Source: Chryseobacterium gleum
Lineage (GTDB): Bacteria > Bacteroidota > Bacteroidia > Flavobacteriales_F > PHOS-HE28
Assembly (NCBI GenBank): GCA_945872795.1
Contig: CAMCAZ010000011.1
Location: 1 to 64,000 of the forward strand
Length of the DNA stretch: 64,000 nt
Direction: 5' to 3'
The position numbers and the translations under genes are program-made. Positions 1-64,000 of this stretch are shown piece after piece (position 1 is the first letter of the stretch; every line of letters begins with the position of its first letter). The notes under the pieces are model-generated. The model saw only the letters and a program-made list of their open reading frames with translations, was not told the origin of the DNA and did not search any database.

Positions 1-189
1 AGGCACGGAAGCGTTCAAGTATGCTCATCGTCAGTAGGGGGTTTGTGACGGGACGAAAGTCCCCACGGCCCATTACCACAAGGATCCTCGCAGGCTATCA
101 TTTCACCAACAGATCCTGAAGTGCAGTGCACCGTTATGTGAAGCGATCCGCACCGTGCGCTTGCGCGCACACCTGCACGGACGCGAAAA
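1..189. other. Left-edge stretch with no convincing gene
   Basis: A 68-codon minus-strand frame covers most of this stretch, but it has no domain, no signal peptide and runs through the terminator next to it. I see no RNA gene or repeat here. Confidence 0.4.
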
Positions 190-217
190 GCCCCGCACTT
201 TCGTGCGGGGCCTTTCT
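190..217 (-). terminator. Intrinsic terminator of the repeat-bearing T9SS protein gene
   Basis: A perfect 9-bp stem (GCCCCGCAC paired with GTGCGGGGC, loop of four bases) lies about 45 bases past the stop codon of the minus-strand gene ending at 260. Read on the minus strand it is followed by TTTT, as expected of a Rho-independent terminator. The plus strand also has a short CTTT after the stem, so it may work in both directions. Confidence 0.75.
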
Positions 218-259
218 GCATTTATCCTTCCATGATGCAGGCACGGGGCCTGCCTCACC

Positions 260-3200
260 TTATGGCTGGATCACCAGACGCTCGGTGTAGACGGTCTCAC
301 CGGCGGTGATGTTCACCAGGTACATGCCTGCGGCGAACTCGCCGTTGAGGTCAAGCACGGTGTTGATCATGCCATCGTTCACAGCGATCGTGCGGGCGCT
401 GACGCGCTTGCCGAACAGATCGAAGATGTCAACGCTCACGGTGTTCACACCCTCTTCCACAGCGCTCAGGCTCACGTTGAGCAGATCGCCACGGTTGGGG
501 TTCGGGAACATGCGCAGTTCAGCAGCAGCAATGGATTCGCTGGCGAAGTTCTGGTTGCCGTTCTGAGCTGCAGGAGCAGCGATGGTCAAGGAGCACACAG
601 GGCCCCATACAGCGGCATCCGTGCAGTAGGTCACACCTCCGTTCTTGCTTACACGCACCTCCACTTCGTAGGTGAAGCCGGCCTGGAGGATATCGCCCGT
701 CCAGTTCAGCGGCAGCAGGTAGCTCGTGCTCGTGCGCACCGTCTCGAAGCCGGGGCGACGGAAGCGGAACTGGTAACGGTTGCCACCGCTGACCGGCCTG
801 GCAGCAATGATGCTGTTGCTGGGGCCAAACGTGCGGGTGACACCACAGCTGAAGTACGTGTTGCCGGGGATGTTCATCAGCTGGGTCTGTGGGCAGGCAG
901 CGAGCACAGGGTTGATCACCATCCGGCATGCAGGACCGAACTCGGCGTTCACACCGTTCACACGGCTGCGGACACGTACGTTCATCAGCACGTTCTGCGG
1001 GATCTGGCTGGCAACGGCCCAGTTGTTGATCTTCATGTGGCAGGCACGCGTGGCGCTTGCAGGGCCGAAACCGTCGCTCACATTGTGGCTGCGGAAACGA
1101 CGGAAGCTGTAGCTGCCGTTCGGATCGAAGATCCAGAACTCGTAACCGCTGTTGTTGTCCTGCACGGCATTGCTGCCGCCCAAGATCCACTCGGCGCTCA
1201 CAGCAGGGTTCGGGCTGGCCACCATGTACAGGCCGTTCACCCAATCCAGCTTGTCGCAGCTGGTGACGACCAGCCTGTCCGTACCGATGGGCAGGCAGAA
1301 GGCCTGGTTCCCACTGATGGAGCTGCTGCTTCCGTTGCTGAAGTTGGCGGTGTTGTCGATGATGCGGGCATTGGTACCGCTCACGAGCAGCACATAACCA
1401 CCACCGACGATACCATCACCGGCGTTGTCGCTCACCACAAGGCGGAAGCAACCGGCAGGCACGCACAGCTCTTCGCTGATCACGGTCGAAGCCTGACCAT
1501 CGCTGTAAGGACCACCCTGTTCGACCACCGTTCCGGTACCATCCTGCAGGAGGGTCCAGGTGTTCTGGCTGCCGAAGGCATCCAGGGTGATGTTCAGGAC
1601 GATGTTCTCGGTGCAACCGGTAGGTAGGCCCACGCAGTTGCAGTTCTGATCCAGCACGTCATTGATCGTACCAGGGTTGCCGTCATTGCAGGCGGTACCA
1701 GGGATGTTCACGGTCAGCACCAGGATCTCCGTAGCGCAACCCACCACGTTGGTGTAGGTGCCGCTCTGGGTGTAGGTGGTTCCGTTCACGGCCCAGGTGT
1801 AGCTGGAGCAGGCGGTCTCGGTGGTGGTGTTGTTCGTGCTAGGTGTGATCGTCAGCACCAGGGTCTCCGTAGCGCAACCCACCACGTTGGTGTAGGTACC
1901 GCTGGCGGTGTAGGTGGTTCCGTTCACAGCCCAGGTGTAGCTGTCGCACTCGCTCACCGTGGTGGTGTTGTTCGTGCTGGGCGTGATCGTCAGCACCAGG
2001 GTCTCCGTGCTGCAACCGGTCACGCTCGTGTAGGTGCCGCTCTGGGTGTAGGTGGTTCCGTTCACGCTCCAGGTGAAGCTATCGCAGGCGCTCTCCGTGG
2101 TGGTGTTGTTACCGCTCTGCAGGATCGTCAGCACCAGGGTCTCCGTAGCGCAACCCACCACGTTGGTGTAGGTACCGCTGACGGTGTAGGTGGTTCCGTT
2201 CACTGCCCAGGTGTAGCTGTCGCACTCGCTCACCGTGGTGGTGTTGTTCGTGCTCGGCGTGATCGTCAGCACCAGGGTCTCCGTGGCGCAACCGGTCACA
2301 CTCGTGTAGGTACCGCTCTGGGTGTAGGTGGTTCCGTTCACGCTCCAGGTGAAGCTGTCGCACGCGCTCACCGGGGTGGTGTTGTTCGTGCTCGGCGTGA
2401 TCGTCAGCACCAGGGTCTGCGTAGCGCAACCGCTCACGCTCGTGTAGGTGCCGCTCTGGGTGTAGGTGGTACCGTTCACCGACCAGGTGTAGCTGTCGCA
2501 AGCCGTCTCGGTGGTGGTGTTGTTGGTGGTGGGGTTCACCACCACGTTCACCGTAGCCGTGGCATTGGGAGCGCAACCGTTCGAAGCCGTTACCGTGTAG
2601 GTACCGCTGGCAGCGACCGTGGCAGCAGGGATGCTGGGGTTCTGCAAGGTGGAGGTGAAGCCGTTCGGACCGGTCCAGCTGTAGGTGATCGTAGCGTCAC
2701 CGGTGGCCGAGGCGTTCAGGTTCAACGTGGCACCGGCGCAGATCGGACCATTGCTGGTCGGCGCGCTGAGCACAGGAGCATTGCAGGCATTGGGGAAGGT
2801 CAGGAAGGGAGAGACCGTTCCACCAGCACCGGGGTTGGCCCAGTAGTAGCTCTCGATCTGGTTCGAGGGGCTGGAGATGTCCACGTTGATGTGGAAGGAG
2901 AACACACCGTCGGTGGTGAACTGACCGATCAACACACGGTTGGTTCCGCTGGGATCCACACCGGTACCTGCAGGCAGGGTGGCGTAGGAGTCATTGATCC
3001 AGCTGAAGCTGCTTCCCGACCCGGTGAGGGCGGTGAAGTCCAACGCACCACTGAGGTTGGTGGTCACGGCAGGAACCGTTCCGGGGATGCTGCCATCGTT
3101 GCCACTGAAGCCGGGGAACACACCGCAGGAGGTGATGTCGCCATTGGTATCAGCGCTACGGAGCACACCGACCTGGGCGAGACCCGAACCGAGGGCTCCG

Positions 3201-3607
3201 CAAGGGGAAGCGCCACCGGCGGTACCCGTGGACCCGATGGTGATGTAGGAATCGAACAGGGTACCCGTGGAGGCGCGACGCGTCTGGGCGGGGATTTCCG
3301 ACCCGAAGTTGTCATCGTTCCAGAAGGTGGTCGTCGTGGAGAAGTCGGCTGCGTTGCCGGCGTTCACGCTGAACACTTGCAGGAAACGGTAGTTGGGGGC
3401 CATGTCCACGTAAACGCGGTAGACTTTGGAACCGGCCACGATCGGGAATGTGCTATTGCCCAGATCGAGGTTCAAGAAATCGGCATCGGCTTGAGTGACG
3501 GTGTGGAACTCTTCCACGATCACCCCTTGGAGGCCTTGTGCCTTGGTGGAAAGGCCCGTAAGGACCAGTCCGGCACTAAGCAGGGTTGTACAGATCGACT
3601 TTTTCAT
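260..3607 (-). CDS. Secreted T9SS type A protein with six 46-residue repeats
   Basis: This is a secreted or surface protein of about 1,115 residues. I start it at the ATG before MKKSICTTLL because a signal peptide ending near STKAQG follows directly; the frame stays open upstream but that part lacks signal character. The N-terminal third carries the domain shared with the three paralogs at 5.5-9.1 kb (VEEFHTV, then YRVYVDMAPNYRF). An Ig/PKD-like segment follows (NLNASATGDATITYSWTG), then six near-identical 46-residue repeats (NNTTTETACDSYTWSVNGTT type), a TACNDGNPGT segment, and a type A sorting domain beginning FPNPNRGDLLNVSLS and ending YTERLVIQP. The family implies export by the type IX system and attachment to the surface. 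The substrate or partner is unknown; adhesion is only an inference. Confidence 0.85.
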   Translation of the reverse strand: MKKSICTTLLSAGLVLTGLSTKAQGLQGVIVEEFHTVTQADADFLNLDLGNSTFPIVAGSKVYRVYVDMAPNYRFLQVFSVNAGNAADFSTTTTFWNDDNFGSEIPAQTRRASTGTLFDSYITIGSTGTAGGASPCGALGSGLAQVGVLRSADTNGDITSCGVFPGFSGNDGSIPGTVPAVTTNLSGALDFTALTGSGSSFSWINDSYATLPAGTGVDPSGTNRVLIGQFTTDGVFSFHINVDISSPSNQIESYYWANPGAGGTVSPFLTFPNACNAPVLSAPTSNGPICAGATLNLNASATGDATITYSWTGPNGFTSTLQNPSIPAATVAASGTYTVTASNGCAPNATATVNVVVNPTTNNTTTETACDSYTWSVNGTTYTQSGTYTSVSGCATQTLVLTITPSTNNTTPVSACDSFTWSVNGTTYTQSGTYTSVTGCATETLVLTITPSTNNTTTVSECDSYTWAVNGTTYTVSGTYTNVVGCATETLVLTILQSGNNTTTESACDSFTWSVNGTTYTQSGTYTSVTGCSTETLVLTITPSTNNTTTVSECDSYTWAVNGTTYTASGTYTNVVGCATETLVLTITPSTNNTTTETACSSYTWAVNGTTYTQSGTYTNVVGCATEILVLTVNIPGTACNDGNPGTINDVLDQNCNCVGLPTGCTENIVLNITLDAFGSQNTWTLLQDGTGTVVEQGGPYSDGQASTVISEELCVPAGCFRLVVSDNAGDGIVGGGYVLLVSGTNARIIDNTANFSNGSSSSISGNQAFCLPIGTDRLVVTSCDKLDWVNGLYMVASPNPAVSAEWILGGSNAVQDNNSGYEFWIFDPNGSYSFRRFRSHNVSDGFGPASATRACHMKINNWAVASQIPQNVLMNVRVRSRVNGVNAEFGPACRMVINPVLAACPQTQLMNIPGNTYFSCGVTRTFGPSNSIIAARPVSGGNRYQFRFRRPGFETVRTSTSYLLPLNWTGDILQAGFTYEVEVRVSKNGGVTYCTDAAVWGPVCSLTIAAPAAQNGNQNFASESIAAAELRMFPNPNRGDLLNVSLSAVEEGVNTVSVDIFDLFGKRVSARTIAVNDGMINTVLDLNGEFAAGMYLVNITAGETVYTERLVIQP
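1708..2535 (-). repeat. Six tandem 138-bp coding repeats
   Basis: Six consecutive units of 138 bp (46 codons) inside the T9SS gene, each encoding NNTT, an xxCDSYTWxVNGTTYT core, SGTYT, GCAT and TLVLTI. Copies three and five, counted from the N-terminus, are almost identical at DNA level and lie 276 bp apart. Boundaries are approximate. Confidence 0.85.
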
Positions 3608-3634
3608 GGTGTTGTTTTGAAGGGTGATGGGGTC

Positions 3635-3662
3635 GGCCCGCATGGATCGGTCCATGCGGGCC
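3635..3662 (-). terminator. Perfect 12-bp hairpin between two surface-protein genes
   Basis: GGCCCGCATGGA pairs perfectly with TCCATGCGGGCC around a four-base TCGG loop. It lies 18 bases after the stop of the beta-helix gene and 27 bases before the start of the next gene. There is no clear T-tract on the minus strand, so it may be a partial terminator or an mRNA-stabilising or processing hairpin. Confidence 0.5.
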
Positions 3663-3680
3663 GCCCGCATCGATCGGGGT

Positions 3681-5237
3681 TTAGTAGCAGGTGGAACCGA
3701 AGGCGTTCACGAACTGGCCGAAGTCAACGGAGTTGATCAGGCCATCACGGTTCAGGTCACCAGCGCAACCGGCGGTGGCGCTGACGTCGCTACCGATCTG
3801 GGAAGCCAGGGTCCAACCGGAGGTCCAAGGAGCAGCACCGGGCTCGAAGGCACCGCGGAAACGGGCACCGGTGAAGAAGCCGTCCACAGGAGCGCTGAGG
3901 GTGCTGGTAGCGGTACCAGCGGCGGGAACTGGGTTCACGCGGTCGGTGAGCACGTTGTTGCCGGTGAGGGCGTAGGTGGCATCGATCAGGCTCTGGGCGG
4001 CCACCACGAGGTTGCCGTCCGTGGTATTGAACTTGATCTGATCAGCACTTCCGCCAGCAGCAGGCACCGCATTGATCTGCAGGGGGGTGGTCACCCCCTG
4101 GAAGGTGCAGTTCAGGACCTTGAAGTTGTTGGCGTTCCATGAAGCAGCCACGGCCGTCGTCATGTTCAGACCGCGGGCATAACGGGCGAACACGCAGTTC
4201 GCGATCGTTCCCAGGGTGCGCTCCTTCGCTTCGATGCCCTCATCGTTGAGGTTGCGGGCGATGAAGGTGGCGTTGTAGATGGTGGGGTTGGAAGACACTC
4301 CACCGTTGGCGCTGTTCGTGGCATTGTCATCACCGTCGGCCTCGAAGCCGTTGTCGCCCTGGTTCAAGGCACCACCGCTGTTATCGGGGCCCTGCAGACC
4401 GTAGAAGAACTGGACCTTGCCGTTCCAGCCCTGGTCGTAGTCGAGGTAGTCATCATCGCAATGCATAGCAACGAGGTATTTGGCATTGACCGTACCACCG
4501 AACATTTCGAAGCCATCATCCTTGTTGGCGATCACTTCCACGTGGTCGATCGTGGTACCGCTGCCCACACCGCCGAGGGTGAGGCCGTTGATCTCGTTGT
4601 TCGCACCGATAATATCTCCACCGTGACGGAGGGACACGTAACGGAGCACACCGCTGTTGTCGGTGTTGATCTCCGTACCTACAGCTGCACCGTAGAGGTG
4701 ACGGGCATCACCGGCGGCGAGGCCTTCGATGGTACCTACGCCGTTCGTGGCGGTGGCGGTGGCATCACCGTCCGTCGTACGCTTGTTGGTGTACGCATTG
4801 CCCAGCACGATCAGGCTACCCCACAGACCGCGGTTGGTCACCGCGTAGGAACCGTCCAGCGGATCCGCGTTGGCGGTCATGATGATGGGGCAGCTTTCGC
4901 TGCCGTTGGCCCAGATCTGGCCGTTGCGGGCCACGATGATGGCGTGTGCGGCACCGGCATTGTCCAAAGCCTTCACCACCGTACCGGGCTCGATGAAGAG
5001 GTCCTGTCCGGCGTTCACATACATCCGCGTGTTCAGGATGTAGAGGTTGTTGCAGGTCAGGGTCGTGGTGGGGTTCAACAGGTTTCCGTTCACATCGATG
5101 AGGGTGGAAACGTTCACAGTGGTACGCGCCGCCACATCGGGACAGCCGCAGGCAGCGCCGATGGACTGGGCATGCCCAGCTCCGGCGCCGACAGTGGCAA
5201 GGCCCACTGCCAGACTCAATTTCTTCAGGGTCTTCAT
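3681..5237 (-). CDS. Secreted beta-helix protein with a dockerin-like C-terminus
   Basis: A 518-residue exported protein with a signal peptide (MKTLKKLSLAVGLATVGAGAGHAQS). The middle has the features of the right-handed beta-helix proteins common in Bacteroidota: CPIIMTANADPLDGSY, LWGSLIVLGNA, HVEVIANKDDGFEMFGGTVN and DDDYLDYDQGW. The last 28 residues read GDLNRDGLINSVDFGQF, a single dockerin/EF-hand-like calcium loop, flanked by two cysteines (CAGD and STCY). There is no PNP-type sorting domain, so the surface route is unclear. The function is unknown; members of this broad family are usually predicted as cell-surface or carbohydrate-associated proteins. About 73 bases separate it from the next gene downstream. 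Confidence 0.75.
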   Translation of the reverse strand: MKTLKKLSLAVGLATVGAGAGHAQSIGAACGCPDVAARTTVNVSTLIDVNGNLLNPTTTLTCNNLYILNTRMYVNAGQDLFIEPGTVVKALDNAGAAHAIIVARNGQIWANGSESCPIIMTANADPLDGSYAVTNRGLWGSLIVLGNAYTNKRTTDGDATATATNGVGTIEGLAAGDARHLYGAAVGTEINTDNSGVLRYVSLRHGGDIIGANNEINGLTLGGVGSGTTIDHVEVIANKDDGFEMFGGTVNAKYLVAMHCDDDYLDYDQGWNGKVQFFYGLQGPDNSGGALNQGDNGFEADGDDNATNSANGGVSSNPTIYNATFIARNLNDEGIEAKERTLGTIANCVFARYARGLNMTTAVAASWNANNFKVLNCTFQGVTTPLQINAVPAAGGSADQIKFNTTDGNLVVAAQSLIDATYALTGNNVLTDRVNPVPAAGTATSTLSAPVDGFFTGARFRGAFEPGAAPWTSGWTLASQIGSDVSATAGCAGDLNRDGLINSVDFGQFVNAFGSTCY

Positions 5238-5490
5238 CGTTCAGGACTTAGGGTTAGGGATTGTTGTTCCGCTCGCTGTTTTGAGCGTGACAAAGCTGAC
5301 CGGAACACCGCCAAACGCGGGTTATAGAAAGGCTATGCTTTGCTTATCGTTACAGCACTTTCACCTTACCGATCTAACGATCCATGTTAAGGCTTGATGC
5401 TGGGGTAAGGCAGTGATCGATCCGGGGAAACATGCCGGTAACATGCTTCAGGGAGCCCAGCGCTTACACGGTCCGCTGGAGGACGATCGA
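5238..5490. promoter_or_regulatory. AT-richer intergenic region upstream of the beta-helix gene
   Basis: About 250 bases between the start of the beta-helix gene and the stop of the next minus-strand gene. The part at about 5300-5400 is clearly richer in A and T than its surroundings and probably holds the promoter. I cannot fix a single promoter box here, and no other gene or repeat is visible. Confidence 0.35.
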
Positions 5491-6249
5491 TCAGTACGTC
5501 AGTGTACGTCGGAGGGAGGGCAGAAGCACTTCGGAGGGTGCCGCAGCAGTATGCACCAAGCGGATGAAACTGCCGTCCGGAGCACCCAGCTGCAGGTTCA
5601 ATTGATAGCTGAGCACACCGGTGGTGCTGAGCTGCGCGATGAGCACCATGTTCTCTGCCGTGGTGCCCCTGGTGCCACCGAGCACGGCCCAAGCCCCGTC
5701 CATGGTATGCAGCATCTGCCCGGGTATCGTGCCCAAGTAACCCGGGTCCATGCGAAAGTTGACCACTTGCGGAACACTGTCCACGGCCATCAGGCCATCC
5801 CGCTTGCAGATGCTCATGGACCGGTCGCGTGCCTTCCCGTATGGCGGGCACTTCACGACCGACCCGTCCGGGTCCAGGTGTTTGGGAACGGCGACGTGGC
5901 CACTGCTTGCGGCACCCACCGTGAGCCAGGAGTCGAGGGCCGCGGTGCCACTGTTCAATTGATCGGCAGGCAGCAGGTCCGCATACTTGACGCTATGCTC
6001 GGGATCGTTGTAGAATGATGAGGTGGTGCCGATCTCCAGCTGCTGGTGCTCCGTGCCATACACCATCTGCATGGTGTATCCAGGCTGCATATCCACGAAG
6101 ATCCGGTAGGTCTTCAGCGTATCCTTGCCGATGAGCTGCGTATGGTAGCGCTCCACCCAGACACTGTCCAGGCCTTCCACCTGTGCCCGCGCCGGCGACG
6201 CGACGAAGGGGGCGGCGCAGAACAGCACAGGGAACAGCCACGCGCGCAT
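5491..6249 (-). CDS. Short paralog of the secreted array, without sorting domain
   Basis: About 252 residues, started at the ATG before MRAWLFPVLFCAAPFVASPARAQ, a clear signal peptide. It carries the domain shared with its upstream neighbours: VERYHTQL, TYRIFVDMQPGYTMQ, SFYNDPEHS, LDSWLTVGAAS, DPDGSVV, TAENMVLIAQLSTTGVLSYQLNL. It then stops at PSLRRTLTY, where the paralogs continue to a cysteine-rich region and a T9SS domain. It begins 19 bases after the stop of the 465-residue paralog, so the two are probably cotranscribed. It may be periplasmic, secreted by another route, or a natural truncation. The function is unknown. Confidence 0.75.
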   Translation of the reverse strand: MRAWLFPVLFCAAPFVASPARAQVEGLDSVWVERYHTQLIGKDTLKTYRIFVDMQPGYTMQMVYGTEHQQLEIGTTSSFYNDPEHSVKYADLLPADQLNSGTAALDSWLTVGAASSGHVAVPKHLDPDGSVVKCPPYGKARDRSMSICKRDGLMAVDSVPQVVNFRMDPGYLGTIPGQMLHTMDGAWAVLGGTRGTTAENMVLIAQLSTTGVLSYQLNLQLGAPDGSFIRLVHTAAAPSEVLLPSLRRTLTY

Positions 6250-6268
6250 TGCCTTGCACCTTGCCGAC

Positions 6269-7666
6269 CTACAGGCGGATGATCCGCTCGGTATGCACCT
6301 GCCCACCACGGGTCAATTGCAGCAGGTAGATCCCGCGTGCCATGGAACCCAGGTCCAGCACGGTGCTCCAGCTGCCGGAACGCGTTCCGAGATCGCTCTT
6401 CATCACCTCATTGCCGAGCAGATCGGTGATGCGCATGCCGATCGCCATGCCTTGGGCATCCTCCAGCGCAATGGTGATCAGGCCGTTGGTGGGGTTCGGG
6501 TGAATGCGCAGGCCATTGGCCAGTTCGTTCTCCTGGAGACCCACGGTCCCGTCACAAAGACAACCCGACTGCCAGGTATCGTTGCTGGTATCCGGATTGC
6601 CATCGTCACAGGGTTGGCCGGGCAGTGCGTTGCCACCGGGCACCCCGAGGCAATCCTCACCAAGGCAGGCACAATCCACCGAGTAGGTATCGTTGGTGGT
6701 CTCCGCATTGCCATCGTCGCAGGGGCTGCCGGGCTGAGCAGGTCCTCCGGATACCCCGTTACAATCCACCACCGGTGCCTGGGAGTTGAAACAAAGCGTG
6801 GGATGGGTGAACTTGTTGTCGCCGGAGATCGCTGTGCCTGCCGTATCCGAAGGCAGGAGCTCCGCATAGAACTCCAGGTAATCATGGCATTCCGGTGCAT
6901 CGCACACCAGACTGTCGGGGATCCCTACCCAGAAATTGAAGCAGAGGTCCAACACGCCATCGGTGGTGAACTGGCCGATCAGGATGCGGTTGGTCGTATC
7001 GGGTCCCTCCACGCCGCTGAGCACGGCCCATGCAAAATTGTCGTTGGTATAGCTGTTCTCTCCACCGGCATCGAACATGGTGGGAGCCTCACCCACGAAC
7101 ACGGTACCCGGAGCAGGCGAGCCCGTGTTCCAGAGGCCGTCCGCCGTGGTGAGGGGAATGCCCGCCTCCGGTGCTTCGTTCACCAAGAGGGGCGTGCCGG
7201 TGCTGCCGCCGTCGTTGTTCGGCCCACCGACAATGGACCCATCAGGATCAGCGCTCTTCAACACTCCCCAATGCGCATCGGACGCAGCGCCCATGCTCAA
7301 CCAGGAATCGATGGCGACCGTGTTCTTGTTGAGGTGGATGTCGTTGACGTCCTCCGCCCATGCCGCGCCACGGTCATCGTTGTTGAACAACGAAGTGCTG
7401 GTGCTGAACGTGATGGGATGGTTCGGGAATCCGCCGATCGTCTGCAGCGTATATCCCGGCTTCAGGTCCACGAACACGCGGTAGGTGCGTGAACCAGCAG
7501 GCACGCTTACGCCACCATCGGTATCGGCCGCATCGTTCGCATCGCTCACGTAGTAGGGCTCCACGATCAAGCGCTGGAATCCGGATGGATCGGGGGGAGT
7601 GTACACTTGAGCGAGGACCGACCCGGAAAGAGCGGCGAAAGAGAGCAGGGCGAGGGAACGTGTCAT
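6269..7666 (-). CDS. Secreted T9SS type A protein of the paralog array
   Basis: A 465-residue protein with signal peptide MTRSLALLSFAALSGSVLAQ. The N-terminal domain has the family landmarks: VEPYYVSDANDA, TYRVFVDLKPGYTLQ, SLFNNDDRGA, IDSWLSMGA, GVLKSADPDGSIVGG, TNRILIGQFTTDGVL. Two PCDDGN repeats follow (SPCDDGNAETTNDT and QPCDDGNPDTSNDT). The C-terminus is a type A sorting domain (HPNPTNGLITIALE to HTERIIRL). A TAGTTTTG box about 20 bases upstream suggests its own promoter, 110 bases past the previous gene. No enzymatic motif is visible. Confidence 0.85.
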   Translation of the reverse strand: MTRSLALLSFAALSGSVLAQVYTPPDPSGFQRLIVEPYYVSDANDAADTDGGVSVPAGSRTYRVFVDLKPGYTLQTIGGFPNHPITFSTSTSLFNNDDRGAAWAEDVNDIHLNKNTVAIDSWLSMGAASDAHWGVLKSADPDGSIVGGPNNDGGSTGTPLLVNEAPEAGIPLTTADGLWNTGSPAPGTVFVGEAPTMFDAGGENSYTNDNFAWAVLSGVEGPDTTNRILIGQFTTDGVLDLCFNFWVGIPDSLVCDAPECHDYLEFYAELLPSDTAGTAISGDNKFTHPTLCFNSQAPVVDCNGVSGGPAQPGSPCDDGNAETTNDTYSVDCACLGEDCLGVPGGNALPGQPCDDGNPDTSNDTWQSGCLCDGTVGLQENELANGLRIHPNPTNGLITIALEDAQGMAIGMRITDLLGNEVMKSDLGTRSGSWSTVLDLGSMARGIYLLQLTRGGQVHTERIIRL

Positions 7667-7685
7667 GGCGCAGAATGAATGGCCG

Positions 7686-7693
7686 CAAAACTA
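7686..7693 (-). promoter_or_regulatory. Bacteroidota -7 box (TAGTTTTG)
   Basis: Read on the minus strand the sequence is TAGTTTTG, an exact match to the TAnnTTTG consensus, about 20 bases upstream of the ATG at 7666. A -33 TTTG element is not obvious. Confidence 0.5.
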
Positions 7694-7776
7694 CCGGCAC
7701 CCCTAAGGACCGGCGTTCGCTGCAGGTGAACGTTGTGTTACCCGGTCGTTACCGGACCTTATGGGAGCGTTAAACA

Positions 7777-9093
7777 TCAGGCCTTCACCACCCGGGTCCA
7801 GGTGCGGCCAGCGGCCGTGCGCACCATCAGCAGGTAGGTGCCCGGCGGCAGGCCCTGCACATCGATGTGGGCGACCCCTGAGGCCTCGACGTTCAGCTGA
7901 CCGGCACGGATGGAACGTCCTGTCGCATCCAAGAGCTCGTGCTCCACCACAGTGCCCGTTGCACTACCGAGCTCAAGGTTCAGACGGTCCAGCACGGGAT
8001 TCGGATAAACGCGCAATGGGTCCATAGCGACGACCTCCGGCGTACTGACGTCGGGGCAGACGATGTTCACATCCAACCCATTGCAGTTGGTGGGGCCATA
8101 ACAGCAAAGCTCAACGATGTTGAAATTGGCCGAAGGGTCGTAGTTACAGGCCAGGGTGTCCAGACAACCGAAGATGATGGCCGTGGCGCAGGAACCATCA
8201 TCACAACCGGCATTGGGGTCGAACTCCAGGAAGTTGGGGTCCGTGCATCCGCACTCAGGCGGATAGTTCAACTGGCCGAAGGCCGTTTCGCCTTCCAGCA
8301 ACACACTGTCGTTCGCCACGTACCGGGAGACGGTCCCATCCGGACACTCCACCTCCAGGTTGAGCTCGAAGGAGATCTCTCCGCTGGTGGTCAGCTGTGC
8401 GAGAAGCACGCGGTTCTCTGCCGTGGGTCCCTGCACACCGGGCGTGGAGCAACCCACCCGGGTATCGTTGGTGAGGAACTCGTTCCCCACGGTTTCGGCA
8501 TCGAAGAGGATCTCCGGATGGATGCCGATGACATTGAAGTTCGGTGGGAGGATCACGGCACCACTGATGGCGATCAGGCCATCCTTTTCCGTCAGTGGAG
8601 TTCCCGCCAGCACATCCGCGTTCACCAGCAGGCCGCCGGCCACGGCTTCGCTGCCGCCGTCATTGTTCGCGCCGCCCACGATGGACCCATCAGGGTCATC
8701 CGCTTTCAGGATACCGAAGCGCTGGTTCGATGCGCCACCGAGCGCCAGCCAGGAATCCAATGCGGTGGTACCCTCATCCAATGCGCCGTTGCTGAGCTCG
8801 TGCGCGAAGGTCCTTCCACGGTCCGCATGGTTGAAGAAGGGTGCCGTGCTGGTGATCCGCAGGGCATGGTTCGCATCGCCATAGATGGCGCGCACTGAAC
8901 AACCGTCGCACAGGTCAACGAACACCCGGTAGGTGCGGGAGCCGGCCTGCAATCCACCTCCGATGACATCAGTGGCATCGTTGGCATCCGATACATAGTA
9001 GGTCTCTACAAGGACGGCATCAATACCGCACTGGGCCATTATCGGCGTGGCCGAGAAGGCCAGCGCTGCAGCAAGGAGGGTGATCGTTCGCAT
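7777..9093 (-). CDS. Secreted T9SS type A protein, cotranscribed with the TonB receptor
   Basis: About 438 residues, started at the ATG before MRTITLLAAALAFSATPIMAQ (signal peptide). It has the shared N-terminal domain (VETYYVSDANDATDV, TYRVFVDLCDGCSVR, PFFNHADRGRT, LDSWLALGGAS, DDPDGSIVGGANNDGG, TAENRVLLAQLTTSGEI). Two GCTDPN/GCLDTLACNYDPS-type cysteine repeats follow, then a type A sorting domain (VYPNPVLDRLNLEL to TWTRVVKA). It begins ten bases after the receptor gene's stop, so it is very probably in the same transcript. That makes it a candidate surface partner of the receptor, although it is not a SusD-type lipoprotein. Confidence 0.85.
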   Translation of the reverse strand: MRTITLLAAALAFSATPIMAQCGIDAVLVETYYVSDANDATDVIGGGLQAGSRTYRVFVDLCDGCSVRAIYGDANHALRITSTAPFFNHADRGRTFAHELSNGALDEGTTALDSWLALGGASNQRFGILKADDPDGSIVGGANNDGGSEAVAGGLLVNADVLAGTPLTEKDGLIAISGAVILPPNFNVIGIHPEILFDAETVGNEFLTNDTRVGCSTPGVQGPTAENRVLLAQLTTSGEISFELNLEVECPDGTVSRYVANDSVLLEGETAFGQLNYPPECGCTDPNFLEFDPNAGCDDGSCATAIIFGCLDTLACNYDPSANFNIVELCCYGPTNCNGLDVNIVCPDVSTPEVVAMDPLRVYPNPVLDRLNLELGSATGTVVEHELLDATGRSIRAGQLNVEASGVAHIDVQGLPPGTYLLMVRTAAGRTWTRVVKA

Positions 9094-9103
9094 GGTCGGA
9101 TGA

Positions 9104-12100
9104 TCAACGGATGGTGTAGGCCACGGTGAGCAGGTATTCGGTGCCAAAGGCGAAATTGTCAAAGTCACCCGTGTATCCGGAGGAATAGCGGTAAGTGCGG
9201 ACCACGGGCGCGTTCAGCAGGTCGCGGGCACGGAGCGCCACGTTCCAATGCTCACCGAATCGTTTGTTCACCGTGATGTCGATCAGGTGGCGTGGCATCT
9301 CATAGGCCCGGATGCCGTTGGGATCGAGCTCCGCATTCGTCACAGCCAGCTTGGGGCCCTGCACGTTGTAGGACACGCTGATGTTCATGCGCAGGCTGTC
9401 CAGACCATAGGACAGGGTGGTGTTCACGATGAACGGCGCCTGTCCGAACATGGGTGTTTCATATTCGACAACTTCATCGTTGAGGAAGGTGGTGAGCTCG
9501 GAACGCGAGTTCATCAGTGTGAGGTTTCCCCGCCATTCCAGGTTGCGCACCACGCGGAACTTGCCCTCCAATTCGAGACCGAGCACTTCGGAGCGATCGG
9601 CGTTGCGCCAGGTGAAGCCCCCCTGTGCGGTCTGCAGCAGTTCGATGTGGTCCCTGAAGCTTTTGTAGAAACCACTGACCGAGACGTTGTCGCCATTCTT
9701 GAAGAAACGCTCCAGACGGACGTCGAAGTTGTCGACGGAGGTCATGCGCAGATCGGGGTTCCCGTAGACAGGTGCCTGAAGGAGATAATCGTAGTACTGC
9801 ACCACGGAGAACTCGCGGAAGCTCGGGCGGCTCAGTGAACGGAAGTAGCTCAATCGCAGGTTCACCGGTGTGCGCTCCTCACCGCGCAACTTCAGGATGA
9901 GGTTCACGCTGGGCAGCACATCCCACTGTTCGATGCTGCCGGGCACGGCCGGCTTGGGCTCCGGCGAACCAGCACCACCTATGGCAAGGTCTCCCACCGT
10001 TCCCCGGATGGGATCATCGGCAGCGATGCCCTGTTCCCAGAAATCATAGATGTCCGCAAGAAGGCTTGTATGCTCCAGTCTTACACCACCGGCCACCCGA
10101 ACGCGCTGTGTGACCGCATAGTCCGTCATGGCATACATACCCGCCACGTTGAGGATACCGATGTCGTTGTCCTTGAAGGAGCCGAAAGGTGTGTACAAGC
10201 TGGTGAAGCGCCCGTTGGGCTGAAGGTCGAAGCGACCCACTTCCTCCCATTGGGTGGGCCCGGGAGCACCCACCACCTGGTAGTACTTCTGCTCATTGAG
10301 ACGCTCGTTCCAGCGATAGGACCCACCGAATTTCAGCTTCCGAACACGCTCGGCCCGGTCGCTGAGGGGCAGTTCGAATCCGAGGCGCGCATCCAACAGT
10401 TCCTCATCCAGGAAGCGGAAGATGCGCCCGGGGGGGCGCAGCGCACCGTCCACGTCATCTATCGGTTGTCCGGCAGGTGGCATGACATACTGCACCACCT
10501 TCAGGTCCAGTACATCGCGGTCCCCCTTGGAGTAGGACACGTCCGCGTTCACGGTCAGGTTCAGGGCAGGGATCAGGTGTTTGCTGCCGTACTGGAAGAC
10601 CCAGAGTCGGCGTTGCTCCCAGTACTGTTCCTCACTCACAAAGGTCTCGCCGCTGACCGTGGGATCGAGGAAGACCAGGTAGCGGGCATTGTTCTGCCCC
10701 AGCACGTTGCCCATGGCCATGAGCGAGAAGCTGTTGTTCCGGTTCAATTTCAGCGACACGTTGCCCAAAGCGTTCCAGCCGCTGGAGATCACGCTGACAC
10801 GCTGGTCACCCTTGCGGTTGAAGAAGGAGCCGGGCTCGGGAGCATCGAAAGCCTCGTTGGTCCGCAGGATGGTGCTGCTCTCATCGTTCTGGGTCTCGTT
10901 CGAATAGCGGAAGCCGAGCAGGAAGCCCAACTGGCGGGGCTGCTTGCTCTTCTTGAAGAGGTCCAGCTGGTTGCCGATGCTGAACGCCGCATTGAAGTTG
11001 GGACTGCCCTGTGTTTCGCCCACGCGCCAGCTGCTGTTGTCCCACTTGGTGTTGAGCGCGGCCAGTTCGGCGTTCACGATCGGTGAGAAGTAGGCCAGGT
11101 TATAGGTCTCGTTGTAGATGTTGACTGCGTTCTGGACCGCGTTGGGTGAATAGATCAGGGCCGGCGACAAGAGACCGAGCTCCGTCAGCGCCAGATGCTG
11201 CTGGGTGTTGCTCGTGTTCATGGTAGTGCCTGAGAAGGCTGGTGTGTTCCCGGTGATGCCGTAGCCGTTGAGGTAGTTCCCCAGCCCGAGCAGGGACAAC
11301 TGCTGGTAGAGGTTCGGATCGAGGAAGGTGGGATAGTCCTCCACAGCACTGGGCACACCCTCAGGAATGGCCCTGGTACCATCATCACGGCCCAGCCAGT
11401 CGGTGGAACCGGAGTTCCCACTGACGATGGTCTTGAACGAGCTGTTGGGATTGTAACCGATGGTGCTGGCCACGGTGACCTGCAGGCGCTCGGGATAGTC
11501 ACTGGTGTTCATGGACAGATAAGCCCCTGCCCAATCACCCGGCAGGTCGGGCGTGAGGGTCTTGGTGATGATGATGTTGTCCATGAGACCTGTGGGGAAC
11601 AGGTCGAGACGCAGGTTGTTGGTGAAGGGATCCAGCGTGGGGACCCGACCGCCGTTCACCGTGGTCACCAGGTAACGATCGGCCAAACCACGGACGGTGA
11701 CGAAGGCTCCCACCGTGCTAACACCGGACACCCGCTTTACCGCGGCAGCGGCATCCGTATCGCCGGTCTTCAGCATCCCGTCACGCGAGATGAAATCCAG
11801 GGAGGCGGGTGCATTGGACTTCATGCGATCGAGATAGCCGTCACTGCCCCGCTTGGCCTTGGCCTCCACCTCGAAGGTCTTCAGCTCCACGCTTTTGTCC
11901 CCGAGCACAATGTTCTGGATCAGCACCCCTCCCTTGAGGTCAAGGGTCACCTCCTTGGCTTCAAAACCGATGAAAGAGTATAGGATGACCGCCGGTCCCG
12001 TGGCCTTCAGGATCAGGCTGTAGTTGCCGTCAAGGTCCGTCGTTGTGCCCACGGAGGGATCTGCCTTCAGCACCACGGTGGCCCCCGGCAGGGTCTCTCC

Positions 12101-12193
12101 TTGAGTATCAGACACCTTGCCGCGCAGGGTGGTCTGGGCGGCAGAAGTGACACCTAACAGAGCCAGAAGAAGAAGAAGTGCCACGTGCTTCAT
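9104..12193 (-). CDS. TonB-dependent outer-membrane receptor
   Basis: A 1,029-residue outer-membrane receptor. Order: signal peptide (MKHVALLLLLALLGVTSAAQ); a carboxypeptidase-regulatory-like domain at about 22-105 (LRGKVSDTQGETLPGATVVL, TDLDGNYSL); a plug at about 125-245 (SRDGMLKTGDTDAAAAVKRV, VTVRGLADRY, TKTLTPDLPGDWAGAYLSMN); then a long 22-strand-type barrel ending in the aromatic-rich FAFGTEYLLTVAYTIR. This family moves ligands across the outer membrane using TonB/ExbBD energy. The plug has the RGLxDRY form of general receptors rather than a SusC signature, and no SusD gene is adjacent. The ligand cannot be told from sequence. It leads an operon with the paralog at 7777-9093. Confidence 0.9.
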   Translation of the reverse strand: MKHVALLLLLALLGVTSAAQTTLRGKVSDTQGETLPGATVVLKADPSVGTTTDLDGNYSLILKATGPAVILYSFIGFEAKEVTLDLKGGVLIQNIVLGDKSVELKTFEVEAKAKRGSDGYLDRMKSNAPASLDFISRDGMLKTGDTDAAAAVKRVSGVSTVGAFVTVRGLADRYLVTTVNGGRVPTLDPFTNNLRLDLFPTGLMDNIIITKTLTPDLPGDWAGAYLSMNTSDYPERLQVTVASTIGYNPNSSFKTIVSGNSGSTDWLGRDDGTRAIPEGVPSAVEDYPTFLDPNLYQQLSLLGLGNYLNGYGITGNTPAFSGTTMNTSNTQQHLALTELGLLSPALIYSPNAVQNAVNIYNETYNLAYFSPIVNAELAALNTKWDNSSWRVGETQGSPNFNAAFSIGNQLDLFKKSKQPRQLGFLLGFRYSNETQNDESSTILRTNEAFDAPEPGSFFNRKGDQRVSVISSGWNALGNVSLKLNRNNSFSLMAMGNVLGQNNARYLVFLDPTVSGETFVSEEQYWEQRRLWVFQYGSKHLIPALNLTVNADVSYSKGDRDVLDLKVVQYVMPPAGQPIDDVDGALRPPGRIFRFLDEELLDARLGFELPLSDRAERVRKLKFGGSYRWNERLNEQKYYQVVGAPGPTQWEEVGRFDLQPNGRFTSLYTPFGSFKDNDIGILNVAGMYAMTDYAVTQRVRVAGGVRLEHTSLLADIYDFWEQGIAADDPIRGTVGDLAIGGAGSPEPKPAVPGSIEQWDVLPSVNLILKLRGEERTPVNLRLSYFRSLSRPSFREFSVVQYYDYLLQAPVYGNPDLRMTSVDNFDVRLERFFKNGDNVSVSGFYKSFRDHIELLQTAQGGFTWRNADRSEVLGLELEGKFRVVRNLEWRGNLTLMNSRSELTTFLNDEVVEYETPMFGQAPFIVNTTLSYGLDSLRMNISVSYNVQGPKLAVTNAELDPNGIRAYEMPRHLIDITVNKRFGEHWNVALRARDLLNAPVVRTYRYSSGYTGDFDNFAFGTEYLLTVAYTIR

Positions 12194-12509
12194 GGGAGCG
12201 CTTTTCGAAGGGAGGGCGAAGGTCCAAAGGCCCTTTCTCGCTCGTGTTATTACTGTGTTATGATTGATCTATGGATCCGCTGTATGCACCATACAGGACA
12301 GGACGGTTGGTCCCCATGCGCTCACCGCAGGGATCCCGCTGCCTTGCTGGGGCTTTCGCTCAGCCCATGTCTTTTCACCGCCCAGCACGAGCAGCGTCCA
12401 TGTAAATGCCATGCGACCGCTGCATCAAATGATCCTCCGCAGGCCATTCGTGGTGCAACAGCCCTCTAGTTTCGCACGCTTCCACAAGCGTCATGCACCG
12501 CTCGGGAGC
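12194..12509. promoter_or_regulatory. Divergent intergenic region, no gene seen
   Basis: About 315 bases between the divergent TonB receptor and HNH genes. Open frames cross it but have no recognisable content. It should hold the promoters of both genes; I do not see a riboswitch-like structure or a clear -7 box. Confidence 0.35.
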
Positions 12510-13241
12510 ATGACCGTGAAGGACAAAGTGATCGACAGCACCATGCTCCATACCGTGCACTGCTTCGACAATGGTGATGCCAGCTATCTGGAGTGGATCA
12601 AGGGTAACCCACGGGGGCATGTGATCAACACCCGGCGTGGAAAGGAGCATGGCACGGGTATGCTGCACCGTGCTGACTGTGCACACATCCGCAGCATGCG
12701 GAACAGTGATGCACCAGGTGGCTTCACGGAGCGCGGGTGGATCAAGTTCTGCGGCACCGATCTGCACGAGCTGGTCGATCGCTATGCGGACCAACGGAAC
12801 GCTCCCTTGCTGGTACTGACACGCTGCAAGGCCTGCAACGCCATCGCACACGACATCATCATCGAGCGAACGCCCGGTGAATCCGGTACACCACTGGACG
12901 GTGCCAAGACCACGATCACCGTGAACGCGCGTGAACGAGACCCCCTATTGCGCAGCATCTGCCTGGAACATCATGGCATCCGTTGTGCCGCCTGTGGAGT
13001 GGATATGCACGTGCGTTACGGCCCCCTCGGGAAAGGCTTCATGGAGGTGCACGAGATCCCGCCAAGCGAGCCAGGGGGCCCTGGCCGGGAGTTCGATCCG
13101 CGTCGCGACCTGGTGCCCGTGTGCCCGAACTGCCACACCATGCTCCACCGTGGTCGTGAAACACCGCTGACGGTGCAGGAACTGCAGACCGTGATCCAAC
13201 GGGCCGTCCGTCACTGGAGCGAGGTGCTCTTCAACGGCTGA
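12510..13241 (+). CDS. McrA-like HNH endonuclease with an N-terminal sensor-like domain
   Basis: About 243 residues from MTVKDKVIDS; a second ATG 33 bases later (MLHTVHC) is also possible, and the frame is open far upstream without domain content. Residues about 10-120 form a separate module (YLEWIKGNPRGHVINT, MLHRADCAHI, IKFCGTDLHEL, CKACNA) seen in front of HNH nucleases. The C-terminal HNH domain has a zinc pair CAACG, the catalytic-type HEIPP stretch, then CPNCHTMLHRG. Proteins of this kind are nucleases often annotated as McrA-like, acting on modified or foreign DNA, but the target is not predictable. It stands alone, without a methylase or other restriction subunit nearby. Confidence 0.8.
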   Translation: MTVKDKVIDSTMLHTVHCFDNGDASYLEWIKGNPRGHVINTRRGKEHGTGMLHRADCAHIRSMRNSDAPGGFTERGWIKFCGTDLHELVDRYADQRNAPLLVLTRCKACNAIAHDIIIERTPGESGTPLDGAKTTITVNARERDPLLRSICLEHHGIRCAACGVDMHVRYGPLGKGFMEVHEIPPSEPGGPGREFDPRRDLVPVCPNCHTMLHRGRETPLTVQELQTVIQRAVRHWSEVLFNG

Positions 13242-13250
13242 GCTTTCCCT

Positions 13251-13505
13251 TCATCCGTCACGACCAGATGCCTGATCTGCACGTTTGAAGTTGAGGGAGA
13301 CCGAACGCTGTGCAGAGGGACAAGGCACATCGGCATAGCTGCAGTAAACACAACAGTCCTTAGGAGTGGGTTTGAAGACCCCTCTGCAACGACGGCATTG
13401 GTAGAAGTAAACACTGGAATTGGCGGGATCACGACTGAGCCGTCCACAATTGGGGCACTTCAGGGTGCAGAAAGAGACCGGCCTACCGCGGAACAGAAGC
13501 CGCAA
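13251..13505 (-). CDS. GDCCVxC-family small zinc-ribbon protein
   Basis: Up to 84 residues. It has a zinc-ribbon pair (LKCPNCG and QCRRCRG) and the family hallmark KDCCVYCSYADVPCPSAQ, where most members have GDCCVxC. This family of small cysteine-rich proteins includes selenocysteine variants in other species; here all positions are plain cysteine and the usual glycine is lysine. The function is not established. The start is uncertain: TTG at 13505 or a GTG nearer to SFCTLKCP. It converges on the HNH gene, with nine bases between the stops. Confidence 0.65.
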   Translation of the reverse strand: MRLLFRGRPVSFCTLKCPNCGRLSRDPANSSVYFYQCRRCRGVFKPTPKDCCVYCSYADVPCPSAQRSVSLNFKRADQASGRDG

Positions 13506-13534
13506 TCGCCAACTCCACCGTCCGGTCCTGGACC

Positions 13535-13759
13535 TTGCCTGCAGGTCAGATTCGGGTGAGCTGGGAAGGCGCCGTGGAACTGGACATCTATTGGAGCAAC
13601 ACGGATGTGCAGGGCCGCAGTGTGCGCAATGGCTTCATGCCCATGCAAAGTCCCCTGCTTGTGGACCTGGCGGGACTGCCTGACGGTGTCTACCTCTTCC
13701 AGGCGGCGCACCGCAACAAGGCGCTGGCACCTGCAACCCGCTTCACGTTGGTGTGGTAG
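13535..13759 (+). CDS. Fragment resembling a type IX sorting domain
   Basis: A 74-codon frame beginning at TTG; no ATG exists, and the frame is open back to 13439, overlapping the divergent GDCCVxC gene. The end (VDVQGRSV-like NTDVQGRSVR, then DLAGLPDGVYLFQAAHRNKA, then FTLVW) has the pattern of the second half of a type A sorting domain. There is no signal peptide or upstream secreted domain. It is best read as the remnant of a secreted protein gene or a chance frame. Expression is doubtful. Confidence 0.3.
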   Translation: MPAGQIRVSWEGAVELDIYWSNTDVQGRSVRNGFMPMQSPLLVDLAGLPDGVYLFQAAHRNKALAPATRFTLVW

Positions 13760-13865
13760 GGCGCCTGCAAGGAGCTGATGAAGGTGGGGCATTGATGTGG
13801 GAGAGATCCCTACATCCTGGCCGTGGTAGCCGACCCCGAACGACGTGCACGATCGGCCCACCTGC

Positions 13866-13900
13866 CCAAAAACGAACGAGCCGCCAGCTTTCGCGGCGGC
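13866..13900 (-). terminator. Intrinsic terminator of the adhesin-PorP-OmpA operon
   Basis: On the minus strand a GCCGCC/GGCGGC stem with a nine-base GCGAAAGCT-type loop is followed by TCGTTCGTTTTTGGG. It lies about 35 bases past the stop of the OmpA-family gene and is a good Rho-independent terminator for the whole operon. Confidence 0.7.
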
Positions 13901-13933
13901 CCGTCCGTCCTTGATCCCTACCCTACTGCTCGG

Positions 13934-16108
13934 TTACAACCCCAACACCTTGAACTCGGTACGGCGGTTGCGCTGATGTTGCTCTTCGGTGCACTTGGTG
14001 CATTCACAAGCATCGGTCGGCTTGGTCTCGCCATAGCCCTTGCTCAGTACCCGATCCTTGGCGATGCCCTTGCTCACGATGTAGTCCACGGCGCTCTTCG
14101 CACGTTTCTGCGAAAGGCTCAGGTTGAAGGCGTCCTTGCCTCGGCAGTCGGTGTGGGAGCTCAGCTCGATACGCACCGTGGCGTTCTCCAACAAGGTCTC
14201 CACCAATTTGTCCAGCTCCAGTGCGGCATCGGGTCGGATATCCCACTTGGCGTAATCGTACAGGATGTTGTCCAATCGCACCACCTGGTCCACTGCCAGC
14301 GGGAAGAGGCGGAAATCCGTCTTGATGATGGCGCTTGGCTTGCCCTTGGTACTGATCCGCGCGCTCTGTATGAAGAAACCATCACGTTCCACCTTGATGC
14401 GATAGTCGCTATCCAGCTTCAGTGGGAAGGCGTATTTGCCGGTGGCATCGGTGGTGATGGTGTCCAGCACCTTGTCGGCGCCGTCGGTCAGGGTCACCGT
14501 GGCACCCTCCATCAGGGCACCGGTCTCGCCATGCATTACAAGGCCTTCGGCGGCGTATTCGTACTTGGTGAGCTCTATGAGGATGTCCTCCAGGGGGTCC
14601 ACATCGGTGACCACCGGCATCTCACCCTGGAAGTACCCGTTCTTGCTGGCCACCAGCAGGTACTTCTCATGGTACTCGGCCTGTGCGGTGAACCGACCGC
14701 CTTCGGCCGCGACCAGCTCATAGCGCTTCACGTGCTCGCCATCGCCGTCCTTCACCACGATGGTGGCGCCTTCGATGGGCAGGCGGGTCTCCTTGTCGAT
14801 GACGCGCCCGGCGAGGTAGATCATCTGCGACCGGATGGTGCATCCGTAGATGTCGTCGCTGCCGATCCCACCGGGACGGTCGCTGGCAAAGAAGCCGACG
14901 CTGTCGTTGAACAGCAACAGGCTGTGGTCGTTGAAGCGCGTGTTCATCGGATAGCCGAGGTTGAACACGTTACCCGGACCGGCCTTCGTCAGTCGCACTT
15001 GGAAGATGTCCGACCCACCGAGACCGGTATGGCCTGTGCTGGCGAAGAAGAACACACTGTCCGCCGAGATATAGGGGTACATCTCATTGCCGGCCGTGTT
15101 CACCTTGGGCCCCAAGTTCTGCGGCACGCCCCATTGGTTGCCCAGGTTGTCGCAGTACCAGATGTCGGTCCCTCCCTCACCTCCGGGCCGGTCGCTCGCG
15201 AAGTAGATCCTGCGTCCATCGGGCGAAACGAAGGGGTGACCGTTGTTCTGATCGGGGTCATTGTGCTCGAAGGGGATCAGCGCGCTCCACTCCTGCTGCC
15301 CGAACTCGCCCTCCACCACATCGCTGAAGAAGATGCCCAGGTTCAGTTCGCCACGCTGGCTTTTGCTCTGCACGCCGTAATGCACGTTGTTGCGTGTGAA
15401 GTACATGCGCTTGGCGAGCGAGTCATAGCTCACGGTACCATCGTGGTAGCGGCTGTTCACATCCTTGTGCATCACCAGCGGCTCTTCCACGGTCTCGCCT
15501 TTAAGCAGTGCCGAGTAGAGGTTGAGGAAGGGTTCCTGGTCCCATGCGAACTCACGTCGGCCACCCACACCTTCACCGCGGGCGCTGGAGAAGAGCAGCA
15601 GTTCACCCAGCACGCTCATGCCCAGATCGGCCTCTGGCGAGTTGATGGGCACCGTGCGGATGCTGGACCGGGTGCTGTCCTGCATCAGACGTTGGAACAC
15701 CAGGGGGTTCTTGAGATAGGCCTGCACCCGGGGGGTCCCGGGGTTCAGCGAATCGAAGTTGCCGTACATGTCCAAGGCCTCCGTGTATTTGCCGTTGGCC
15801 CGCAGTTGATCGGCGTAGGCCAGCATGTCATCAGGCTTCCCATCGCCCATGGCCAGCAGGCGGGTGTAGGCCGCCTCCGCCTTCTGTGGCTGGCCCATCT
15901 TGCGGTAGGTCAGTGCCAGGCTGCGCAGGGTGGTAGCATCGGCCTTTCCGGAGGCTTCCATCTTCTCGTAGATGGCGGCCACCTTGGGATAGTCGAACAC
16001 CTCATTGTAACGGTCGGCCATCCGCTGTTGCAGCTTCTGGGCCTGGAGGCCGGTGAAGGAACAGGCGCCGGCCAGCAGCAGGGCGGTGAGCAGGAGTATG
16101 CGGCTCAT
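13934..16108 (-). CDS. TPR-PD40-OmpA protein, PorE-like T9SS or gliding component
   Basis: About 724 residues, started at MSRILLLTALLLAGACS, which gives a signal peptide with a possible lipobox (LAGAC). Order: TPR-like helices (about 30-125); PD40 beta-propeller repeats (VSPDGRRIYFASDRPGG, YISADSVFFFASTGHTG, FFASDRPGGIGSDDIYG, about 150-420); two carboxypeptidase-regulatory-like domains (GRVIDKETRLPIEGATIVV and GETGALMEGATVTLT); and a peptidoglycan-binding OmpA domain (ELSSHTDCRGKDAFNLSLS, NRRTEFKVLGL). The same architecture occurs in PorE (PG1058), which links the type IX machine to peptidoglycan. It starts 23 bases after the PorP/SprF stop and is the last gene of the operon. Confidence 0.85.
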   Translation of the reverse strand: MSRILLLTALLLAGACSFTGLQAQKLQQRMADRYNEVFDYPKVAAIYEKMEASGKADATTLRSLALTYRKMGQPQKAEAAYTRLLAMGDGKPDDMLAYADQLRANGKYTEALDMYGNFDSLNPGTPRVQAYLKNPLVFQRLMQDSTRSSIRTVPINSPEADLGMSVLGELLLFSSARGEGVGGRREFAWDQEPFLNLYSALLKGETVEEPLVMHKDVNSRYHDGTVSYDSLAKRMYFTRNNVHYGVQSKSQRGELNLGIFFSDVVEGEFGQQEWSALIPFEHNDPDQNNGHPFVSPDGRRIYFASDRPGGEGGTDIWYCDNLGNQWGVPQNLGPKVNTAGNEMYPYISADSVFFFASTGHTGLGGSDIFQVRLTKAGPGNVFNLGYPMNTRFNDHSLLLFNDSVGFFASDRPGGIGSDDIYGCTIRSQMIYLAGRVIDKETRLPIEGATIVVKDGDGEHVKRYELVAAEGGRFTAQAEYHEKYLLVASKNGYFQGEMPVVTDVDPLEDILIELTKYEYAAEGLVMHGETGALMEGATVTLTDGADKVLDTITTDATGKYAFPLKLDSDYRIKVERDGFFIQSARISTKGKPSAIIKTDFRLFPLAVDQVVRLDNILYDYAKWDIRPDAALELDKLVETLLENATVRIELSSHTDCRGKDAFNLSLSQKRAKSAVDYIVSKGIAKDRVLSKGYGETKPTDACECTKCTEEQHQRNRRTEFKVLGL

Positions 16109-16131
16109 GGGTTGCTTGCGTTGGTGCATGA

Positions 16132-17064
16132 TCAGAAGTATCGGGGTGAGCGGACGCCCTTCACCTTGTTGCCGAACTCGAAACCGATCATGATCTCGTG
16201 GGACCCACCGCTGTAATTACGCAGGGTGGACAGTGGGTAATCGTAGGCATAACCCACGGAGAAGTCGTTGCTGATGTGATATTGGGCCAGTAGACCCACG
16301 GCATCGGTATGGCGGTACATGGCGCCGAGCCAGAACTTCTCGAAGAAGAGGAAGTTGGCACTGAGGTCGAAGCTCACCGGAGCACCTTCCACGGCCTTCA
16401 CCAGGAAGGTGGGCTTGAACTTGTGATAGACCCCGAGGTCGAACACGTATCCGCCGGAAAGCAGGTAGTGGGGCTTCTGCCCGGGCTCGGAGATGAAGGC
16501 GAGGGAATCGGTCTCGAAGAATTCGGTGTTCAGGAGCTTGGGTGCACTGAGGCCGATGTAACCACGGTCACTGTAGTACATCACCCCGAACCCGAACTGG
16601 GGATCGGCCTTGGAATTCACGCTCTGTTGGAACACTTGGTCTCCCGGGTCCAAGGGGTTCAGCGTGCCGAATTCGCCCTGCAGCAGGTTGAGGCCTCCCT
16701 GCAGACCGAAGGCGAGCTTGGAATCACCCATGAAGATGCGGTAGGCCACATCGGCCATGAAGGTGTATTGGGTGACAGGCCCATGGCTGTCGCGCATCAG
16801 CGTCCCTCCGATGGCCAGACTCTCGTGCCACACCGGGGAGTGGATGGTGATGGTCTGCGTGGTGGGTGCACCGTCGAAGCCGACCCACTGGTGACGGCTC
16901 AGGGCCTTGATGCTCACCCGTTCCGCACTGCCAGCATAGGCCGGGTTCAGGGGCAACATGTTGAACATGTACTGGGTGAACTGCGGGTCCTGCTGGGCGA
17001 AGAGCGCGCTGCCCAGCAGCACCGCAAGCGCCGTTCCCTGTATCCGTTGTGCGATGGTCTTCAT
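16132..17064 (-). CDS. PorP/SprF family outer-membrane protein of the type IX system
   Basis: About 310 residues, started at MKTIAQRIQG; an ATG nine bases earlier is possible. A signal peptide ends at ALFAQ, then comes the family signature QQDPQFTQYMFNMLPLNPAY. Barrel-type strands follow, and the protein ends HEIMIGFEFGN to RSPRYF. PorP/SprF proteins sit in the outer membrane. Genes like this usually lie next to cargo with type B sorting domains and are needed for that cargo's secretion or anchoring, as SprF is for SprB. Here it follows the giant type B adhesin by 44 bases, which fits that role closely. Confidence 0.9.
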   Translation of the reverse strand: MKTIAQRIQGTALAVLLGSALFAQQDPQFTQYMFNMLPLNPAYAGSAERVSIKALSRHQWVGFDGAPTTQTITIHSPVWHESLAIGGTLMRDSHGPVTQYTFMADVAYRIFMGDSKLAFGLQGGLNLLQGEFGTLNPLDPGDQVFQQSVNSKADPQFGFGVMYYSDRGYIGLSAPKLLNTEFFETDSLAFISEPGQKPHYLLSGGYVFDLGVYHKFKPTFLVKAVEGAPVSFDLSANFLFFEKFWLGAMYRHTDAVGLLAQYHISNDFSVGYAYDYPLSTLRNYSGGSHEIMIGFEFGNKVKGVRSPRYF

Positions 17065-17108
17065 CGTGTGCATGTATTGGGACTGGTGGTGATCGGCCAG
17101 GGCATGGT

Positions 17109-20100
17109 CTAGCGGCGCAGGTAGATGTAACCGGTGTAGGCCTCGGTGTCATTACCGAGATCCAGGACGTAGTAGTAGGTACTCTCCGGCAGGATGTCAC
17201 CGAACAAGGCCCCCGTCTGGCTCCGACCATCCCAGTCGTTGTTGTAGGGAGCCCGGTCCAGCACCAGATTGCCATAGCGGTTGAAGATCTGGAGCCGGTT
17301 CTGCGGATAGGAGCCGATGTTGGTGATGACCAGCTCATCGTTCACTCCATCACCGTTCGGCGAGAACGCGTTCGGAATAATGATGGTGAGGCAGTCCTTG
17401 ATGGTCACGAGCACGGAGTCCGTGCTCGACGGGCAGGGTCCATTGGTGATCGTCCAGGTGAACCAGTTGTTGCCCAAGGGCAGACCGGTGACCTCGGCCG
17501 CTGCATCGTTCGGCAGGGCGATGTCACCTGCGCCGGCGATGAGCGCCCAGGTTCCGGTGGCGGTGCTCGTGGCGGGTACCGCATCCAAACGGGTGGCGTT
17601 CACGTCCTGGCAGAACTCCTGGTCGTCCCCGGCATCCGCAGGTGGTACGGTGTGATCGAACACGGCGATGGAGACCTCGTCGCTACTGCTTCCGCAGGCA
17701 CCGTTGTCGATGGTCCAGGCGAACACGTTCTCACCGAGGCCCAGACCGCTGATCGCTGTGAAAGGGTCATTGGGTGATGCGATCACGGCCGCACCGCTCA
17801 GCAGGGTCCATGTACCGACCGCGGGGAAGATGGGGCTGGAAGCGAACATCGTCACGGTTTGGGCGATGGGTGTGCAGAGGGCCTGGTCATCTCCGGCCAG
17901 CGCTGCGGGAGCGGTGCCGTCGAAGATGGTGATGACCACATCATCGAAAGTGCTGCCATTGGCACAGGGTCCGTTGTCAACGGACCAGCGCAGGACCACC
18001 TGTCCAACGGAGAGGCCGCTGAGCGTGGCGTTGGGCGCGTTGGGGTCGCTGATGGTGCCCGTGCCGCTGACGAACACCCAGTTGCCCACCGCGGGGAAGG
18101 CCACCGCACTGCCTTGTAGGGTGGTGCTGGTGGTGGGTGTGCACACCTGCTGGTCGGGACCGGCGTTGGCCGAGGCCTGTGTCTCGTCGTAGACCGTGAT
18201 GATCATGTCATCCGACGTGGTCCCGCAAGGCTCGTTGGTGATGGTCCAGCGCAGCACGTTGGTGCCGATGCTGAGGCCGGAAACCGCCGTGGTGGGGCTG
18301 GTCGGATCGTCGAACACGGCCGTTCCGGAGACCACGGTCCAGAGGCCGGTGGCGGGGAACACCACGGCATTCCCGTTCAGGTCCGTGGTGGTGTTCGGCG
18401 TGCACAGGTCCAGATCGGCACCCGCATTGGCCGGTTCACTGTTCCCGTCGAATATGAACACGCTGATGCTGTCGCTGCTCGTTCCGCAGATACCGTTGTC
18501 GATGGTCCACAGGTAGTCATGCTGACCCACTGGCAGACCGAAGACCGCGGTGTTCGGATCGTTCACATTGGCGAAGGTGCCGCTGCCGTTGAGCAGTGTC
18601 CAGGTACCCACACCGGGGAAGACCGCATCGTTGGCATTGAGCACGGCATTGTCCTGCGGCGTGCACCAGCTGATATCGTTGCCGGTGAGCGCATCGGGGG
18701 CTTCGCCATCGAACACGGAGATGGTGACGGTGTCCGTGCTCGCCGGCCCGAATCCGCACTGGCCGTTGTAGATCGTCCACGCCAGCTGATGTACGCCCAC
18801 TGTGAGTCCTGTGACGACACTGGCGGGGTCGTTCGGCGACACCACTACGGCGGGTCCGCTGATCACCGTCCAGGTGCCCACACCCGGGATCTCCGGTGTA
18901 TTTCCGGCAAGGACGGTCTGGTCCGCGGGACTGCACAGCTGCTGGTCGGGACCCGCATCGGCCAAGGGCGCGTTGGGGTTGTACACCAGCACGTTCATCG
19001 TGTCGGTGAGCAGGCCGTTGTTCGGGCAGGGATCCCACTCCAGCGTCCACACGAAGGTGTTCACGCCTGGTGAAAGACCCGTGACCTGGCTGTTGGGGTT
19101 GTTCGGCTGCAGGATATTGCCGGTACCTGCAATGAGCGTCCAGGTTCCTTCTCCCGGCGCAATGGGCTGCTCTCCCTGCAGGGTGACGGCCGTGACGGGC
19201 AGGCAGCTCTCCAGATCGGGACCGGCGTTGGCAGCAGAGGTGGAGTCACTGAAGAGGGTGATGGTGACCTGATCCGCCGAGAGGCTGTTGAGGCAGGGGC
19301 CGTTGTACACCTCCCACTGGAAGATATTCTCACCCGTGCTCAATCCGCTGATCAGTGTTCCCGGATCATTGGGGTCGAGGGGCACGCCGGTACCGCTGAC
19401 AAGCGTCCATGTGCCTTGCGCCGGGAAGATCAGTGCACTGCCCGCCATGAACACGGAGTCCTGTGGTACGCAGAGCTCCTGGTCCAGACCGGCGTTGGCC
19501 AGCAGGTTGTTGGGATCGAAGACGAAGATGCTCACCGAATCCACGGTGGTGACGCAGACACCACTGCTCAGGGTCCAGGTGAGGATGGTCTCCCCCACCT
19601 CCATGCCACTCACCGTGGTGCTGGGGCTGGCGGGATCGGCCACACTGCCACTGCCCTGCACGATGTTCCACGCACCGAACGCTGCCCCCACGGGCGGGGT
19701 GGCGGTGATGGTGGCGCTGTCATCCGGAGAACACAACTCCTGATCGTCACCGGCATCGGCTGGCGGTGCCTGTGCATCGAAGAGGATCAGGGTCACCACA
19801 TCGCTGGTGATGCCGTTCGGGCATGATCCATTGTCCACGGTCCACGAGAAGGTGTTCACGCCGAGGCCCAGGTCGGTGATCTCCGTCAGTGGATCGTTCG
19901 CATCGACGATGGTACCCTGGCCGTTGACCAGTACCCAGGTGCCCTGCGCCGGGAAGGTCACGGGGCTGCCCTGCATGAAGGCATTGGTGACGGGCGTGCA
20001 GATCTGCTGGTTGGGACCGGCCACCGCATCGGGGTTGTTCTCGTCGAACACGAAGATGCTCACGAGATCGGTGGTGAGCGGATCGTTGCACACGCCGTTG

Positions 20101-23100
20101 GTCACCGTCCACAGGAAGAGGTTCTCGCCGATGCTCAGACCGTCCACGGCGGAGTTCGGATCATTGGGGTCGACGATCGTGCCGGTACCGTTCACCAGGG
20201 ACCAGGTGCCCACGGCGGGGAAGATGATCGCACTGCCCTGCAGGTTTGTGCTGATGGTGGTGCCCGTCGGCGTGCACAGTTCCTGATCGGTGCCCGCGTT
20301 CGCAATGGGATTGTTCTGGTCGTAGAGCGTGATGATCAGCTGGTCGCTGGTGATCCCGTTGTCGCACGGACCGTTGCTCACCGTCCAGGCCACCACGGTC
20401 ACGCCGGGGGTCAGGTCGGTGATGGTGGTGCTGGGGTTGTTCGCGTCCGCGATCACGCCCGATCCGCTCACCACGGTCCAGGAGCCGATGGCAGGGAAGG
20501 TCACCGCACTGCCCGTGAGCACAGCCGAACTGACCGGAGTGCAGAACTCCTGATCATCACCGGCCAACGCGTCCGGGTTGTTGCTGTCGAAGATGCGGAT
20601 GCGCACTTCGTCCGTGGTGATCCCGCTCGCGCATGGCCCATTGGACACCGTCCACAGGAACACGCTCTCGCCGATGGCGATGTCGAACACCGTGGTGTTG
20701 GGGTCATTGGGGTCGGCGATGGTGCCGGTGCCGCTCACCAGGGTCCAGGTGCCCACGGCGGGGAAGATCACCGCGCTGCCTTCAAGCTGGGTGGTGAAGA
20801 GATTGGCGGTGCACTGTTCCTGATCCTCGCCGGCATCGGCCACCGGGTTGTTCGGGTCGAAGACGAACACGCTCATCTGGTCCACACCGGCGCCGCTTTC
20901 GCAGGGACCATTGTCCACCGTCCACTGGAAGATGTTCTCACCGATGCCAGGGTTCAGGACGAAGGAGTTGGGGTCGTTGGCATCCACCAGTGTACCGGAT
21001 CCGCTCACCAGCGTCCACGTTCCCACTGCGGGGAAGATCACTGCACTGCCCTCCAACTGGGTGGCACTGGATGGGAAGCAGAGTTCGCGATCGGGACCAG
21101 CATTGGCGTTGTTGTTGCCCTGGTCGAAGAGGAGGATGCTCACTTCATCCGTGGTGACCCCGTTGGCACAGGGACCATTGCTCACTGTCCAGGCGAAGAT
21201 GTTCTCCCCCACTCCCAGATCGGTGACCGTGGTGGTAGCCGCGTTCGGCGAGGAGATGGTGCCCTGGCCGCTCACCAAGGTCCAGGTCCCCGTCGCCGGG
21301 AAGATCAACGCACTGCCCGTGAGGGTGGTGATGGTGTTCGGCGTGCACAGCTCCTGATCGGCACCGGCAGCGGCCACAGGGTTGCTTTCATCAAAGACGA
21401 TGAGGCTCACCTGATCGGTGGTCAGCGGATCGGCGCAGGGACCGTTCTGCACGGTCCAAGCGAACACGTTCACGCCCACGGGAAGACCGGTGATGCTGGT
21501 GTTCGGGTCGTTGGGGTCCGTGATGGTACCGCCGCCGCTCACCAGGGTCCACGTACCCAAGGCGGGGACGGTCACCGCACTTCCCTGCATGGTGGTGCTG
21601 GTGTTCGGCGTGCACAGCTCCTGATCGGCACCGGCATCGGCCGGCGCGTTGTTCTCGTCGAAGAGGAGGATGCTCACCAGGTCCTCCGTGATGCCGTTGT
21701 CACAAGGTCCGTTCTCCACCGTGTAGCGGAAGGTGTTCACGCCCACACCCAGACCGGTGACCGTGGTATTGGGGTCATTGGGATCGGTGATGGTGCCCTG
21801 ACCGCTCACCAGTTCCCATTGTGAAGTGGCCGGGAAGATCACAGGGCTTCCAGTGAGCGAGGTGGAGCTCACCTGCGTGCAGAACTCCTGGTCCGCTCCA
21901 GCGTCAGCCACGGGATTGCTGGCATCAAAAACGAACACGCTCACCCGGTCGCTGGTGATTCCGTTCGCGCAAGGACCGTTGCTCACCGTCCACTGGAAGA
22001 TGTTCTCTCCCACACCCAGTCCAGTGATCACGGTGATGGAGGCGGTGGGATCGGTGATCGTACCCTGTCCGCTGATCAACACCCACTGGCCGGTGGCCGG
22101 GGAGGTCACGAGGCTGCCCAGCAAGTTGGTGCTGCTCTCGGGGGTGCACAGCTCTTCATCCGGTCCGGCGTTGGCCACTGCATTGTTCGCTGAGAACACC
22201 AGTACCCGAACTTGGTCCGTCGTGGTACCGCATGGTCCGTTGTCGATGGTCCAGGCGAACACGTTGATCCCCACCGGCAATCCGGTGATCGCACTGTTCG
22301 GACTGTTCGGGGACACGATGGTTCCACCGCCGCTCACCACGGTCCAGGTGCCCACGGCACTGGCCACGGGGCTATTGGCCGCCATGGAGATGCTGCTCAC
22401 CGGCGTGCAGATCTCCTGATCGGGACCAGCGTTGGCCACGGGTGCATCGAGGTCGAACACAAAGATGGTCACCTCGTCCTGCGTGATCGGGTTGGTGCAC
22501 GCACCGTTGTTCACCTGCCAGCGGAAGACGTTCGCACCCAAGGCAAGGCCGCTCACTGCGGTCGTCGATGCGGTCGGATTGGCGATGGTGCCACTGCCGC
22601 TCACCAGGGTCCAGGTGCCCACGGCAGGCACGATCAACGCGCTGCCTTGGAGCGTGGTGCTGGTGGTGGGCGTGCACAATTCCTGGTCCGCACCGGCGGC
22701 GGCCACCGGGTTGTTCGGATCATAGACCAGGATGGTCACCTGGTCGGTGGTGATGCCGCAGGCGCCGTTGTTGATGCTCCAGCGCAGGATATTCACGCCG
22801 ATGCTCAGTCCGCTCACCGTGGCCGTTGGCGATGCCACATCGCTGAAGGTGGCGGTTCCCTGCACCACCGACCATGACCCCGTGGCCAGGCCGCTCGCAG
22901 GAGTGGCGTTCATCACGGCCGTGCTGCTCGTTCCGCAGAGGCTCTGGTCCGTTCCGGCATCAGCGGCCTGCGCGTTACCGTTGAACAGTTCGACGTTCAC
23001 CACATCGCTGGTCACGCCATTGGGGCACACGCCATTGTTCACGGTCCAGGCGAACTGGTTGGTGCCCAGCCCGAGGGCGGTGATGGTGGTGTTGGGATCG

Positions 23101-26100
23101 TTGATGGTGGTGATGGTGCCCGAGCCGCTCACCACGGTCCACACACCCGAGGCCGGGAAGGCCACCGCGCTGCCGCTCATGGTGGTGCTGGAGAGCGGTG
23201 TGCAGAAGCTCTGATCCGCACCCGCATCAGCCGAAGGGTTGTTCGGATCATAGATGAACACGCTCATCTGGTCCGTGGTGATGCCGTTGGCGCAGGGGCC
23301 GTTGTTCACCGTCCACTGGAAGATGCTCTGACCCACACCCAGTCCAGTGACCGTGGTGTTCGGACCGGTGGGGTCGGTGATGGTACCGGTACCGCTCACC
23401 AAGGTCCACTGTCCGCTTGCAGGCACGGTGATCGTGCTGCCGGCCATGGTGATGGTGCCGTTGGTGGTGCATAGTGAAACATCGGGACCGGCGTTGGCCA
23501 CCGGGTTTCCGGCATCGAACACCAGCACACGGACCACATCGTCCGTCACACCGGCCGGGCAGGGACCGTTGCTCACCGTCCAGCGGAATTCATTGATGCC
23601 CACACCCATGGTGTTGATCTGCGTGGTGGGGCTGTTGGGGCTGACAATGGTGCCACTGCCGCTCACCACGGTCCAGGCACCCACGGCAGGGAAGGTCACC
23701 GCACTGGCGGCCATGGTCACCACGTTGGGCGCCACCGGCACACAGATGCTCTGGTCCGGCCCGGCGGTGGCCGCCGCATTGTTCGGATCGAAGAGCACGA
23801 TGCTCACCTCATCACTTGAACTGCCGCAGGGCCCATTGTTCACGGACCAACGGAACACGTTCACCCCCACACCGAGGTCGGTGACGGAAGCGGCCGCGTT
23901 GCCGGCATCCACAATGGTGCCCTGACCGCTCACCAGGGTCCAGGTGCCCACGGCGGGCGAGGCCACTGCATTACCGGACAGATTTGTGTTGGAGGTTCCG
24001 CAGAGCTGCTGATCAGTCCCTGCGTTGGCCGCAGCCGTGGCGGGATCGAACAGCCGGACCCGTACCTCATCCGAGGTGACCGCACCGGGGCAGGCACCGT
24101 TGGCAAGGGTCCAGCGATAGATGTTGCTTCCCAATGACATGCCGCTCACCGTCGTGGTGGGACTGCTGGCATCGGCGAAGGTTCCGGTTCCGCTGATGAC
24201 CGTCCACACACCCGTTCCCGGTGCCGTGGCAGTATTAGCCTCGAGGGTCCCGCTGGTGACCGGTGCGCAGAGGTCCTGGTCCGGACCCGCAGCGGCAACG
24301 GCAGCATTGCGATCGAAGACGCGGATGGTCACGTCATCGGTCGTGGTGGGTGGCGTGCAGGGACCATTGTTGATGGTCCAGCGCAATACCGTCACACCCA
24401 CAGGGATGTTGGTGATGGTGGTGTTTGGGCTGTTGGCCGTGGTGATGGTGCCACCGCCGGAAACGATGGTCCAGACACCGGTGGCAGGAGGCGTGGAGGC
24501 GTTCGCCGCCATGGTGGCCGTGGCGAAACCCGTGGCACCCACGCTGCAGAGGTCCTGGTCGGGACCTGCAACAGCAGCGGCAGTGGTCACATCAAAGCGG
24601 GTGATGGTCACCTGGTCGGTGGTCACACCGTTGGCACAGGGGCCGTTGTTCAGGGTCCACTGGAACACGTTGGCTCCCACCCCGAGGCCGGTGACGCCGC
24701 TCGATGGGGTGGTGGGACTGGTGATGGTACCCGTGCCGCTGACCAGGGTCCACTGACCGGTGGCCGGGGCAAGAGGAGCATTGCCGGCCAGCGTGCCCGT
24801 GGTGGCGCACACCTGTTGGTCGGCACCGGCGTTGGCGGCCGGACTGGCTGCATTGAAGAGCGTGATGTTCACCTCATCCTGCGTGTTGGGCGGTGTGCAG
24901 GGGCCGTTCGTGATGGTCCAGCGGAAGGTGTTCACCCCCACGGAAAGTCCGCTCACCGAGGTGTTGCGCAGCGTGGCGTTCGCAAAGGTTCCCGTGCCGT
25001 TCACCACGGTCCAAAGACCCGTGGCGGGGAAGGTCACCGCGTTACCGGCGAGGGTCGCCACGCTGGTGGGCTGGCAGAGCTGCTGATCGGGCCCGGCAGC
25101 GGCCGCAGGCTGTGTGTTGCTGAACAGGAAGATGGTCACCTGGTCGCTCGTGGGAGGCGTGCAGGCTCCGTTGTCGATCGTCCATCGGAAGGTGTTGGCC
25201 CCCACGGAAAGTCCGCTCACCGAGGTGGTGGGACTGTTCGAATTGGCGATGGTGCCGGTACCGTTCACCAGTGTCCAAGTACCGATGGCGGGTGTGGTGG
25301 CCACGTTGGCCGCGAGGGTCGCAGTGGCGGTGGGTTGGCAGAACGACTGATCGGGGCCTGCGTTGGCGGCGGGCTGCGACGGGTTGAAGGCGTTGATGGT
25401 CACATCATCGCTGGTGGTGCCGCAGGTCAGGTAGTTGACCGTCCAGCGGAACACGTTCGCTCCCGTGCCCAGTCCGCTCACGCCTGAAGTGGGACTGTTG
25501 GCATTGGCGAATACACCGCTGCCGCTCACCACGGTCCAGGTGCCCTGCACCTGTGGGAAGGGAAGTACACCGGCCATCGTGCTCGTGAAGCCGCACACAC
25601 TTTGGTCGGGCCCTGCGTTCGCCGGAGTAAAGGGCGGCGTCACCTGCACCACGAATCCGAAGTTGTTGACCCCGTTGAGCGCACAGGCATTATCGGCCAC
25701 GTTCACGGAGAAAAGGTTCTGGCCGATGTTCGCTGCCGTGGGGGTCCAGCAGAAAGTACCCACCGGCAAAGCGCCGCTCGTGGTGTTGAAAGTGGCGCCT
25801 GGGATCCCGCTGTTCCAGGTCATCGTCACGGTCTGGCCGGCATCCGCATCGGCACTGTTCACATTGAAGCAGAAGGATTCACCCGCACAGACGTTGAAGA
25901 TGTATTGGTTGGTCCCGTTCACCCCGCTGACAGAAGGCAGGTTGTTCGTACAGGCAATGATGGCGAACTGCACGTCGCGCAGGTAGGTTCCGATCTGCAA
26001 CCCATTGCGCCATTCGCGCACACGTACCGTCACCACGCTGAACTGCTGGATGCTCGGAACGAAGGTGATGGTGCCGGTCACGGGATTGATCTGGACCGCA

Positions 26101-26858
26101 TTCGCACCACCGGCGGTCACCACCGGCTGGAGGAAGGAGTAACCGGGGCTATAAGGAATGGAAGAACCATTGGCGCCCAGTGCAGGCGCGAGCTCGAAGG
26201 AGAGCGAGTCACCATCCACGTCGTTGAACCCGTGGTTGTAGCTCACGCTCTGACCCACACAAGCGAAAGGCGTGGGATCATTGAGGTAGCGGGGGGAATT
26301 GTTGCAGGGCGTCAACGTGTTGTTGAGCAACGCAGTGAGGTAGAGGTTGCGCGAACCGGGGTTGTTCAGCGTTGTGATGGCGTTGTTGCGGCAGCACAGG
26401 TCCCAGTCAATGATCCAGTCAGTACCACAGCCTGCCCAAGCGCTCAGGTTCACCACAGCGCTGTAGCGGTAACGTTGGATGCCGTAGTCACCATTGGAAT
26501 TGGAACAGCGGTCAACAGCCGTGAGGCAGATCGGGGTCACCGTCTCCACCCCGTCCAGCCCGAAGCAGGCGTTCACCGTGGCGCTGCACTGGGTGCTGCG
26601 GAGCCTGAACTGTCGGCCGTTGCTGCAGTTGGTGGGCGCCGCCACACCGTTGCAGTCGCGGTAGAAGTTCAGCCGCACCCGATAGAGGTTCGGACCCACG
26701 CATTCGTAGGTGAGCTCCCCGCCCATGGCGTGTGTGGCCCGCGCCTCGCTCTGCCATAGCAGGAAGGCCGCCGCCACGGGGAGCAGGGTGCGAAGGGAGG
26801 TGATCAATACGGTGCCCAATTGGCGTACCGCAAGCGAAAGGCGTCGTTGTTCTGCCAT
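17109..26858 (-). CDS. Giant SprB-like adhesin with 31 PKD-like repeats and type B sorting domain
   Basis: About 3,249 residues, started at MAEQRRLSLAVRQ because a long signal peptide follows (LLPVAAAFLLWQSEARA). Residues about 45-430 form a conserved head (THAMGGELTYECVGPNLYRV, RDCNG, DWDLCCRNN). Then come 31 repeats of about 88 residues. Each starts like ANAGPDQELCTP and contains TGTWTVVSGTGTI, a GLGVGENVFRWTV stretch and NGPC. The last about 85 residues are the gliding-motility-associated type B domain (IIIPNAFSPNGDGVNDELVI, FNRYGNLVLD, GYIYLRR). By family this is a type IX-secreted, surface-exposed filamentous adhesin. Whether it serves gliding or only attachment cannot be told. It heads an operon with PorP/SprF and the OmpA protein. 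Confidence 0.9.
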   Translation of the reverse strand: MAEQRRLSLAVRQLGTVLITSLRTLLPVAAAFLLWQSEARATHAMGGELTYECVGPNLYRVRLNFYRDCNGVAAPTNCSNGRQFRLRSTQCSATVNACFGLDGVETVTPICLTAVDRCSNSNGDYGIQRYRYSAVVNLSAWAGCGTDWIIDWDLCCRNNAITTLNNPGSRNLYLTALLNNTLTPCNNSPRYLNDPTPFACVGQSVSYNHGFNDVDGDSLSFELAPALGANGSSIPYSPGYSFLQPVVTAGGANAVQINPVTGTITFVPSIQQFSVVTVRVREWRNGLQIGTYLRDVQFAIIACTNNLPSVSGVNGTNQYIFNVCAGESFCFNVNSADADAGQTVTMTWNSGIPGATFNTTSGALPVGTFCWTPTAANIGQNLFSVNVADNACALNGVNNFGFVVQVTPPFTPANAGPDQSVCGFTSTMAGVLPFPQVQGTWTVVSGSGVFANANSPTSGVSGLGTGANVFRWTVNYLTCGTTSDDVTINAFNPSQPAANAGPDQSFCQPTATATLAANVATTPAIGTWTLVNGTGTIANSNSPTTSVSGLSVGANTFRWTIDNGACTPPTSDQVTIFLFSNTQPAAAAGPDQQLCQPTSVATLAGNAVTFPATGLWTVVNGTGTFANATLRNTSVSGLSVGVNTFRWTITNGPCTPPNTQDEVNITLFNAASPAANAGADQQVCATTGTLAGNAPLAPATGQWTLVSGTGTITSPTTPSSGVTGLGVGANVFQWTLNNGPCANGVTTDQVTITRFDVTTAAAVAGPDQDLCSVGATGFATATMAANASTPPATGVWTIVSGGGTITTANSPNTTITNIPVGVTVLRWTINNGPCTPPTTTDDVTIRVFDRNAAVAAAGPDQDLCAPVTSGTLEANTATAPGTGVWTVISGTGTFADASSPTTTVSGMSLGSNIYRWTLANGACPGAVTSDEVRVRLFDPATAAANAGTDQQLCGTSNTNLSGNAVASPAVGTWTLVSGQGTIVDAGNAAASVTDLGVGVNVFRWSVNNGPCGSSSDEVSIVLFDPNNAAATAGPDQSICVPVAPNVVTMAASAVTFPAVGAWTVVSGSGTIVSPNSPTTQINTMGVGINEFRWTVSNGPCPAGVTDDVVRVLVFDAGNPVANAGPDVSLCTTNGTITMAGSTITVPASGQWTLVSGTGTITDPTGPNTTVTGLGVGQSIFQWTVNNGPCANGITTDQMSVFIYDPNNPSADAGADQSFCTPLSSTTMSGSAVAFPASGVWTVVSGSGTITTINDPNTTITALGLGTNQFAWTVNNGVCPNGVTSDVVNVELFNGNAQAADAGTDQSLCGTSSTAVMNATPASGLATGSWSVVQGTATFSDVASPTATVSGLSIGVNILRWSINNGACGITTDQVTILVYDPNNPVAAAGADQELCTPTTSTTLQGSALIVPAVGTWTLVSGSGTIANPTASTTAVSGLALGANVFRWQVNNGACTNPITQDEVTIFVFDLDAPVANAGPDQEICTPVSSISMAANSPVASAVGTWTVVSGGGTIVSPNSPNSAITGLPVGINVFAWTIDNGPCGTTTDQVRVLVFSANNAVANAGPDEELCTPESSTNLLGSLVTSPATGQWVLISGQGTITDPTASITVITGLGVGENIFQWTVSNGPCANGITSDRVSVFVFDASNPVADAGADQEFCTQVSSTSLTGSPVIFPATSQWELVSGQGTITDPNDPNTTVTGLGVGVNTFRYTVENGPCDNGITEDLVSILLFDENNAPADAGADQELCTPNTSTTMQGSAVTVPALGTWTLVSGGGTITDPNDPNTSITGLPVGVNVFAWTVQNGPCADPLTTDQVSLIVFDESNPVAAAGADQELCTPNTITTLTGSALIFPATGTWTLVSGQGTISSPNAATTTVTDLGVGENIFAWTVSNGPCANGVTTDEVSILLFDQGNNNANAGPDRELCFPSSATQLEGSAVIFPAVGTWTLVSGSGTLVDANDPNSFVLNPGIGENIFQWTVDNGPCESGAGVDQMSVFVFDPNNPVADAGEDQEQCTANLFTTQLEGSAVIFPAVGTWTLVSGTGTIADPNDPNTTVFDIAIGESVFLWTVSNGPCASGITTDEVRIRIFDSNNPDALAGDDQEFCTPVSSAVLTGSAVTFPAIGSWTVVSGSGVIADANNPSTTITDLTPGVTVVAWTVSNGPCDNGITSDQLIITLYDQNNPIANAGTDQELCTPTGTTISTNLQGSAIIFPAVGTWSLVNGTGTIVDPNDPNSAVDGLSIGENLFLWTVTNGVCNDPLTTDLVSIFVFDENNPDAVAGPNQQICTPVTNAFMQGSPVTFPAQGTWVLVNGQGTIVDANDPLTEITDLGLGVNTFSWTVDNGSCPNGITSDVVTLILFDAQAPPADAGDDQELCSPDDSATITATPPVGAAFGAWNIVQGSGSVADPASPSTTVSGMEVGETILTWTLSSGVCVTTVDSVSIFVFDPNNLLANAGLDQELCVPQDSVFMAGSALIFPAQGTWTLVSGTGVPLDPNDPGTLISGLSTGENIFQWEVYNGPCLNSLSADQVTITLFSDSTSAANAGPDLESCLPVTAVTLQGEQPIAPGEGTWTLIAGTGNILQPNNPNSQVTGLSPGVNTFVWTLEWDPCPNNGLLTDTMNVLVYNPNAPLADAGPDQQLCSPADQTVLAGNTPEIPGVGTWTVISGPAVVVSPNDPASVVTGLTVGVHQLAWTIYNGQCGFGPASTDTVTISVFDGEAPDALTGNDISWCTPQDNAVLNANDAVFPGVGTWTLLNGSGTFANVNDPNTAVFGLPVGQHDYLWTIDNGICGTSSDSISVFIFDGNSEPANAGADLDLCTPNTTTDLNGNAVVFPATGLWTVVSGTAVFDDPTSPTTAVSGLSIGTNVLRWTITNEPCGTTSDDMIITVYDETQASANAGPDQQVCTPTTSTTLQGSAVAFPAVGNWVFVSGTGTISDPNAPNATLSGLSVGQVVLRWSVDNGPCANGSTFDDVVITIFDGTAPAALAGDDQALCTPIAQTVTMFASSPIFPAVGTWTLLSGAAVIASPNDPFTAISGLGLGENVFAWTIDNGACGSSSDEVSIAVFDHTVPPADAGDDQEFCQDVNATRLDAVPATSTATGTWALIAGAGDIALPNDAAAEVTGLPLGNNWFTWTITNGPCPSSTDSVLVTIKDCLTIIIPNAFSPNGDGVNDELVITNIGSYPQNRLQIFNRYGNLVLDRAPYNNDWDGRSQTGALFGDILPESTYYYVLDLGNDTEAYTGYIYLRR
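17410..25625 (-). repeat. 31-unit PKD-like coding repeat array
   Basis: Thirty-one diverged units of roughly 265 bp, counted from the successive AGPDQ/AGADQ/AGDDQ-type openings in the protein. Units share a layout but differ more than the six repeats at 1.7-2.5 kb, which suggests an older array. Boundaries are approximate. Confidence 0.85.
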
Positions 26859-27377
26859 GTACCGACCTGTATGGTGGCACCATGGCCCGGACGGTTCTCC
26901 ATCGCCGATCGGCGGCGGAGCTCGTGCATCATTCAAGGCCAGTTCACCGGCGGGAAAGCCTTGTCATGCCGATGCACCCGGCGCGTACTGAGCAACGATG
27001 GTTCAGGACAGGTGCGCCGCAAACCTAGACGCGGCCATATCCCGGACACCGGTCATTAAAGTCACACTTGTCAACAGTTCCATGTGTGCTGATCATTGGA
27101 AAGCTGATGTGCAAGTGATGCTACCATGCAAGGCACCCCATCCCGATCAAGAGATCACTGGTCGACATAAAACGAACATCCATCGCAAGACCAACAGGAC
27201 CGATCATCGCGCCCCTGTCAGACCGCAATACGAATAGAGGGCTTACAGGTATGACACGCTCACGCACCGGAACATCATCGTTGACCCACATAGGGACCGG
27301 CCCAATGACGCCTTCGGCCATTTGCACATTGGTCATCGCCGATCGCGGAAAGGACCACCCGGTCACGGGTTGCGACA
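26859..27377. other. 519-base intergenic region without a convincing gene
   Basis: The stretch between the adhesin start and the stop of the DUF4197 gene. The part at about 27040-27260 is lower in GC. It should contain the promoter of the adhesin operon. An 85-codon GTG-started minus-strand frame (27121-27378) abuts the DUF4197 stop but has no domain, signal peptide or typical composition. I see no tRNA-like structure. Confidence 0.4.
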
Positions 27378-28109
27378 CTAGTTGGCCCCGAACACCTTCT
27401 TCAGCAGATCGCTGGTGCGGGCCATGGGATCCTTTCGGATGCGTCCCTCCTCCTCGGCGATCAGCACGAACAACCCTTGGATCGCCTTGTCGGTGACGTA
27501 CGCGTCGAGGTCGGGATCGACCGCCTTGCTACCTGTGAGCATGCCGGCCTTGTTGTACCCTTTGACCAAGGGGGTCCAGTAACTGGTGAGGGCCACCTTC
27601 TGCGTCGCCTGCTCCACGATGGGTCGGAAGCGCTCAGTAAGCGATGCCGTGGTCTTGTCGCGGAGGTAGGTGGTGGCCGCCTGATCGCCGCCCTTCAGGA
27701 TCGCGAAGCCATCGCCCACGCTCATGCCCAGCACGGCGTCACGCAGCACGGGCAAAGCCTCCTTCGCCGCCTCCTCGGCCGCGCGGTTCATCGTCAGTTC
27801 GAACTCCTCCACCTGCTTCGTCATGCCGATGCCGTTCAAGGTGCTCTTCATCTTCTCGGCTTCCGGAGGAAAGGGGATCCGGAGCTTGTCGTTCTTCCAG
27901 AAGCCATCCGCAGCAGAGCCCTTCAACACCGACTGCTCCGCACCCTTGCCCAAAGCCTCCTTCAATCCGGCGATCACTTCATCGTTCGAAAGTCCGACAC
28001 CGCCCGTGCCCATCACCTTGTCACCGGCATCCTTCAGGACCTTGGGGAACTGGGCGTTGCTTGTGACAGCGAGACAAAGCATGGCGGTGGACAGCAGGAT
28101 GATGCGCAT
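27378..28109 (-). CDS. DUF4197 family secreted protein
   Basis: About 243 residues, started at MRIILLSTAMLCLAVTSNAQ, which is a signal peptide. The rest is helix-rich and matches DUF4197: LSNDEVIAGLKEALGKGAEQ, KNDKLRIPFPPEAEK, EFELTMNRAAEEAAKEALP, VGDGFAILKGGDQAATTYLR, KTTASLTERFRPIVEQATQK. The family is widespread in Gram-negative bacteria with no known activity. A periplasmic location is likely. It is a single gene, divergent from the barrel gene that starts at 28398. Confidence 0.85.
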   Translation of the reverse strand: MRIILLSTAMLCLAVTSNAQFPKVLKDAGDKVMGTGGVGLSNDEVIAGLKEALGKGAEQSVLKGSAADGFWKNDKLRIPFPPEAEKMKSTLNGIGMTKQVEEFELTMNRAAEEAAKEALPVLRDAVLGMSVGDGFAILKGGDQAATTYLRDKTTASLTERFRPIVEQATQKVALTSYWTPLVKGYNKAGMLTGSKAVDPDLDAYVTDKAIQGLFVLIAEEEGRIRKDPMARTSDLLKKVFGAN

Positions 28110-28397
28110 GAGGGATGAAGTGAAGTTGGTGTCCGGACAGGGCAATGACCATGCCGGAAGATCGGAGGTGCTGGCAAAGGTCATTCATCGGTAAGCGTGT
28201 CACTGAACACACGTGCCTCATCGCCGGCATCGCGCCCTCGGCACCCATCCATGACCGTTCAGTTGGGAACGGCAGCGTGCAGCATGAACCCAAAAACCGC
28301 ACGGCACGATGATCGCAACGCCCTCGACCCGCACTTGGTCGGCCCCCACATCGGTTCAGGCTGATCCCGCTGGTGGCGACCTTTACCGATTGAACAG

Positions 28398-29444
28398 ATG
28401 CTGCACACTGCACGGACCGTCCTTCTTCTGTGGTCGCTCGCTTTAACTGGCGCAGCATTGCTCGCTCAGCGTACATCACCGTTCCGAGTGCTCGGCGCGC
28501 TGGACTTCGGTGCAAGCCTGGCGCAAATGGACAGCACCCGGGGGGATGCATTCACCACCTGGCCGGGCGCGACCGTGGGGCTCGAACTGGGTGGCTCGTA
28601 CACCTACCGCCAGCGCGGGGGAGTGTCCCTGAGCGCTGCCATGATGCTGAACGGTTACAATTACGGCCAGGGTGACACGGAGTATGACGTGTATCATCTG
28701 GGACCACGAACTGATGTACGTGGTTGGTACCAGGTGCCTCTGGACAGACAGCTGGGCACCTCACTGCGCTTTGCGATGGGCTACGGCATCGCATACCGCT
28801 CCAACGAGGAATTGATAGCTCTGGAGCCCGGGTTCACGGCGGTGACCCGCGGCACGGATGGTCGAACACCCTACATCGCACCGGAGGTCGGAGTCACCAA
28901 GATGGAGGGTAGGCACCAGTTCGATCTGGCCCTTCGCTACGTGCGGCACCTGGAACGCAGCAGCAACATGAGCACCATCATCACCACGCCCACCGGCGGC
29001 GCATCCTACGCCTCGGCCACCGGTGATCATCTGGGCCTTGTGCTCCGTTTCCATTACGGTTTCAAGCGTCGCGCGGTGCAACCACCACCGGCCCCGGCGA
29101 TCGCCTACCAGGAGCGAAGCATCGATACGGTCACCACCCTCAGCACCACACGCGAACGCATCACATTGGAATTGTGGGACAATGCGGAGTACGATGGCGA
29201 CACCATCAGTGTGCTGCTCAATGGCGTTCCGGTATTGATCGACTTCGAATTGACCAAACGGCACCACCGCCTGAGGTTGGACCTGGTGCAGGGAGACAAC
29301 ACCGTGCTGGTGGTGGCCCACAACGAAGGGCGCGTTTCGCCCAACACGGCCAGTGCTTTTGTGCGCGCCGGAAACGGACGCCAGCAACTGTTGATCAAGA
29401 CCGGCGAGAAGCTGAACGCGGTGTTGGTGATCAGGAGGGAGTGA
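28398..29444 (+). CDS. Outer-membrane beta-barrel protein with a C-terminal beta domain
   Basis: 348 residues with signal peptide MLHTARTVLLLWSLALTGAALLAQ. Residues about 28-220 alternate polar and hydrophobic positions as in an eight- to ten-stranded barrel (LDFGASLAQ, ATVGLELGGSYTYRQRGGVS, LGLVLRFHYGFKRR). Residues about 245-348 form a separate beta domain (RITLELWDNAEYDGDTISVL, LDLVQGDNTVLVVAHNEG, NTASAFVRAGNG) also found at the C-terminus of other Bacteroidota outer-membrane proteins. The function is unknown; an outer-membrane location is inferred. No operon partner: the next gene faces it. Confidence 0.7.
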   Translation: MLHTARTVLLLWSLALTGAALLAQRTSPFRVLGALDFGASLAQMDSTRGDAFTTWPGATVGLELGGSYTYRQRGGVSLSAAMMLNGYNYGQGDTEYDVYHLGPRTDVRGWYQVPLDRQLGTSLRFAMGYGIAYRSNEELIALEPGFTAVTRGTDGRTPYIAPEVGVTKMEGRHQFDLALRYVRHLERSSNMSTIITTPTGGASYASATGDHLGLVLRFHYGFKRRAVQPPPAPAIAYQERSIDTVTTLSTTRERITLELWDNAEYDGDTISVLLNGVPVLIDFELTKRHHRLRLDLVQGDNTVLVVAHNEGRVSPNTASAFVRAGNGRQQLLIKTGEKLNAVLVIRRE

Positions 29445-29483
29445 GGGTGGCGGGGCAACACTTCGTTCGTCCCATTGCCAAGG

Positions 29484-30101
29484 TCAGGTAAACAAGGAGC
29501 GATGCACAACATGCGCACCCTCCTGCACATGTCGCAGGATATATCGCTCGTATTTGGTCAAATGCTCAGCACTGCGGACAACGTGATCGAAACTTTCTGT
29601 CTTCCAGAATGGACCGGTCGTATTCCGGATGCGATTGATCGCTTTCGCGGTATAGGACTTCCAACTATGGGTGATACTCGATAGGTCCATTCGAGGATAC
29701 GGTATCACAAGCACATGCACATGATTCCCGGCAATGGCGAAAGTACCAAGTCGGTAGCGCTCATTGTCGAACTTCAGCATGGTCTCCAATACCACGTTGA
29801 GCGCTTCCGGGTCGCGGAGTGCACAGGACCCTGAGCCTGCATCCAACCAGCGCTGCACGCGCTGATGGAATAGCCGATGGTGTTCACGCTGAGCTTCGTA
29901 TGGCAGGGTGATGATGTCCTGCATGCCGTACCTGGCGATCCACGCTTCACGATCCCTGGACAATGCATCGAGATGCACTTTCGGTAAACTATCAGCTTGG
30001 CGCCAAGTGACGAAATGCACTTTGCCCGGCTGCTTCCAATGTGGCCGATCACGGTACGTGATGGTCAGCTCAGCGCGCTTGTCGAAGAAGATGTCGTCCA
30101 T
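29484..30101 (-). mobile_element. REP-associated tyrosine transposase (RAYT, Y1/IS200-like)
   Basis: 205 residues. It has the Y1-transposase HUH motif (GNHVHVLVI) and, about 20 residues later, the helix with the candidate catalytic tyrosine (SWKSYTAKAINRI), then FWKTESFDHVVR and YERYILRHVQ, all typical of RAYT proteins. These single-copy transposase relatives nick and join at REP palindromes in the chromosome. A strong palindrome lies directly upstream of the ATG (30104-30129) and a related one at 30523-30541. The frame looks intact, so it may be active. No IS ends or target duplications were seen. Confidence 0.85.
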
Positions 30102-30445
30102 GTCCCCCCAGGCGCCCCGCCTGTGGGGGTGAATTTACGTGTCCGCATAAGTTCCCCGGGAACGGGGAACTGGATCGACAGGGACGATAACAGGGAAGCG
30201 TTGCACGTTCGCGGTATTGCCTCCACAGGCGCATCGCCTCTGGATCTTACGAGCACCGACCTACCCGATGCCCACATCGCCAAACAGACGAACAGGGTGA
30301 TCACGATCGCTCCGACAAAAAAGACACCATAGATACTTCCCTGCTCCAGCCAGTAGGAAACATCATGTTTAGTCACCAAGGAAAGGAACATAGCACCCGG
30401 ATATCGAATGGCCTTGACGAACAACTCCCAGATGAAGACCTCCAT
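30065..30445 (-). CDS. Small membrane protein, probably cut short by the RAYT/REP segment
   Basis: A 126-codon frame starting at ATG (MEVFIWELFVKAIRYPGAMF). The first about 60 residues look genuine: an amphipathic start and a clear membrane segment (YGVFFVGAIVITLFVCLAMW). After that the composition becomes low-complexity (RSRGDAP, TPTGGAPGGTWTTSSSTS) and the frame runs over the REP palindrome and into the transposase gene. I read this as the intact front of a membrane protein whose natural end was lost. The function is unknown. Confidence 0.35.
   Translation of the reverse strand: MEVFIWELFVKAIRYPGAMFLSLVTKHDVSYWLEQGSIYGVFFVGAIVITLFVCLAMWASGRSVLVRSRGDAPVEAIPRTCNASLLSSLSIQFPVPGELMRTRKFTPTGGAPGGTWTTSSSTSALS
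30104..30129 (-). repeat. REP-like palindrome at the RAYT start
   Basis: On the minus strand CCCCCACAGGCG, GGG loop, CGCCTGGGGGG: six plus five base pairs with a single bulged A. It ends two bases before the transposase ATG. Its core ACAGGCGGGGCGCCTG is repeated in the opposite orientation at 30524-30539. Confidence 0.6.
30151..30170. repeat. Perfect 7-bp hairpin near the RAYT
   Basis: GTTCCCC and GGGGAAC around a GGGAAC loop. It lies between the REP-like palindrome and the intact part of the small membrane ORF and may be part of the same repeat cluster. Confidence 0.4.
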
Positions 30446-30522
30446 CCTTTGAAAATCTTTAGGATAGCTCGCTGATCGAAATAGAGTTGTCCAAAGACAG
30501 AGCGCAGTTGGGCCTTCCGACC

Positions 30523-30541
30523 AACAGGCGGGGCGCCTGTT
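30523..30541. repeat. Second REP-like palindrome, three bases past odhB
   Basis: AACAGGCG, GGG loop, CGCCTGTT: a perfect 8-bp stem. Its 16-base core is the reverse complement of the core at 30109-30124. Being directly downstream of odhB it could also act as a transcript-end hairpin, though no T-tract follows. Confidence 0.55.
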
Positions 30542-30544
30542 AGT

Positions 30545-31783
30545 CTACAACCCCAACAACACCTCACCCGGATCCTTCCCGCCGAAGACCAGCTTGTTCG
30601 GGTCCTCGATCATCTCCTTCACCTTATAGAGGAAGCTCACGCTTTCCTTGCCGTCGATGATGCGGTGATCGTAGCTGAGGGCCACGTACATGATGGGACG
30701 GATCACCACCTGACCGTTCACGGCCACGGGGCGTTCCACGATGTTGTGCATGCCGAGGATCGCGCTCTGCGGCGGATTGAGGATCGGCGTGCTGAGCATG
30801 CTGCCGAACACACCACCGTTGGTGATCGTGAAGGTACCGCCGGTCATCTCGTCGATGCTCAGTTTGCCATCACGTGCCTTGATCGCGAGCTCCTTGATCT
30901 TCGCTTCGATCTCAGCCAGGGTCATCCGCTCAGCGTTGCGCACAACGGGCACCATCAGGCCTTTCGGACTGCTCACCGCGATGCCGATATCGGCGTAATC
31001 GAAGGTGATGATCTCCTCCCCGCTGATCTGGCCACCCACATTGGGATAGAGACGCAAGGCCTCGGTCACCGCTTTGGTGAAGAAGCTCATGAAGCCCAGG
31101 TTCACGCCCTTCTGCTCCTTGAACTTGTCCTTGTACTTGTCGCGCAGGGCCATCACGGCGCTCATGTCCACCTCGTTGAACGTGGTGAGCATGGCGGTCT
31201 GATTCTTCACGCTCACCAGTCGCTCGGCCACCTTCTTGCGCAGGGTGGTCATCTTTGCGCGACTGTCATTGCGGGTGCCGCCCCAACCGTTCATGACCAC
31301 GGCATCGGCACTTACACCTCCAGCGATGTAGGCTTCCACATCGCTCTTGGTGATGCGGCCGTTGGGGCCACTGCCCTTCACCTTGCCGGCATCCACGCCT
31401 TTCTCATCAAGCATGGCCTTGGCCACCGGTGTGGCGTGCGCAGCCGCCGTGGCAGTAGCAGGGGCAGCAGCAGGGGCAGGGGCAGCGGCGGGTTTCTTCG
31501 CCTCCTGCGCCTGCACCTGCGCCTTGGGCTTGGCCTCCGCCTTCACGCTCGTATCGATCTTCGCGACCACATCGCCCACGTTCACCGTAGCGTCGGCCTC
31601 GACCAGCAGTTCGATCTTTCCTTCCGCTTCGGCGCTCAGTTCCAGGGTGGCCTTGTCACTGTCGATCTCCGCGATCACCTGGTCCTTCTCCACCACGTCG
31701 CCGCTCTTCACAAGCCATTGTGCGATGCGCACTTCGCTGATGCTCTCTCCGGGACTGGGAACCTTTATATCGACAATTGCCAT
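30545..31783 (-). CDS. odhB: 2-oxoglutarate dehydrogenase E2, dihydrolipoyl succinyltransferase
   Basis: About 412 residues from [14 protein letters not shown] (also known as sucB). It transfers succinyl groups from E1 to CoA within the 2-oxoglutarate dehydrogenase complex of the TCA cycle. Order: one lipoyl domain with the modified lysine at about 44 ([14 protein letters not shown]); an alanine/proline-rich linker; the E1/E3-binding domain ([31 protein letters not shown]); and the catalytic domain with [16 protein letters not shown], holding the active histidine and aspartate. An ATG 18 bases upstream is less likely, as family members begin MxxVxVPxxGES. It follows odhA by 115 bases that hold a long inverted repeat. 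Confidence 0.95.
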
Positions 31784-31797
31784 GGGGAGTGGTTTGT

Positions 31798-31898
31798 TCA
31801 AGACTCAATTCACAAGACACAAGTGTCAAGTGTCAAGGAGGGAGAGCTTGGTGAGTTACTTATGTCTTTGGTCTTGAGATTTGTGAATTGGGTCTTGT
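31798..31898. repeat. Long imperfect inverted repeat between odhA and odhB
   Basis: Two 25-base arms, 31799-31823 and 31873-31897, match in inverted orientation at 21 of 25 positions. They fill almost the entire spacer between the odhA stop and the odhB start. The loop holds AAGTGTC direct repeats. The local base composition is more AT-rich than the genes. It could attenuate, process or stabilise the transcript, or be a small mobile element. Confidence 0.6.
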
Positions 31899-34712
31899 TC
31901 AGGCTTTGACCTTCTTCGTTTGCTCTTTCGACCCGAGCGCAGTTGCGGATTTGGCGAAGGCCTGTTCGATGATGGCGATCTGCTGGTTCGCGCTGCGCTT
32001 GCTGCTGCCGGTGGCGGGTGCGCCGCTGGCCGGTCGGCTGATGCATTCGAAGGTGATGCCCAGTGCATCCTGCGCGTGCATGAGGATGTGCGGCCAGGCG
32101 CCCATGTTCTTCGGCTCCTCCTGCACCCACAGGTAGCGATCAGCCTTTCCGTACTTCTTGATCACCGCGCGCATCTGCTCGAAGGGCAGCGGATGGATCT
32201 GCTCGATGCGCACCAAGGCGGTGTCGGTGATGCCGTTCTTCTCGCGGTGTTCGGCCAGGTCGTAATGCACCTTGCCCTGCGTGAAGATCACGGTACGGAC
32301 CTTCTTCGCATCTGCGGCAGCATCGTCGATCAGCTCCTGGAAACTTCCTCTGGCCAGATCGTCCAGTTTGCTCACGCAGCGCGGGTGGCGCAACAAGCTC
32401 TTGGGACTGAACACCACCAAGGGCTTGCGGAAGTTCCATGCCAGTTGGCGGCGCAGCACGTGGAAGAAGTTCGCAGGTGTGGTGCAGTTCACCACCACCA
32501 TGTTCTCATCGGCGCAGCTGCTGAGGAAACGCTCCATGCGCGCACTGCTGTGCTCGGCGCCCTGGCCTTCATAGCCGTGGGGCAGCAGCAGGACGATCCC
32601 GTTCTGTGTGTTCCATTTCTCCTCGGCGCAGCACAGGTACTGATCGAGGATGATCTGCGCACCGTTCACGAAATCGCCGAACTGGGCCTCCCAGATCGTC
32701 AGCGTCTCAGGGTTCGTCAGCGCGTAGCCATATTCGAAACCGAGCACCGCGTATTCGCTCAGGAGGGAGTTGTAGATCTGCAGCAGCGCCTGTCCGTCCT
32801 GGATGTGCTTCAGGTGAATGAACTCCTCCTCACTGTCCTCCAACTTCACCACGGCGTGGCGGTGGCTGAAGGTGCCGCGTTCCACATCCTGACCGGTGAA
32901 ACGTACCGGATGACCCTCCACCAACAACGAACCATAGGCGAGCAGTTCGGCCATACCCCAGTCCAGGGTCTCGTCGGCCATCATCTTCTTGCGGTCGTTC
33001 AGGATCTTCTCCAGCTTGCTGAAGAACTTCTTCCCATCCGGATGCAACTCGGTGATCTTCTCCCCGATCATCTTCAGCACCTCCTTCTTCACACCGGTGT
33101 TCGGTGACCTCTGGAGATCCAACGGCTCCGCGCGCTTGAAACCTTTCCAGCGCTCGGCCATGAAGTTGGTGATGTGCCCCACACGGACCTGCTTGGCCTC
33201 GGCGAGCCGTTCATCGAGCATGGCGCTGAAGGAACGTTCCATCTCCTCGGCCATCTCGCGTGCTCCCTCCACACCACTGTCGATCAGTTTCTGCGTGTAG
33301 ATCTCGCGGGGATCGGGATGTTGGGCGATGGCCTTATAGAGCACGGGTTGGGTGAACTTCGGCTCGTCGCCCTCGTTGTGCCCGTGCTTCCGGTAGCACA
33401 GGATGTCCACCCAGATATCGGTGCCGTACTTCTGGCGGTAGTCCATCGCCAGCTTCATGGTGTAGGCCACGGCTTCCGCGTCATCGCCGTTCACATGGAA
33501 CACCGGGCATTGGGTCACCTTGGCCACGTCCGTGCAGTACGTGCTGGTGCGAGCGTCGATGTAGTTGGTGGTGAAGCCCACCTGGTTGTTCACCACGATG
33601 TGGATGGTACCCCCGACCTCGTAGGCCTTCAGTCCGGCCATTTGAGATACTTCATACACCACACCCTGTCCGGCCACGGCCGCATCACCATGGATGATGA
33701 TCGGCGCGGTGATGCCCTTGGCGAAATGGTCGTCGTGCTCGATGATGGCGCGGGAGATGCCCTGCATCACAGGACCCACGCTCTCCAGGTGGCTGGGGTT
33801 CGGGGCCAGGGTGAGGCGCACCTCCTTGCCGGTGTTGGTCTTCACCACGGAGCTGTAGCCCATATGGTACTTCACATCGCCCTCCACAAGCTGATCCTCG
33901 TAGTCCTTGCCTTCGAACTCGCTGAAGATCTGGTCGTAGCTCTTGCGCAGGGTGTTGGCCAGCACGTTCAAGCGACCGCGGTGCGCCATACCCAACACAT
34001 ACTCGGTGATGCCCAGTTCGGCACCATGTTCGATCACTGTATCCAAGGCAGGGATCAGCGCCTCGGCACCTTCGATGCTGAAGCGCTTGGCACCGATGAA
34101 CTTCTTGCCCAGGAACTTCTCGAAGACCACGGCCTCGTTCAGTTTCGCGAGGATCTCCTTCTTCTGGTCCAGGGTGAAATCGGGCACATTGCGCATACTT
34201 TCCATGCGCTGTTGCAGCCATTTCACCTTCTCCGGGTTGCGGATGAACGTGAACTCGGCACCGATGCTTTGGCAGTAGGTCTGCTGAAGCAGGGCCATGA
34301 TGTCGCGCAGCTTGGCAGGGCCGATGCCCACTTCATTCCCTGCGGTGAACACGGTGTCGAGGTCGGTCCCGCTCAATCCATAGGTCGGCAGGTCCAACGG
34401 TGGGCTATAGGTACGACGCTCGCGGACGGGGTTGGTCTTCGTGAACAGGTGCCCACGCTGGCGATAGGCGCTGATGAACTCCAGGACCTTGAACTCCTTC
34501 TGGAACCGCTCCTGCCCGCTCCCCGCCTTGGCGGAAGCTTGGGTCACGCTGGCCCCCGTGGTGCCATCCTCGTTCACAGCCTTGGCGAATTCGAAGCCCT
34601 CGAAGAATCGGGCCCAACCCGTCTCCACACTGGCGGGGTCCTTCTGGTATTGCTGGTAAAGGTCGTCCAGCCAGGCGCTGTCGACGTTGCTGAGGTAGGA
34701 ATACGTGTCCAT
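31899..34712 (-). CDS. odhA: 2-oxoglutarate dehydrogenase E1 component
   Basis: About 937 residues from MDTYSYLSNVDSAWLDDLYQ (also called sucA). It decarboxylates 2-oxoglutarate with thiamine diphosphate and passes the succinyl group to the lipoyl arm of odhB. Visible: the N-terminal E2-binding helix (WLDDLYQQYQKDPASVETGW); the ThDP region with GDAAVAGQGVVYE and NNQVGFTTN; HGYEGQGAEHSSARMERFL; and the C-terminal transketolase-like segment (VRTVIFTQGKVHYDL, WVQEEPKNMGAWPH). Length and motifs are those of the family. A TACCTTTG box sits 25 bases upstream of the chosen ATG. Confidence 0.95.
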   Translation of the reverse strand: MDTYSYLSNVDSAWLDDLYQQYQKDPASVETGWARFFEGFEFAKAVNEDGTTGASVTQASAKAGSGQERFQKEFKVLEFISAYRQRGHLFTKTNPVRERRTYSPPLDLPTYGLSGTDLDTVFTAGNEVGIGPAKLRDIMALLQQTYCQSIGAEFTFIRNPEKVKWLQQRMESMRNVPDFTLDQKKEILAKLNEAVVFEKFLGKKFIGAKRFSIEGAEALIPALDTVIEHGAELGITEYVLGMAHRGRLNVLANTLRKSYDQIFSEFEGKDYEDQLVEGDVKYHMGYSSVVKTNTGKEVRLTLAPNPSHLESVGPVMQGISRAIIEHDDHFAKGITAPIIIHGDAAVAGQGVVYEVSQMAGLKAYEVGGTIHIVVNNQVGFTTNYIDARTSTYCTDVAKVTQCPVFHVNGDDAEAVAYTMKLAMDYRQKYGTDIWVDILCYRKHGHNEGDEPKFTQPVLYKAIAQHPDPREIYTQKLIDSGVEGAREMAEEMERSFSAMLDERLAEAKQVRVGHITNFMAERWKGFKRAEPLDLQRSPNTGVKKEVLKMIGEKITELHPDGKKFFSKLEKILNDRKKMMADETLDWGMAELLAYGSLLVEGHPVRFTGQDVERGTFSHRHAVVKLEDSEEEFIHLKHIQDGQALLQIYNSLLSEYAVLGFEYGYALTNPETLTIWEAQFGDFVNGAQIILDQYLCCAEEKWNTQNGIVLLLPHGYEGQGAEHSSARMERFLSSCADENMVVVNCTTPANFFHVLRRQLAWNFRKPLVVFSPKSLLRHPRCVSKLDDLARGSFQELIDDAAADAKKVRTVIFTQGKVHYDLAEHREKNGITDTALVRIEQIHPLPFEQMRAVIKKYGKADRYLWVQEEPKNMGAWPHILMHAQDALGITFECISRPASGAPATGSSKRSANQQIAIIEQAFAKSATALGSKEQTKKVKA

Positions 34713-34736
34713 GGATGGGTTCCGGAGATCCTGATG

Positions 34737-34744
34737 CAAAGGTA
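34737..34744 (-). promoter_or_regulatory. Bacteroidota -7 box (TACCTTTG) of odhA
   Basis: An exact TAnnTTTG match on the minus strand, 25 bases upstream of the odhA ATG. A TTTG at -33 is not apparent. Confidence 0.5.
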
Positions 34745-34842
34745 GGTTTTGGGGAGTGCGTTGTACGGCGGTAAGAGGGACGGAGTTCGAGGGGCCCACC
34801 TCGCAAAATGGCCCCTTGCCATGGGTGCCGGAGCCGGGGGCC

Positions 34843-35217
34843 TCAGAAGCGCCCCGCGAAGCGCAGCCGCGTCAGCACCTTCTGCAGGGCCCGCAACACA
34901 CACTCGCCCGCCAGCGCATGCAGCCCACCGGAGGCCATGGTGCGGCGCAGGTGGGCCTCCGGGATGTCCACCCGGTACATGGCGGTCTGCAGGGCGATGA
35001 CGCTCTGGCGCTGCAGCGCTTCCAGGTGGGGCAGCACCTTGGTGCGCAGCATTTCGAAGGCCTGGTCCCCCACGGGAGGTTCGGGCAGTTCATCGTCGGT
35101 GAGCGCAAGGTCCTTGCGCAGTTGGGCCACCGTGCAGGCCAGCACCTCCGCGCGGTCCAGGAAGCGCTGCAATCCTTCGGACCCGGGTTTCGACAGTTCG
35201 TTGTTCACGCTGTTCAC
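34843..35217 (-). CDS. Hypothetical helical protein
   Basis: Around 124 residues if started at GTG (35217); TTG at 35238 and a GTG at 35208 are alternatives and no ATG is available. It is predicted to be almost entirely helical (NELSKPGSEGLQRFLDRAEV, LRTKVLPHLEALQRQSVIAL, LHALAGECVLRALQKVLTR) with no signal peptide or membrane segment. I do not recognise the family. Its coding look (regular helix periodicity, no low-complexity) supports a real gene. It lies upstream of odhA on the same strand, 130 bases away, and diverges from the gene at 35324. Confidence 0.55.
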   Translation of the reverse strand: MNSVNNELSKPGSEGLQRFLDRAEVLACTVAQLRKDLALTDDELPEPPVGDQAFEMLRTKVLPHLEALQRQSVIALQTAMYRVDIPEAHLRRTMASGGLHALAGECVLRALQKVLTRLRFAGRF

Positions 35218-35248
35218 AAGTGGACCAAAGGTCGGCAAGGGCTGGCAC

Positions 35249-35256
35249 TATTTTCG
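35249..35256 (+). promoter_or_regulatory. Probable -7 box (TATTTTCG)
   Basis: A near match to TAnnTTTG, about 67 bases upstream of the ATG at 35324. Confidence 0.35.
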
Positions 35257-35323
35257 CCGGGCACACGGAAGTCCGTTCGCGGCCTTCCATCCACCCCGAT
35301 CCCAACCTGTCATCGACCAGACC

Positions 35324-36199
35324 ATGCGTTCCCTCTTCACCCTGGCGCTTACCGCCCTCGTTGTTTCCGCCTCCGCCCAGTACGGCACCTTCAATGCCGC
35401 AGCCGTGAAGGCCTCCAAGGCCACCACGACCGTGGTCGTCCTGGACGGCGGCGACTCGCCCTACAACCGCACCCTCATGAACGCGGTGAAAAACCACTGG
35501 ACCTTCACCACCGAGGTGGAGTTCATCACCGTGGGCGACCTGGGCATGCAGCCCATCAGTCCGGAGAAGATCTACCTGCTGAAAACGGCCAAAGTGGACC
35601 CCGTGAAGTTCGAGGCCACCTTTCTCACCTTGGTGAAGGGCTGGAAGGCCAAGAAGGGCGAGATCCTCCAACAGAAGGACAACGCCTTCACGAACATTCC
35701 CTCGGAGCATGAACTGGCCTTCCTGATGATCGACGCCAAGGCCATCAATGAGAACCTGAACACGGGCATGCTGAACGTCTACGTGAAGCACCTCCAGGAC
35801 TACCTGAAGCAGGTGGAGAGCGGCAAGATCACGGACAAGGCCACCGCCGACCGCCTTTACGCCGGCCGCACCCGCCTGATCCGCGACACGGAACTCTGGA
35901 TCGGCAAGGAACACCTGGACAAGAGCCTGGTGGACATCGCGGCTGTGAAGGAGAGCTACACCGCACCGGTGAAACTGGCCGGGGTCGGCGAACTGATGGG
36001 TGTAGTGGAGGCGCAGGACCGGACCATCACCGTGAGCGACGTGCTGCTGACAGGCGAGTACAAGACGAAACATTGTTTCAAGCGCATCTTCAACGCCGGC
36101 ACGGGTGAACTGATGTACATGGGCGATGACGCCGCACTGGCCGGCAAGAAGGAAGGCCTGCTTTCACAGGACCTGCTGAACGTGATGCGGGCACGCTGA
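35324..36199 (+). CDS. Exported protein of unknown function
   Basis: 291 residues with signal peptide MRSLFTLALTALVVSASAQ. The frame is open upstream, but only this ATG gives a signal peptide. The mature part has a strand-helix pattern (TTTVVVLDGGDSPYNRTLMN, FTTEVEFITVGDLG) and near the C-terminus ITVSDVLLTGEYKTKHCFKR. There are no membrane segments, cysteine pairs or known catalytic motifs. I do not recognise the family; a periplasmic location is likely. A terminator follows the stop. Confidence 0.75.
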   Translation: MRSLFTLALTALVVSASAQYGTFNAAAVKASKATTTVVVLDGGDSPYNRTLMNAVKNHWTFTTEVEFITVGDLGMQPISPEKIYLLKTAKVDPVKFEATFLTLVKGWKAKKGEILQQKDNAFTNIPSEHELAFLMIDAKAINENLNTGMLNVYVKHLQDYLKQVESGKITDKATADRLYAGRTRLIRDTELWIGKEHLDKSLVDIAAVKESYTAPVKLAGVGELMGVVEAQDRTITVSDVLLTGEYKTKHCFKRIFNAGTGELMYMGDDAALAGKKEGLLSQDLLNVMRAR

Positions 36200-36215
36200 T
36201 AGGCGACCGTCCACC

Positions 36216-36253
36216 AAAAGGACCGTTGGGACTCCCCTGCGGTTCTTTTCTTT
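36216..36253 (+). terminator. Intrinsic terminator after the exported-protein gene
   Basis: AAAAGGACCG pairs with CGGTTCTTTT (one G-T pair) around a 14-base loop, followed by CTTT. It lies 17 bases past the stop at 36199 and just before the next gene. Confidence 0.7.
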
Positions 36254-36261
36254 GATGGACC

Positions 36262-36612
36262 ATGGAGGAAGTAGCGGACAACCCTGCGAACACTTATGCG
36301 CAGATGCTGGACAGTGCGGCCGGCACACCCCTGCTTGACCCGGCCTATCGCCGACGCAAGCTCATCCTGTGGACCATCCGGCAGGTCATCGCCGTGGGCC
36401 TGGCCTACTGGTTCTGGGAACGTTGGTGGGTGCGCTGGCTCTTTGCCCTGGCCGTCGTTCTTGCGCTGTTCAATCTCGGCCTGCTGCTCTTTGCCGGGCC
36501 ATACCTGAAGCGCCGGTCCGAGCGGATCCGAGCACGCTTCCTGGGGCAGGAGGCCATCTGGGAGGCGGAGGATGACATGGACGAAGACACCGAAAAGGAC
36601 GAAAGACCCTGA
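36262..36612 (+). CDS. Small membrane protein, two segments
   Basis: 116 residues. There are two hydrophobic segments (about 35-51, WTIRQVIAVGLAYWFWE, and 56-80, WLFALAVVLALFNLGLLLFA) with a basic stretch after the second (LKRRSERIRARF) and an acidic tail (EAEDDMDEDTEKDE). It has no recognised family and no signal peptide. The basic and acidic ends suggest both termini face the cytoplasm. Five bases separate it from the DinB gene, so the two are probably cotranscribed. Confidence 0.65.
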   Translation: MEEVADNPANTYAQMLDSAAGTPLLDPAYRRRKLILWTIRQVIAVGLAYWFWERWWVRWLFALAVVLALFNLGLLLFAGPYLKRRSERIRARFLGQEAIWEAEDDMDEDTEKDERP

Positions 36613-36617
36613 TCAAC

Positions 36618-37151
36618 ATGCCCACCAAAACCCGACTTCTCCAACGGTTCGCTGTGTTCGAGACCGAACGCCAAGGCCTGTTGGTGAGGCTGGACCGGGT
36701 GCCCCACGCCCTGCTGGAGACCCCGCCGACACCGGGAGCATGGTCCGTGACGCAGGTACTGCTGCACCTCGCACTGGCCGAGGGTAGCGCCATGGCTTAC
36801 CTGAGCAAGAAACTGGAGGTGGGCGGTCACCGTCCAGTGGGCACCAGCGCCACGTTCCGGCTGTTTCTGCTGAACACGGCCCTGGCCCTGCCGATCCGCT
36901 TCAAGGCACCGGCCATCGTGGCCCACGTACCGCCCTGCACCTATGCCACGGCAAGGTCGCAATGGGACAGCGTCCGTGCCGACATGCGCAACACCTTTGC
37001 GGCGCTGCCGGACGAGCTCGTGGGCCATGGGCTCTTCAAACATCCTTCCGCGGGCAAGTTCGACATGGTGCAGGGCCTGAGCTTCATGGGGCGGCATGTG
37101 AGGCACCACAGGGGCCAGATCGAACGGACATTGCGTCAGTTGTCGTCCTGA
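36618..37151 (+). CDS. DinB-like domain protein
   Basis: 177 residues forming a DinB/DfsB-type four-helix bundle. The three metal-binding histidines expected of the family are visible: one in VLLHLALAEG and two in FMGRHVRHHRGQIER. PTPGAWSVTQVLLHLA is the usual start of the second helix. DinB-like proteins include bacillithiol- and mycothiol-dependent transferases and many uncharacterised metal proteins, so the reaction is not predictable. It is cytoplasmic. It follows the small membrane protein gene by five bases. Confidence 0.8.
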   Translation: MPTKTRLLQRFAVFETERQGLLVRLDRVPHALLETPPTPGAWSVTQVLLHLALAEGSAMAYLSKKLEVGGHRPVGTSATFRLFLLNTALALPIRFKAPAIVAHVPPCTYATARSQWDSVRADMRNTFAALPDELVGHGLFKHPSAGKFDMVQGLSFMGRHVRHHRGQIERTLRQLSS

Positions 37152-37182
37152 ACGGAACGGCGCTTGCCGGCGTTATTCCATC

Positions 37183-37413
37183 ATGCGAACCTTGCCCACC
37201 TCTGTACATGTGGTCACCGGTGTTCTGCTGGTGAACATGCTTGTTGCCGCCCTGGATCTTCCTCTCTGGGTCTACTTCATGCTCTTCGCGGCTGCTCCAT
37301 TCCTCATGGGATGGATGGTATGGACCGTGCTCCAGGACCCCAGCCTGCTCATGAGGGACCTGGGCGAAGAACAGGAATGGGGTTATCAGGACCGCAGCGA
37401 TCTGCATCCGTAG
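37183..37413 (+). CDS. Small two-segment membrane protein
   Basis: 76 residues with two hydrophobic segments (VHVVTGVLLVNMLVAALDLP and WVYFMLFAAAPFLMGWMVW) and a polar acidic tail ending QEWGYQDRSDLHP. No family is recognised. It lies 31 bases after the DinB gene and 59 before the next, on the same strand. Its length and composition are those of a genuine small membrane protein. Confidence 0.6.
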   Translation: MRTLPTSVHVVTGVLLVNMLVAALDLPLWVYFMLFAAAPFLMGWMVWTVLQDPSLLMRDLGEEQEWGYQDRSDLHP

Positions 37414-37430
37414 CGAAACGGCAATGCGGT

Positions 37431-37438
37431 TATCTTGG
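37431..37438 (+). promoter_or_regulatory. Probable -7 box (TATCTTGG)
   Basis: A near match to TAnnTTTG, 34 bases upstream of the ATG at 37473. Confidence 0.35.
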
Positions 37439-37472
37439 TCATCGCCTGACCCAAAGACAGGCCACAATACCC

Positions 37473-39155
37473 ATGGCCCACCGTACGCTCCTCACGATCC
37501 TGGTGATGCTGTTCTTCCTTCCCGGCCAGGCCGAGCATCTGCCGGGCGGGAACATTGCCTACACCTGTCTGGGTGGTAACCAGCACCGCTTCACCCTGAC
37601 CCTGTACCGCGAGTGCAGCGGGAACGCCATGATCCCACAGACGCTCAACTTCGCGAACGATTGCGGGGTCAGTTTCCAATTGGCCAACCTGTTACCCGCT
37701 ACGGTGGAGGAGATCTCCTACATCTGCGTCGCAGAGCTGGACCAGAGCACCTGCAACGGAGGAAGCCTGATCGGCGCGGAGCGATACACCTACACCACCC
37801 AACTTTTCCTCAGCCCGTGCAACAGCTGGACGGTGAGCTGGTCGATCTGCTGCCGCGCACCTTCCGTGAACGTGACGAATGAGCCGGGTCTGTACCTGGA
37901 GACCCGGATCAATAACCTGGGCGGTTTCTGTCACTCCTCGCCCACGTTCAACAACCTCACCGTGCCCTTCGTGTGCGTGAACCAAGCGGTGACCCATGAC
38001 GCCGGCGCCACCGATGCTGACGGCCACCGGCTGCGCTACCGGCTCATCGATGCGCGCCTTGCAACACCCTCCCCCACACCGGTGAACTACATCGTTCCTT
38101 ACTATGGTGCGGAGCCCTTCACCGGCATGGCCATCGACAGCCTGACGGGGCAGATCACCTTCACACCTACCGTGCAGGGGCGTATCGTCACCGTGGTGCA
38201 GGTGGATGAGTACCGCATGACCGGGGAGTACATCGGCAGTGTCATGCATGATTTCCCCTTCGTGGTGACGGCCTGTTCAAACGAGGCACCCGATGCATCA
38301 AGCGGCACCTTCACGAACGTGACGGGCAATGCCGAGCTCACCGGGCAGCGCAACCTTCGACTATGTGCGGGCGGCAACTTCTGCAGCACGCTCACTTTCA
38401 CCGACCCCGATGCAGGTCAGGCCTTGCAGTTCAATTCCAACCTTGCCCAAGCCTTTCCGGGCGCCACGTTGGAACTGAGCGGCGGCAACCCGCTCACGGC
38501 CACGATCTGCTGGGACGCGGCCTCCAATGCGCCGGGCACGCGCTACCTCACCTGCACCCTCCGCGACGACGCCTGCCCCACACGTGGCCAGCAGACCTAT
38601 GCCTATGCCGTCACCATCAACGCACCACCAGATGCAGGGATCGATGGCGAGGCCCTGTATTGTGGCCTGATGATGCCCTTCCTGCTCGTTGACAGCCTGG
38701 GCGGAAACCCTACTTCAGGTGGAGTGTGGACCGACCTGAACGGCACGGCGATCGACGGGTTCTTCGACCCCTCCACCATGGAGCCCGGCGCGTACACCTA
38801 CACCACCAGCTTGTTCCCGGCATGCAATGGATCTGCTCTGGTGGAGGTGGTCCTGCTTCCACCGGATGCCCCGGCATGCATAGTGCTGGACATCGGTAAC
38901 GGAGCGGACCTGGAGGTCGGACAGGTGCTGTTGGATGGGACGCAGCTCAGGATACGGGGAGCGATCACGGCCGGCCAGTACAGCATGGAAGCCTTTACCA
39001 TGGATGGCCGCCTGCGCTGGCAGACCCGAGCGACGGCAGAAGACAGGTCGCTGATCGTTGACCTGCCGCAGGACCAGGGCGCGGGGATCATCATCCTGAA
39101 TATCACCGGCCCCACAGGCGCTGCGCAGAGCGTGCGTGTTCCCATCTTTCGTTAA
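37473..39155 (+). CDS. Secreted surface protein sharing the adhesin head domain
   Basis: 560 residues, started at MAHRTLLTILVMLFFLPGQA (signal peptide); the longer open frame upstream overlaps the small membrane gene. Residues about 20-370 match the head of the giant adhesin in layout: GGNIAYTCLGGNQHRFTLTL, YRECSGN, WSICCRAPSVNV, then TDADGHRLRYRL and IDSLTGQITFTPTVQGRIVT. A single PKD-like unit follows (GGVWTDLNGTAIDGFFDPST). The end (AFTMDGRLRWQT to APVRVPIFR-like SVRVPIFR) resembles a sorting domain but lacks the PNP motif. A cell-surface role is likely; the exact function is unknown. Confidence 0.75.
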   Translation: MAHRTLLTILVMLFFLPGQAEHLPGGNIAYTCLGGNQHRFTLTLYRECSGNAMIPQTLNFANDCGVSFQLANLLPATVEEISYICVAELDQSTCNGGSLIGAERYTYTTQLFLSPCNSWTVSWSICCRAPSVNVTNEPGLYLETRINNLGGFCHSSPTFNNLTVPFVCVNQAVTHDAGATDADGHRLRYRLIDARLATPSPTPVNYIVPYYGAEPFTGMAIDSLTGQITFTPTVQGRIVTVVQVDEYRMTGEYIGSVMHDFPFVVTACSNEAPDASSGTFTNVTGNAELTGQRNLRLCAGGNFCSTLTFTDPDAGQALQFNSNLAQAFPGATLELSGGNPLTATICWDAASNAPGTRYLTCTLRDDACPTRGQQTYAYAVTINAPPDAGIDGEALYCGLMMPFLLVDSLGGNPTSGGVWTDLNGTAIDGFFDPSTMEPGAYTYTTSLFPACNGSALVEVVLLPPDAPACIVLDIGNGADLEVGQVLLDGTQLRIRGAITAGQYSMEAFTMDGRLRWQTRATAEDRSLIVDLPQDQGAGIIILNITGPTGAAQSVRVPIFR

Positions 39156-39206
39156 GGAGCCCTGTCCCGGGTGAACCTGTGGTATACGGAGGCGTTGATT
39201 TGCATC

Positions 39207-40112
39207 ATGGCGACCATTCTCATCACCGGTGGATCCGGACTGATCGGCACTGCCCTCACGGCAGCACTGATGAAGGCGGGGCATACCGTGCGCCACCTGA
39301 GCCGCACACCGGGCGAGCGGCTCGGGGTGCGGGCCTTTGCCTGGGACGTCCGGAACGGAACCGTGGACCCCGCCGCCCTGCAGGGAGTGGACCACATCGT
39401 GCACCTGGCCGGAGCGGGGATCGCGGACAAGCGCTGGACCACCGAACGGGTGAACGAACTGATCGACAGCCGCGCTGCGTCCATCCGCCTGTTGTGGATG
39501 GCCGCGCAACGTGGGCAATGCACCCCGAAGAGCCTGGTGAGCGCGGCCGGCATGAACTTCTACGGGGCGGTCACCAGTGACCGGATCCATGTGGAAACGG
39601 ACGCTCCGGGACAGGACACCATCGGGCGCATCAGCCGGGAATGGGAGACGGCGGTAGATGAATGGCGGCCGGTGTGCAGGGTGGTGAAACTGCGCACACC
39701 CATCGTGCTCTCGTCCACCGGTGGCGCCTTGGCCAAGTTGGCCCTGCCGGTGCGCTTCGGCCTGGGAGCGGCGCTGGGTAGTGGACGTCAATGGATGACC
39801 TGGGTGCACACCGACGACCTGGCGGCCGCCTATGTGCAGGCCATCACCCAGCCGGACATGAGCGGAGCATACAACGTCAGCGCTCCCGACCAGGTGAGCA
39901 ATTCCATGTTCATGGAAACGGTGGCCAAGGTGCTGGGCAGATCCTCCTTCCTCCCCGCGGTCCCGGCCTTCGCATTAAGACTTGCACTGGGTGAACTTTC
40001 CACGCTCCTGCTGGAAGGCAGTCGGGCCTCCAGTGATCGTCTGACGGCCACGGGTTTCCGCTTTTCACATCCGGACCTCTCGGAAGCGCTCAAGGACCTG
40101 TTGCGCAGCTGA
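39207..40112 (+). CDS. TIGR01777 family NAD(P)-dependent epimerase-like protein
   Basis: 301 residues from MATILITGGSGLIGTALTAA. This is an extended short-chain dehydrogenase fold with the nucleotide-binding GGSGLIG motif. TIGR01777 landmarks are visible: VDHIVHLAGAGIADKRWT, RVNELIDSRAASIRLL, SAAGMNFYG, WVHTDDLAAAYV, and the DUF1731-like C-terminus (FLPAVPAFALRLALGE, DRLTATGFRFSHPDLSEAL). The family includes the SDR39U1/YfcH proteins, whose substrate is not known. It is cytoplasmic. The stop lies five bases from the stop of the converging synthase gene. Confidence 0.85.
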   Translation: MATILITGGSGLIGTALTAALMKAGHTVRHLSRTPGERLGVRAFAWDVRNGTVDPAALQGVDHIVHLAGAGIADKRWTTERVNELIDSRAASIRLLWMAAQRGQCTPKSLVSAAGMNFYGAVTSDRIHVETDAPGQDTIGRISREWETAVDEWRPVCRVVKLRTPIVLSSTGGALAKLALPVRFGLGAALGSGRQWMTWVHTDDLAAAYVQAITQPDMSGAYNVSAPDQVSNSMFMETVAKVLGRSSFLPAVPAFALRLALGELSTLLLEGSRASSDRLTATGFRFSHPDLSEALKDLLRS

Positions 40113-40117
40113 TCGTT

Positions 40118-41071
40118 TCAGTGGGTGCGGACCATGAGCAGGTCCGCCAGCGCACGCAGGGGTGCCTTTCGTTCTTCGGGAACAGCGATCGCATCCAGTT
40201 CGCGCAGGGCGATGGCATCGTGACGGGCCACCTCTTCTTCCGCCTCGGCCCTTACGCCCAGCTCCTCCAACACGCGGATCATCCGGGGCACATCGCGGTC
40301 GGCGCTATCCTTGCCCAGCTCCTCCTGAAGTTCACAGCGGCCCTGGGCACGGCTCACTTCGGAGCCCCGGATCAGGATCCAGGTCTTCTTGCCGGCGCGC
40401 AGGTCGCCACCCACTTGTTTGCCCACTTTGGTGGGATCACCGAAGGCGTCCAGAAGATCGTCACGCAGCTGGAAGGCCAGTCCGAGGTGCTCCCCCACAC
40501 GGGCGATGTGCTCCACATCGGCAGCGGGTGCCTGAGCCCTGATGGCACCGACCTGCATGGCACCGGCCAGGAGCACGGCGGTCTTCAAGCGGATCATGGC
40601 CGTATACTCGGCCAGGGTCACATCGCTGCGCTGCTCGAAGGCCATATCGTCCTGTTGGCCTTCGCACACCTCCAGAGCGCGCTGGCTGAACACCTCCAGC
40701 ACTTTCGCATCGCGTGCCATGAGCATGTAGGCCTTCACCAGCATGGCGTCACCGCTGAGGATGGCGGTGTTCACGTTCCACTTGGCATGCACCGTGGGCC
40801 GGCCCCGGCGCAGAGGGGCATCGTCCATGATGTCGTCGTGCATCAGGGTGAAGTTGTGGAACAGCTCGATGCCGAGCGCCTCCTCCAGCACATCCTCCGC
40901 CTGGCCGCCAAACAGTTCATGGGCCATCCCCACCGCCACGGGTCGTACGCGCTTGGCTGGCAAGGCCATCAGGTAGGCCATCGGCTCGTAGAGCCCGCTC
41001 TGGGGCAGCTGCGCGCACCACTTCGTAATGCGCTGCTCAACAGCGTTCCGTAAGTCATCGAAGGATCGCAT
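40118..41071 (-). CDS. Polyprenyl diphosphate synthase, probably short-chain
   Basis: About 317 residues from MRSFDDLRNAVEQ. Both aspartate-rich motifs are present: first HDDIMDDAPLRRGRP, second QLRDDLLDAFGD. The first motif has no two-residue insert, and a phenylalanine sits five positions before it (FTLMHDD). In family terms this resembles geranylgeranyl-type rather than bacterial farnesyl-type enzymes, but product length cannot be settled from this. It condenses isopentenyl diphosphate onto allylic diphosphates. The start is four bases after the rmlA stop, so translation is probably coupled. Confidence 0.9.
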   Translation of the reverse strand: MRSFDDLRNAVEQRITKWCAQLPQSGLYEPMAYLMALPAKRVRPVAVGMAHELFGGQAEDVLEEALGIELFHNFTLMHDDIMDDAPLRRGRPTVHAKWNVNTAILSGDAMLVKAYMLMARDAKVLEVFSQRALEVCEGQQDDMAFEQRSDVTLAEYTAMIRLKTAVLLAGAMQVGAIRAQAPAADVEHIARVGEHLGLAFQLRDDLLDAFGDPTKVGKQVGGDLRAGKKTWILIRGSEVSRAQGRCELQEELGKDSADRDVPRMIRVLEELGVRAEAEEEVARHDAIALRELDAIAVPEERKAPLRALADLLMVRTH

Positions 41072-41075
41072 GATC

Positions 41076-41939
41076 TCAGTGCTCAACGAGTTTGAGGAGA
41101 TATTCCCCATAGCCGCTCTTCACCAAAGGACGAGCGAGGGCCTTGAGTTGTTCGGCATCGATGAAGCCGTTCTTCCAGGCCACCTCCTCGATGCAACCGA
41201 TCCGCAACCCCTGCCGCTCCTCGATCACCTGTACGAACTGCCCGGCCTGCATGAGCGATCGGAAGGTGCCGGTATCCAGCCAGGCCGTTCCACGGTCCAT
41301 GATCTCCACCTTGAGCCGGCCCTGCCGCAGGTACTCCTTGTTCACGTCCGTGATCTCATACTCACCCCGAGGACTGGGCTTCAGAGCGGCCGCGATCTCA
41401 AGCACGCTGTTGTCGTAGAAGTACAGGCCCGGCACTGCATAATTGCTACGGGGCTTCGCGGGCTTCTCATCGATGCTCAGCGCATTGTTCCGATCATCGA
41501 ACTCCACGACGCCGTAACGCTCGGGGTCGCTGACATGGTAGGCGAACACCAGACCTCCCTGGGGGTCCACATGCTGGCTGAGCTTGCGGCCCAGGCCTGA
41601 GCCATAGAAGATATTGTCGCCCAGGATCAACGCGACACTGTCGGAACCCACGTGCTCACGGCCGATGACGAAGGCCTGAGCCAGTCCGTTGGGCACCTTC
41701 TGCTCGGCATAGCTGAACGTGCAGCCCAGGTCCTTCCCATCGCCGAGCAACTTCCGGAAGTTGGGCAGGTCATGGGGCGTGCTGATGATCAGGACCTCCC
41801 GGATGCCCGCTGCCATCAGCGTGCTCAGGGGGTAGTAGATCATCGGCTTGTCGTAGATGGGCATGAGCTGTTTGCTCACCGCCAGGGTCAGGGGATGCAG
41901 TCGTGTGCCGGAGCCACCGGCGAGTATGATGCCTTTCAT
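41076..41939 (-). CDS. rmlA: Glucose-1-phosphate thymidylyltransferase
   Basis: 287 residues, the usual length. It makes dTDP-glucose from glucose-1-phosphate and dTTP, the first step to dTDP-rhamnose and related sugars. Motifs: [20 protein letters not shown] with the catalytic lysine and arginine, [28 protein letters not shown] and the C-terminal [11 protein letters not shown]. rmlB, C and D are not in this window. The ATG overlaps the stop of the RND transporter gene by four bases, and the synthase gene follows after four bases. Confidence 0.95.
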
Positions 41940-44401
41940 GCCTTATCGGTACTATCAACTGGTTTGCTCGGGCCTTCTGCACCTCCATCCAGGCTCCCAT
42001 CGTCGGACGATGGTTCCGGAGTGGGCATTTCCAGTTTCAATTCCATGAGCTCGATGTCCTGCTCCTCATCCATGATCTCCAACATGGGCTCTTCGAAGGC
42101 TTTGCTCGCGATGCGCTTGTTGAGACTGAGCAGGAGGGAAGGCAGCACGAGCAGATTAGTGAGCATCGCCACGAGCAGGGTGATGGTCGTGAGAACACCC
42201 AGCGCCTGGATGCCACCGAAATGAGAGAACCCGAAAAGCGAGAAGCCGGCCAGGAGCACGACGCTGGTGTAGATGATGCCTACGCTCACCTCGCGCGTCG
42301 CCAGATCTACACTGCGTTGCAGGTCATGACCGGTCAATTTCAATTCAAGCCGGTAACGGGCAAGGAAGTGGATGGCGTTATCCACCGCGATGCCCAATGC
42401 GATACCGAAGACGAGCATGGTGCTTGGCTTGATCGGGATGTGCAGGAAGCCCATCAGGCCTGCAGTGAAAAGCAGCGGGATCATGTTCGGGATCAGCGCC
42501 ACCAGCAGGATACGCAACGAATTGAAGAGCAATGCCATGAGGGCGACGATGATGACGATTGCCCAGAACAGGCTGGTGATGAGGTTGCTCACCAGATAAC
42601 TGCTGCCTTTCAGGAAGACCACCGAGGTGCCGGTCAGGGTCACCTCGTATTTCGCTGGGTCAAAGATGCTGTCCACCTGCTGACGCAGACCGCCTAGCAG
42701 TTCGTCCATCCGGGTTGTGCCCACATCGGCCATCTGCACGGAAATGCGAGTGATCTGGCGTGTGCTGTCGATGAAGGAACGCGCCATGCCCTGATTGCCA
42801 TCAGCCCCTTCCAGGTAGGGTAGGATGAATGACTTCTCCGAACCGGTCAGCAGCGCATACTTGTCCGGGTTGCCACCATAGAAGGCCTGCTTGGTGAACT
42901 TGACTGCATCCGCGATGGTCAAGGCACGGCTGAATTCAGGGTAAGTGCCGAGGGTATCCTCCAGTTCCTCAATACGCTTCAACGTGGCATCCTTCAACGC
43001 GCCACCTTTCTTTAGGGTGTTCACCACGATCTCCAAGGGCATGACGCCCCTAAAGTTGGCCTCGAAAAAGCGCAGGTCCGTCAATACGGGATTGTCCTCC
43101 GGCAGATCGTCCACGATGCGGCTCTCATCCTTCATGCGCAGGATGCCTAAAACAGCAACGATCGAACAGATCGCAGTGATCGAATAGATGATCGGCCGCT
43201 TTTCCTTGGACGTACGTACGATCCATTCCACGGTATGGTCCAACCAACGGCGGTCCAGGTGGCTCAGGTGTCTGGCCTTCGGCGGCGGCATAAAGCTGAA
43301 CAGTGTTGGGATCAGCAGCATGCTGAGGGCCCACAACACCATGATGCCGATCGTGGCCACCCAACCGAATTCGACCAGCGTGCTACTACTGGTGAGACAG
43401 AACGTGGTGAAGCCCACCGCCGTGGTGGCATTGGTGAGGAAGGCGGCGGCCCCGACCCGGCTGATCACCCGCTGCAACGCCTTCATCTGGTTGCCGTGGC
43501 GCACGAATTCGTAGTGGTACGCGTTGATCAGGAACACGCAATTGGGCACCCCGGTCACGATCACGAGCGGTGCGATGACCGACTGCAGGATCGTGATCTT
43601 GTAATCCAGCAGGGCCATGGCCCCGAAGCTCCAGATCACACTGACGGCCACCACGCCCATGCAGATCCACATCACCCGCCAACTCCGGAAGAAGAGCAGC
43701 AGCAACAATCCGCACACGGCCATGCTCAGCACCATGAACAGGGGCATCTCCCCCTTCACCAGCTCGGTGCTCTTCACGCGTATCCAAGGCAGTCCGCTGA
43801 CATACAGGTCCAGCCCCGTGCGCTCACGGAAGGCACCCACCTTTTCCTCGATCCCCGCCACCACGGCGCGGCGTTCATCCGTATCGAAGAGCTTGGCGTT
43901 CACGAACACCATCATCAGGCTGGCCTTTGAACTGTCGTTGTAAAGCAGGCCGTCGTAGAAGGGAAGCGAGCGGATGTGGATCAGCAGGGAGTCCATCTCA
44001 GCCTGGGAGGAGGGCGACCTCCGCATCACGGGTTTCACCCTGAATCGTTGGAGCGAATCGTCGCGGATCAGTTCGTACAGGTGAGCCTCGCTGAACACAC
44101 TGTCAACCCCACGCACCGTTTGCAGTGAATTCCCGAATTCATACCACGCACCGAAATTCTCCGGGGTGTAGAGCTGGCCACCTTGTGTACCGATGACGAT
44201 CACATTGCCATCCTCACTGAAGGTGCGCAGGAAGTCCTGATACTCCACGTAGGCGCTGTCCGTACGCGGCAGCAACCCCCCGTGTTTGTAGTTCATCTCC
44301 ACGCGGGAGGCCATGAACCCCATGAACACGGTGATGATACCGACGGCGATCAATATCGCCAAACGGCTACGCAGTACTCGGTTCGCCAGCCAGGCCCACA
44401 T
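41936..44401 (-). CDS. RND/MMPL-family membrane transporter
   Basis: 821 residues with the two-fold RND plan: a first membrane helix ([20 protein letters not shown]), a large periplasmic loop, five helices including [20 protein letters not shown] and [13 protein letters not shown], then a second half with another loop and helices ([40 protein letters not shown]). The type with [14 protein letters not shown] is found in hydrophobe/MMPL exporters, which move lipids or hopanoid-like substrates using the proton gradient. The substrate is unknown. The C-terminal about 60 residues are acidic and cytoplasmic. The first gene of a three-gene overlapping run. Confidence 0.85.
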
Positions 44402-44473
44402 TCAGGAGTAAACGCCCGGAACAGGGTCCATGGGCGTTGCGAACAAAGGAACGAGATCCGACCGGTACGCTCG

Positions 44474-46903
44474 TCAGAATGATAGGCCCAGTGTGAGCTT
44501 GTAAGCAAAGTTGTCAGCGGCCTCAGGCAACTGGTTCGGGCCGAAGCGGTAATAGCCCCCCACCCCGAAGCCGCTGAAGCCCATCTTGAGCAGGTTGTCG
44601 ATCTGCAGCCCCGCCTCATGGAATCCATCTGCGAACGGCTTGAAGCTGTAACCCCGGTGCCTTTCCGGGTGGGACAGGGAGCCGAGTCCACTGTTCAGCA
44701 CCACCACGGGCACCGGTTGGAACTTCTTTCCCTTGAACAGCAGGTTGCCGAAGCTGTGGCGCAGGTGCAGGGCCGCATACCGGTCCGCCAGGAACTCGTT
44801 GGGGAGCATCGTCTCGAAGGTGTTCTGCGTGGCGATGCGGAAGCTTTCGGCATTGCTCCCCCGCATGTTGAACAGGAACGGATACGGAGCCTCACTGTCC
44901 GCGGCGCCGGCCATCAGCCGGATGGACAGGTCCCCGAGCATCCGCAGGCGGAAGGTCTTCTCCAGCATCAGGTCCACGCGCCAGATATCGAGCTCGCCTT
45001 CCCACAGCCCATCGATCGCCTGGAAGGCCTGCACGTAGAGCACCGGCCAGCGCGTGCCGAGGGTCAGTTCACGGTCCGGCAGCCGGGCCATTTGTTCCCT
45101 GAACGCGAAGCGGGCGGCCAATGACAGGCCCCCGGTCGCGAAGCGGTCCGTCAAGAGGGTCACGCCATCCTGCACCGGATCCACGTAGGAGTAGCCCATC
45201 AGGTTCACCCGTTCGGCGCGCTCCGTACCGAGCCAGAGCTTCAGGGAGCTGCCGATGCGCGTGGAGACCTCCGCTCCCATGCGTTCCACCTGGTCCATCC
45301 GGTCCACATACAGCCAGCGGTAGCTTTCACTGGTGAAACCGCGCTTCTGGCCTTTGAAGGCCACGCCACCGCTCTCCAGCACATCGTTCGCGTAGTAGAG
45401 CTTCAGCACCGGCTCACGCCCCGGTCGGGGCTTGATCGTGAGGTCACCGCCGTACTTCCACGCCTCATCGCCGAAGCCATAAGCGAAATACCCGCCCAAG
45501 GAGACATGGCGCGAAACCTTGTCGTTGGTGGCCATTCCCAGGCCCAGCCGCAGGTTCTCATACCCGTTGTAGCGCATCAGGTCCTCCAGCCGGATATCCA
45601 CCGGCCCTATCGGCAACAGGCCTGTGGTGAGGTAACCCAGCCACTTCAGTTTACGGTCCAAATGCTCTGCTTCACCAATGCTGTCGATCACCTGGTAGGT
45701 CATGACATCCCTGCTGTCCAGGCTGTCCACACGCAGTTCCTTCCAGAAGTCCTCCTCGCGACGGATGGCCATGCGGTCCATGACCAGCTCGGGGCCACGC
45801 ACCTCCTTGCGGGGAATGTCGATGTCCAGTTCGATCTCCTTCAGATAGGTGCGGCCCACGCCCATCAGTTCCCAGTTGTTCACCTCCACCCCATCGAAGA
45901 ACAGGAAGGTGTTGAGCTGCTGGGGGAACCAGGCCACGCCCTTGACCTTGGCGAACTGCTGCTGCAGTTTCATGCTCACACCGCCGGTGCGCTCCACCGG
46001 TTCGGCGATCACGTTCTGCAGGGCATAACCGTCCGTATGCACATACAGCACGCCTTGGAGCGCATCGAACTTACGCCCGGGGCGGGGGGCGTAGATGATC
46101 ACATAGACCGAATCGCCGCCTTGGAAGAGCGTGTCCTGGAGGATGAACAGGTACTTATCGGTCGTACCGGGCCCGATGGGACTGACATAGGTGCGCTCGT
46201 TCAGCGTGATCTGCGGAGCGTAGATGGAGAAGGTCTGGGTGCTGGCGAGCATGGCGAGCAGCGAGGGGTCCTTCAGGCCGCTGACCCGCATGGCCAGCAC
46301 CTCCTCCTTCGCTGAGGCCGGCGGAACGAAGCTCTTGCGGGTGGCGCTTTCGATCAACAGAATATGCTGCCGTTGCATGAACTCCACCGCTTCCCGGTCG
46401 TTGCTGTCCAACGCAGCGATGCGCGCGGGATCGGCGAGCAGGGAGCTGTCCACGTCACCGGTGAACACGCTCTTGCTGTAACTGGTGTAGCGGTGTGAGC
46501 GGTTGCTCAGTCCGTCGTTCTGCTTCCGGTTGGCGTGGACACGTTCGATGATGCGGTGCGCGGGGTTCTCACCAGGCCTGATCTCCACGGTACGCAGTTC
46601 CACGGAGGCGCGGCGCATGCTGATGACCGCCGCAGCGCCCACGCTGACCTGTTTCTCCAGGGGGTGGTATCCGACATAACTGAAGCGCAGCATCACCTCG
46701 CTGGTGGCAACGGGCAGCGAGAAGCGACCGTCGATATCCGTGGTGGTGCCCTCCCGCTGGCCTTCCGGCACGATGTGCACGAAGGCCAGTGCTTCCTGCG
46801 TCACCGCATCCTGCACGCGGCCTTGGACAACGAACTGGGCCTGGACGGGCAAGCGGGCCAGGAGCAGGCAGAGCAGGACGACAAGGGCGTGAGGGCTGGG
46901 CAT
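44474..46903 (-). CDS. DUF5686 outer-membrane protein with regulatory-like N-terminus
   Basis: 809 residues with signal peptide MPSPHALVVLLCLLLARLPVQAQ. Residues about 25-110 are a carboxypeptidase-regulatory-like domain (VQGRVQDAVTQEALAFVHIV, TDIDGRFSL, LRFSYVGYHPLEKQV). The remainder matches DUF5686: SYSKSVFTGDVDSSLL, GTTDKYLFILQDTLFQGGDS, TYLKEIELDIDIPRKEV, YFAYGFGDEAWKYGG, ending with barrel-like strands (YKLTLGLSF). The family is common in Bacteroidota outer membranes and has no settled role. It is divergent from the radical SAM gene, with a TACTTTCG box for each direction's spacer. Confidence 0.85.
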   Translation of the reverse strand: MPSPHALVVLLCLLLARLPVQAQFVVQGRVQDAVTQEALAFVHIVPEGQREGTTTDIDGRFSLPVATSEVMLRFSYVGYHPLEKQVSVGAAAVISMRRASVELRTVEIRPGENPAHRIIERVHANRKQNDGLSNRSHRYTSYSKSVFTGDVDSSLLADPARIAALDSNDREAVEFMQRQHILLIESATRKSFVPPASAKEEVLAMRVSGLKDPSLLAMLASTQTFSIYAPQITLNERTYVSPIGPGTTDKYLFILQDTLFQGGDSVYVIIYAPRPGRKFDALQGVLYVHTDGYALQNVIAEPVERTGGVSMKLQQQFAKVKGVAWFPQQLNTFLFFDGVEVNNWELMGVGRTYLKEIELDIDIPRKEVRGPELVMDRMAIRREEDFWKELRVDSLDSRDVMTYQVIDSIGEAEHLDRKLKWLGYLTTGLLPIGPVDIRLEDLMRYNGYENLRLGLGMATNDKVSRHVSLGGYFAYGFGDEAWKYGGDLTIKPRPGREPVLKLYYANDVLESGGVAFKGQKRGFTSESYRWLYVDRMDQVERMGAEVSTRIGSSLKLWLGTERAERVNLMGYSYVDPVQDGVTLLTDRFATGGLSLAARFAFREQMARLPDRELTLGTRWPVLYVQAFQAIDGLWEGELDIWRVDLMLEKTFRLRMLGDLSIRLMAGAADSEAPYPFLFNMRGSNAESFRIATQNTFETMLPNEFLADRYAALHLRHSFGNLLFKGKKFQPVPVVVLNSGLGSLSHPERHRGYSFKPFADGFHEAGLQIDNLLKMGFSGFGVGGYYRFGPNQLPEAADNFAYKLTLGLSF

Positions 46904-46938
46904 GGAAGCGATCTCCTTCTTGGACGGGCAGCGCTGCC

Positions 46939-46946
46939 CGAAAGTA
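46939..46946 (-). promoter_or_regulatory. -7 box (TACTTTCG) of the DUF5686 gene
   Basis: Minus-strand TACTTTCG, one step from TAnnTTTG, about 36 bases upstream of the ATG at 46903. Confidence 0.45.
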
Positions 46947-46964
46947 ACAGCGAACGGCGTCGTG

Positions 46965-46972
46965 TACCTTCA
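46965..46972 (+). promoter_or_regulatory. -7 box (TACCTTCA) of the radical SAM gene
   Basis: Plus-strand TACCTTCA ends six bases before the ATG at 46979. Transcription would start at or a few bases from the start codon, giving a nearly leaderless mRNA. Confidence 0.4.
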
Positions 46973-46978
46973 CCGCCC

Positions 46979-48001
46979 ATGTTCGCCCGCGGTCGTGATG
47001 CCCTCGAATGGTCGCGCAAGGCTACGCCCCGTCGCCTGCGCAACGCTGCGGCGCTGTGGACCAGTTTCCGGCAGGCCAAACGCAGCAGGGAGCCACGCAT
47101 CGGTGGGCTGCCCTTCAGCATCAGCTTCGAGCCCACCACGGCCTGCAACCTGCGCTGCCCCGAATGTCCCAGCGGCCTGCGGAGCTTCACGCGCCCCACC
47201 GGCAACCTCAAGCAGGACCTCTTCACCCGCGTCATCGATGAGCTGGCGCCGGACCTCTGGGCCCTCACGTTCTACTTCCAAGGCGAGCCCTACATCAACC
47301 CCGGCTTTCTGGACATGGTGCGCTACGCCCACGAAAAAGGGCTGTACACCGCCACCAGCACCAACGGTCACTTCCTGGACGACGCCAAGGCCGAGGCCAC
47401 CGTGCGCAGCGGCCTTTCGCGCCTGATCATCTCCCTGGACGGCACCACACAGGAGACCTACTCCGCCTATCGCCATGAAGGCGAATTGGCCAAGGTGATC
47501 GAGGGCACGAAGCGCATCGTGGAGTGGAAGCGCAGGTTGAAGAGCCGCACTCCGCACGTGGTGTACCAGTTCCTGGTGGTGAGACCCAACGAGCACCAGA
47601 TCCCCGAGGCGCGCAAGCTGGCCAGGGAACTGGGCGTGGATGAACTGTGGCTGAAGACGGCCCAGATCTATGACCCCAAGGACGATCACCCGCTGATCCC
47701 CACGCAGGACCGATACGCACGCTACCGCCGCAGCGCCAGCGGCCTTTGGGAAGTGAAGAACAAATTGGAGGACAACTGCTGGAAGATGTGGCACAGCTGC
47801 GTGATCACCTGGGACGGCCGCGTGGTGCCCTGCTGCTTCGACAAGGACGCACACCATGTGCTCGGCGACCTGCGCACGCACAGTTTCCGTGAGCTGTGGC
47901 ACAGTGCCGCCTACAACGACTTCAGACGTTCGCTGCTGCACTCCCGCAGCAGCATCGAGATGTGCAGGAATTGCAGTGAAGGGAGCCCGGTATGGGCGTG
48001 A
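46979..48001 (+). CDS. Radical SAM/SPASM domain protein
   Basis: 340 residues. The radical SAM cluster motif CNLRCPEC (CxxxCxxC) is in TTACNLRCPECPSG, preceded by SISFEPT. ATSTNGHFLD and LIISLDGTTQETYSAYRHEG are typical TIM-barrel segments. A SPASM-type C-terminus has extra cluster cysteines (CWKMWHSCVITWDGRVVPCC, then CRNCSEG). Such proteins modify peptides, sugars or other small molecules with a radical mechanism; the substrate is not evident and no precursor peptide gene is adjacent. A hairpin (AGGCC/GGCCT, 48001-48022) begins at the last base of the stop. Confidence 0.85.
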   Translation: MFARGRDALEWSRKATPRRLRNAAALWTSFRQAKRSREPRIGGLPFSISFEPTTACNLRCPECPSGLRSFTRPTGNLKQDLFTRVIDELAPDLWALTFYFQGEPYINPGFLDMVRYAHEKGLYTATSTNGHFLDDAKAEATVRSGLSRLIISLDGTTQETYSAYRHEGELAKVIEGTKRIVEWKRRLKSRTPHVVYQFLVVRPNEHQIPEARKLARELGVDELWLKTAQIYDPKDDHPLIPTQDRYARYRRSASGLWEVKNKLEDNCWKMWHSCVITWDGRVVPCCFDKDAHHVLGDLRTHSFRELWHSAAYNDFRRSLLHSRSSIEMCRNCSEGSPVWA

Positions 48002-48022
48002 GGCCTCGGCTGCGCTCGGCCT
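48001..48022. repeat. Hairpin at the end of the radical SAM gene
   Basis: AGGCC and GGCCT pair around a TCGGCTGCGCTC loop that itself contains a short palindromic element. No T-tract follows. It resembles small GC-rich repeats seen between genes in this window. Confidence 0.35.
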
Positions 48023-48067
48023 GACACGCCCTTGGAACTTGTCCGACCCGTACTACATTCGCTACAC

Positions 48068-48394
48068 ATGCATCTGTACTTCACGTACATGCTTCTGTGT
48101 AGTGATGGCACCTACTCTGTGGGAGTGACCAACAACATGGTGCGACGCTTCGCCGAGCATTGTGAAGGAGCGGACCCAAGGTCCTACACAGCGAAGCGTC
48201 GTCCCTTGAAACTGGTATACGTTGAGAACTTCCAGTGGAGCCAAGACGCCATCGCACGCGAAAAGCAACTGAAAGGCTGGTCGGTGCCGAAGAAAGAGGT
48301 GCTGATCATGAACGACGATGCAGCCTTACACGAACTTTCCAAATGTCGCAACACATCGCGGCACCATCGTCCGGAGGGCACTGTAACCGAGTGA
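48068..48394 (+). CDS. GIY-YIG family nuclease-like protein
   Basis: 108 residues from MHLYFTYMLLCSDGTY. This is the small single-domain UPF0213/YhbQ-like form: YSVGVTNNMVRRFAEH holds the conserved arginine, YTAKRRPLKLVYVENF follows, and AIAREKQLKGWSVPKKEVLI holds the conserved glutamate. The first tyrosine motif reads FTYM instead of GIY. The family fold cuts or nicks DNA, but the cellular role of these small members is unclear. The start is the ATG that gives the normal N-terminus. Confidence 0.85.
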   Translation: MHLYFTYMLLCSDGTYSVGVTNNMVRRFAEHCEGADPRSYTAKRRPLKLVYVENFQWSQDAIAREKQLKGWSVPKKEVLIMNDDAALHELSKCRNTSRHHRPEGTVTE

Positions 48395-48412
48395 GGGCGT
48401 CATTCCAAGCGC

Positions 48413-48430
48413 AGCTGTCATGAAACAGCT
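48413..48430. repeat. Hairpin downstream of the GIY-YIG gene
   Basis: AGCTGT and ACAGCT around a CATGAA loop, 18 bases past the GIY-YIG stop. A weak terminator or part of the repeat cluster next to it. Confidence 0.35.
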
Positions 48431-48463
48431 TTCAGGAGGGCACTTCCAGCGCAGGCACTGCAG

Positions 48464-48504
48464 GACACCGTGAAGGTGTCACTCCGAGCGGAGCCGAGGA
48501 GTCA
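48464..48504. repeat. Intergenic palindromic repeat at the frr 3' end
   Basis: A GACACC/GGTGTC hairpin (48464-48480) is followed by CACTCCGAGCGGAGCCGAGG and AGTCAC, itself an imperfect palindrome. This resembles the TCATTCCGAGCG-type repeat that is scattered between genes in many Bacteroidota genomes. A degenerate related copy (GTCATTCCAAGCGCAGC) begins near 48399. It touches the frr stop codon. Confidence 0.4.
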
Positions 48505-49062
48505 CACCTTCATGATGTCCTTCTCCTTGGCCTCGATCAGGCCCTCGATCTTCTTGTTGTAGATGCCGGTGAGCTTCTCCACCTCGGCCTCCAGGCCTTT
48601 GGCGGTATCCTCGGGCAGGCCATCCTTCTTGGCGGCCTTGATGGCCTCCATGGCCTTCTGGCGGCTGCTGCGCACACCCACCTTGGCGTGCTCGCCTTCC
48701 GCATGGGCGGCCTTCACCAGGCCTTTGCGCCGCTCCTCCGTGAGCATGGGCACGTGGATGATGATGCTCTCCCCGTTGTTACTCGGGTTGAATCCCAGGT
48801 TGGAACCGATGATGGCCTTCTCGATGACATCGATGAGCTTCTTCTCCCAGGGCTTCACGAACAGCGTGCGCGCATCACCGGTGTTGATGGCGGCCACCTG
48901 CGAGAGGGGCACCATGGAGCCGTAGTAATCCACCTTCACGGTATCGAGCATGCCGGGGTTGGCGGCCCCTGCGCGCACCTTGGTCAGCTCGTGATCCAGG
49001 TGTTCGAACGCATTGCTCATGTGTTCCTCACAAAGTTTCAGGGCGGCGGCGGTGTCGATCAT
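48502..49062 (-). CDS. frr: Ribosome recycling factor
   Basis: 186 residues, normal length. It splits post-termination ribosomes together with EF-G. Family motifs: LTKVRAGAANPGMLDTVKVD YYGS region, VPLSQVAAINTGDARTL, IGSNLGFNPSNNGESIIIHV, LTEERRKGLVKAAHAEGEHA, KVGVRSSRQKAMEAIK. The start at MIDTAAALKLCEEHM is chosen on family alignment. A TACTTTTG box lies about 36 bases upstream, so it has its own promoter, as expected since the FkbM gene separates it from pyrH. Confidence 0.95.
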   Translation of the reverse strand: MIDTAAALKLCEEHMSNAFEHLDHELTKVRAGAANPGMLDTVKVDYYGSMVPLSQVAAINTGDARTLFVKPWEKKLIDVIEKAIIGSNLGFNPSNNGESIIIHVPMLTEERRKGLVKAAHAEGEHAKVGVRSSRQKAMEAIKAAKKDGLPEDTAKGLEAEVEKLTGIYNKKIEGLIEAKEKDIMKV

Positions 49063-49097
49063 GGTGCTTCGGAGCGGGCTGTGTCCCGATCCAGGCG

Positions 49098-49105
49098 GCA
49101 AAAGT
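49098..49105 (-). promoter_or_regulatory. -7 box (TACTTTTG) of frr
   Basis: An exact TAnnTTTG match on the minus strand, 36 bases upstream of the frr ATG. Confidence 0.5.
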
Positions 49106-49148
49106 AACCAAGCGATGCACCCGCACGGGCATTCCGCACCCGCACCTA

Positions 49149-49156
49149 TACCTTGG
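49149..49156 (+). promoter_or_regulatory. Probable -7 box (TACCTTGG) of the FkbM gene
   Basis: Plus-strand near-consensus box, seven bases before the ATG at 49164. Confidence 0.35.
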
Positions 49157-49163
49157 CGCCCTC

Positions 49164-49922
49164 ATGGGCCTGTCGAAAGCATTCCGTCATCTGGTGCAGC
49201 ACGTGGTGCGTCTGGGCCCCTGGACCGGTCTGCGCGTGCTGTACCTGAAGAAGCGCGGCCCAGGGCATGAAGCGGTGATCCGCGTTCCCGATCTGGCCGG
49301 GCCGCTCACCGTGCGAACGGGTTCCAGCGACCTGGCCATCTTCGATGAGGTGGTGATCGACCACGGCTACCGCTTCCCCCTGGACGAGGCACCGCGCGTG
49401 ATCCTGGACGTGGGTGCCAACATCGGCATGGCCACCCTGTGGTTCAAGGCCCGCTGGCCCGATGCACAGGTGGTGGCCGTGGAGCCTGACCCCGTCAATT
49501 TTGCGCTGCTCGAACGCAACCTGAAGGGAATTCCGGGAGTGCGCACCATACAGGCGGCGCTGGCCCCACAGGATGGGACCATCGGCTTCGAAACGTCCGG
49601 CATCCAGCCCAGCGCATACCACATCCGCGCCCTGCGAGGAAATGAACAGGGCGTGCGGGCGATGTCCATGGCCACGCTGATGGTACACTGCGGCCTGGAT
49701 CATATCGATCTCCTGAAGCTGGACATCGAGGGTGCGGAAAAGGACGTGTTCGAGGCTGCGGACCTCCAGTGGATGGACCGCGTGCGCACCATTGCGGTGG
49801 AACTGCATGACCGCATGCGTCCCGGATGCGGACATGCGTTCTTCACCGCCAGTTCGCGGACGCCGCGGAACTATGAGGTGCACGAGTACCTCGTGATCGC
49901 CACGCAAGATCAGCGTGCGTGA
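49164..49922 (+). CDS. FkbM family methyltransferase
   Basis: 252 residues. AdoMet-binding motif I is VILDVGANIGMATLWF, followed by VVAVEPDPVNFALLERNL and the FkbM signature DHIDLLKLDIEGAEKDVFE. Family members methylate hydroxyls of sugars or natural products, so a role in polysaccharide or glycoprotein modification is plausible, not shown. It lies on the opposite strand inside the otherwise conserved pyrH-frr interval: divergent from frr, with 19 bases between its stop and the converging pyrH stop. That position suggests later insertion. Confidence 0.85.
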   Translation: MGLSKAFRHLVQHVVRLGPWTGLRVLYLKKRGPGHEAVIRVPDLAGPLTVRTGSSDLAIFDEVVIDHGYRFPLDEAPRVILDVGANIGMATLWFKARWPDAQVVAVEPDPVNFALLERNLKGIPGVRTIQAALAPQDGTIGFETSGIQPSAYHIRALRGNEQGVRAMSMATLMVHCGLDHIDLLKLDIEGAEKDVFEAADLQWMDRVRTIAVELHDRMRPGCGHAFFTASSRTPRNYEVHEYLVIATQDQRA

Positions 49923-49923
49923 A

Positions 49924-49943
49924 GAGAGCGTAAACAGGCTCTC
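49924..49943. terminator. Hairpin between converging FkbM and pyrH genes
   Basis: GAGAGC and GCTCTC around an eight-base loop fill the gap between the two converging stop codons. It may end both transcripts; no strong T-tract is present. Confidence 0.4.
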
Positions 49944-50655
49944 AGATCTCCACCAGGGTGCCCACCTGCTCACCGGCCACGAGACGGGCCAGGTTACCGG
50001 GCTTGTTCATGTCGAACACGATGATGGGCAGCAGGTTCTCCTTGCACAGCGTGAACGCGGTCATGTCCATCACGTTCAGCCCCTTGTCATATACCTCGGT
50101 GAAGCTGATGCGCTCGTACTTGGTGGCGGTGGGGTCCTTCTCGGGATCGGCGGTGTAGATGCCGTCCACGCGGGTGCCTTTGAGGATCACGTCGGCCTCG
50201 ATCTCGATGGCCCTGAGGCTGGCGGCCGTATCGGTGGTGAAGTAGGGATTGCCGGTACCTGCTCCGAAGATCACGATACGTCCCTTCTCCAGGTGGCGGA
50301 TGGCCCGGCGCCGGATGAAGGGCTCGGCGATCTGCTCCATCTTGATGGCGCTCAGCAGGCGCGTCTTGTAGCCCTGCGCCTCCAGGGCGCTCTGCAACGC
50401 AAGGCTGTTGATCACCGTGGCCAGCATGCCCATGTGATCACCCTGCACACGATCGATGCCACTGCCCACGGCCTGCATGCCCCGGTAGATGTTGCCTCCC
50501 CCGATCACGACGGCCACCTCCACACCCCGCGTGGCGATGTCGATGATCTCGCTGGCATACTGCTCCAGCCGTTTGCTGTCGATGCCGTAGGCCTGGTCGC
50601 CCATCAGACTTTCGCCGGAGAGCTTCAGGAGGATGCGCTTGTACGGGTGGGCCAT
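49942..50655 (-). CDS. pyrH: UMP kinase
   Basis: About 237 residues from [19 protein letters not shown]. It phosphorylates UMP to UDP and is hexameric and cytoplasmic. Motifs: [86 protein letters not shown]. The start 24 bases inside the open frame is chosen on family alignment. An intrinsic terminator lies 35 bases upstream, so expression needs read-through from tsf or a promoter just after that terminator. Confidence 0.95.
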
Positions 50656-50681
50656 GTCGCTTGCGGAACGCTGGGTCAAAG

Positions 50682-50711
50682 TAAAAAAAGAGGGAGGCCT
50701 AGGCCTCCCTC
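50682..50711 (-). terminator. Strong intrinsic terminator between tsf and pyrH
   Basis: A perfect 11-bp inverted repeat, GAGGGAGGCCT then AGGCCTCCCTC, is followed on the minus strand by seven T residues. It lies about 22 bases past the tsf stop. Confidence 0.9.
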
Positions 50712-50733
50712 TTCTATGAACGGTCTTGTAACA

Positions 50734-51573
50734 TCAGATCGTCAACGAGTGACGCTTGAAGCCGGTGACCACAAGGTCCTTGTCGGCGGTCTTCACGTAC
50801 TGCTCGACGCTGAGCTTGTTGTCCTTGATGAAGTCCTGGGCGAGCAGGGTGCTCTCCTTGAAGAACTTGTTCAGGCGGCCCACGGCGATCTTCTCGGCCA
50901 TGTCGGCGGGTTTCCCCTCCTGGATGGCGAGGTCCTTGCCGATCTCGAGCTCCTTGTCGATCACGCTCTGGGGTGTGCTGCCCTTGTCCAGTGCGATGGG
51001 CGCCATGGCGGCCACCTGCATGGCCACGTCCTTGGCCACACCTTCGAAACCGGGCTTGCTCAGACCGACCAGACTGGCCACCTTGTTACCGGGGTGGTTG
51101 TAGGCGTATACGAAGCCGGCGGTGAGGCCATGACAGGCGCTCACATCGATCTTCTCACCGATCACGCCGGTCTGCTCGATGAGCTTCTCGGCGATCGTCT
51201 GTCCGTTGCTGTCGTAGGCGGCGGACTTCAGCGCTTCGATGCTTTCAGCGCCTTTCTCCAAAGCGATGGCGGCGATGCGCTCGGCCATGGCGGTGAAGTC
51301 GGCGTTCTTGGCCACGAAGTCGGTCTCGCAGTTCACGCATACCAGCACACCCTTGGTACCATCGGCGGTGGTGCTGGCCAGCACGAGACCTTCGGAGGCA
51401 TCGCGGTCGGCGCGCTTGGCTGCCACCTTCTGGCCCTGCTTGCGCAAGTAGTCGATGGCGCCATCGAAGTCGCCATTGGCCTCGGTGAGGGCCTTTTTAC
51501 AGTCCATCATGCCTGCGCCCGTGATCTGGCGCAGTTTGTTCACATCGGCGGCGGTGATTGCCATGGTGCTCAT
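50734..51573 (-). CDS. tsf: Elongation factor Ts
   Basis: 279 residues (276 if started at the second ATG, MAITAADVNKL, which is the more usual family start). It is the nucleotide exchange factor for EF-Tu. Motifs: VNKLRQITGAGMMDCKKALT, AIDYLRKQGQKVAAKRADRD, VCVNCETDFVAKNADF, and near the end STLLAQDFIKDNKLSVEQYV. The start is three bases after the rpsB stop, so the two are probably translationally coupled. Confidence 0.95.
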   Translation of the reverse strand: MSTMAITAADVNKLRQITGAGMMDCKKALTEANGDFDGAIDYLRKQGQKVAAKRADRDASEGLVLASTTADGTKGVLVCVNCETDFVAKNADFTAMAERIAAIALEKGAESIEALKSAAYDSNGQTIAEKLIEQTGVIGEKIDVSACHGLTAGFVYAYNHPGNKVASLVGLSKPGFEGVAKDVAMQVAAMAPIALDKGSTPQSVIDKELEIGKDLAIQEGKPADMAEKIAVGRLNKFFKESTLLAQDFIKDNKLSVEQYVKTADKDLVVTGFKRHSLTI

Positions 51574-51576
51574 GTG

Positions 51577-52428
51577 TTACTGGTTCTCCTCATTGGTACC
51601 GGCCTCCGCAACAGCATCGGTGGCGGGTGCCACTTCCGGCGCTGCAACCTCAGCCACTGCTGCAGGTGCGGCGGCCACAGGGGCGGCCACCTCATCGGAA
51701 GCCTCGTCACCGGCCTCATCGGAAGCCTCTTCGGGAGCGTTCTTCCGCTCTTCGAGACCTTCGGTGATGGACTGGATCATGACGTTCACGATCAGCTCGA
51801 TGCTCTTGGTGGCATCATCGTTCGCGGGGATCGGGAAGTCCACCAGCGAGGGATCGCTGTTGGTATCGACCATGGCGAAGGTGGGGATGCCCAGTTTGCG
51901 GGCCTCGGCCACGGCGATGTGCTCCTTCACGATGTCCACGATGAACAGGGCGCTGGGCAGACGGGTCAGCTCGGCGATGGACCCCAGGTTCTTCTCCATC
52001 TTCTCGCGCTGGCGGCTCACCTGGAGACGCTCACGCTTGGACATGTTCTCGAACGTACCGTCGACCTTCATGCGGTCGATGGTGGCCATCTTCTTGATGG
52101 TACGGCGGATGGTGCCGAAGTTGGTGAGCATGCCACCGCTCCAACGCTCGGTCACGAAAGGCATGCCGGTGGCCTTCACTTTCTCGGCCACGATGTCCTT
52201 CGCCTGCTTCTTGGTGGCGACGAACAGGATCTTCTTTCCACTGCGGGCGATGTTCTTCATCGCTGCGGCGGCCTCCTCCAATTTCACCGCCGTCTTGTTG
52301 AGGTCGATGATGTGGATCCCCTTCTTCTCATCGAAGATGTAGGGGGCCATATTGGGGTTCCACTTGCGGCGCAGGTGGCCAAAGTGCACACCAGCGTCGA
52401 GCAATTCCTTGAATTCCAAACGAGCCAT
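51577..52428 (-). CDS. rpsB: 30S ribosomal protein S2
   Basis: 283 residues from MARLEFKELLDAGVHFGHLR. Family motifs: HFGHLRRKWNPNMAPYIFDE, FVATKKQAKDIVAEKVKATG, ERWSGGMLTNFGTIRRTIKK, PSALFIVDIVKEHIAVAEAR, PTFAMVDTNSDPSLVDFPIP. The C-terminal about 60 residues are an alanine- and glutamate-rich tail (EEASDEAGDEASDEVAAPVA), longer than in model S2 proteins. A long structured hairpin lies in the 115-base spacer upstream. Confidence 0.95.
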   Translation of the reverse strand: MARLEFKELLDAGVHFGHLRRKWNPNMAPYIFDEKKGIHIIDLNKTAVKLEEAAAAMKNIARSGKKILFVATKKQAKDIVAEKVKATGMPFVTERWSGGMLTNFGTIRRTIKKMATIDRMKVDGTFENMSKRERLQVSRQREKMEKNLGSIAELTRLPSALFIVDIVKEHIAVAEARKLGIPTFAMVDTNSDPSLVDFPIPANDDATKSIELIVNVMIQSITEGLEERKNAPEEASDEAGDEASDEVAAPVAAAPAAVAEVAAPEVAPATDAVAEAGTNEENQ

Positions 52429-52473
52429 GATACTTCTGTTTAGTTCACTTTCCTTCTTCCCGTTGATACAGGC

Positions 52474-52518
52474 ATCCCGCTGGTAGCCTCCACCGTTCGG
52501 CGGAGAGTCCAGCGGGAT
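52474..52518 (-). promoter_or_regulatory. Structured leader hairpin upstream of rpsB
   Basis: ATCCCGCTGG (52474-52483) pairs perfectly with CCAGCGGGAT (52509-52518). Inside, CTCC pairs with GGAG and CCG with CGG, across a single A-C mismatch. The element begins 45 bases upstream of the rpsB ATG and lies about 25 bases past rpsI. On the minus strand no T-tract follows, so it is not a simple terminator. An autoregulatory S2 leader or an RNA processing site are the likely explanations. Confidence 0.6.
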
Positions 52519-52543
52519 TGGATCCTGAACAAGCGCAGGGACG

Positions 52544-52930
52544 TTAACGCTTGCTGAACTGGTAACGCTTGCGCGCTTTCTTGCGACCGAACTTCTTACG
52601 TTCCACGCCACGGGGGTCGCGGGTCATAAGCTCTTCAGCCTTGAGCTTGGGTTTGTGTTCGGCGTCGACGATGACCAGTGCGCGGGCGATGCCCAGACGC
52701 ACGGCGTCCACCTGGCCGGTGATACCACCTCCGTTCACACGGACGGTGACATCGTACTTGCCCACCGTTTCGGTGAGCTTGAAGGGCTGCTGCAGTTTGA
52801 ACTGCTGCATGGTCACCGGGAAGTACTCCTGGCTTTCGCGGCCATTGACGATGATCTCGCCGGTACCCTCGGTGAGGGTTACACGAGCGACCGACGTCTT
52901 GCGGCGACCGAGGCTGATTACGGGCTCCAT
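52544..52930 (-). CDS. rpsI: 30S ribosomal protein S9
   Basis: 128 residues, complete. Motifs: ISLGRRKTSVARVTLTEGTG, VRVNGGGITGQVDAVRLGIA, and the basic tail DPRGVERKKFGRKKARKRYQ ending FSKR. It contacts tRNA at the P site with its C-terminus. The ATG is one base after the rplM stop, the standard rplM-rpsI pair. Confidence 0.97.
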   Translation of the reverse strand: MEPVISLGRRKTSVARVTLTEGTGEIIVNGRESQEYFPVTMQQFKLQQPFKLTETVGKYDVTVRVNGGGITGQVDAVRLGIARALVIVDAEHKPKLKAEELMTRDPRGVERKKFGRKKARKRYQFSKR

Positions 52931-52931
52931 C

Positions 52932-53387
52932 TTACTTGATCGTGTTCAGGTCGAACTTACGGGGCTTCTGGGCTTCATGGGTGTGCTCAGCGCCCGCCAC
53001 CACGTGGAGGTTGTTGAACACGCGACGACCCAGGCGGTTCTTGGGAAGCATACCGCGCACGGCGATCTCCACCATGGCCTCGGGCTTGCGGCCCCTGAGG
53101 TCCTTGGCGATCTCCACCGAGCGACCACCGGGGTAGCCGCTGTAGCGCTGGTATTCCTTATAGTTCATCTTGCCACCGGTCAGGCGCACCTTTTCGGCAT
53201 TGATCACGATGACGTGATCGCCGCAGTTGACGTGCGGGGTGAAAGTGGACTTGTGCTTGCCGCGAACGATCATGGCGATCTTGCTGGCAAGGCGGCCAAG
53301 AACCTCGTTCTCAGCGTCCACGAGCAGCCATTCCTGCTGCACGGAGGCCGCATTGGCCATGCTGGTCGTGTATGTCGTCGAAGCCAC
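52932..53387 (-). CDS. rplM: 50S ribosomal protein L13
   Basis: About 151 residues if started at the GTG before [20 protein letters not shown]. Relatives in the phylum begin about ten residues before the (A)NKxxVxxEW segment, which fits this GTG rather than the ATG at MANAAS. Motifs: [55 protein letters not shown] and [20 protein letters not shown]. The first gene of the ribosomal run; a TATCTTCG box is about 42 bases upstream. Confidence 0.93.
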
Positions 53388-53412
53388 TGGAGTGTGCTGT
53401 TTAGTGGGATGT

Positions 53413-53436
53413 TCCCCGGAAACGGGGTGCGAAGAT
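53413..53436 (-). promoter_or_regulatory. -7 box (TATCTTCG) and early hairpin of rplM
   Basis: Minus-strand TATCTTCG at 53429-53436 is followed at once by CCCCG, TTTC loop, CGGGG (53413-53426). If the box is used, the hairpin would sit at the very 5' end of the rplM-rpsI mRNA. Confidence 0.45.
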
Positions 53437-53496
53437 AGATCCTTTTCCGGGAAACCAACAAGGCAGTGTGCATACTGCCCTTTCACCCCCCCAGAT

Positions 53497-54702
53497 TCAG
53501 GCGATCACGCCCAGTTCCCGCCCCACCTTTTCGAAGGCGGCCAGGGCCTTGTCGATGTGGGCATCGCTATGGGCGGCGCTCAACTGCACGCGGATGCGGG
53601 CCGTATCCTTGGGCACCACGGGATAGAAGAAGCCGATGACATAGATGCCCTCGTCAAGCAGCCTGTCGGCCATGACCTGGCTCAGTTTGGCATCGCCCAG
53701 CATCACCGGTACGATCGCCGCACCGGCGCCCCGGGTCTTGAAACCGAGCGCTTCGATCCCCGTGCGGAACCGAACAACGTTCTTCTCCAGACGGTCACGC
53801 AGCTCCGTGCTGGCGCTCAACAGGTCGATCACCTTGATGCTCGCCCCCACGATGGACGGGGCCAGGGAGTTGCTGAAGAGATAGGGACGCGAGCGCTGAC
53901 GGAGCATCTCGACGATCTCCTTGCGCGCGGTGGTGTAGCCGCCCATGGCCCCACCAAGCGCCTTTCCCAAGGTACCGGTGATGATGTCCACGCGCCCCGT
54001 CACCCCGCAATGCTCCACGCTGCCCCTGCCCGTTCTGCCGATGAACCCGGCGGCGTGGCACTCGTCCACCATGACCAGGGCATCGTACTGGTCGGCCAGG
54101 TCACAGATGCCTTTCAGGTCCGCCACGATCCCGTCCATGCTGAACACCCCATCGGTGACGATGATGATGTGGCGCGCACCGTCCGCCCTGGCCGCCTTCA
54201 ACTGCACCTCCAGGTCGGCCATGTCATTGTTGGCATAGCGGTAGCGCTTGGACTTGCACAGGCGGACGCCATCGATGATGCTGGCATGATTGAGCGCATC
54301 GCTGATGATGGCATCGTCCTCGCCCAGCAGCGGTTCGAACACGCCCCCGTTCGCATCGAAGCAGGCCGCATAGAGGATGGTATCCTCCAGTCCGTGGAAG
54401 GCCGCCAGTTTCTGTTCCAGTTCCTTATGGATGTCCTGGGTTCCGCAGATGAAGCGCACGCTGCTCATCCCGAAGCCATGGCTGTCCAGCGTGGCATGGG
54501 CCGCCTTTACCACCTCCGGGTGTGAGGACAGGCCCAGGTAGTTGTTGGCACAGAAGTTCAGGACCTGCTTGGAGCCCGTGGCGGTGCTGACCGTGATCTC
54601 CGCACCCTGCTCACTGGTGATGATGCGTTCACGTTTGAAAAGACCGGCGCTCTCAATGGCCGCCAGTTCCTGTTGAAGATGCGTTTTCAGCGTTCCGTAC
54701 AT
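53497..54702 (-). CDS. kbl: Glycine C-acetyltransferase (2-amino-3-ketobutyrate CoA ligase)
   Basis: About 401 residues from [24 protein letters not shown] enzyme that joins acetyl-CoA and glycine or, in threonine breakdown, cleaves 2-amino-3-ketobutyrate. Similarity to the E. coli protein is very strong in [70 protein letters not shown]-type [20 protein letters not shown], and the PLP-lysine segment [20 protein letters not shown]. No threonine dehydrogenase gene is adjacent. A TACTTTCG box lies about 20 bases upstream. Confidence 0.95.
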
Positions 54703-54720
54703 GGGTCTGTGATGGGAGCG

Positions 54721-54728
54721 CGAAAGTA
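54721..54728 (-). promoter_or_regulatory. -7 box (TACTTTCG) of kbl
   Basis: Minus-strand near-consensus box, 18 bases before the kbl ATG. Confidence 0.45.
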
Positions 54729-54825
54729 AGGCAAGGCCGACGGGCATCTCCCCCGGCACGCACTAGTAAAGCACTTTTCAAAGGGAGGGTCGGATCACTA
54801 TATTGCGCGCCCATTCATCGAAGCC

Positions 54826-55740
54826 ATGCGTAAGTTCATCGAGCGATTTCCCGTATTGACCTTCATTATCCTCACCCTGGCCTACCAGTTCGTGGTGGTG
54901 GGAGTGGTGTGGTCGCAATTGAGTGAAGGGCAGCATCTGCACGATGATGCCTTCTCTCACATGATCTTCCGGTTGAGGGTCTTCGGGCCCTTGGTGTTCG
55001 CCGTGCTTCTCACCATCTACCTGGAGGGAACCTCAGGTCTGCGCAAGCTTTTCGGGGCCTTCTTCAACTGGCGGGTCCCGCTGCGGTGGTATGCCTTGGG
55101 CTTCGGTTGGAAATTCCTGTTCACCTACCTCGGCGTGGGGGCCCTGACCCTGTTCGGGGTCGTGAGCTGGCCGGGCTGGGTGGTGGACGACTTCTTCGGT
55201 GGCGACCACAGTGCCTTGAAGGACTGGATGTCGAATCTGGGGTTCATCGTGGGCATCGCCTTCGTGGAGGAGACCGCCTGGATGAAATTCTGCGTCACGC
55301 GCATGCAGGAACGTTGGTCGGCCCTGGCTTCCTGTGTACTGGTCGGCCTGGCCTGGGGGATGTGGTACCTGCCCATGCTGCTCATCCGTGAGGGCGTTCC
55401 GGACGGCTACCCCTGGCACATGTTCCTCCTGAGCATGGTGGCGCTCACCATCCTACTGGGCTGGGTCTACAACATGACCCACAGTGGCCTGGTGCTGCTG
55501 ATCATGCAGATCGTGAGCAACTGCGCCTTCTTCATCGTGCCGGTACTGCCCACCTGGTGGAACGGCGACCCCACCTTCATCAATGCCTTCGTCTCGGTCA
55601 ACATCGTTTCCGCGATCACCATCGTGGCGGTCTACGGATGGCGTGAACTGGGCACAGGCCCACGGGCCAAGTGGAGTGAGATCCGACTGGATGAGGTGGA
55701 GGAGGAGGCGGCCGAAGCGATACCTGCCCGGGTCAAGTGA
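54826..55740 (+). CDS. CPBP-family-like membrane protein with altered active site
   Basis: 304 residues with about eight hydrophobic segments. It aligns with the CPBP (CAAX protease/bacteriocin-processing, Abi) fold. The three motif regions are recognisable but altered: VEETAWMKF keeps both glutamates, but the usual arginine is methionine; AWGMWYLPM has tyrosine where WHLP has histidine; IMQIVSN has glutamine where the third motif has histidine. An intact protease activity is therefore doubtful. The C-terminus is a polar acidic tail (DEVEEEAAEAIPARVK). It converges on the TylF-like gene. Confidence 0.75.
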   Translation: MRKFIERFPVLTFIILTLAYQFVVVGVVWSQLSEGQHLHDDAFSHMIFRLRVFGPLVFAVLLTIYLEGTSGLRKLFGAFFNWRVPLRWYALGFGWKFLFTYLGVGALTLFGVVSWPGWVVDDFFGGDHSALKDWMSNLGFIVGIAFVEETAWMKFCVTRMQERWSALASCVLVGLAWGMWYLPMLLIREGVPDGYPWHMFLLSMVALTILLGWVYNMTHSGLVLLIMQIVSNCAFFIVPVLPTWWNGDPTFINAFVSVNIVSAITIVAVYGWRELGTGPRAKWSEIRLDEVEEEAAEAIPARVK

Positions 55741-55741
55741 A

Positions 55742-55756
55742 GGAGCCGTCGGCTCC
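55742..55756. terminator. Short hairpin between converging genes
   Basis: GGAGCC, GTC, GGCTCC: a 6-bp stem directly after the CPBP-like gene's stop. There is no T-tract; a weak bidirectional terminator at best. Confidence 0.35.
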
Positions 55757-55793
55757 ATGGTCCGCGATCGGGAACGAACACCGCAAGCGGTGA

Positions 55794-56537
55794 TCACTTC
55801 TTCCGGAAGAAGCCGTTGGAATACTCGTTCGCGTAGAGCACGTGCACCTTCTCCGGTTTGTCCTTGAAGAACTCGTCGGTGGCACGTTTCACACCGGGTG
55901 AACGATAACCGCCGGACAGGCCCTTGCGGGGATAGACGTTCTCATCGTAGTACACCGCCACCATGCCGATGGCGCCGGGCGACATGCGCTCGTACACATG
56001 CGGCAGCAGGTGCTTCGTGGATTCGTAGAGGTCGCCGTCAAAAAGCGCGAAGCTGATCTTGTCCGGCAATTGCTTGGGAACGGTCTCCTCGAACCAGCCT
56101 TTGTGGGTATGCGGTTGCTTCAGTCCCAGCAGCTCGAACTTGCGTTGGAAGAGGTCAAGCCCTGCGGCCATGTATCCCTTTCCATAGACGCCATCCTTCG
56201 CATCGCTGCCCACCAGTTCCGGTAGTCCTTCGAAGCTGTCGAACGCATGCACCTCCTTCTCCGGGGCCAGGGCGCTGATCACCCGCTGCATGACGATGGT
56301 GCTATCCCCGGCGTTGCAACCCAGGTCAACCACATCACCGGGGATATTATGGGCCACGGTCTGTTCCAGAAGATGGAACAAGTTCATGCGTGCTTCCACA
56401 TTGGCCATGTCGGACGGGGCCGGTGTCAGCCGAACGGGTAGCCGTAGTTTGCGGAACACCTTGTTCGCGAACCGTTGCCAATCCTTGGGCGTCCGATGGT
56501 CCCAATCGAACGTGGAGGCGATGAATGCGTTGTCCAT
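55794..56537 (-). CDS. TylF/MycF-like methyltransferase
   Basis: About 247 residues from MDNAFIASTFDWDHRTPKDW. AdoMet motif: DVVDLGCNAGDSTIVMQRVI; then VHAFDSFEGLPELVG, the family's GWFEETVP and the metal-site-like SFALFDGDLYESTKHLLPHV, and VAVYYDENVYPRKGLSGGYR. The group includes TylF/MycF macrocin O-methyltransferases acting on sugars; here the substrate is unknown, with surface glycan modification as the plausible use. It is the third gene behind plsC and gatC, 130 bases after gatC. Confidence 0.85.
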   Translation of the reverse strand: MDNAFIASTFDWDHRTPKDWQRFANKVFRKLRLPVRLTPAPSDMANVEARMNLFHLLEQTVAHNIPGDVVDLGCNAGDSTIVMQRVISALAPEKEVHAFDSFEGLPELVGSDAKDGVYGKGYMAAGLDLFQRKFELLGLKQPHTHKGWFEETVPKQLPDKISFALFDGDLYESTKHLLPHVYERMSPGAIGMVAVYYDENVYPRKGLSGGYRSPGVKRATDEFFKDKPEKVHVLYANEYSNGFFRKK

Positions 56538-56667
56538 GGGTTTCTGGGAAGGATTGGAAAGGCCACTTCGGAGGATCCGGGACGGATATGGGACTTCTAC
56601 TGAAACCGTTGGATGAAGGTTGCTGATGAGCTTTCCCGACAGATGGCCCGGCCTTGGCATCGCCTGC

Positions 56668-56970
56668 TCAGCCCTTGTCCACCACGCGGGGCACCTTGAA
56701 GTAGTCACTGTCCTTCACCGGGCTGTTCCGCAGGGCGTCCTGCTTGGGTATGATGTCCGCCTCCACCACCACGTCCTCGCGGAGCACGTCGGTGCCTTCG
56801 GTCATGAAGATGAGCGGCTCCACTCCCGTGGTATCCACCTCGTTGAGCTTCTCCACGAAGCCCAGCACCCGCTCCATGTCTGCCAGCATGGCCTCGCGGG
56901 CTGCAGGGTCGCTGAGGTCCAGGCGGGCCAGTTCGGCGATGCGGTCCAGGATGGCGTGGTCGATCTTCAT
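56668..56970 (-). CDS. gatC: Asp-tRNA(Asn)/Glu-tRNA(Gln) amidotransferase subunit C
   Basis: 100 residues. GatC stabilises GatA in the GatCAB complex that amidates mischarged Glu-tRNA(Gln) or Asp-tRNA(Asn). Visible: LDRIAELARLDLSDPAAREA, LGFVEKLNEVDTTGVEPL, VLREDVVV and the C-terminal RNSPVKDSDYFKVPRVVDKG. gatA and gatB are not in the window, which is usual in this phylum. It follows plsC by 31 bases. Confidence 0.92.
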   Translation of the reverse strand: MKIDHAILDRIAELARLDLSDPAAREAMLADMERVLGFVEKLNEVDTTGVEPLIFMTEGTDVLREDVVVEADIIPKQDALRNSPVKDSDYFKVPRVVDKG

Positions 56971-57001
56971 GGTCTGGGCAGGGCTGAGGCGCTCATTCGA
57001 A

Positions 57002-57805
57002 CTACTTCTTCAACAAAGGACCCTCGATCACCTCGAACACCCTGCGGCGCAAATCTACCAGATCGTCCATGGTGAGACCCTGCGTGGGTATCGGTGCATG
57101 TTGAACGGCGCGGGCGATCCCCGGGTGCGAGCGGCTCATCAGCTCAGTGGGTTCACCGAACAGGCGCCAATGGTCCAGAAAGGTGATGGGCACGATGGGT
57201 ATCTGCTTCTCGATGGCCAGCCGGAAAGCCCCGTCCTTGAAGGGCTTCATTCGAGGGGTGAAGGCGGGGATGGTGCCTTCGGGAAAGAGCGCCACGCTCG
57301 TGCCCCGGTCGATGGCCTCGGCCGCCTTTCGGAAGGCCCGGGCGGCCTCGGTATGGCTTCCGCGGTTCACGGCGATGTTCATCCCCTTGAAGAAGATGTT
57401 GAAGAGGGGCCATTTCAACAGTTCATACTTGCCCATGAACAGGAAGTACTCGGGCAGCACGTTGTACATCTGGATGATGTCCAGGTAGCTGCTGTGATTG
57501 CAGCAGATCACATAGGGTGCCTTCGGCAGCGGGGCGATCCGTTCCAGCCGCAGGGGCGTACCCGATGCCCATTGCAGGAAGAAGGCCCAGCAGCGTTTCA
57601 GCCGGAATGCCTTCTCGTAGCGCCGCGGGGTGTACAACAGGATCCGGAAGGGGATGTACAGCACCACCAGGGAGCCGAAGAACACGGTGGCGAACCAGAC
57701 CTTGTACACCCAGCGCAGGGGCAGGAAAAGCCACTTGGCCACCGGGTTGCGGCGGCTCTCCCCATCGCGCACGCGGGGCCGGTCCAAGGTTGCAGAAGCT
57801 GACAT
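57002..57805 (-). CDS. plsC: 1-acyl-sn-glycerol-3-phosphate acyltransferase
   Basis: About 267 residues from MSASATLDRPRVRDG. It acylates lysophosphatidic acid to phosphatidic acid at the inner membrane. The catalytic NHSSYLD (HX4D) motif, VNRGS, the FPEGT motif (VALFPEGTIPAF) and IPIVPITFLDHWR are all present, after one N-terminal membrane segment (VYKVWFATVFFGSLVVLYIP). A perfect 7-bp hairpin ends one base upstream of the ATG and could mask initiation. A TACCTTCG box lies 19 bases upstream. Confidence 0.88.
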   Translation of the reverse strand: MSASATLDRPRVRDGESRRNPVAKWLFLPLRWVYKVWFATVFFGSLVVLYIPFRILLYTPRRYEKAFRLKRCWAFFLQWASGTPLRLERIAPLPKAPYVICCNHSSYLDIIQMYNVLPEYFLFMGKYELLKWPLFNIFFKGMNIAVNRGSHTEAARAFRKAAEAIDRGTSVALFPEGTIPAFTPRMKPFKDGAFRLAIEKQIPIVPITFLDHWRLFGEPTELMSRSHPGIARAVQHAPIPTQGLTMDDLVDLRRRVFEVIEGPLLKK

Positions 57806-57806
57806 T

Positions 57807-57831
57807 GATCCCCCAGGGGATCGCGAAGGTA
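57807..57831 (-). promoter_or_regulatory. -7 box (TACCTTCG) and start-proximal hairpin of plsC
   Basis: Minus-strand TACCTTCG (57824-57831), then GATCCCC and GGGGATC (57807-57822) as a tight hairpin ending one base before the ATG. Confidence 0.45.
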
Positions 57832-57915
57832 GTCGGGGGGGCAGGTCTGCTGTGATGGTCCATCGTCGTGAGCTCCCACGGGTGGCCAGGGGCGCTCCAC
57901 AGCGCGGGTCACTGG

Positions 57916-57923
57916 TATCTTCG
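57916..57923 (+). promoter_or_regulatory. -7 box (TATCTTCG) of trpS
   Basis: Plus-strand box ending six bases before the ATG at 57930; the transcript would be nearly leaderless. Confidence 0.45.
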
Positions 57924-57929
57924 CCGCCC

Positions 57930-58898
57930 ATGGCCCGCATCCTCACCGGCATACAGAGCACCGGCACGCCCCACCTGGGCAACGTGTTGGGCGCCATCCG
58001 CCCCGCGATCTCGCTCAGCAACGACCCCGGCAACGAGTCCTTCCTGTTCATCGCCGACCTGCATTCCCTGACCCAGATCAAGGACCCGGCCGTGCTGCGG
58101 GCGAACACCCATGACGTGGCCGCAGCGTGGCTGGCCTGTGGACTGGACACCACCCGCACCGTGTTCTACCGGCAGAGCGACGTGCCCCAGACCACGGAGC
58201 TCAGCTGGTACCTCAGCTGCTTCTTCCCCTATTCGCGAATGGCGCTGGCACACAGCTTCAAGGACAAGGCCGACCGGCTCGAGGATGTGAACGCTGGGCT
58301 CTTCAGCTACCCGATGCTCATGGCCGCGGACATCCTGCTGTACGATGCGCACCATGTGCCCGTGGGCAAGGACCAGAAGCAGCACCTGGAGATGACGCGC
58401 GATGTGGCCGAACGCTTCAACCACCAGATGGGCGAGACCTTCTTACTGCCCGAGGCCCGCATCGACGAGCAAGTGATGATCGTGCCCGGCACCGATGGCG
58501 AGAAGATGAGCAAGAGCCGCAACAACCTGCTGCGCCTCTTCGCTCCGGAGAAGGAGCTGAAGCAGGAGGTGATGGGCATCGTCACGGACAGCACACCGCT
58601 GGAGGAACCCAAGGACCCCGAGAGCTGCACGGTCTACCGCATCTTCCGCTTGGTGGCCCCGCCGGATGCAGCAGCAGAGATGGCCGCCAAATTCCGCGCC
58701 GGAGGCTACGGCTATGGCCATGCCAAGAAGGAACTGCTGGCCGCCCTGCTGGACGGTTTCCGCACGGAGCGGGCGACCTTCGATCGACTGATGGGCGACC
58801 CCTCCGAACTGGAGCGCGAACTGGAGCGCGGTGCCGAAAAGGCCCGGGCCGTGGCCAGCGTGGTGCTGGGCCGGGTGCGTGGCAAGCTGGGCTACTGA
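57930..58898 (+). CDS. trpS: Tryptophanyl-tRNA synthetase
   Basis: 322 residues, the usual bacterial size. It charges tRNA(Trp). The HIGH-type motif is in GIQSTGTPHLGNVLGAI and the KMSKS motif is intact in DGEKMSKSRNNLLRL. Other landmarks: ADLHSLTQIKDP, FYRQSDVPQTTELSWYLSCF, VPVGKDQKQHLEMTRDVAER. The start is the ATG in front of MARILTGIQSTG, as the longer open frame upstream crosses the divergent plsC gene. Its stop overlaps the stop of the converging amidohydrolase gene by seven bases. Confidence 0.95.
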   Translation: MARILTGIQSTGTPHLGNVLGAIRPAISLSNDPGNESFLFIADLHSLTQIKDPAVLRANTHDVAAAWLACGLDTTRTVFYRQSDVPQTTELSWYLSCFFPYSRMALAHSFKDKADRLEDVNAGLFSYPMLMAADILLYDAHHVPVGKDQKQHLEMTRDVAERFNHQMGETFLLPEARIDEQVMIVPGTDGEKMSKSRNNLLRLFAPEKELKQEVMGIVTDSTPLEEPKDPESCTVYRIFRLVAPPDAAAEMAAKFRAGGYGYGHAKKELLAALLDGFRTERATFDRLMGDPSELERELERGAEKARAVASVVLGRVRGKLGY

Positions 58899-60304
58899 CC
58901 CCGCTCCTGCCGCTCCTTGTAAAGGCGATACTGCTGTTGGTGGTGATCGTCCAGCACGATCCTGCGCCCCTGGATGAAAGCGTGGGTGAGTGCATTGCCG
59001 CGCATGTCCAGCACATCGCCCTTGGACACGATCAGCGTGGCCTGTTTGCCCACCGACAGGCTGCCCGTGCGATCATCGATGCCCAGCACAGCGGCTGCGT
59101 CCAGGGTGATGCTGCGCAAGGCATCCTCTGCTGACAATCCGTAGGCGGCGGCGGCACCGGCCACGAAGGGCAGATTGCGGAGACCCATGGCCTCCATGTC
59201 ACCGGCGTAGCCCAGGCAGAAGCGCACGCCCCGTTCCTTCAGCAGGGCGGGCAGGCGGTAGACCAGGTCCACATCATCCTCGGGCCTCATGGGCAGGCTG
59301 TGCAGGCGGCGCAAGACCACGTCCACCTTGTTCTCCCGGAGCAGGTCGGCCACGCGCCAGGCATCATAGCCGCCCACGATCACCGTTCGTTCCACGCCTT
59401 CAGCCTTGGCGAACTGCACGGCCTCGGTGATCTCCTTGGCGGCATCGGCGTGCACAAAGAGCGCCTTCGTGCCGTCGAACACGCCCCGCATGGCCTCCAT
59501 GCGCAGATCGCGCTTCAATGGCGCCGACACCTGGGCGTAGGCCCGCGCACTGCGGAAGAAGGTCCGGAGCTCATCCAACTTCACCGCACGCTGGTCCTTC
59601 TTCTCCTGGTCCGTTTCACCGGGCTCGGCCCACCACCCCGAGCGCTGATAGGCTGCGGGCCAGTTGAGGTGGACGGCATCGTCCGTGCGCAGGGCGGCCT
59701 GTTCCCAATCCCACGCATCGAGCTGCACGATGGAACTGGTGCCACTGATGACGAGCCCGCGCGGCACCACCTGGGCCATCAGCACGCCATTGGTCCGCAC
59801 GGTGGGGATCAGGCGCGAATCGGCCTTGTAGGCCACCAGGCTGCGCAGTTCGGGTTCCAGGGAACCGACGTCCTCGTCATCCACACTGGCGCGCACCGCC
59901 TCGATCTCCTGAAGGCCCAGGGTGGCATCTGCCGCGATCAATCCGGGATAGACCTGCTGGCCGCGGACATCGATGATGGTGTCGTACGCGGCCTTCACGC
60001 CGTAGGCATAACCCACATAATCGATGACACCCGCACGGAGACCCACGGCCCCCTCATCGATGGTGCGCCCGTCGCCCACGTGCACCGTACCGCCGGTGAC
60101 CAGGATGCTCTTCGTCTGGACCGGTGCAGGCATGGGGTGCTGGGCCTGAGCACCGGTGAGAATGCCCAGCAAGAGGAGCACACCGAGCGCAACGCCCGTG
60201 AAGCAGCTGGTGGGCAAAAACGAAAGGGTGGGAGCGAACTGTCGACCCGATGGGTCGATGGTACGGGCGCTCTGGTCGATGTTCTGCAGATGCCTAGTGG
60301 CCAT
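58892..60304 (-). CDS. Amidohydrolase-like protein lacking the HxH metal motif
   Basis: About 470 residues from MATRHLQNIDQ, whose start overlaps the stop of the upstream amidohydrolase by 11 bases. A signal-like hydrophobic stretch (GVALGVLLLLGILTGAQA) sits at about 36-55, unusually far in. The fold landmarks are there (ILVTGGTVHVGDGRTIDEGA, VYPGLIAADATLGLQEIEAV, AGAAAAYGLSAEDALRSITL, GIDDRTGSLSVGKQATLIV). However, the metal-binding HxH after PGLI is replaced by AADAT. Relatives with this form are common in Bacteroidota next to a second amidohydrolase. Activity is uncertain; it may be a partner subunit. Confidence 0.8.
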   Translation of the reverse strand: MATRHLQNIDQSARTIDPSGRQFAPTLSFLPTSCFTGVALGVLLLLGILTGAQAQHPMPAPVQTKSILVTGGTVHVGDGRTIDEGAVGLRAGVIDYVGYAYGVKAAYDTIIDVRGQQVYPGLIAADATLGLQEIEAVRASVDDEDVGSLEPELRSLVAYKADSRLIPTVRTNGVLMAQVVPRGLVISGTSSIVQLDAWDWEQAALRTDDAVHLNWPAAYQRSGWWAEPGETDQEKKDQRAVKLDELRTFFRSARAYAQVSAPLKRDLRMEAMRGVFDGTKALFVHADAAKEITEAVQFAKAEGVERTVIVGGYDAWRVADLLRENKVDVVLRRLHSLPMRPEDDVDLVYRLPALLKERGVRFCLGYAGDMEAMGLRNLPFVAGAAAAYGLSAEDALRSITLDAAAVLGIDDRTGSLSVGKQATLIVSKGDVLDMRGNALTHAFIQGRRIVLDDHHQQQYRLYKERQERGQ

Positions 60305-63300
60305 GGTGCTCCTCGTGTTCGTGTCCCTCCTCGCCCAGATCATCACAGTGCCACAGGTGCTGGCGTTCGCGGCGTGCCTTCCGGGTGGGTGCGCCATCGG
60401 CCTTGGCCGCCAGCATCGCGCGGATGATCCGGTCGCGATCGGTGGCGATCCACGCGCGTTGCGCGGCGTCCTGTGCACGGTCGAAATAGCAGACCCCGTC
60501 CACGTAGGTGCGTTCCACCTTGGCGGCCATGCTCAGCGGGTCGGCGCTCCAGAGCACCAGGTCCGCGTCCTTGCCGGCCTCCAAGGTGCCCAGTCGGTCG
60601 TCCAGTTTCAGCATGCGCGCCGGGTTCAACGTCACCATCTTCCAGGCCTCCTCCGGCGTGACCCCACCATACTTGATGGCCTTCGCCGCCTCCTGGTTCA
60701 GGCGACGGCTCATCTCGGCGTCATCGCTGTTGATGCCCGTGTTCACGCCATGCCCATGCATCAGCGCCGCGTTGTACGGGATGGCATCATACACCTCGAA
60801 CTTGTAGGCCCACCAGTCGCTGAAGGTGCTGGCGCTGGCGCCGTGGGCCTGCATCTTGGCGGCCATCTTGTAGCCTTCCAGGATGTGGGTGAAGATGTTC
60901 ACGGTGAACCCCATGCTATCGGCCACATGCATCAGCATGTCGATCTCGCTCTGGATGTAGCTGTGGCACGAGATGAAGCGTTCGCTGCGGAGGATCTCGG
61001 CCAGCGTCTCCAGCTGCAGGTCGCGGCGAGGGGATGCCGTCGCCAGACGTTCCTTGGGCTTCAAGGTGTTCCAAGCCCTCCATTCGGCGTCGTAGTCCTT
61101 GGCGCGGTGGAAGGCATCATAGAACTGCTGCTCCACCCCCATGCGCGAGCGCGGGAACCGCGAACTGGGGCCCCAGTTGCTCTGCTTCACGTTCTCGCCC
61201 AGTGCGAACTTGATGTGCTTGGGCGCCCGGTCGATCAGCAGGCTGTCACCCGTGTGCCCCCAGCGCAATTTGATCAGCGCGCTCTGCCCACCGATGGGGT
61301 TCGCGCTGCCGTGCAACAGCTGCACAGTGGTGACGCCACCCGCGAGGTTGCGGTAGATGTTGATGTCGTCCGGGTTCACCACATCACCGATGCGCACCTG
61401 CGCCGAAACGGACATGGACCCTTCGTTCACACCGCGGGAGATGGCGATGTGGGAATGCTCATCGATGATGCCCGTGGTGAGGTGCTTGCCGGTGGCATAC
61501 ACCTCTGTGATCGCCGGCCGGTTCCTGCCCGGGAAGAGCACGTTCATGTCCAGCGAGCGCCCCACCGCGACGATCCGACCTTCGTGGATGCAGACATCCG
61601 TACCGGGCAGCACGCCCTGGTCGGTGTTCGTCCACACCGTGGCGTTGCGGAAGACCACTGTTCCCTGCTGTGGAGCGGTGGTCCACCCAAAGCCCACCAG
61701 CGGATGGTTCACCGGTCCGGGCTGTTCGCGCTCGGCGGTGCGGGTGCTGTCCGTGCGGGTGCGTGGCATGCTGCCGGCCTTGCGCAGGGCGCTCCACTGG
61801 AACCACTGCCCACCGGGCCGCTGTCCCTGGCCGTCCCACAGTCCGCCGCCGGCGTGCATCGAGCCACTGAGCCGCGTGACGTCCTTCGGCGCGGCCTTCG
61901 GAGCGAAGCTCAGGCTCACCACGGCACCCTGGCGCTCCAACTTCGCTTTCACGGCCAGGCTGTCCGGCTCGTTGGCGCGGCGCACCGTGGCCTCCAGCTT
62001 GTCCGCCTCGCCCTTCACCTCCAGGGTCCAGATGGCATCGGCCAGGTTCAGGTCGTAGGTGCCGCGCAGGTCCTGGCGTTCGGCATCGTCGAGCAGGAAA
62101 CGTTTGCCGCCCACCCAGGTCTCGTGGATCACGTTCTTCTCATCGAGCAGGTGGCCCGAGGTGATCAGCAGGTTGGCCGTCATGCCCTGTGCCAGCGTCC
62201 CGAAACGGTCGTCGAGGCCGAACAGCCGCGCGGCATCCGTGGTGAAGGCCTCGATGGCGCGCGCACTGTCCAGCCCGCAGGCCACCATGCGGCGCAGGTC
62301 CTTCCACAGTTCCTTCAGGTCCTTGCGGCCATGGGTGGTGAAGGCGAAACGCACGCCGGCCGTATCGAGGATGTGGGCGTTGTAGGGCGCCATCTCCCAG
62401 TGTTTGAGGCGCGCGTAGGAGACTTCCTGGGCGTCGTAGGGGTCCTCCACATCGTAGGCCTCGGGCAGTGTCACGGGCAGCAGCAGGGGCAGTGCCGCGC
62501 TGCGGATCGCGTCCAAGCGGGCATATTCATCGCCGCCGCCCTTCACCATGCCGGGCAGTTGGAACTCCTCCAGCAACGCTGCCCAGCGCAGCAGTTCATT
62601 GCGGTCCGCGGCCTCCATCACCATGCGGCCCTTCATCTGCTGGCCCAGCGCCACCAGCACGGGGTCGGCCGTGGGGCTGGGCAATGCGGCGTTCCAGCGG
62701 GCATCGAGCAGGGCCTGGCGTAGCAGCGCGATCGCTCCCATCTGCGAGCTCGGATAACCGTCGGCACTACTGCCCTTGCGGAACGAGAAATGGGCGGCCA
62801 CATCGGCCTGGGCCACGGCCTTGGTCAGGGGTTCATCGTTCAGCAGCAGGGCGCTGGAGGTGCCCCGGGCGATGCCGTCCATGCGGTGGGTGATCACCAG
62901 CGCAAAGCCCTGCTGGCGCAGCGCGGCGGAACGCTCGGCATCGGCACGGAGCAGGTCCTGGGCGCGGGCATCGGCGCGCAGGGCACCGTTCCAATGGCGG
63001 GCCGCCCTCACCTCGACCTTGCGCTCCTCGGTGGTGCTGGCCGGCAGGCCCAGGTCGGTGTAGGGTTCGATCAACGCGGGCCACACGTGCAGGCCCTTCA
63101 GGTCGCGCACCACGGCACCGGCGGGGATCGTCACATCGGTGCCCGCCGCCAGCACCAGCCCGTCCTTCACCACCAGAGTGGCCTTGGGCAGCACCGTGCG
63201 TGCATCGCTATGCAGCGTGGCATTGGTGAAGGCGAAGAGGCCGGGGGCCACCTGCTGCACGTGCGTGGCCGGGGCGCTGCTTTGCGCAGATGCAGGGAGC

Positions 63301-63341
63301 AGCAGAGACAGCAGCCCGCAGAGGGTGAGGAACGATCGCAT
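60294..63341 (-). CDS. Exported double amidohydrolase with a histidine-rich tail
   Basis: About 1,015 residues with signal peptide MRSFLTLCGLLSLLLPASAQ. It holds two amidohydrolase-like halves. The first (about 45-450) lacks HxH (VWPALIEPYTDLGL). The second has a full-looking metal set: DEHSHIAISRGVNEG, CHSYIQSEIDML, FTHILEGYK and GINSDDAEM. It ends with HGHGV-type segments, LDDRLGTLEAGKDADLVLWS and a metal-binding tail (CDDLGEEGHEHEEHHGH). By family it would hydrolyse C-N bonds in peptide- or ring-like substrates in the periplasm; the substrate is unknown. It is followed by the overlapping 470-residue partner gene. Confidence 0.85.
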   Translation of the reverse strand: MRSFLTLCGLLSLLLPASAQSSAPATHVQQVAPGLFAFTNATLHSDARTVLPKATLVVKDGLVLAAGTDVTIPAGAVVRDLKGLHVWPALIEPYTDLGLPASTTEERKVEVRAARHWNGALRADARAQDLLRADAERSAALRQQGFALVITHRMDGIARGTSSALLLNDEPLTKAVAQADVAAHFSFRKGSSADGYPSSQMGAIALLRQALLDARWNAALPSPTADPVLVALGQQMKGRMVMEAADRNELLRWAALLEEFQLPGMVKGGGDEYARLDAIRSAALPLLLPVTLPEAYDVEDPYDAQEVSYARLKHWEMAPYNAHILDTAGVRFAFTTHGRKDLKELWKDLRRMVACGLDSARAIEAFTTDAARLFGLDDRFGTLAQGMTANLLITSGHLLDEKNVIHETWVGGKRFLLDDAERQDLRGTYDLNLADAIWTLEVKGEADKLEATVRRANEPDSLAVKAKLERQGAVVSLSFAPKAAPKDVTRLSGSMHAGGGLWDGQGQRPGGQWFQWSALRKAGSMPRTRTDSTRTAEREQPGPVNHPLVGFGWTTAPQQGTVVFRNATVWTNTDQGVLPGTDVCIHEGRIVAVGRSLDMNVLFPGRNRPAITEVYATGKHLTTGIIDEHSHIAISRGVNEGSMSVSAQVRIGDVVNPDDINIYRNLAGGVTTVQLLHGSANPIGGQSALIKLRWGHTGDSLLIDRAPKHIKFALGENVKQSNWGPSSRFPRSRMGVEQQFYDAFHRAKDYDAEWRAWNTLKPKERLATASPRRDLQLETLAEILRSERFISCHSYIQSEIDMLMHVADSMGFTVNIFTHILEGYKMAAKMQAHGASASTFSDWWAYKFEVYDAIPYNAALMHGHGVNTGINSDDAEMSRRLNQEAAKAIKYGGVTPEEAWKMVTLNPARMLKLDDRLGTLEAGKDADLVLWSADPLSMAAKVERTYVDGVCYFDRAQDAAQRAWIATDRDRIIRAMLAAKADGAPTRKARRERQHLWHCDDLGEEGHEHEEHHGH

Positions 63342-63351
63342 TTCGGGAGGA

Positions 63352-63359
63352 CGAAAATA
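63352..63359 (-). promoter_or_regulatory. -7 box (TATTTTCG) of the amidohydrolase operon
   Basis: Minus-strand near-consensus box, ten bases before the ATG at 63341. Confidence 0.4.
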
Positions 63360-63469
63360 GGGGCTTTGCACGGGGGGCGATGCCCGGTCGAACACTTGAC
63401 ACTCTGAGCGCCACAGGAGGCTCTCCGACCCCGGCTCATCACCGTGGTGGCCCGGAGCACGCACCGGAG

Positions 63470-63477
63470 TACCTTCG
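63470..63477 (+). promoter_or_regulatory. Probable -7 box (TACCTTCG)
   Basis: Plus-strand near-consensus box, 31 bases before the ATG at 63509. Confidence 0.4.
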
Positions 63478-63508
63478 CGGCGCTCCCATTCACCATATCC
63501 ACCCATCC

Positions 63509-63949
63509 ATGGACGGATCGCTCTTCACCTTCTTCCACAGCCTTCTGCGCTACGGTGCGCTGCTCACCATCCTGCTGGCCGGTGTGCTCCACCTGCGGGG
63601 CTACCTGGCGCGGCGCCCCATCCTGAACGGCGAACGCAGCTTGGCCATCATCGCGGTGGTGATGTGCCACATCCAGCTGGCGATCGGGCTGCTGCTGTAC
63701 TTCACCACCAAGAGCTACGCGCTGGACAGCAGCAGTGCCGCGGGCCGCTTCTGGAAGATGGAGCACATCGGGGTGATGGTCATCGCCATCATCCTCGTCA
63801 CCGTGGGCCGCAGCCTTTCCAAGCGGGCCAGGAACGAGCGCGTGAAACAACTGCGCGTGTGGACCTTTTACCTCATTGCCTTGGCACTGATGTTGTGGGC
63901 GACTCCCTGGCCGTTCCGCGAGATCGGTCACGGACGCGGATGGATATGA
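63509..63949 (+). CDS. Four-helix membrane protein, annotated cytochrome-b-like in relatives
   Basis: 146 residues with four hydrophobic segments (about 8-28 LLRYGALLTILLAGVLHL, 45-65 LAIIAVVMCHIQLAIGLLLY, 83-101 HIGVMVIAIILVTVG, 118-136 TFYLIALALMLWATP). Histidines lie in or near helices one to three (FHSLLRYG, MCHIQLAIG, MEHIGVMV), which could bind heme, and similar Bacteroidota proteins are often labelled cytochrome B. Heme binding is not shown. The stop overlaps the ATG of the next, lipoprotein gene, so they form an operon. Confidence 0.7.
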   Translation: MDGSLFTFFHSLLRYGALLTILLAGVLHLRGYLARRPILNGERSLAIIAVVMCHIQLAIGLLLYFTTKSYALDSSSAAGRFWKMEHIGVMVIAIILVTVGRSLSKRARNERVKQLRVWTFYLIALALMLWATPWPFREIGHGRGWI

Positions 63950-64000
63950 AACGGATCCTCTTCATCATCGGCACCCCGGTGCTCCTCTTCTTCGCCTGTG
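63946..64000 (+). CDS. Start of a lipoprotein gene, cut by the window edge
   Basis: The ATG overlaps the previous stop (ATGA). The visible 18 residues, MKRILFIIGTPVLLFFAC, form a lipoprotein signal ending in a lipobox-like LFFAC. The rest is outside the window. In similar arrangements the next gene often encodes a c-type cytochrome lipoprotein, but nothing here shows that. Confidence 0.6.
   Translation, partial: MKRILFIIGTPVLLFFAC

Follow-up and report, generated by a model that had tools for sequence, protein, structure and literature searches.

The gap between rpsI and rpsB in Chryseobacterium gleum raises the question of whether a structured RNA lying there serves as a leader of rpsB and, if so, what would bind it. 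The 64-kb window (the whole stretch of DNA that was analysed) carries the operon rplM-rpsI-[element]-rpsB-tsf on its minus strand, the L13, S9, S2 and EF-Ts identities of the genes being taken from NCBIfam. An earlier note, made from the sequence alone, had placed a hairpin at 52474-52518 and proposed it as a candidate leader RNA in front of rpsB. The hairpin was found between the rpsI stop at 52544 and the rpsB ATG at 52428, with its neighbours confirmed by NCBIfam and its distance to the ATG (45 nt) as described. The extent given was too narrow: the hairpin is the central part of a conserved element of 88 nt (52530..52443), which occupies the intergenic space, beginning 13 nt past the rpsI stop and ending 14 nt short of the rpsB ATG. 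The genes and the parts of the element, all on the minus strand, are as follows.

50734..51573, minus: tsf (EF-Ts), next operon gene after rpsB (TIGR00116)
51577..52428, minus: rpsB (uS2), presumed controlled gene (TIGR01011 equivalog, 297.8 bits)
52544..52930, minus: rpsI (uS9), gene upstream of the element (NF001099)
52443..52530, minus: whole putative rpsB leader element, 88 nt, 5' end at 52530 and 3' end at 52443 (cmsearch and fold)
52526..52530, minus: P1a 5' strand GUUCA, pairing with 52443-52447 (covariation/conservation)
52523..52525, minus: 5' side of the conserved 3x3 internal loop, G-N-A (G and A invariant in 51 sequences)
52520..52522, minus: P1b 5' strand UCC (UCY), pairing with 52451-52453 (alignment)
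52509..52518, minus: P2 5' strand AUCCCGCUGG, outer stem of the earlier note (covariation)
52507..52508, minus: AC, 5' side of the conserved AC/CUA internal loop (A invariant in 51 sequences)
52487..52506, minus: P3, apical 8-bp hairpin with GAAC loop (fold and covariation)
52484..52486, minus: CUA, 3' side of the AC/CUA internal loop (invariant in 51 sequences)
52474..52483, minus: P2 3' strand CCAGCGGGAU (same evidence as the P2 5' strand)
52459..52472, minus: P4, small extra hairpin CCUG...CGGG (fold; by eye in genus sequences)
52451..52453, minus: P1b 3' strand GGA (alignment)
52448..52450, minus: 3' side of the 3x3 loop, A-N-G (A and G invariant)
52443..52447, minus: P1a 3' strand UGAAC (alignment and spacing)

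Sequence sampling and covariation tests

Regions upstream of rpsB were sampled from 38 same-genus genomes and 80 GTDB genomes. Covariance model R1 and the covariation counts were derived from 51 aligned relatives and 22 pairs. For the tree-aware null, column substitutions were replayed 30 times on random branches of an rpsB DNA tree; the procedure is a simplified, home-made version of the R-scape approach.

Structure of the element

The 45-nt hairpin, folded as the minus strand, gave -32.0 kcal/mol versus -14.6 +/- 2.9 in dinucleotide shuffles (z -6.1, 0/200). The 10-bp perfect outer stem described in the earlier note was present at 52518-52509 / 52483-52474. The one-base mismatch attributed to the inner stem disappeared on the transcribed (minus) strand, which shows 8 bp including G-U wobbles; it had arisen on the plus strand from the G-U wobble pairs of the minus-strand RNA. 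That description also lacked the closing helix P1 with its two conserved strands. Because the two ends of 52530..52443 pair (P1a), the hairpin of the earlier note forms the interior of a closed element. The 88 nt, folded alone and unconstrained, recovered the comparative structure at -44.1 kcal/mol (z -6.0). The layout is P1a (5 bp), the 3x3 loop GNA/ANG, a short P1b, the long P2, the AC/CUA loop and a variable cap, P3, with the consensus GUUYAG-N-AUCYAA - P2 - (G)AC - P3 - CUAC - P2' - UG ... RGAA-N-GURAAC, which stops a few bases short of rpsB. By cmsearch with R1 the element scored 66.6 bits (E 1.6e-13) and was the sole match in the window and in its own genome.

The covariance modelling of relatives that the earlier note had proposed as a check supported the fold; a lack of covarying pairs, named there as refuting the leader, was not observed. 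Standard pairs were formed in 94.6% of cells versus 72.8% in shuffles (22 pairs, 51 sequences), compensatory changes on both sides were found in 16 of the 22 pairs, and the pairing signal was lost when partners were shifted by one to three columns. Under the tree-aware null seven column pairs reached E < 0.05, all seven in the proposed structure (four in P2, three in P3). P2 changed on both sides in nine of its ten pairs, including the four that were significant. The sequence and length of P3 vary between species; four of its pairs changed on both sides and three were significant. A covariation-supported structure, as Eckert et al. 2020 ask of ribosomal-protein leaders, is therefore present.

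None of the P1 pairs, the third P1b pair included, was significant under the tree-aware null, since P1a and P1b are too conserved. In P1a (alignment A1, columns 1-5/88-92) 99.2% of cells were paired. Compensatory changes there comprised a U-A to C-G change at one pair, seen in 17 sequences and amounting to about one event, and a change at a second pair; the former separates the window's genus from the other relatives, the 5' strand being GUUUA in most relatives versus GUUCA in the window. Two P1b pairs were almost invariant, and the third was C-G or U-A in 37 of 51 sequences and unpaired in 13. The nearly invariant P1 is thus supported mainly by conservation, plus about two compensatory events. 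P4 appears limited to the window's genus, where it may create a three-stem junction; the genus sequences vary little, and the hairpin is proposed tentatively.

Two other local structures were considered and rejected. The alternative hairpin UUUAG-UAU-CUAAA cannot form in the window's genus, and a reading of AGUA/GAA as an SRL/loop-E motif, made by eye, does not agree with the middle loop bases, which vary freely.

Position and distribution

All 38 complete rpsB upstream regions of the window's own genus contained the element. A search of 392 genomes of the phylum with R1 gave at least 41 matches, one per genome and all in the window's class; the figure is a lower bound, some first-look candidates having been left unscored. 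Each of the 41 lay on the same strand as rpsB, 1-19 nt upstream. When the upstream sequence was read in the remaining 64 genomes of the class, 20 kept P1 and the loop consensus and 44 did not. By family, the element was present in 61/61 genomes of seven Bacteroidia families and in 0/44 of six others. In 125 elements the spacing had a standard deviation of 4.2 nt relative to the rpsB start and of 35.8 nt relative to the rpsI stop, and the median spacing between the end of P1 and the ATG was 14 nt. Since the spacing to rpsB is fixed and that to rpsI variable, the element is assigned to rpsB, not to rpsI. The consistent position upstream of a ribosomal-protein gene is another feature looked for by Eckert et al. 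2020. The element is a conserved RNA fold situated immediately 5' of rpsB in several Bacteroidia orders, and these comparative data strongly support its status as a leader.

The spacing also bears on two explanations that would tie the hairpin to the upstream genes. A transcription terminator, or the 3' end of the rplM-rpsI transcript, is suggested by a strong GC-rich hairpin 25 nt after rpsI, and an rpsI transcript end had been named by the earlier note as a finding that would undo the leader. The terminator scan gave no terminator-like site and no T-tract at the hairpin, the lack of a T-tract having been stated in that note too; the sequence that follows is GCCUGUAUCAACGGG, so that the GC-rich hairpin lacks the U run of an intrinsic terminator. 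With the anchoring to the rpsB start, and with the downstream P1 strands conserved as much as the hairpin, this explanation is disfavoured and highly improbable. A processing or stability element, such as an RNase III site at which the mRNA would be cut between rplM-rpsI and rpsB-tsf, in place of an allosteric or repressor site, would account for a long double-stranded stem between two cistrons, and a scan for sigma-70 promoters, which takes no account of those of Bacteroidota, found no internal promoter-like site. RNase III, however, needs neither the invariant loops GNA/ANG and AC/CUA nor a closing helix held at constant spacing from the rpsB start (sd 4 nt), and the element is not anchored to rpsI; the probability of a processing site is accordingly small.

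Variants and other rpsB upstream regions

R1 detected variant lineages outside its training set, at the same place before rpsB. Crocinitomicaceae-like and Flavobacteriaceae-like variants kept P1 and the GNA/ANG loop; their apical parts differed, and the AC of the AC/CUA loop was replaced. The RNAalifold consensus of this variant set (A2) recovered only P1a and P1b, because the apical alignment was poor.

Several upstream regions of other kinds were noted. Three loci of Alistipes/Rikenellaceae (L079, L088, L103) weakly showed P2-P3 with the AC/CUA loop and did not keep the closing helix P1. In one family (f5; L192, L197, L199, L200 and others) a second short hairpin, CUCCUACCGAGGUAGG-like, lay between rpsI and the leader, and in another (f11; L217, L223, L230) a different shared hairpin-like sequence, GUCCAGACU...GGUGCUGCGUA, preceded rpsB in place of the element. 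Eleven genomes of a further family (f2; L181, L184, L186, L189-L191, L210-L214) were missing the leader, had an rpsI-rpsB gap of 18-21 nt and carried a Shine-Dalgarno-like AGGAG before rpsB, which is unusual for Bacteroidia.

Other classes of the same GTDB phylum (L245-L253, L261-L280) had a different structured leader before rpsB, with P1 UACCCUG/CAGGGUA, a three-stem junction, a conserved GGGAAGUG and the tail GAGG..AACUA. Compensatory changes were seen in 12 of its 26 predicted pairs, and the loci scanned gave no Rfam match. In layout and tail it is reminiscent of the rpsB motif described by Meyer et al.; its model, R2, had no match to E. coli.

Comparison with known RNA families and leaders

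The earlier note could assign the hairpin to no known leader class, and comparison with Rfam agreed. Rfam 15, searched with the window and 31 relative loci at the gathering threshold and at relaxed E-values, returned chance matches only (miRNAs, lncRNA). The E. coli S2 leader, t44 (RF00127), is a different family: its model matched nothing in the window at E <= 10 or in relatives at E <= 1, while the E. coli rpsB leader, as positive control, was recognised as t44 with 83.5 bits.

Like the element, t44 (the rpsB motif) lies 5' of rpsB-tsf; in E. coli it is bound by uS2 and represses translation. The two differ in sequence and secondary structure, with no covariance-model match either way. The rpsB motif was described from Proteobacteria, Cyanobacteria and Firmicutes and was not reported for Bacteroidetes; it has a pseudoknot between a junction strand and a 3' extension after P1 (Meyer et al. 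2009, PMC2704228).

The element could nevertheless be a very diverged member of this widespread motif and not an independent S2 leader. The gene is the same, the ligand is likely the same, there is a loose likeness in layout, P1 being followed by a junction of variable stems, and the tails may be set side by side as GGAGGCUUAAC in t44, AGAGGUUCAAC in other classes of the phylum and GGAANGURAAC in the element. Apart from the failure of t44 in the window and relatives, R1 missed both the E. coli leader and the rpsB leaders of the other classes, and R2 missed Bacteroidia as well as E. coli. No counterpart of the pseudoknot was seen by eye, the P2-P4 junction being one base in the window and the stretch from P1 to the ATG being A-rich. 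Failure of covariance models is compatible with very distant homology. With the model tests negative in both directions, the element is kept apart from t44, and membership of its motif is considered unlikely.

Among leaders already described in Bacteroidia, the L13 r-leader (Eckert et al. 2020, PMC7247131) shares its operon and bacterial class with the element. Its regulated genes are given as rplM, rpsI and + rpsB, so that it precedes rplM and not rpsB; the element, in contrast, is internal to the operon, after rpsI and directly before rpsB, in the window and in relatives. The same study gives no rpsB leader for Bacteroidia. Its S4, S15 and S16 r-leaders of Bacteroidia/Flavobacteria are likewise structured leaders of ribosomal-protein genes in Bacteroidota, with other genes and ligands, whereas the element matches no Rfam family. 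Autoregulation of rpsU by bS21 in Flavobacterium (McNutt et al. 2023, PMC9976891) also concerns a 30S protein gene in Bacteroidia and, unlike the element, uses an extended Shine-Dalgarno sequence with no structured leader. By these sequence comparisons the putative rpsB leader is a new RNA family of an established kind; an earlier unnamed prediction may exist in published candidate lists.

Proposed function

The element is probably an autoregulatory uS2 leader of undescribed structure, repressing translation of rpsB(-tsf). In E. coli uS2 is the translational repressor of rpsB-tsf and acts through the 5' UTR (reviewed in PMC10931766); because of this, and because rpsB is the first gene downstream, uS2 is the likely ligand here. 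Free uS2, perhaps with bS1, would recognise the conserved loops, and its binding would stabilise P1. With P1 stabilised, ribosomes would be kept from the rpsB start, which follows the helix at a median distance of 14 nt; rpsB would be turned down, and tsf with it through coupling, with the upstream rplM-rpsI unaffected.

Translation in Bacteroidia starts without Shine-Dalgarno pairing, and hiding such a site therefore cannot be the mechanism. Blocked access of the ribosome or of bS1 to the A-rich stretch is more likely than a hidden Shine-Dalgarno site. The 3' strand of P1a ends 14 nt before the rpsB ATG in the window, within the usual ribosome footprint. Structure between positions -20 and +20 reduces initiation in F. 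johnsoniae (PMC6847099); from this and from the median position of the P1 end, repression would act at initiation.

Several observations count against this reading. P1, which repression would require, is nearly invariant, with some two compensatory events and no significant pair. No obvious resemblance to the 16S rRNA S2 site was apparent: a shared-word search against the 16S rRNA of the same genome, which registers word matches only, gave 9-base chance matches, none in that site. The apical part differs between lineages, and six Bacteroidia families are without the element. An rpsB leader with another ligand (EF-Ts, bS1, a different RNA-binding protein or a small molecule) would fit with tsf being the next gene and with the requirement for bS1 as companion of uS2 in E. 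coli (PMC10931766). The E. coli repressor of rpsB-tsf is nevertheless uS2 itself, for most ribosomal-protein leaders the binding protein is itself encoded by the transcript (PMC2704228), and the element lies directly before rpsB; another ligand is considered quite unlikely.

A broader and more tentative proposal, somewhat less probable than its opposite, is that S2 leaders were re-invented within one phylum, as the Bacteroidia element, as the unrelated three-stem leader of other classes and, in a third group, as Shine-Dalgarno-like control. In this view the first of these would be modular, its P1/loop core being fixed and its caps exchangeable, and would repress rpsB with no Shine-Dalgarno sequence to hide.

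Significance

S2 brings bS1 to the small ribosomal subunit. For this reason, and because initiation proceeds without Shine-Dalgarno pairing, the balance of S2 supply in Bacteroidia is of interest. A structured S2 leader across Flavobacteriales and Bacteroidales, with no Rfam family, would offer a concrete site for control of that supply. Beside the enterobacterial S2 leader there would then stand one of unrelated structure, and large numbers of genomes would gain an annotation for the rpsI-rpsB gap.
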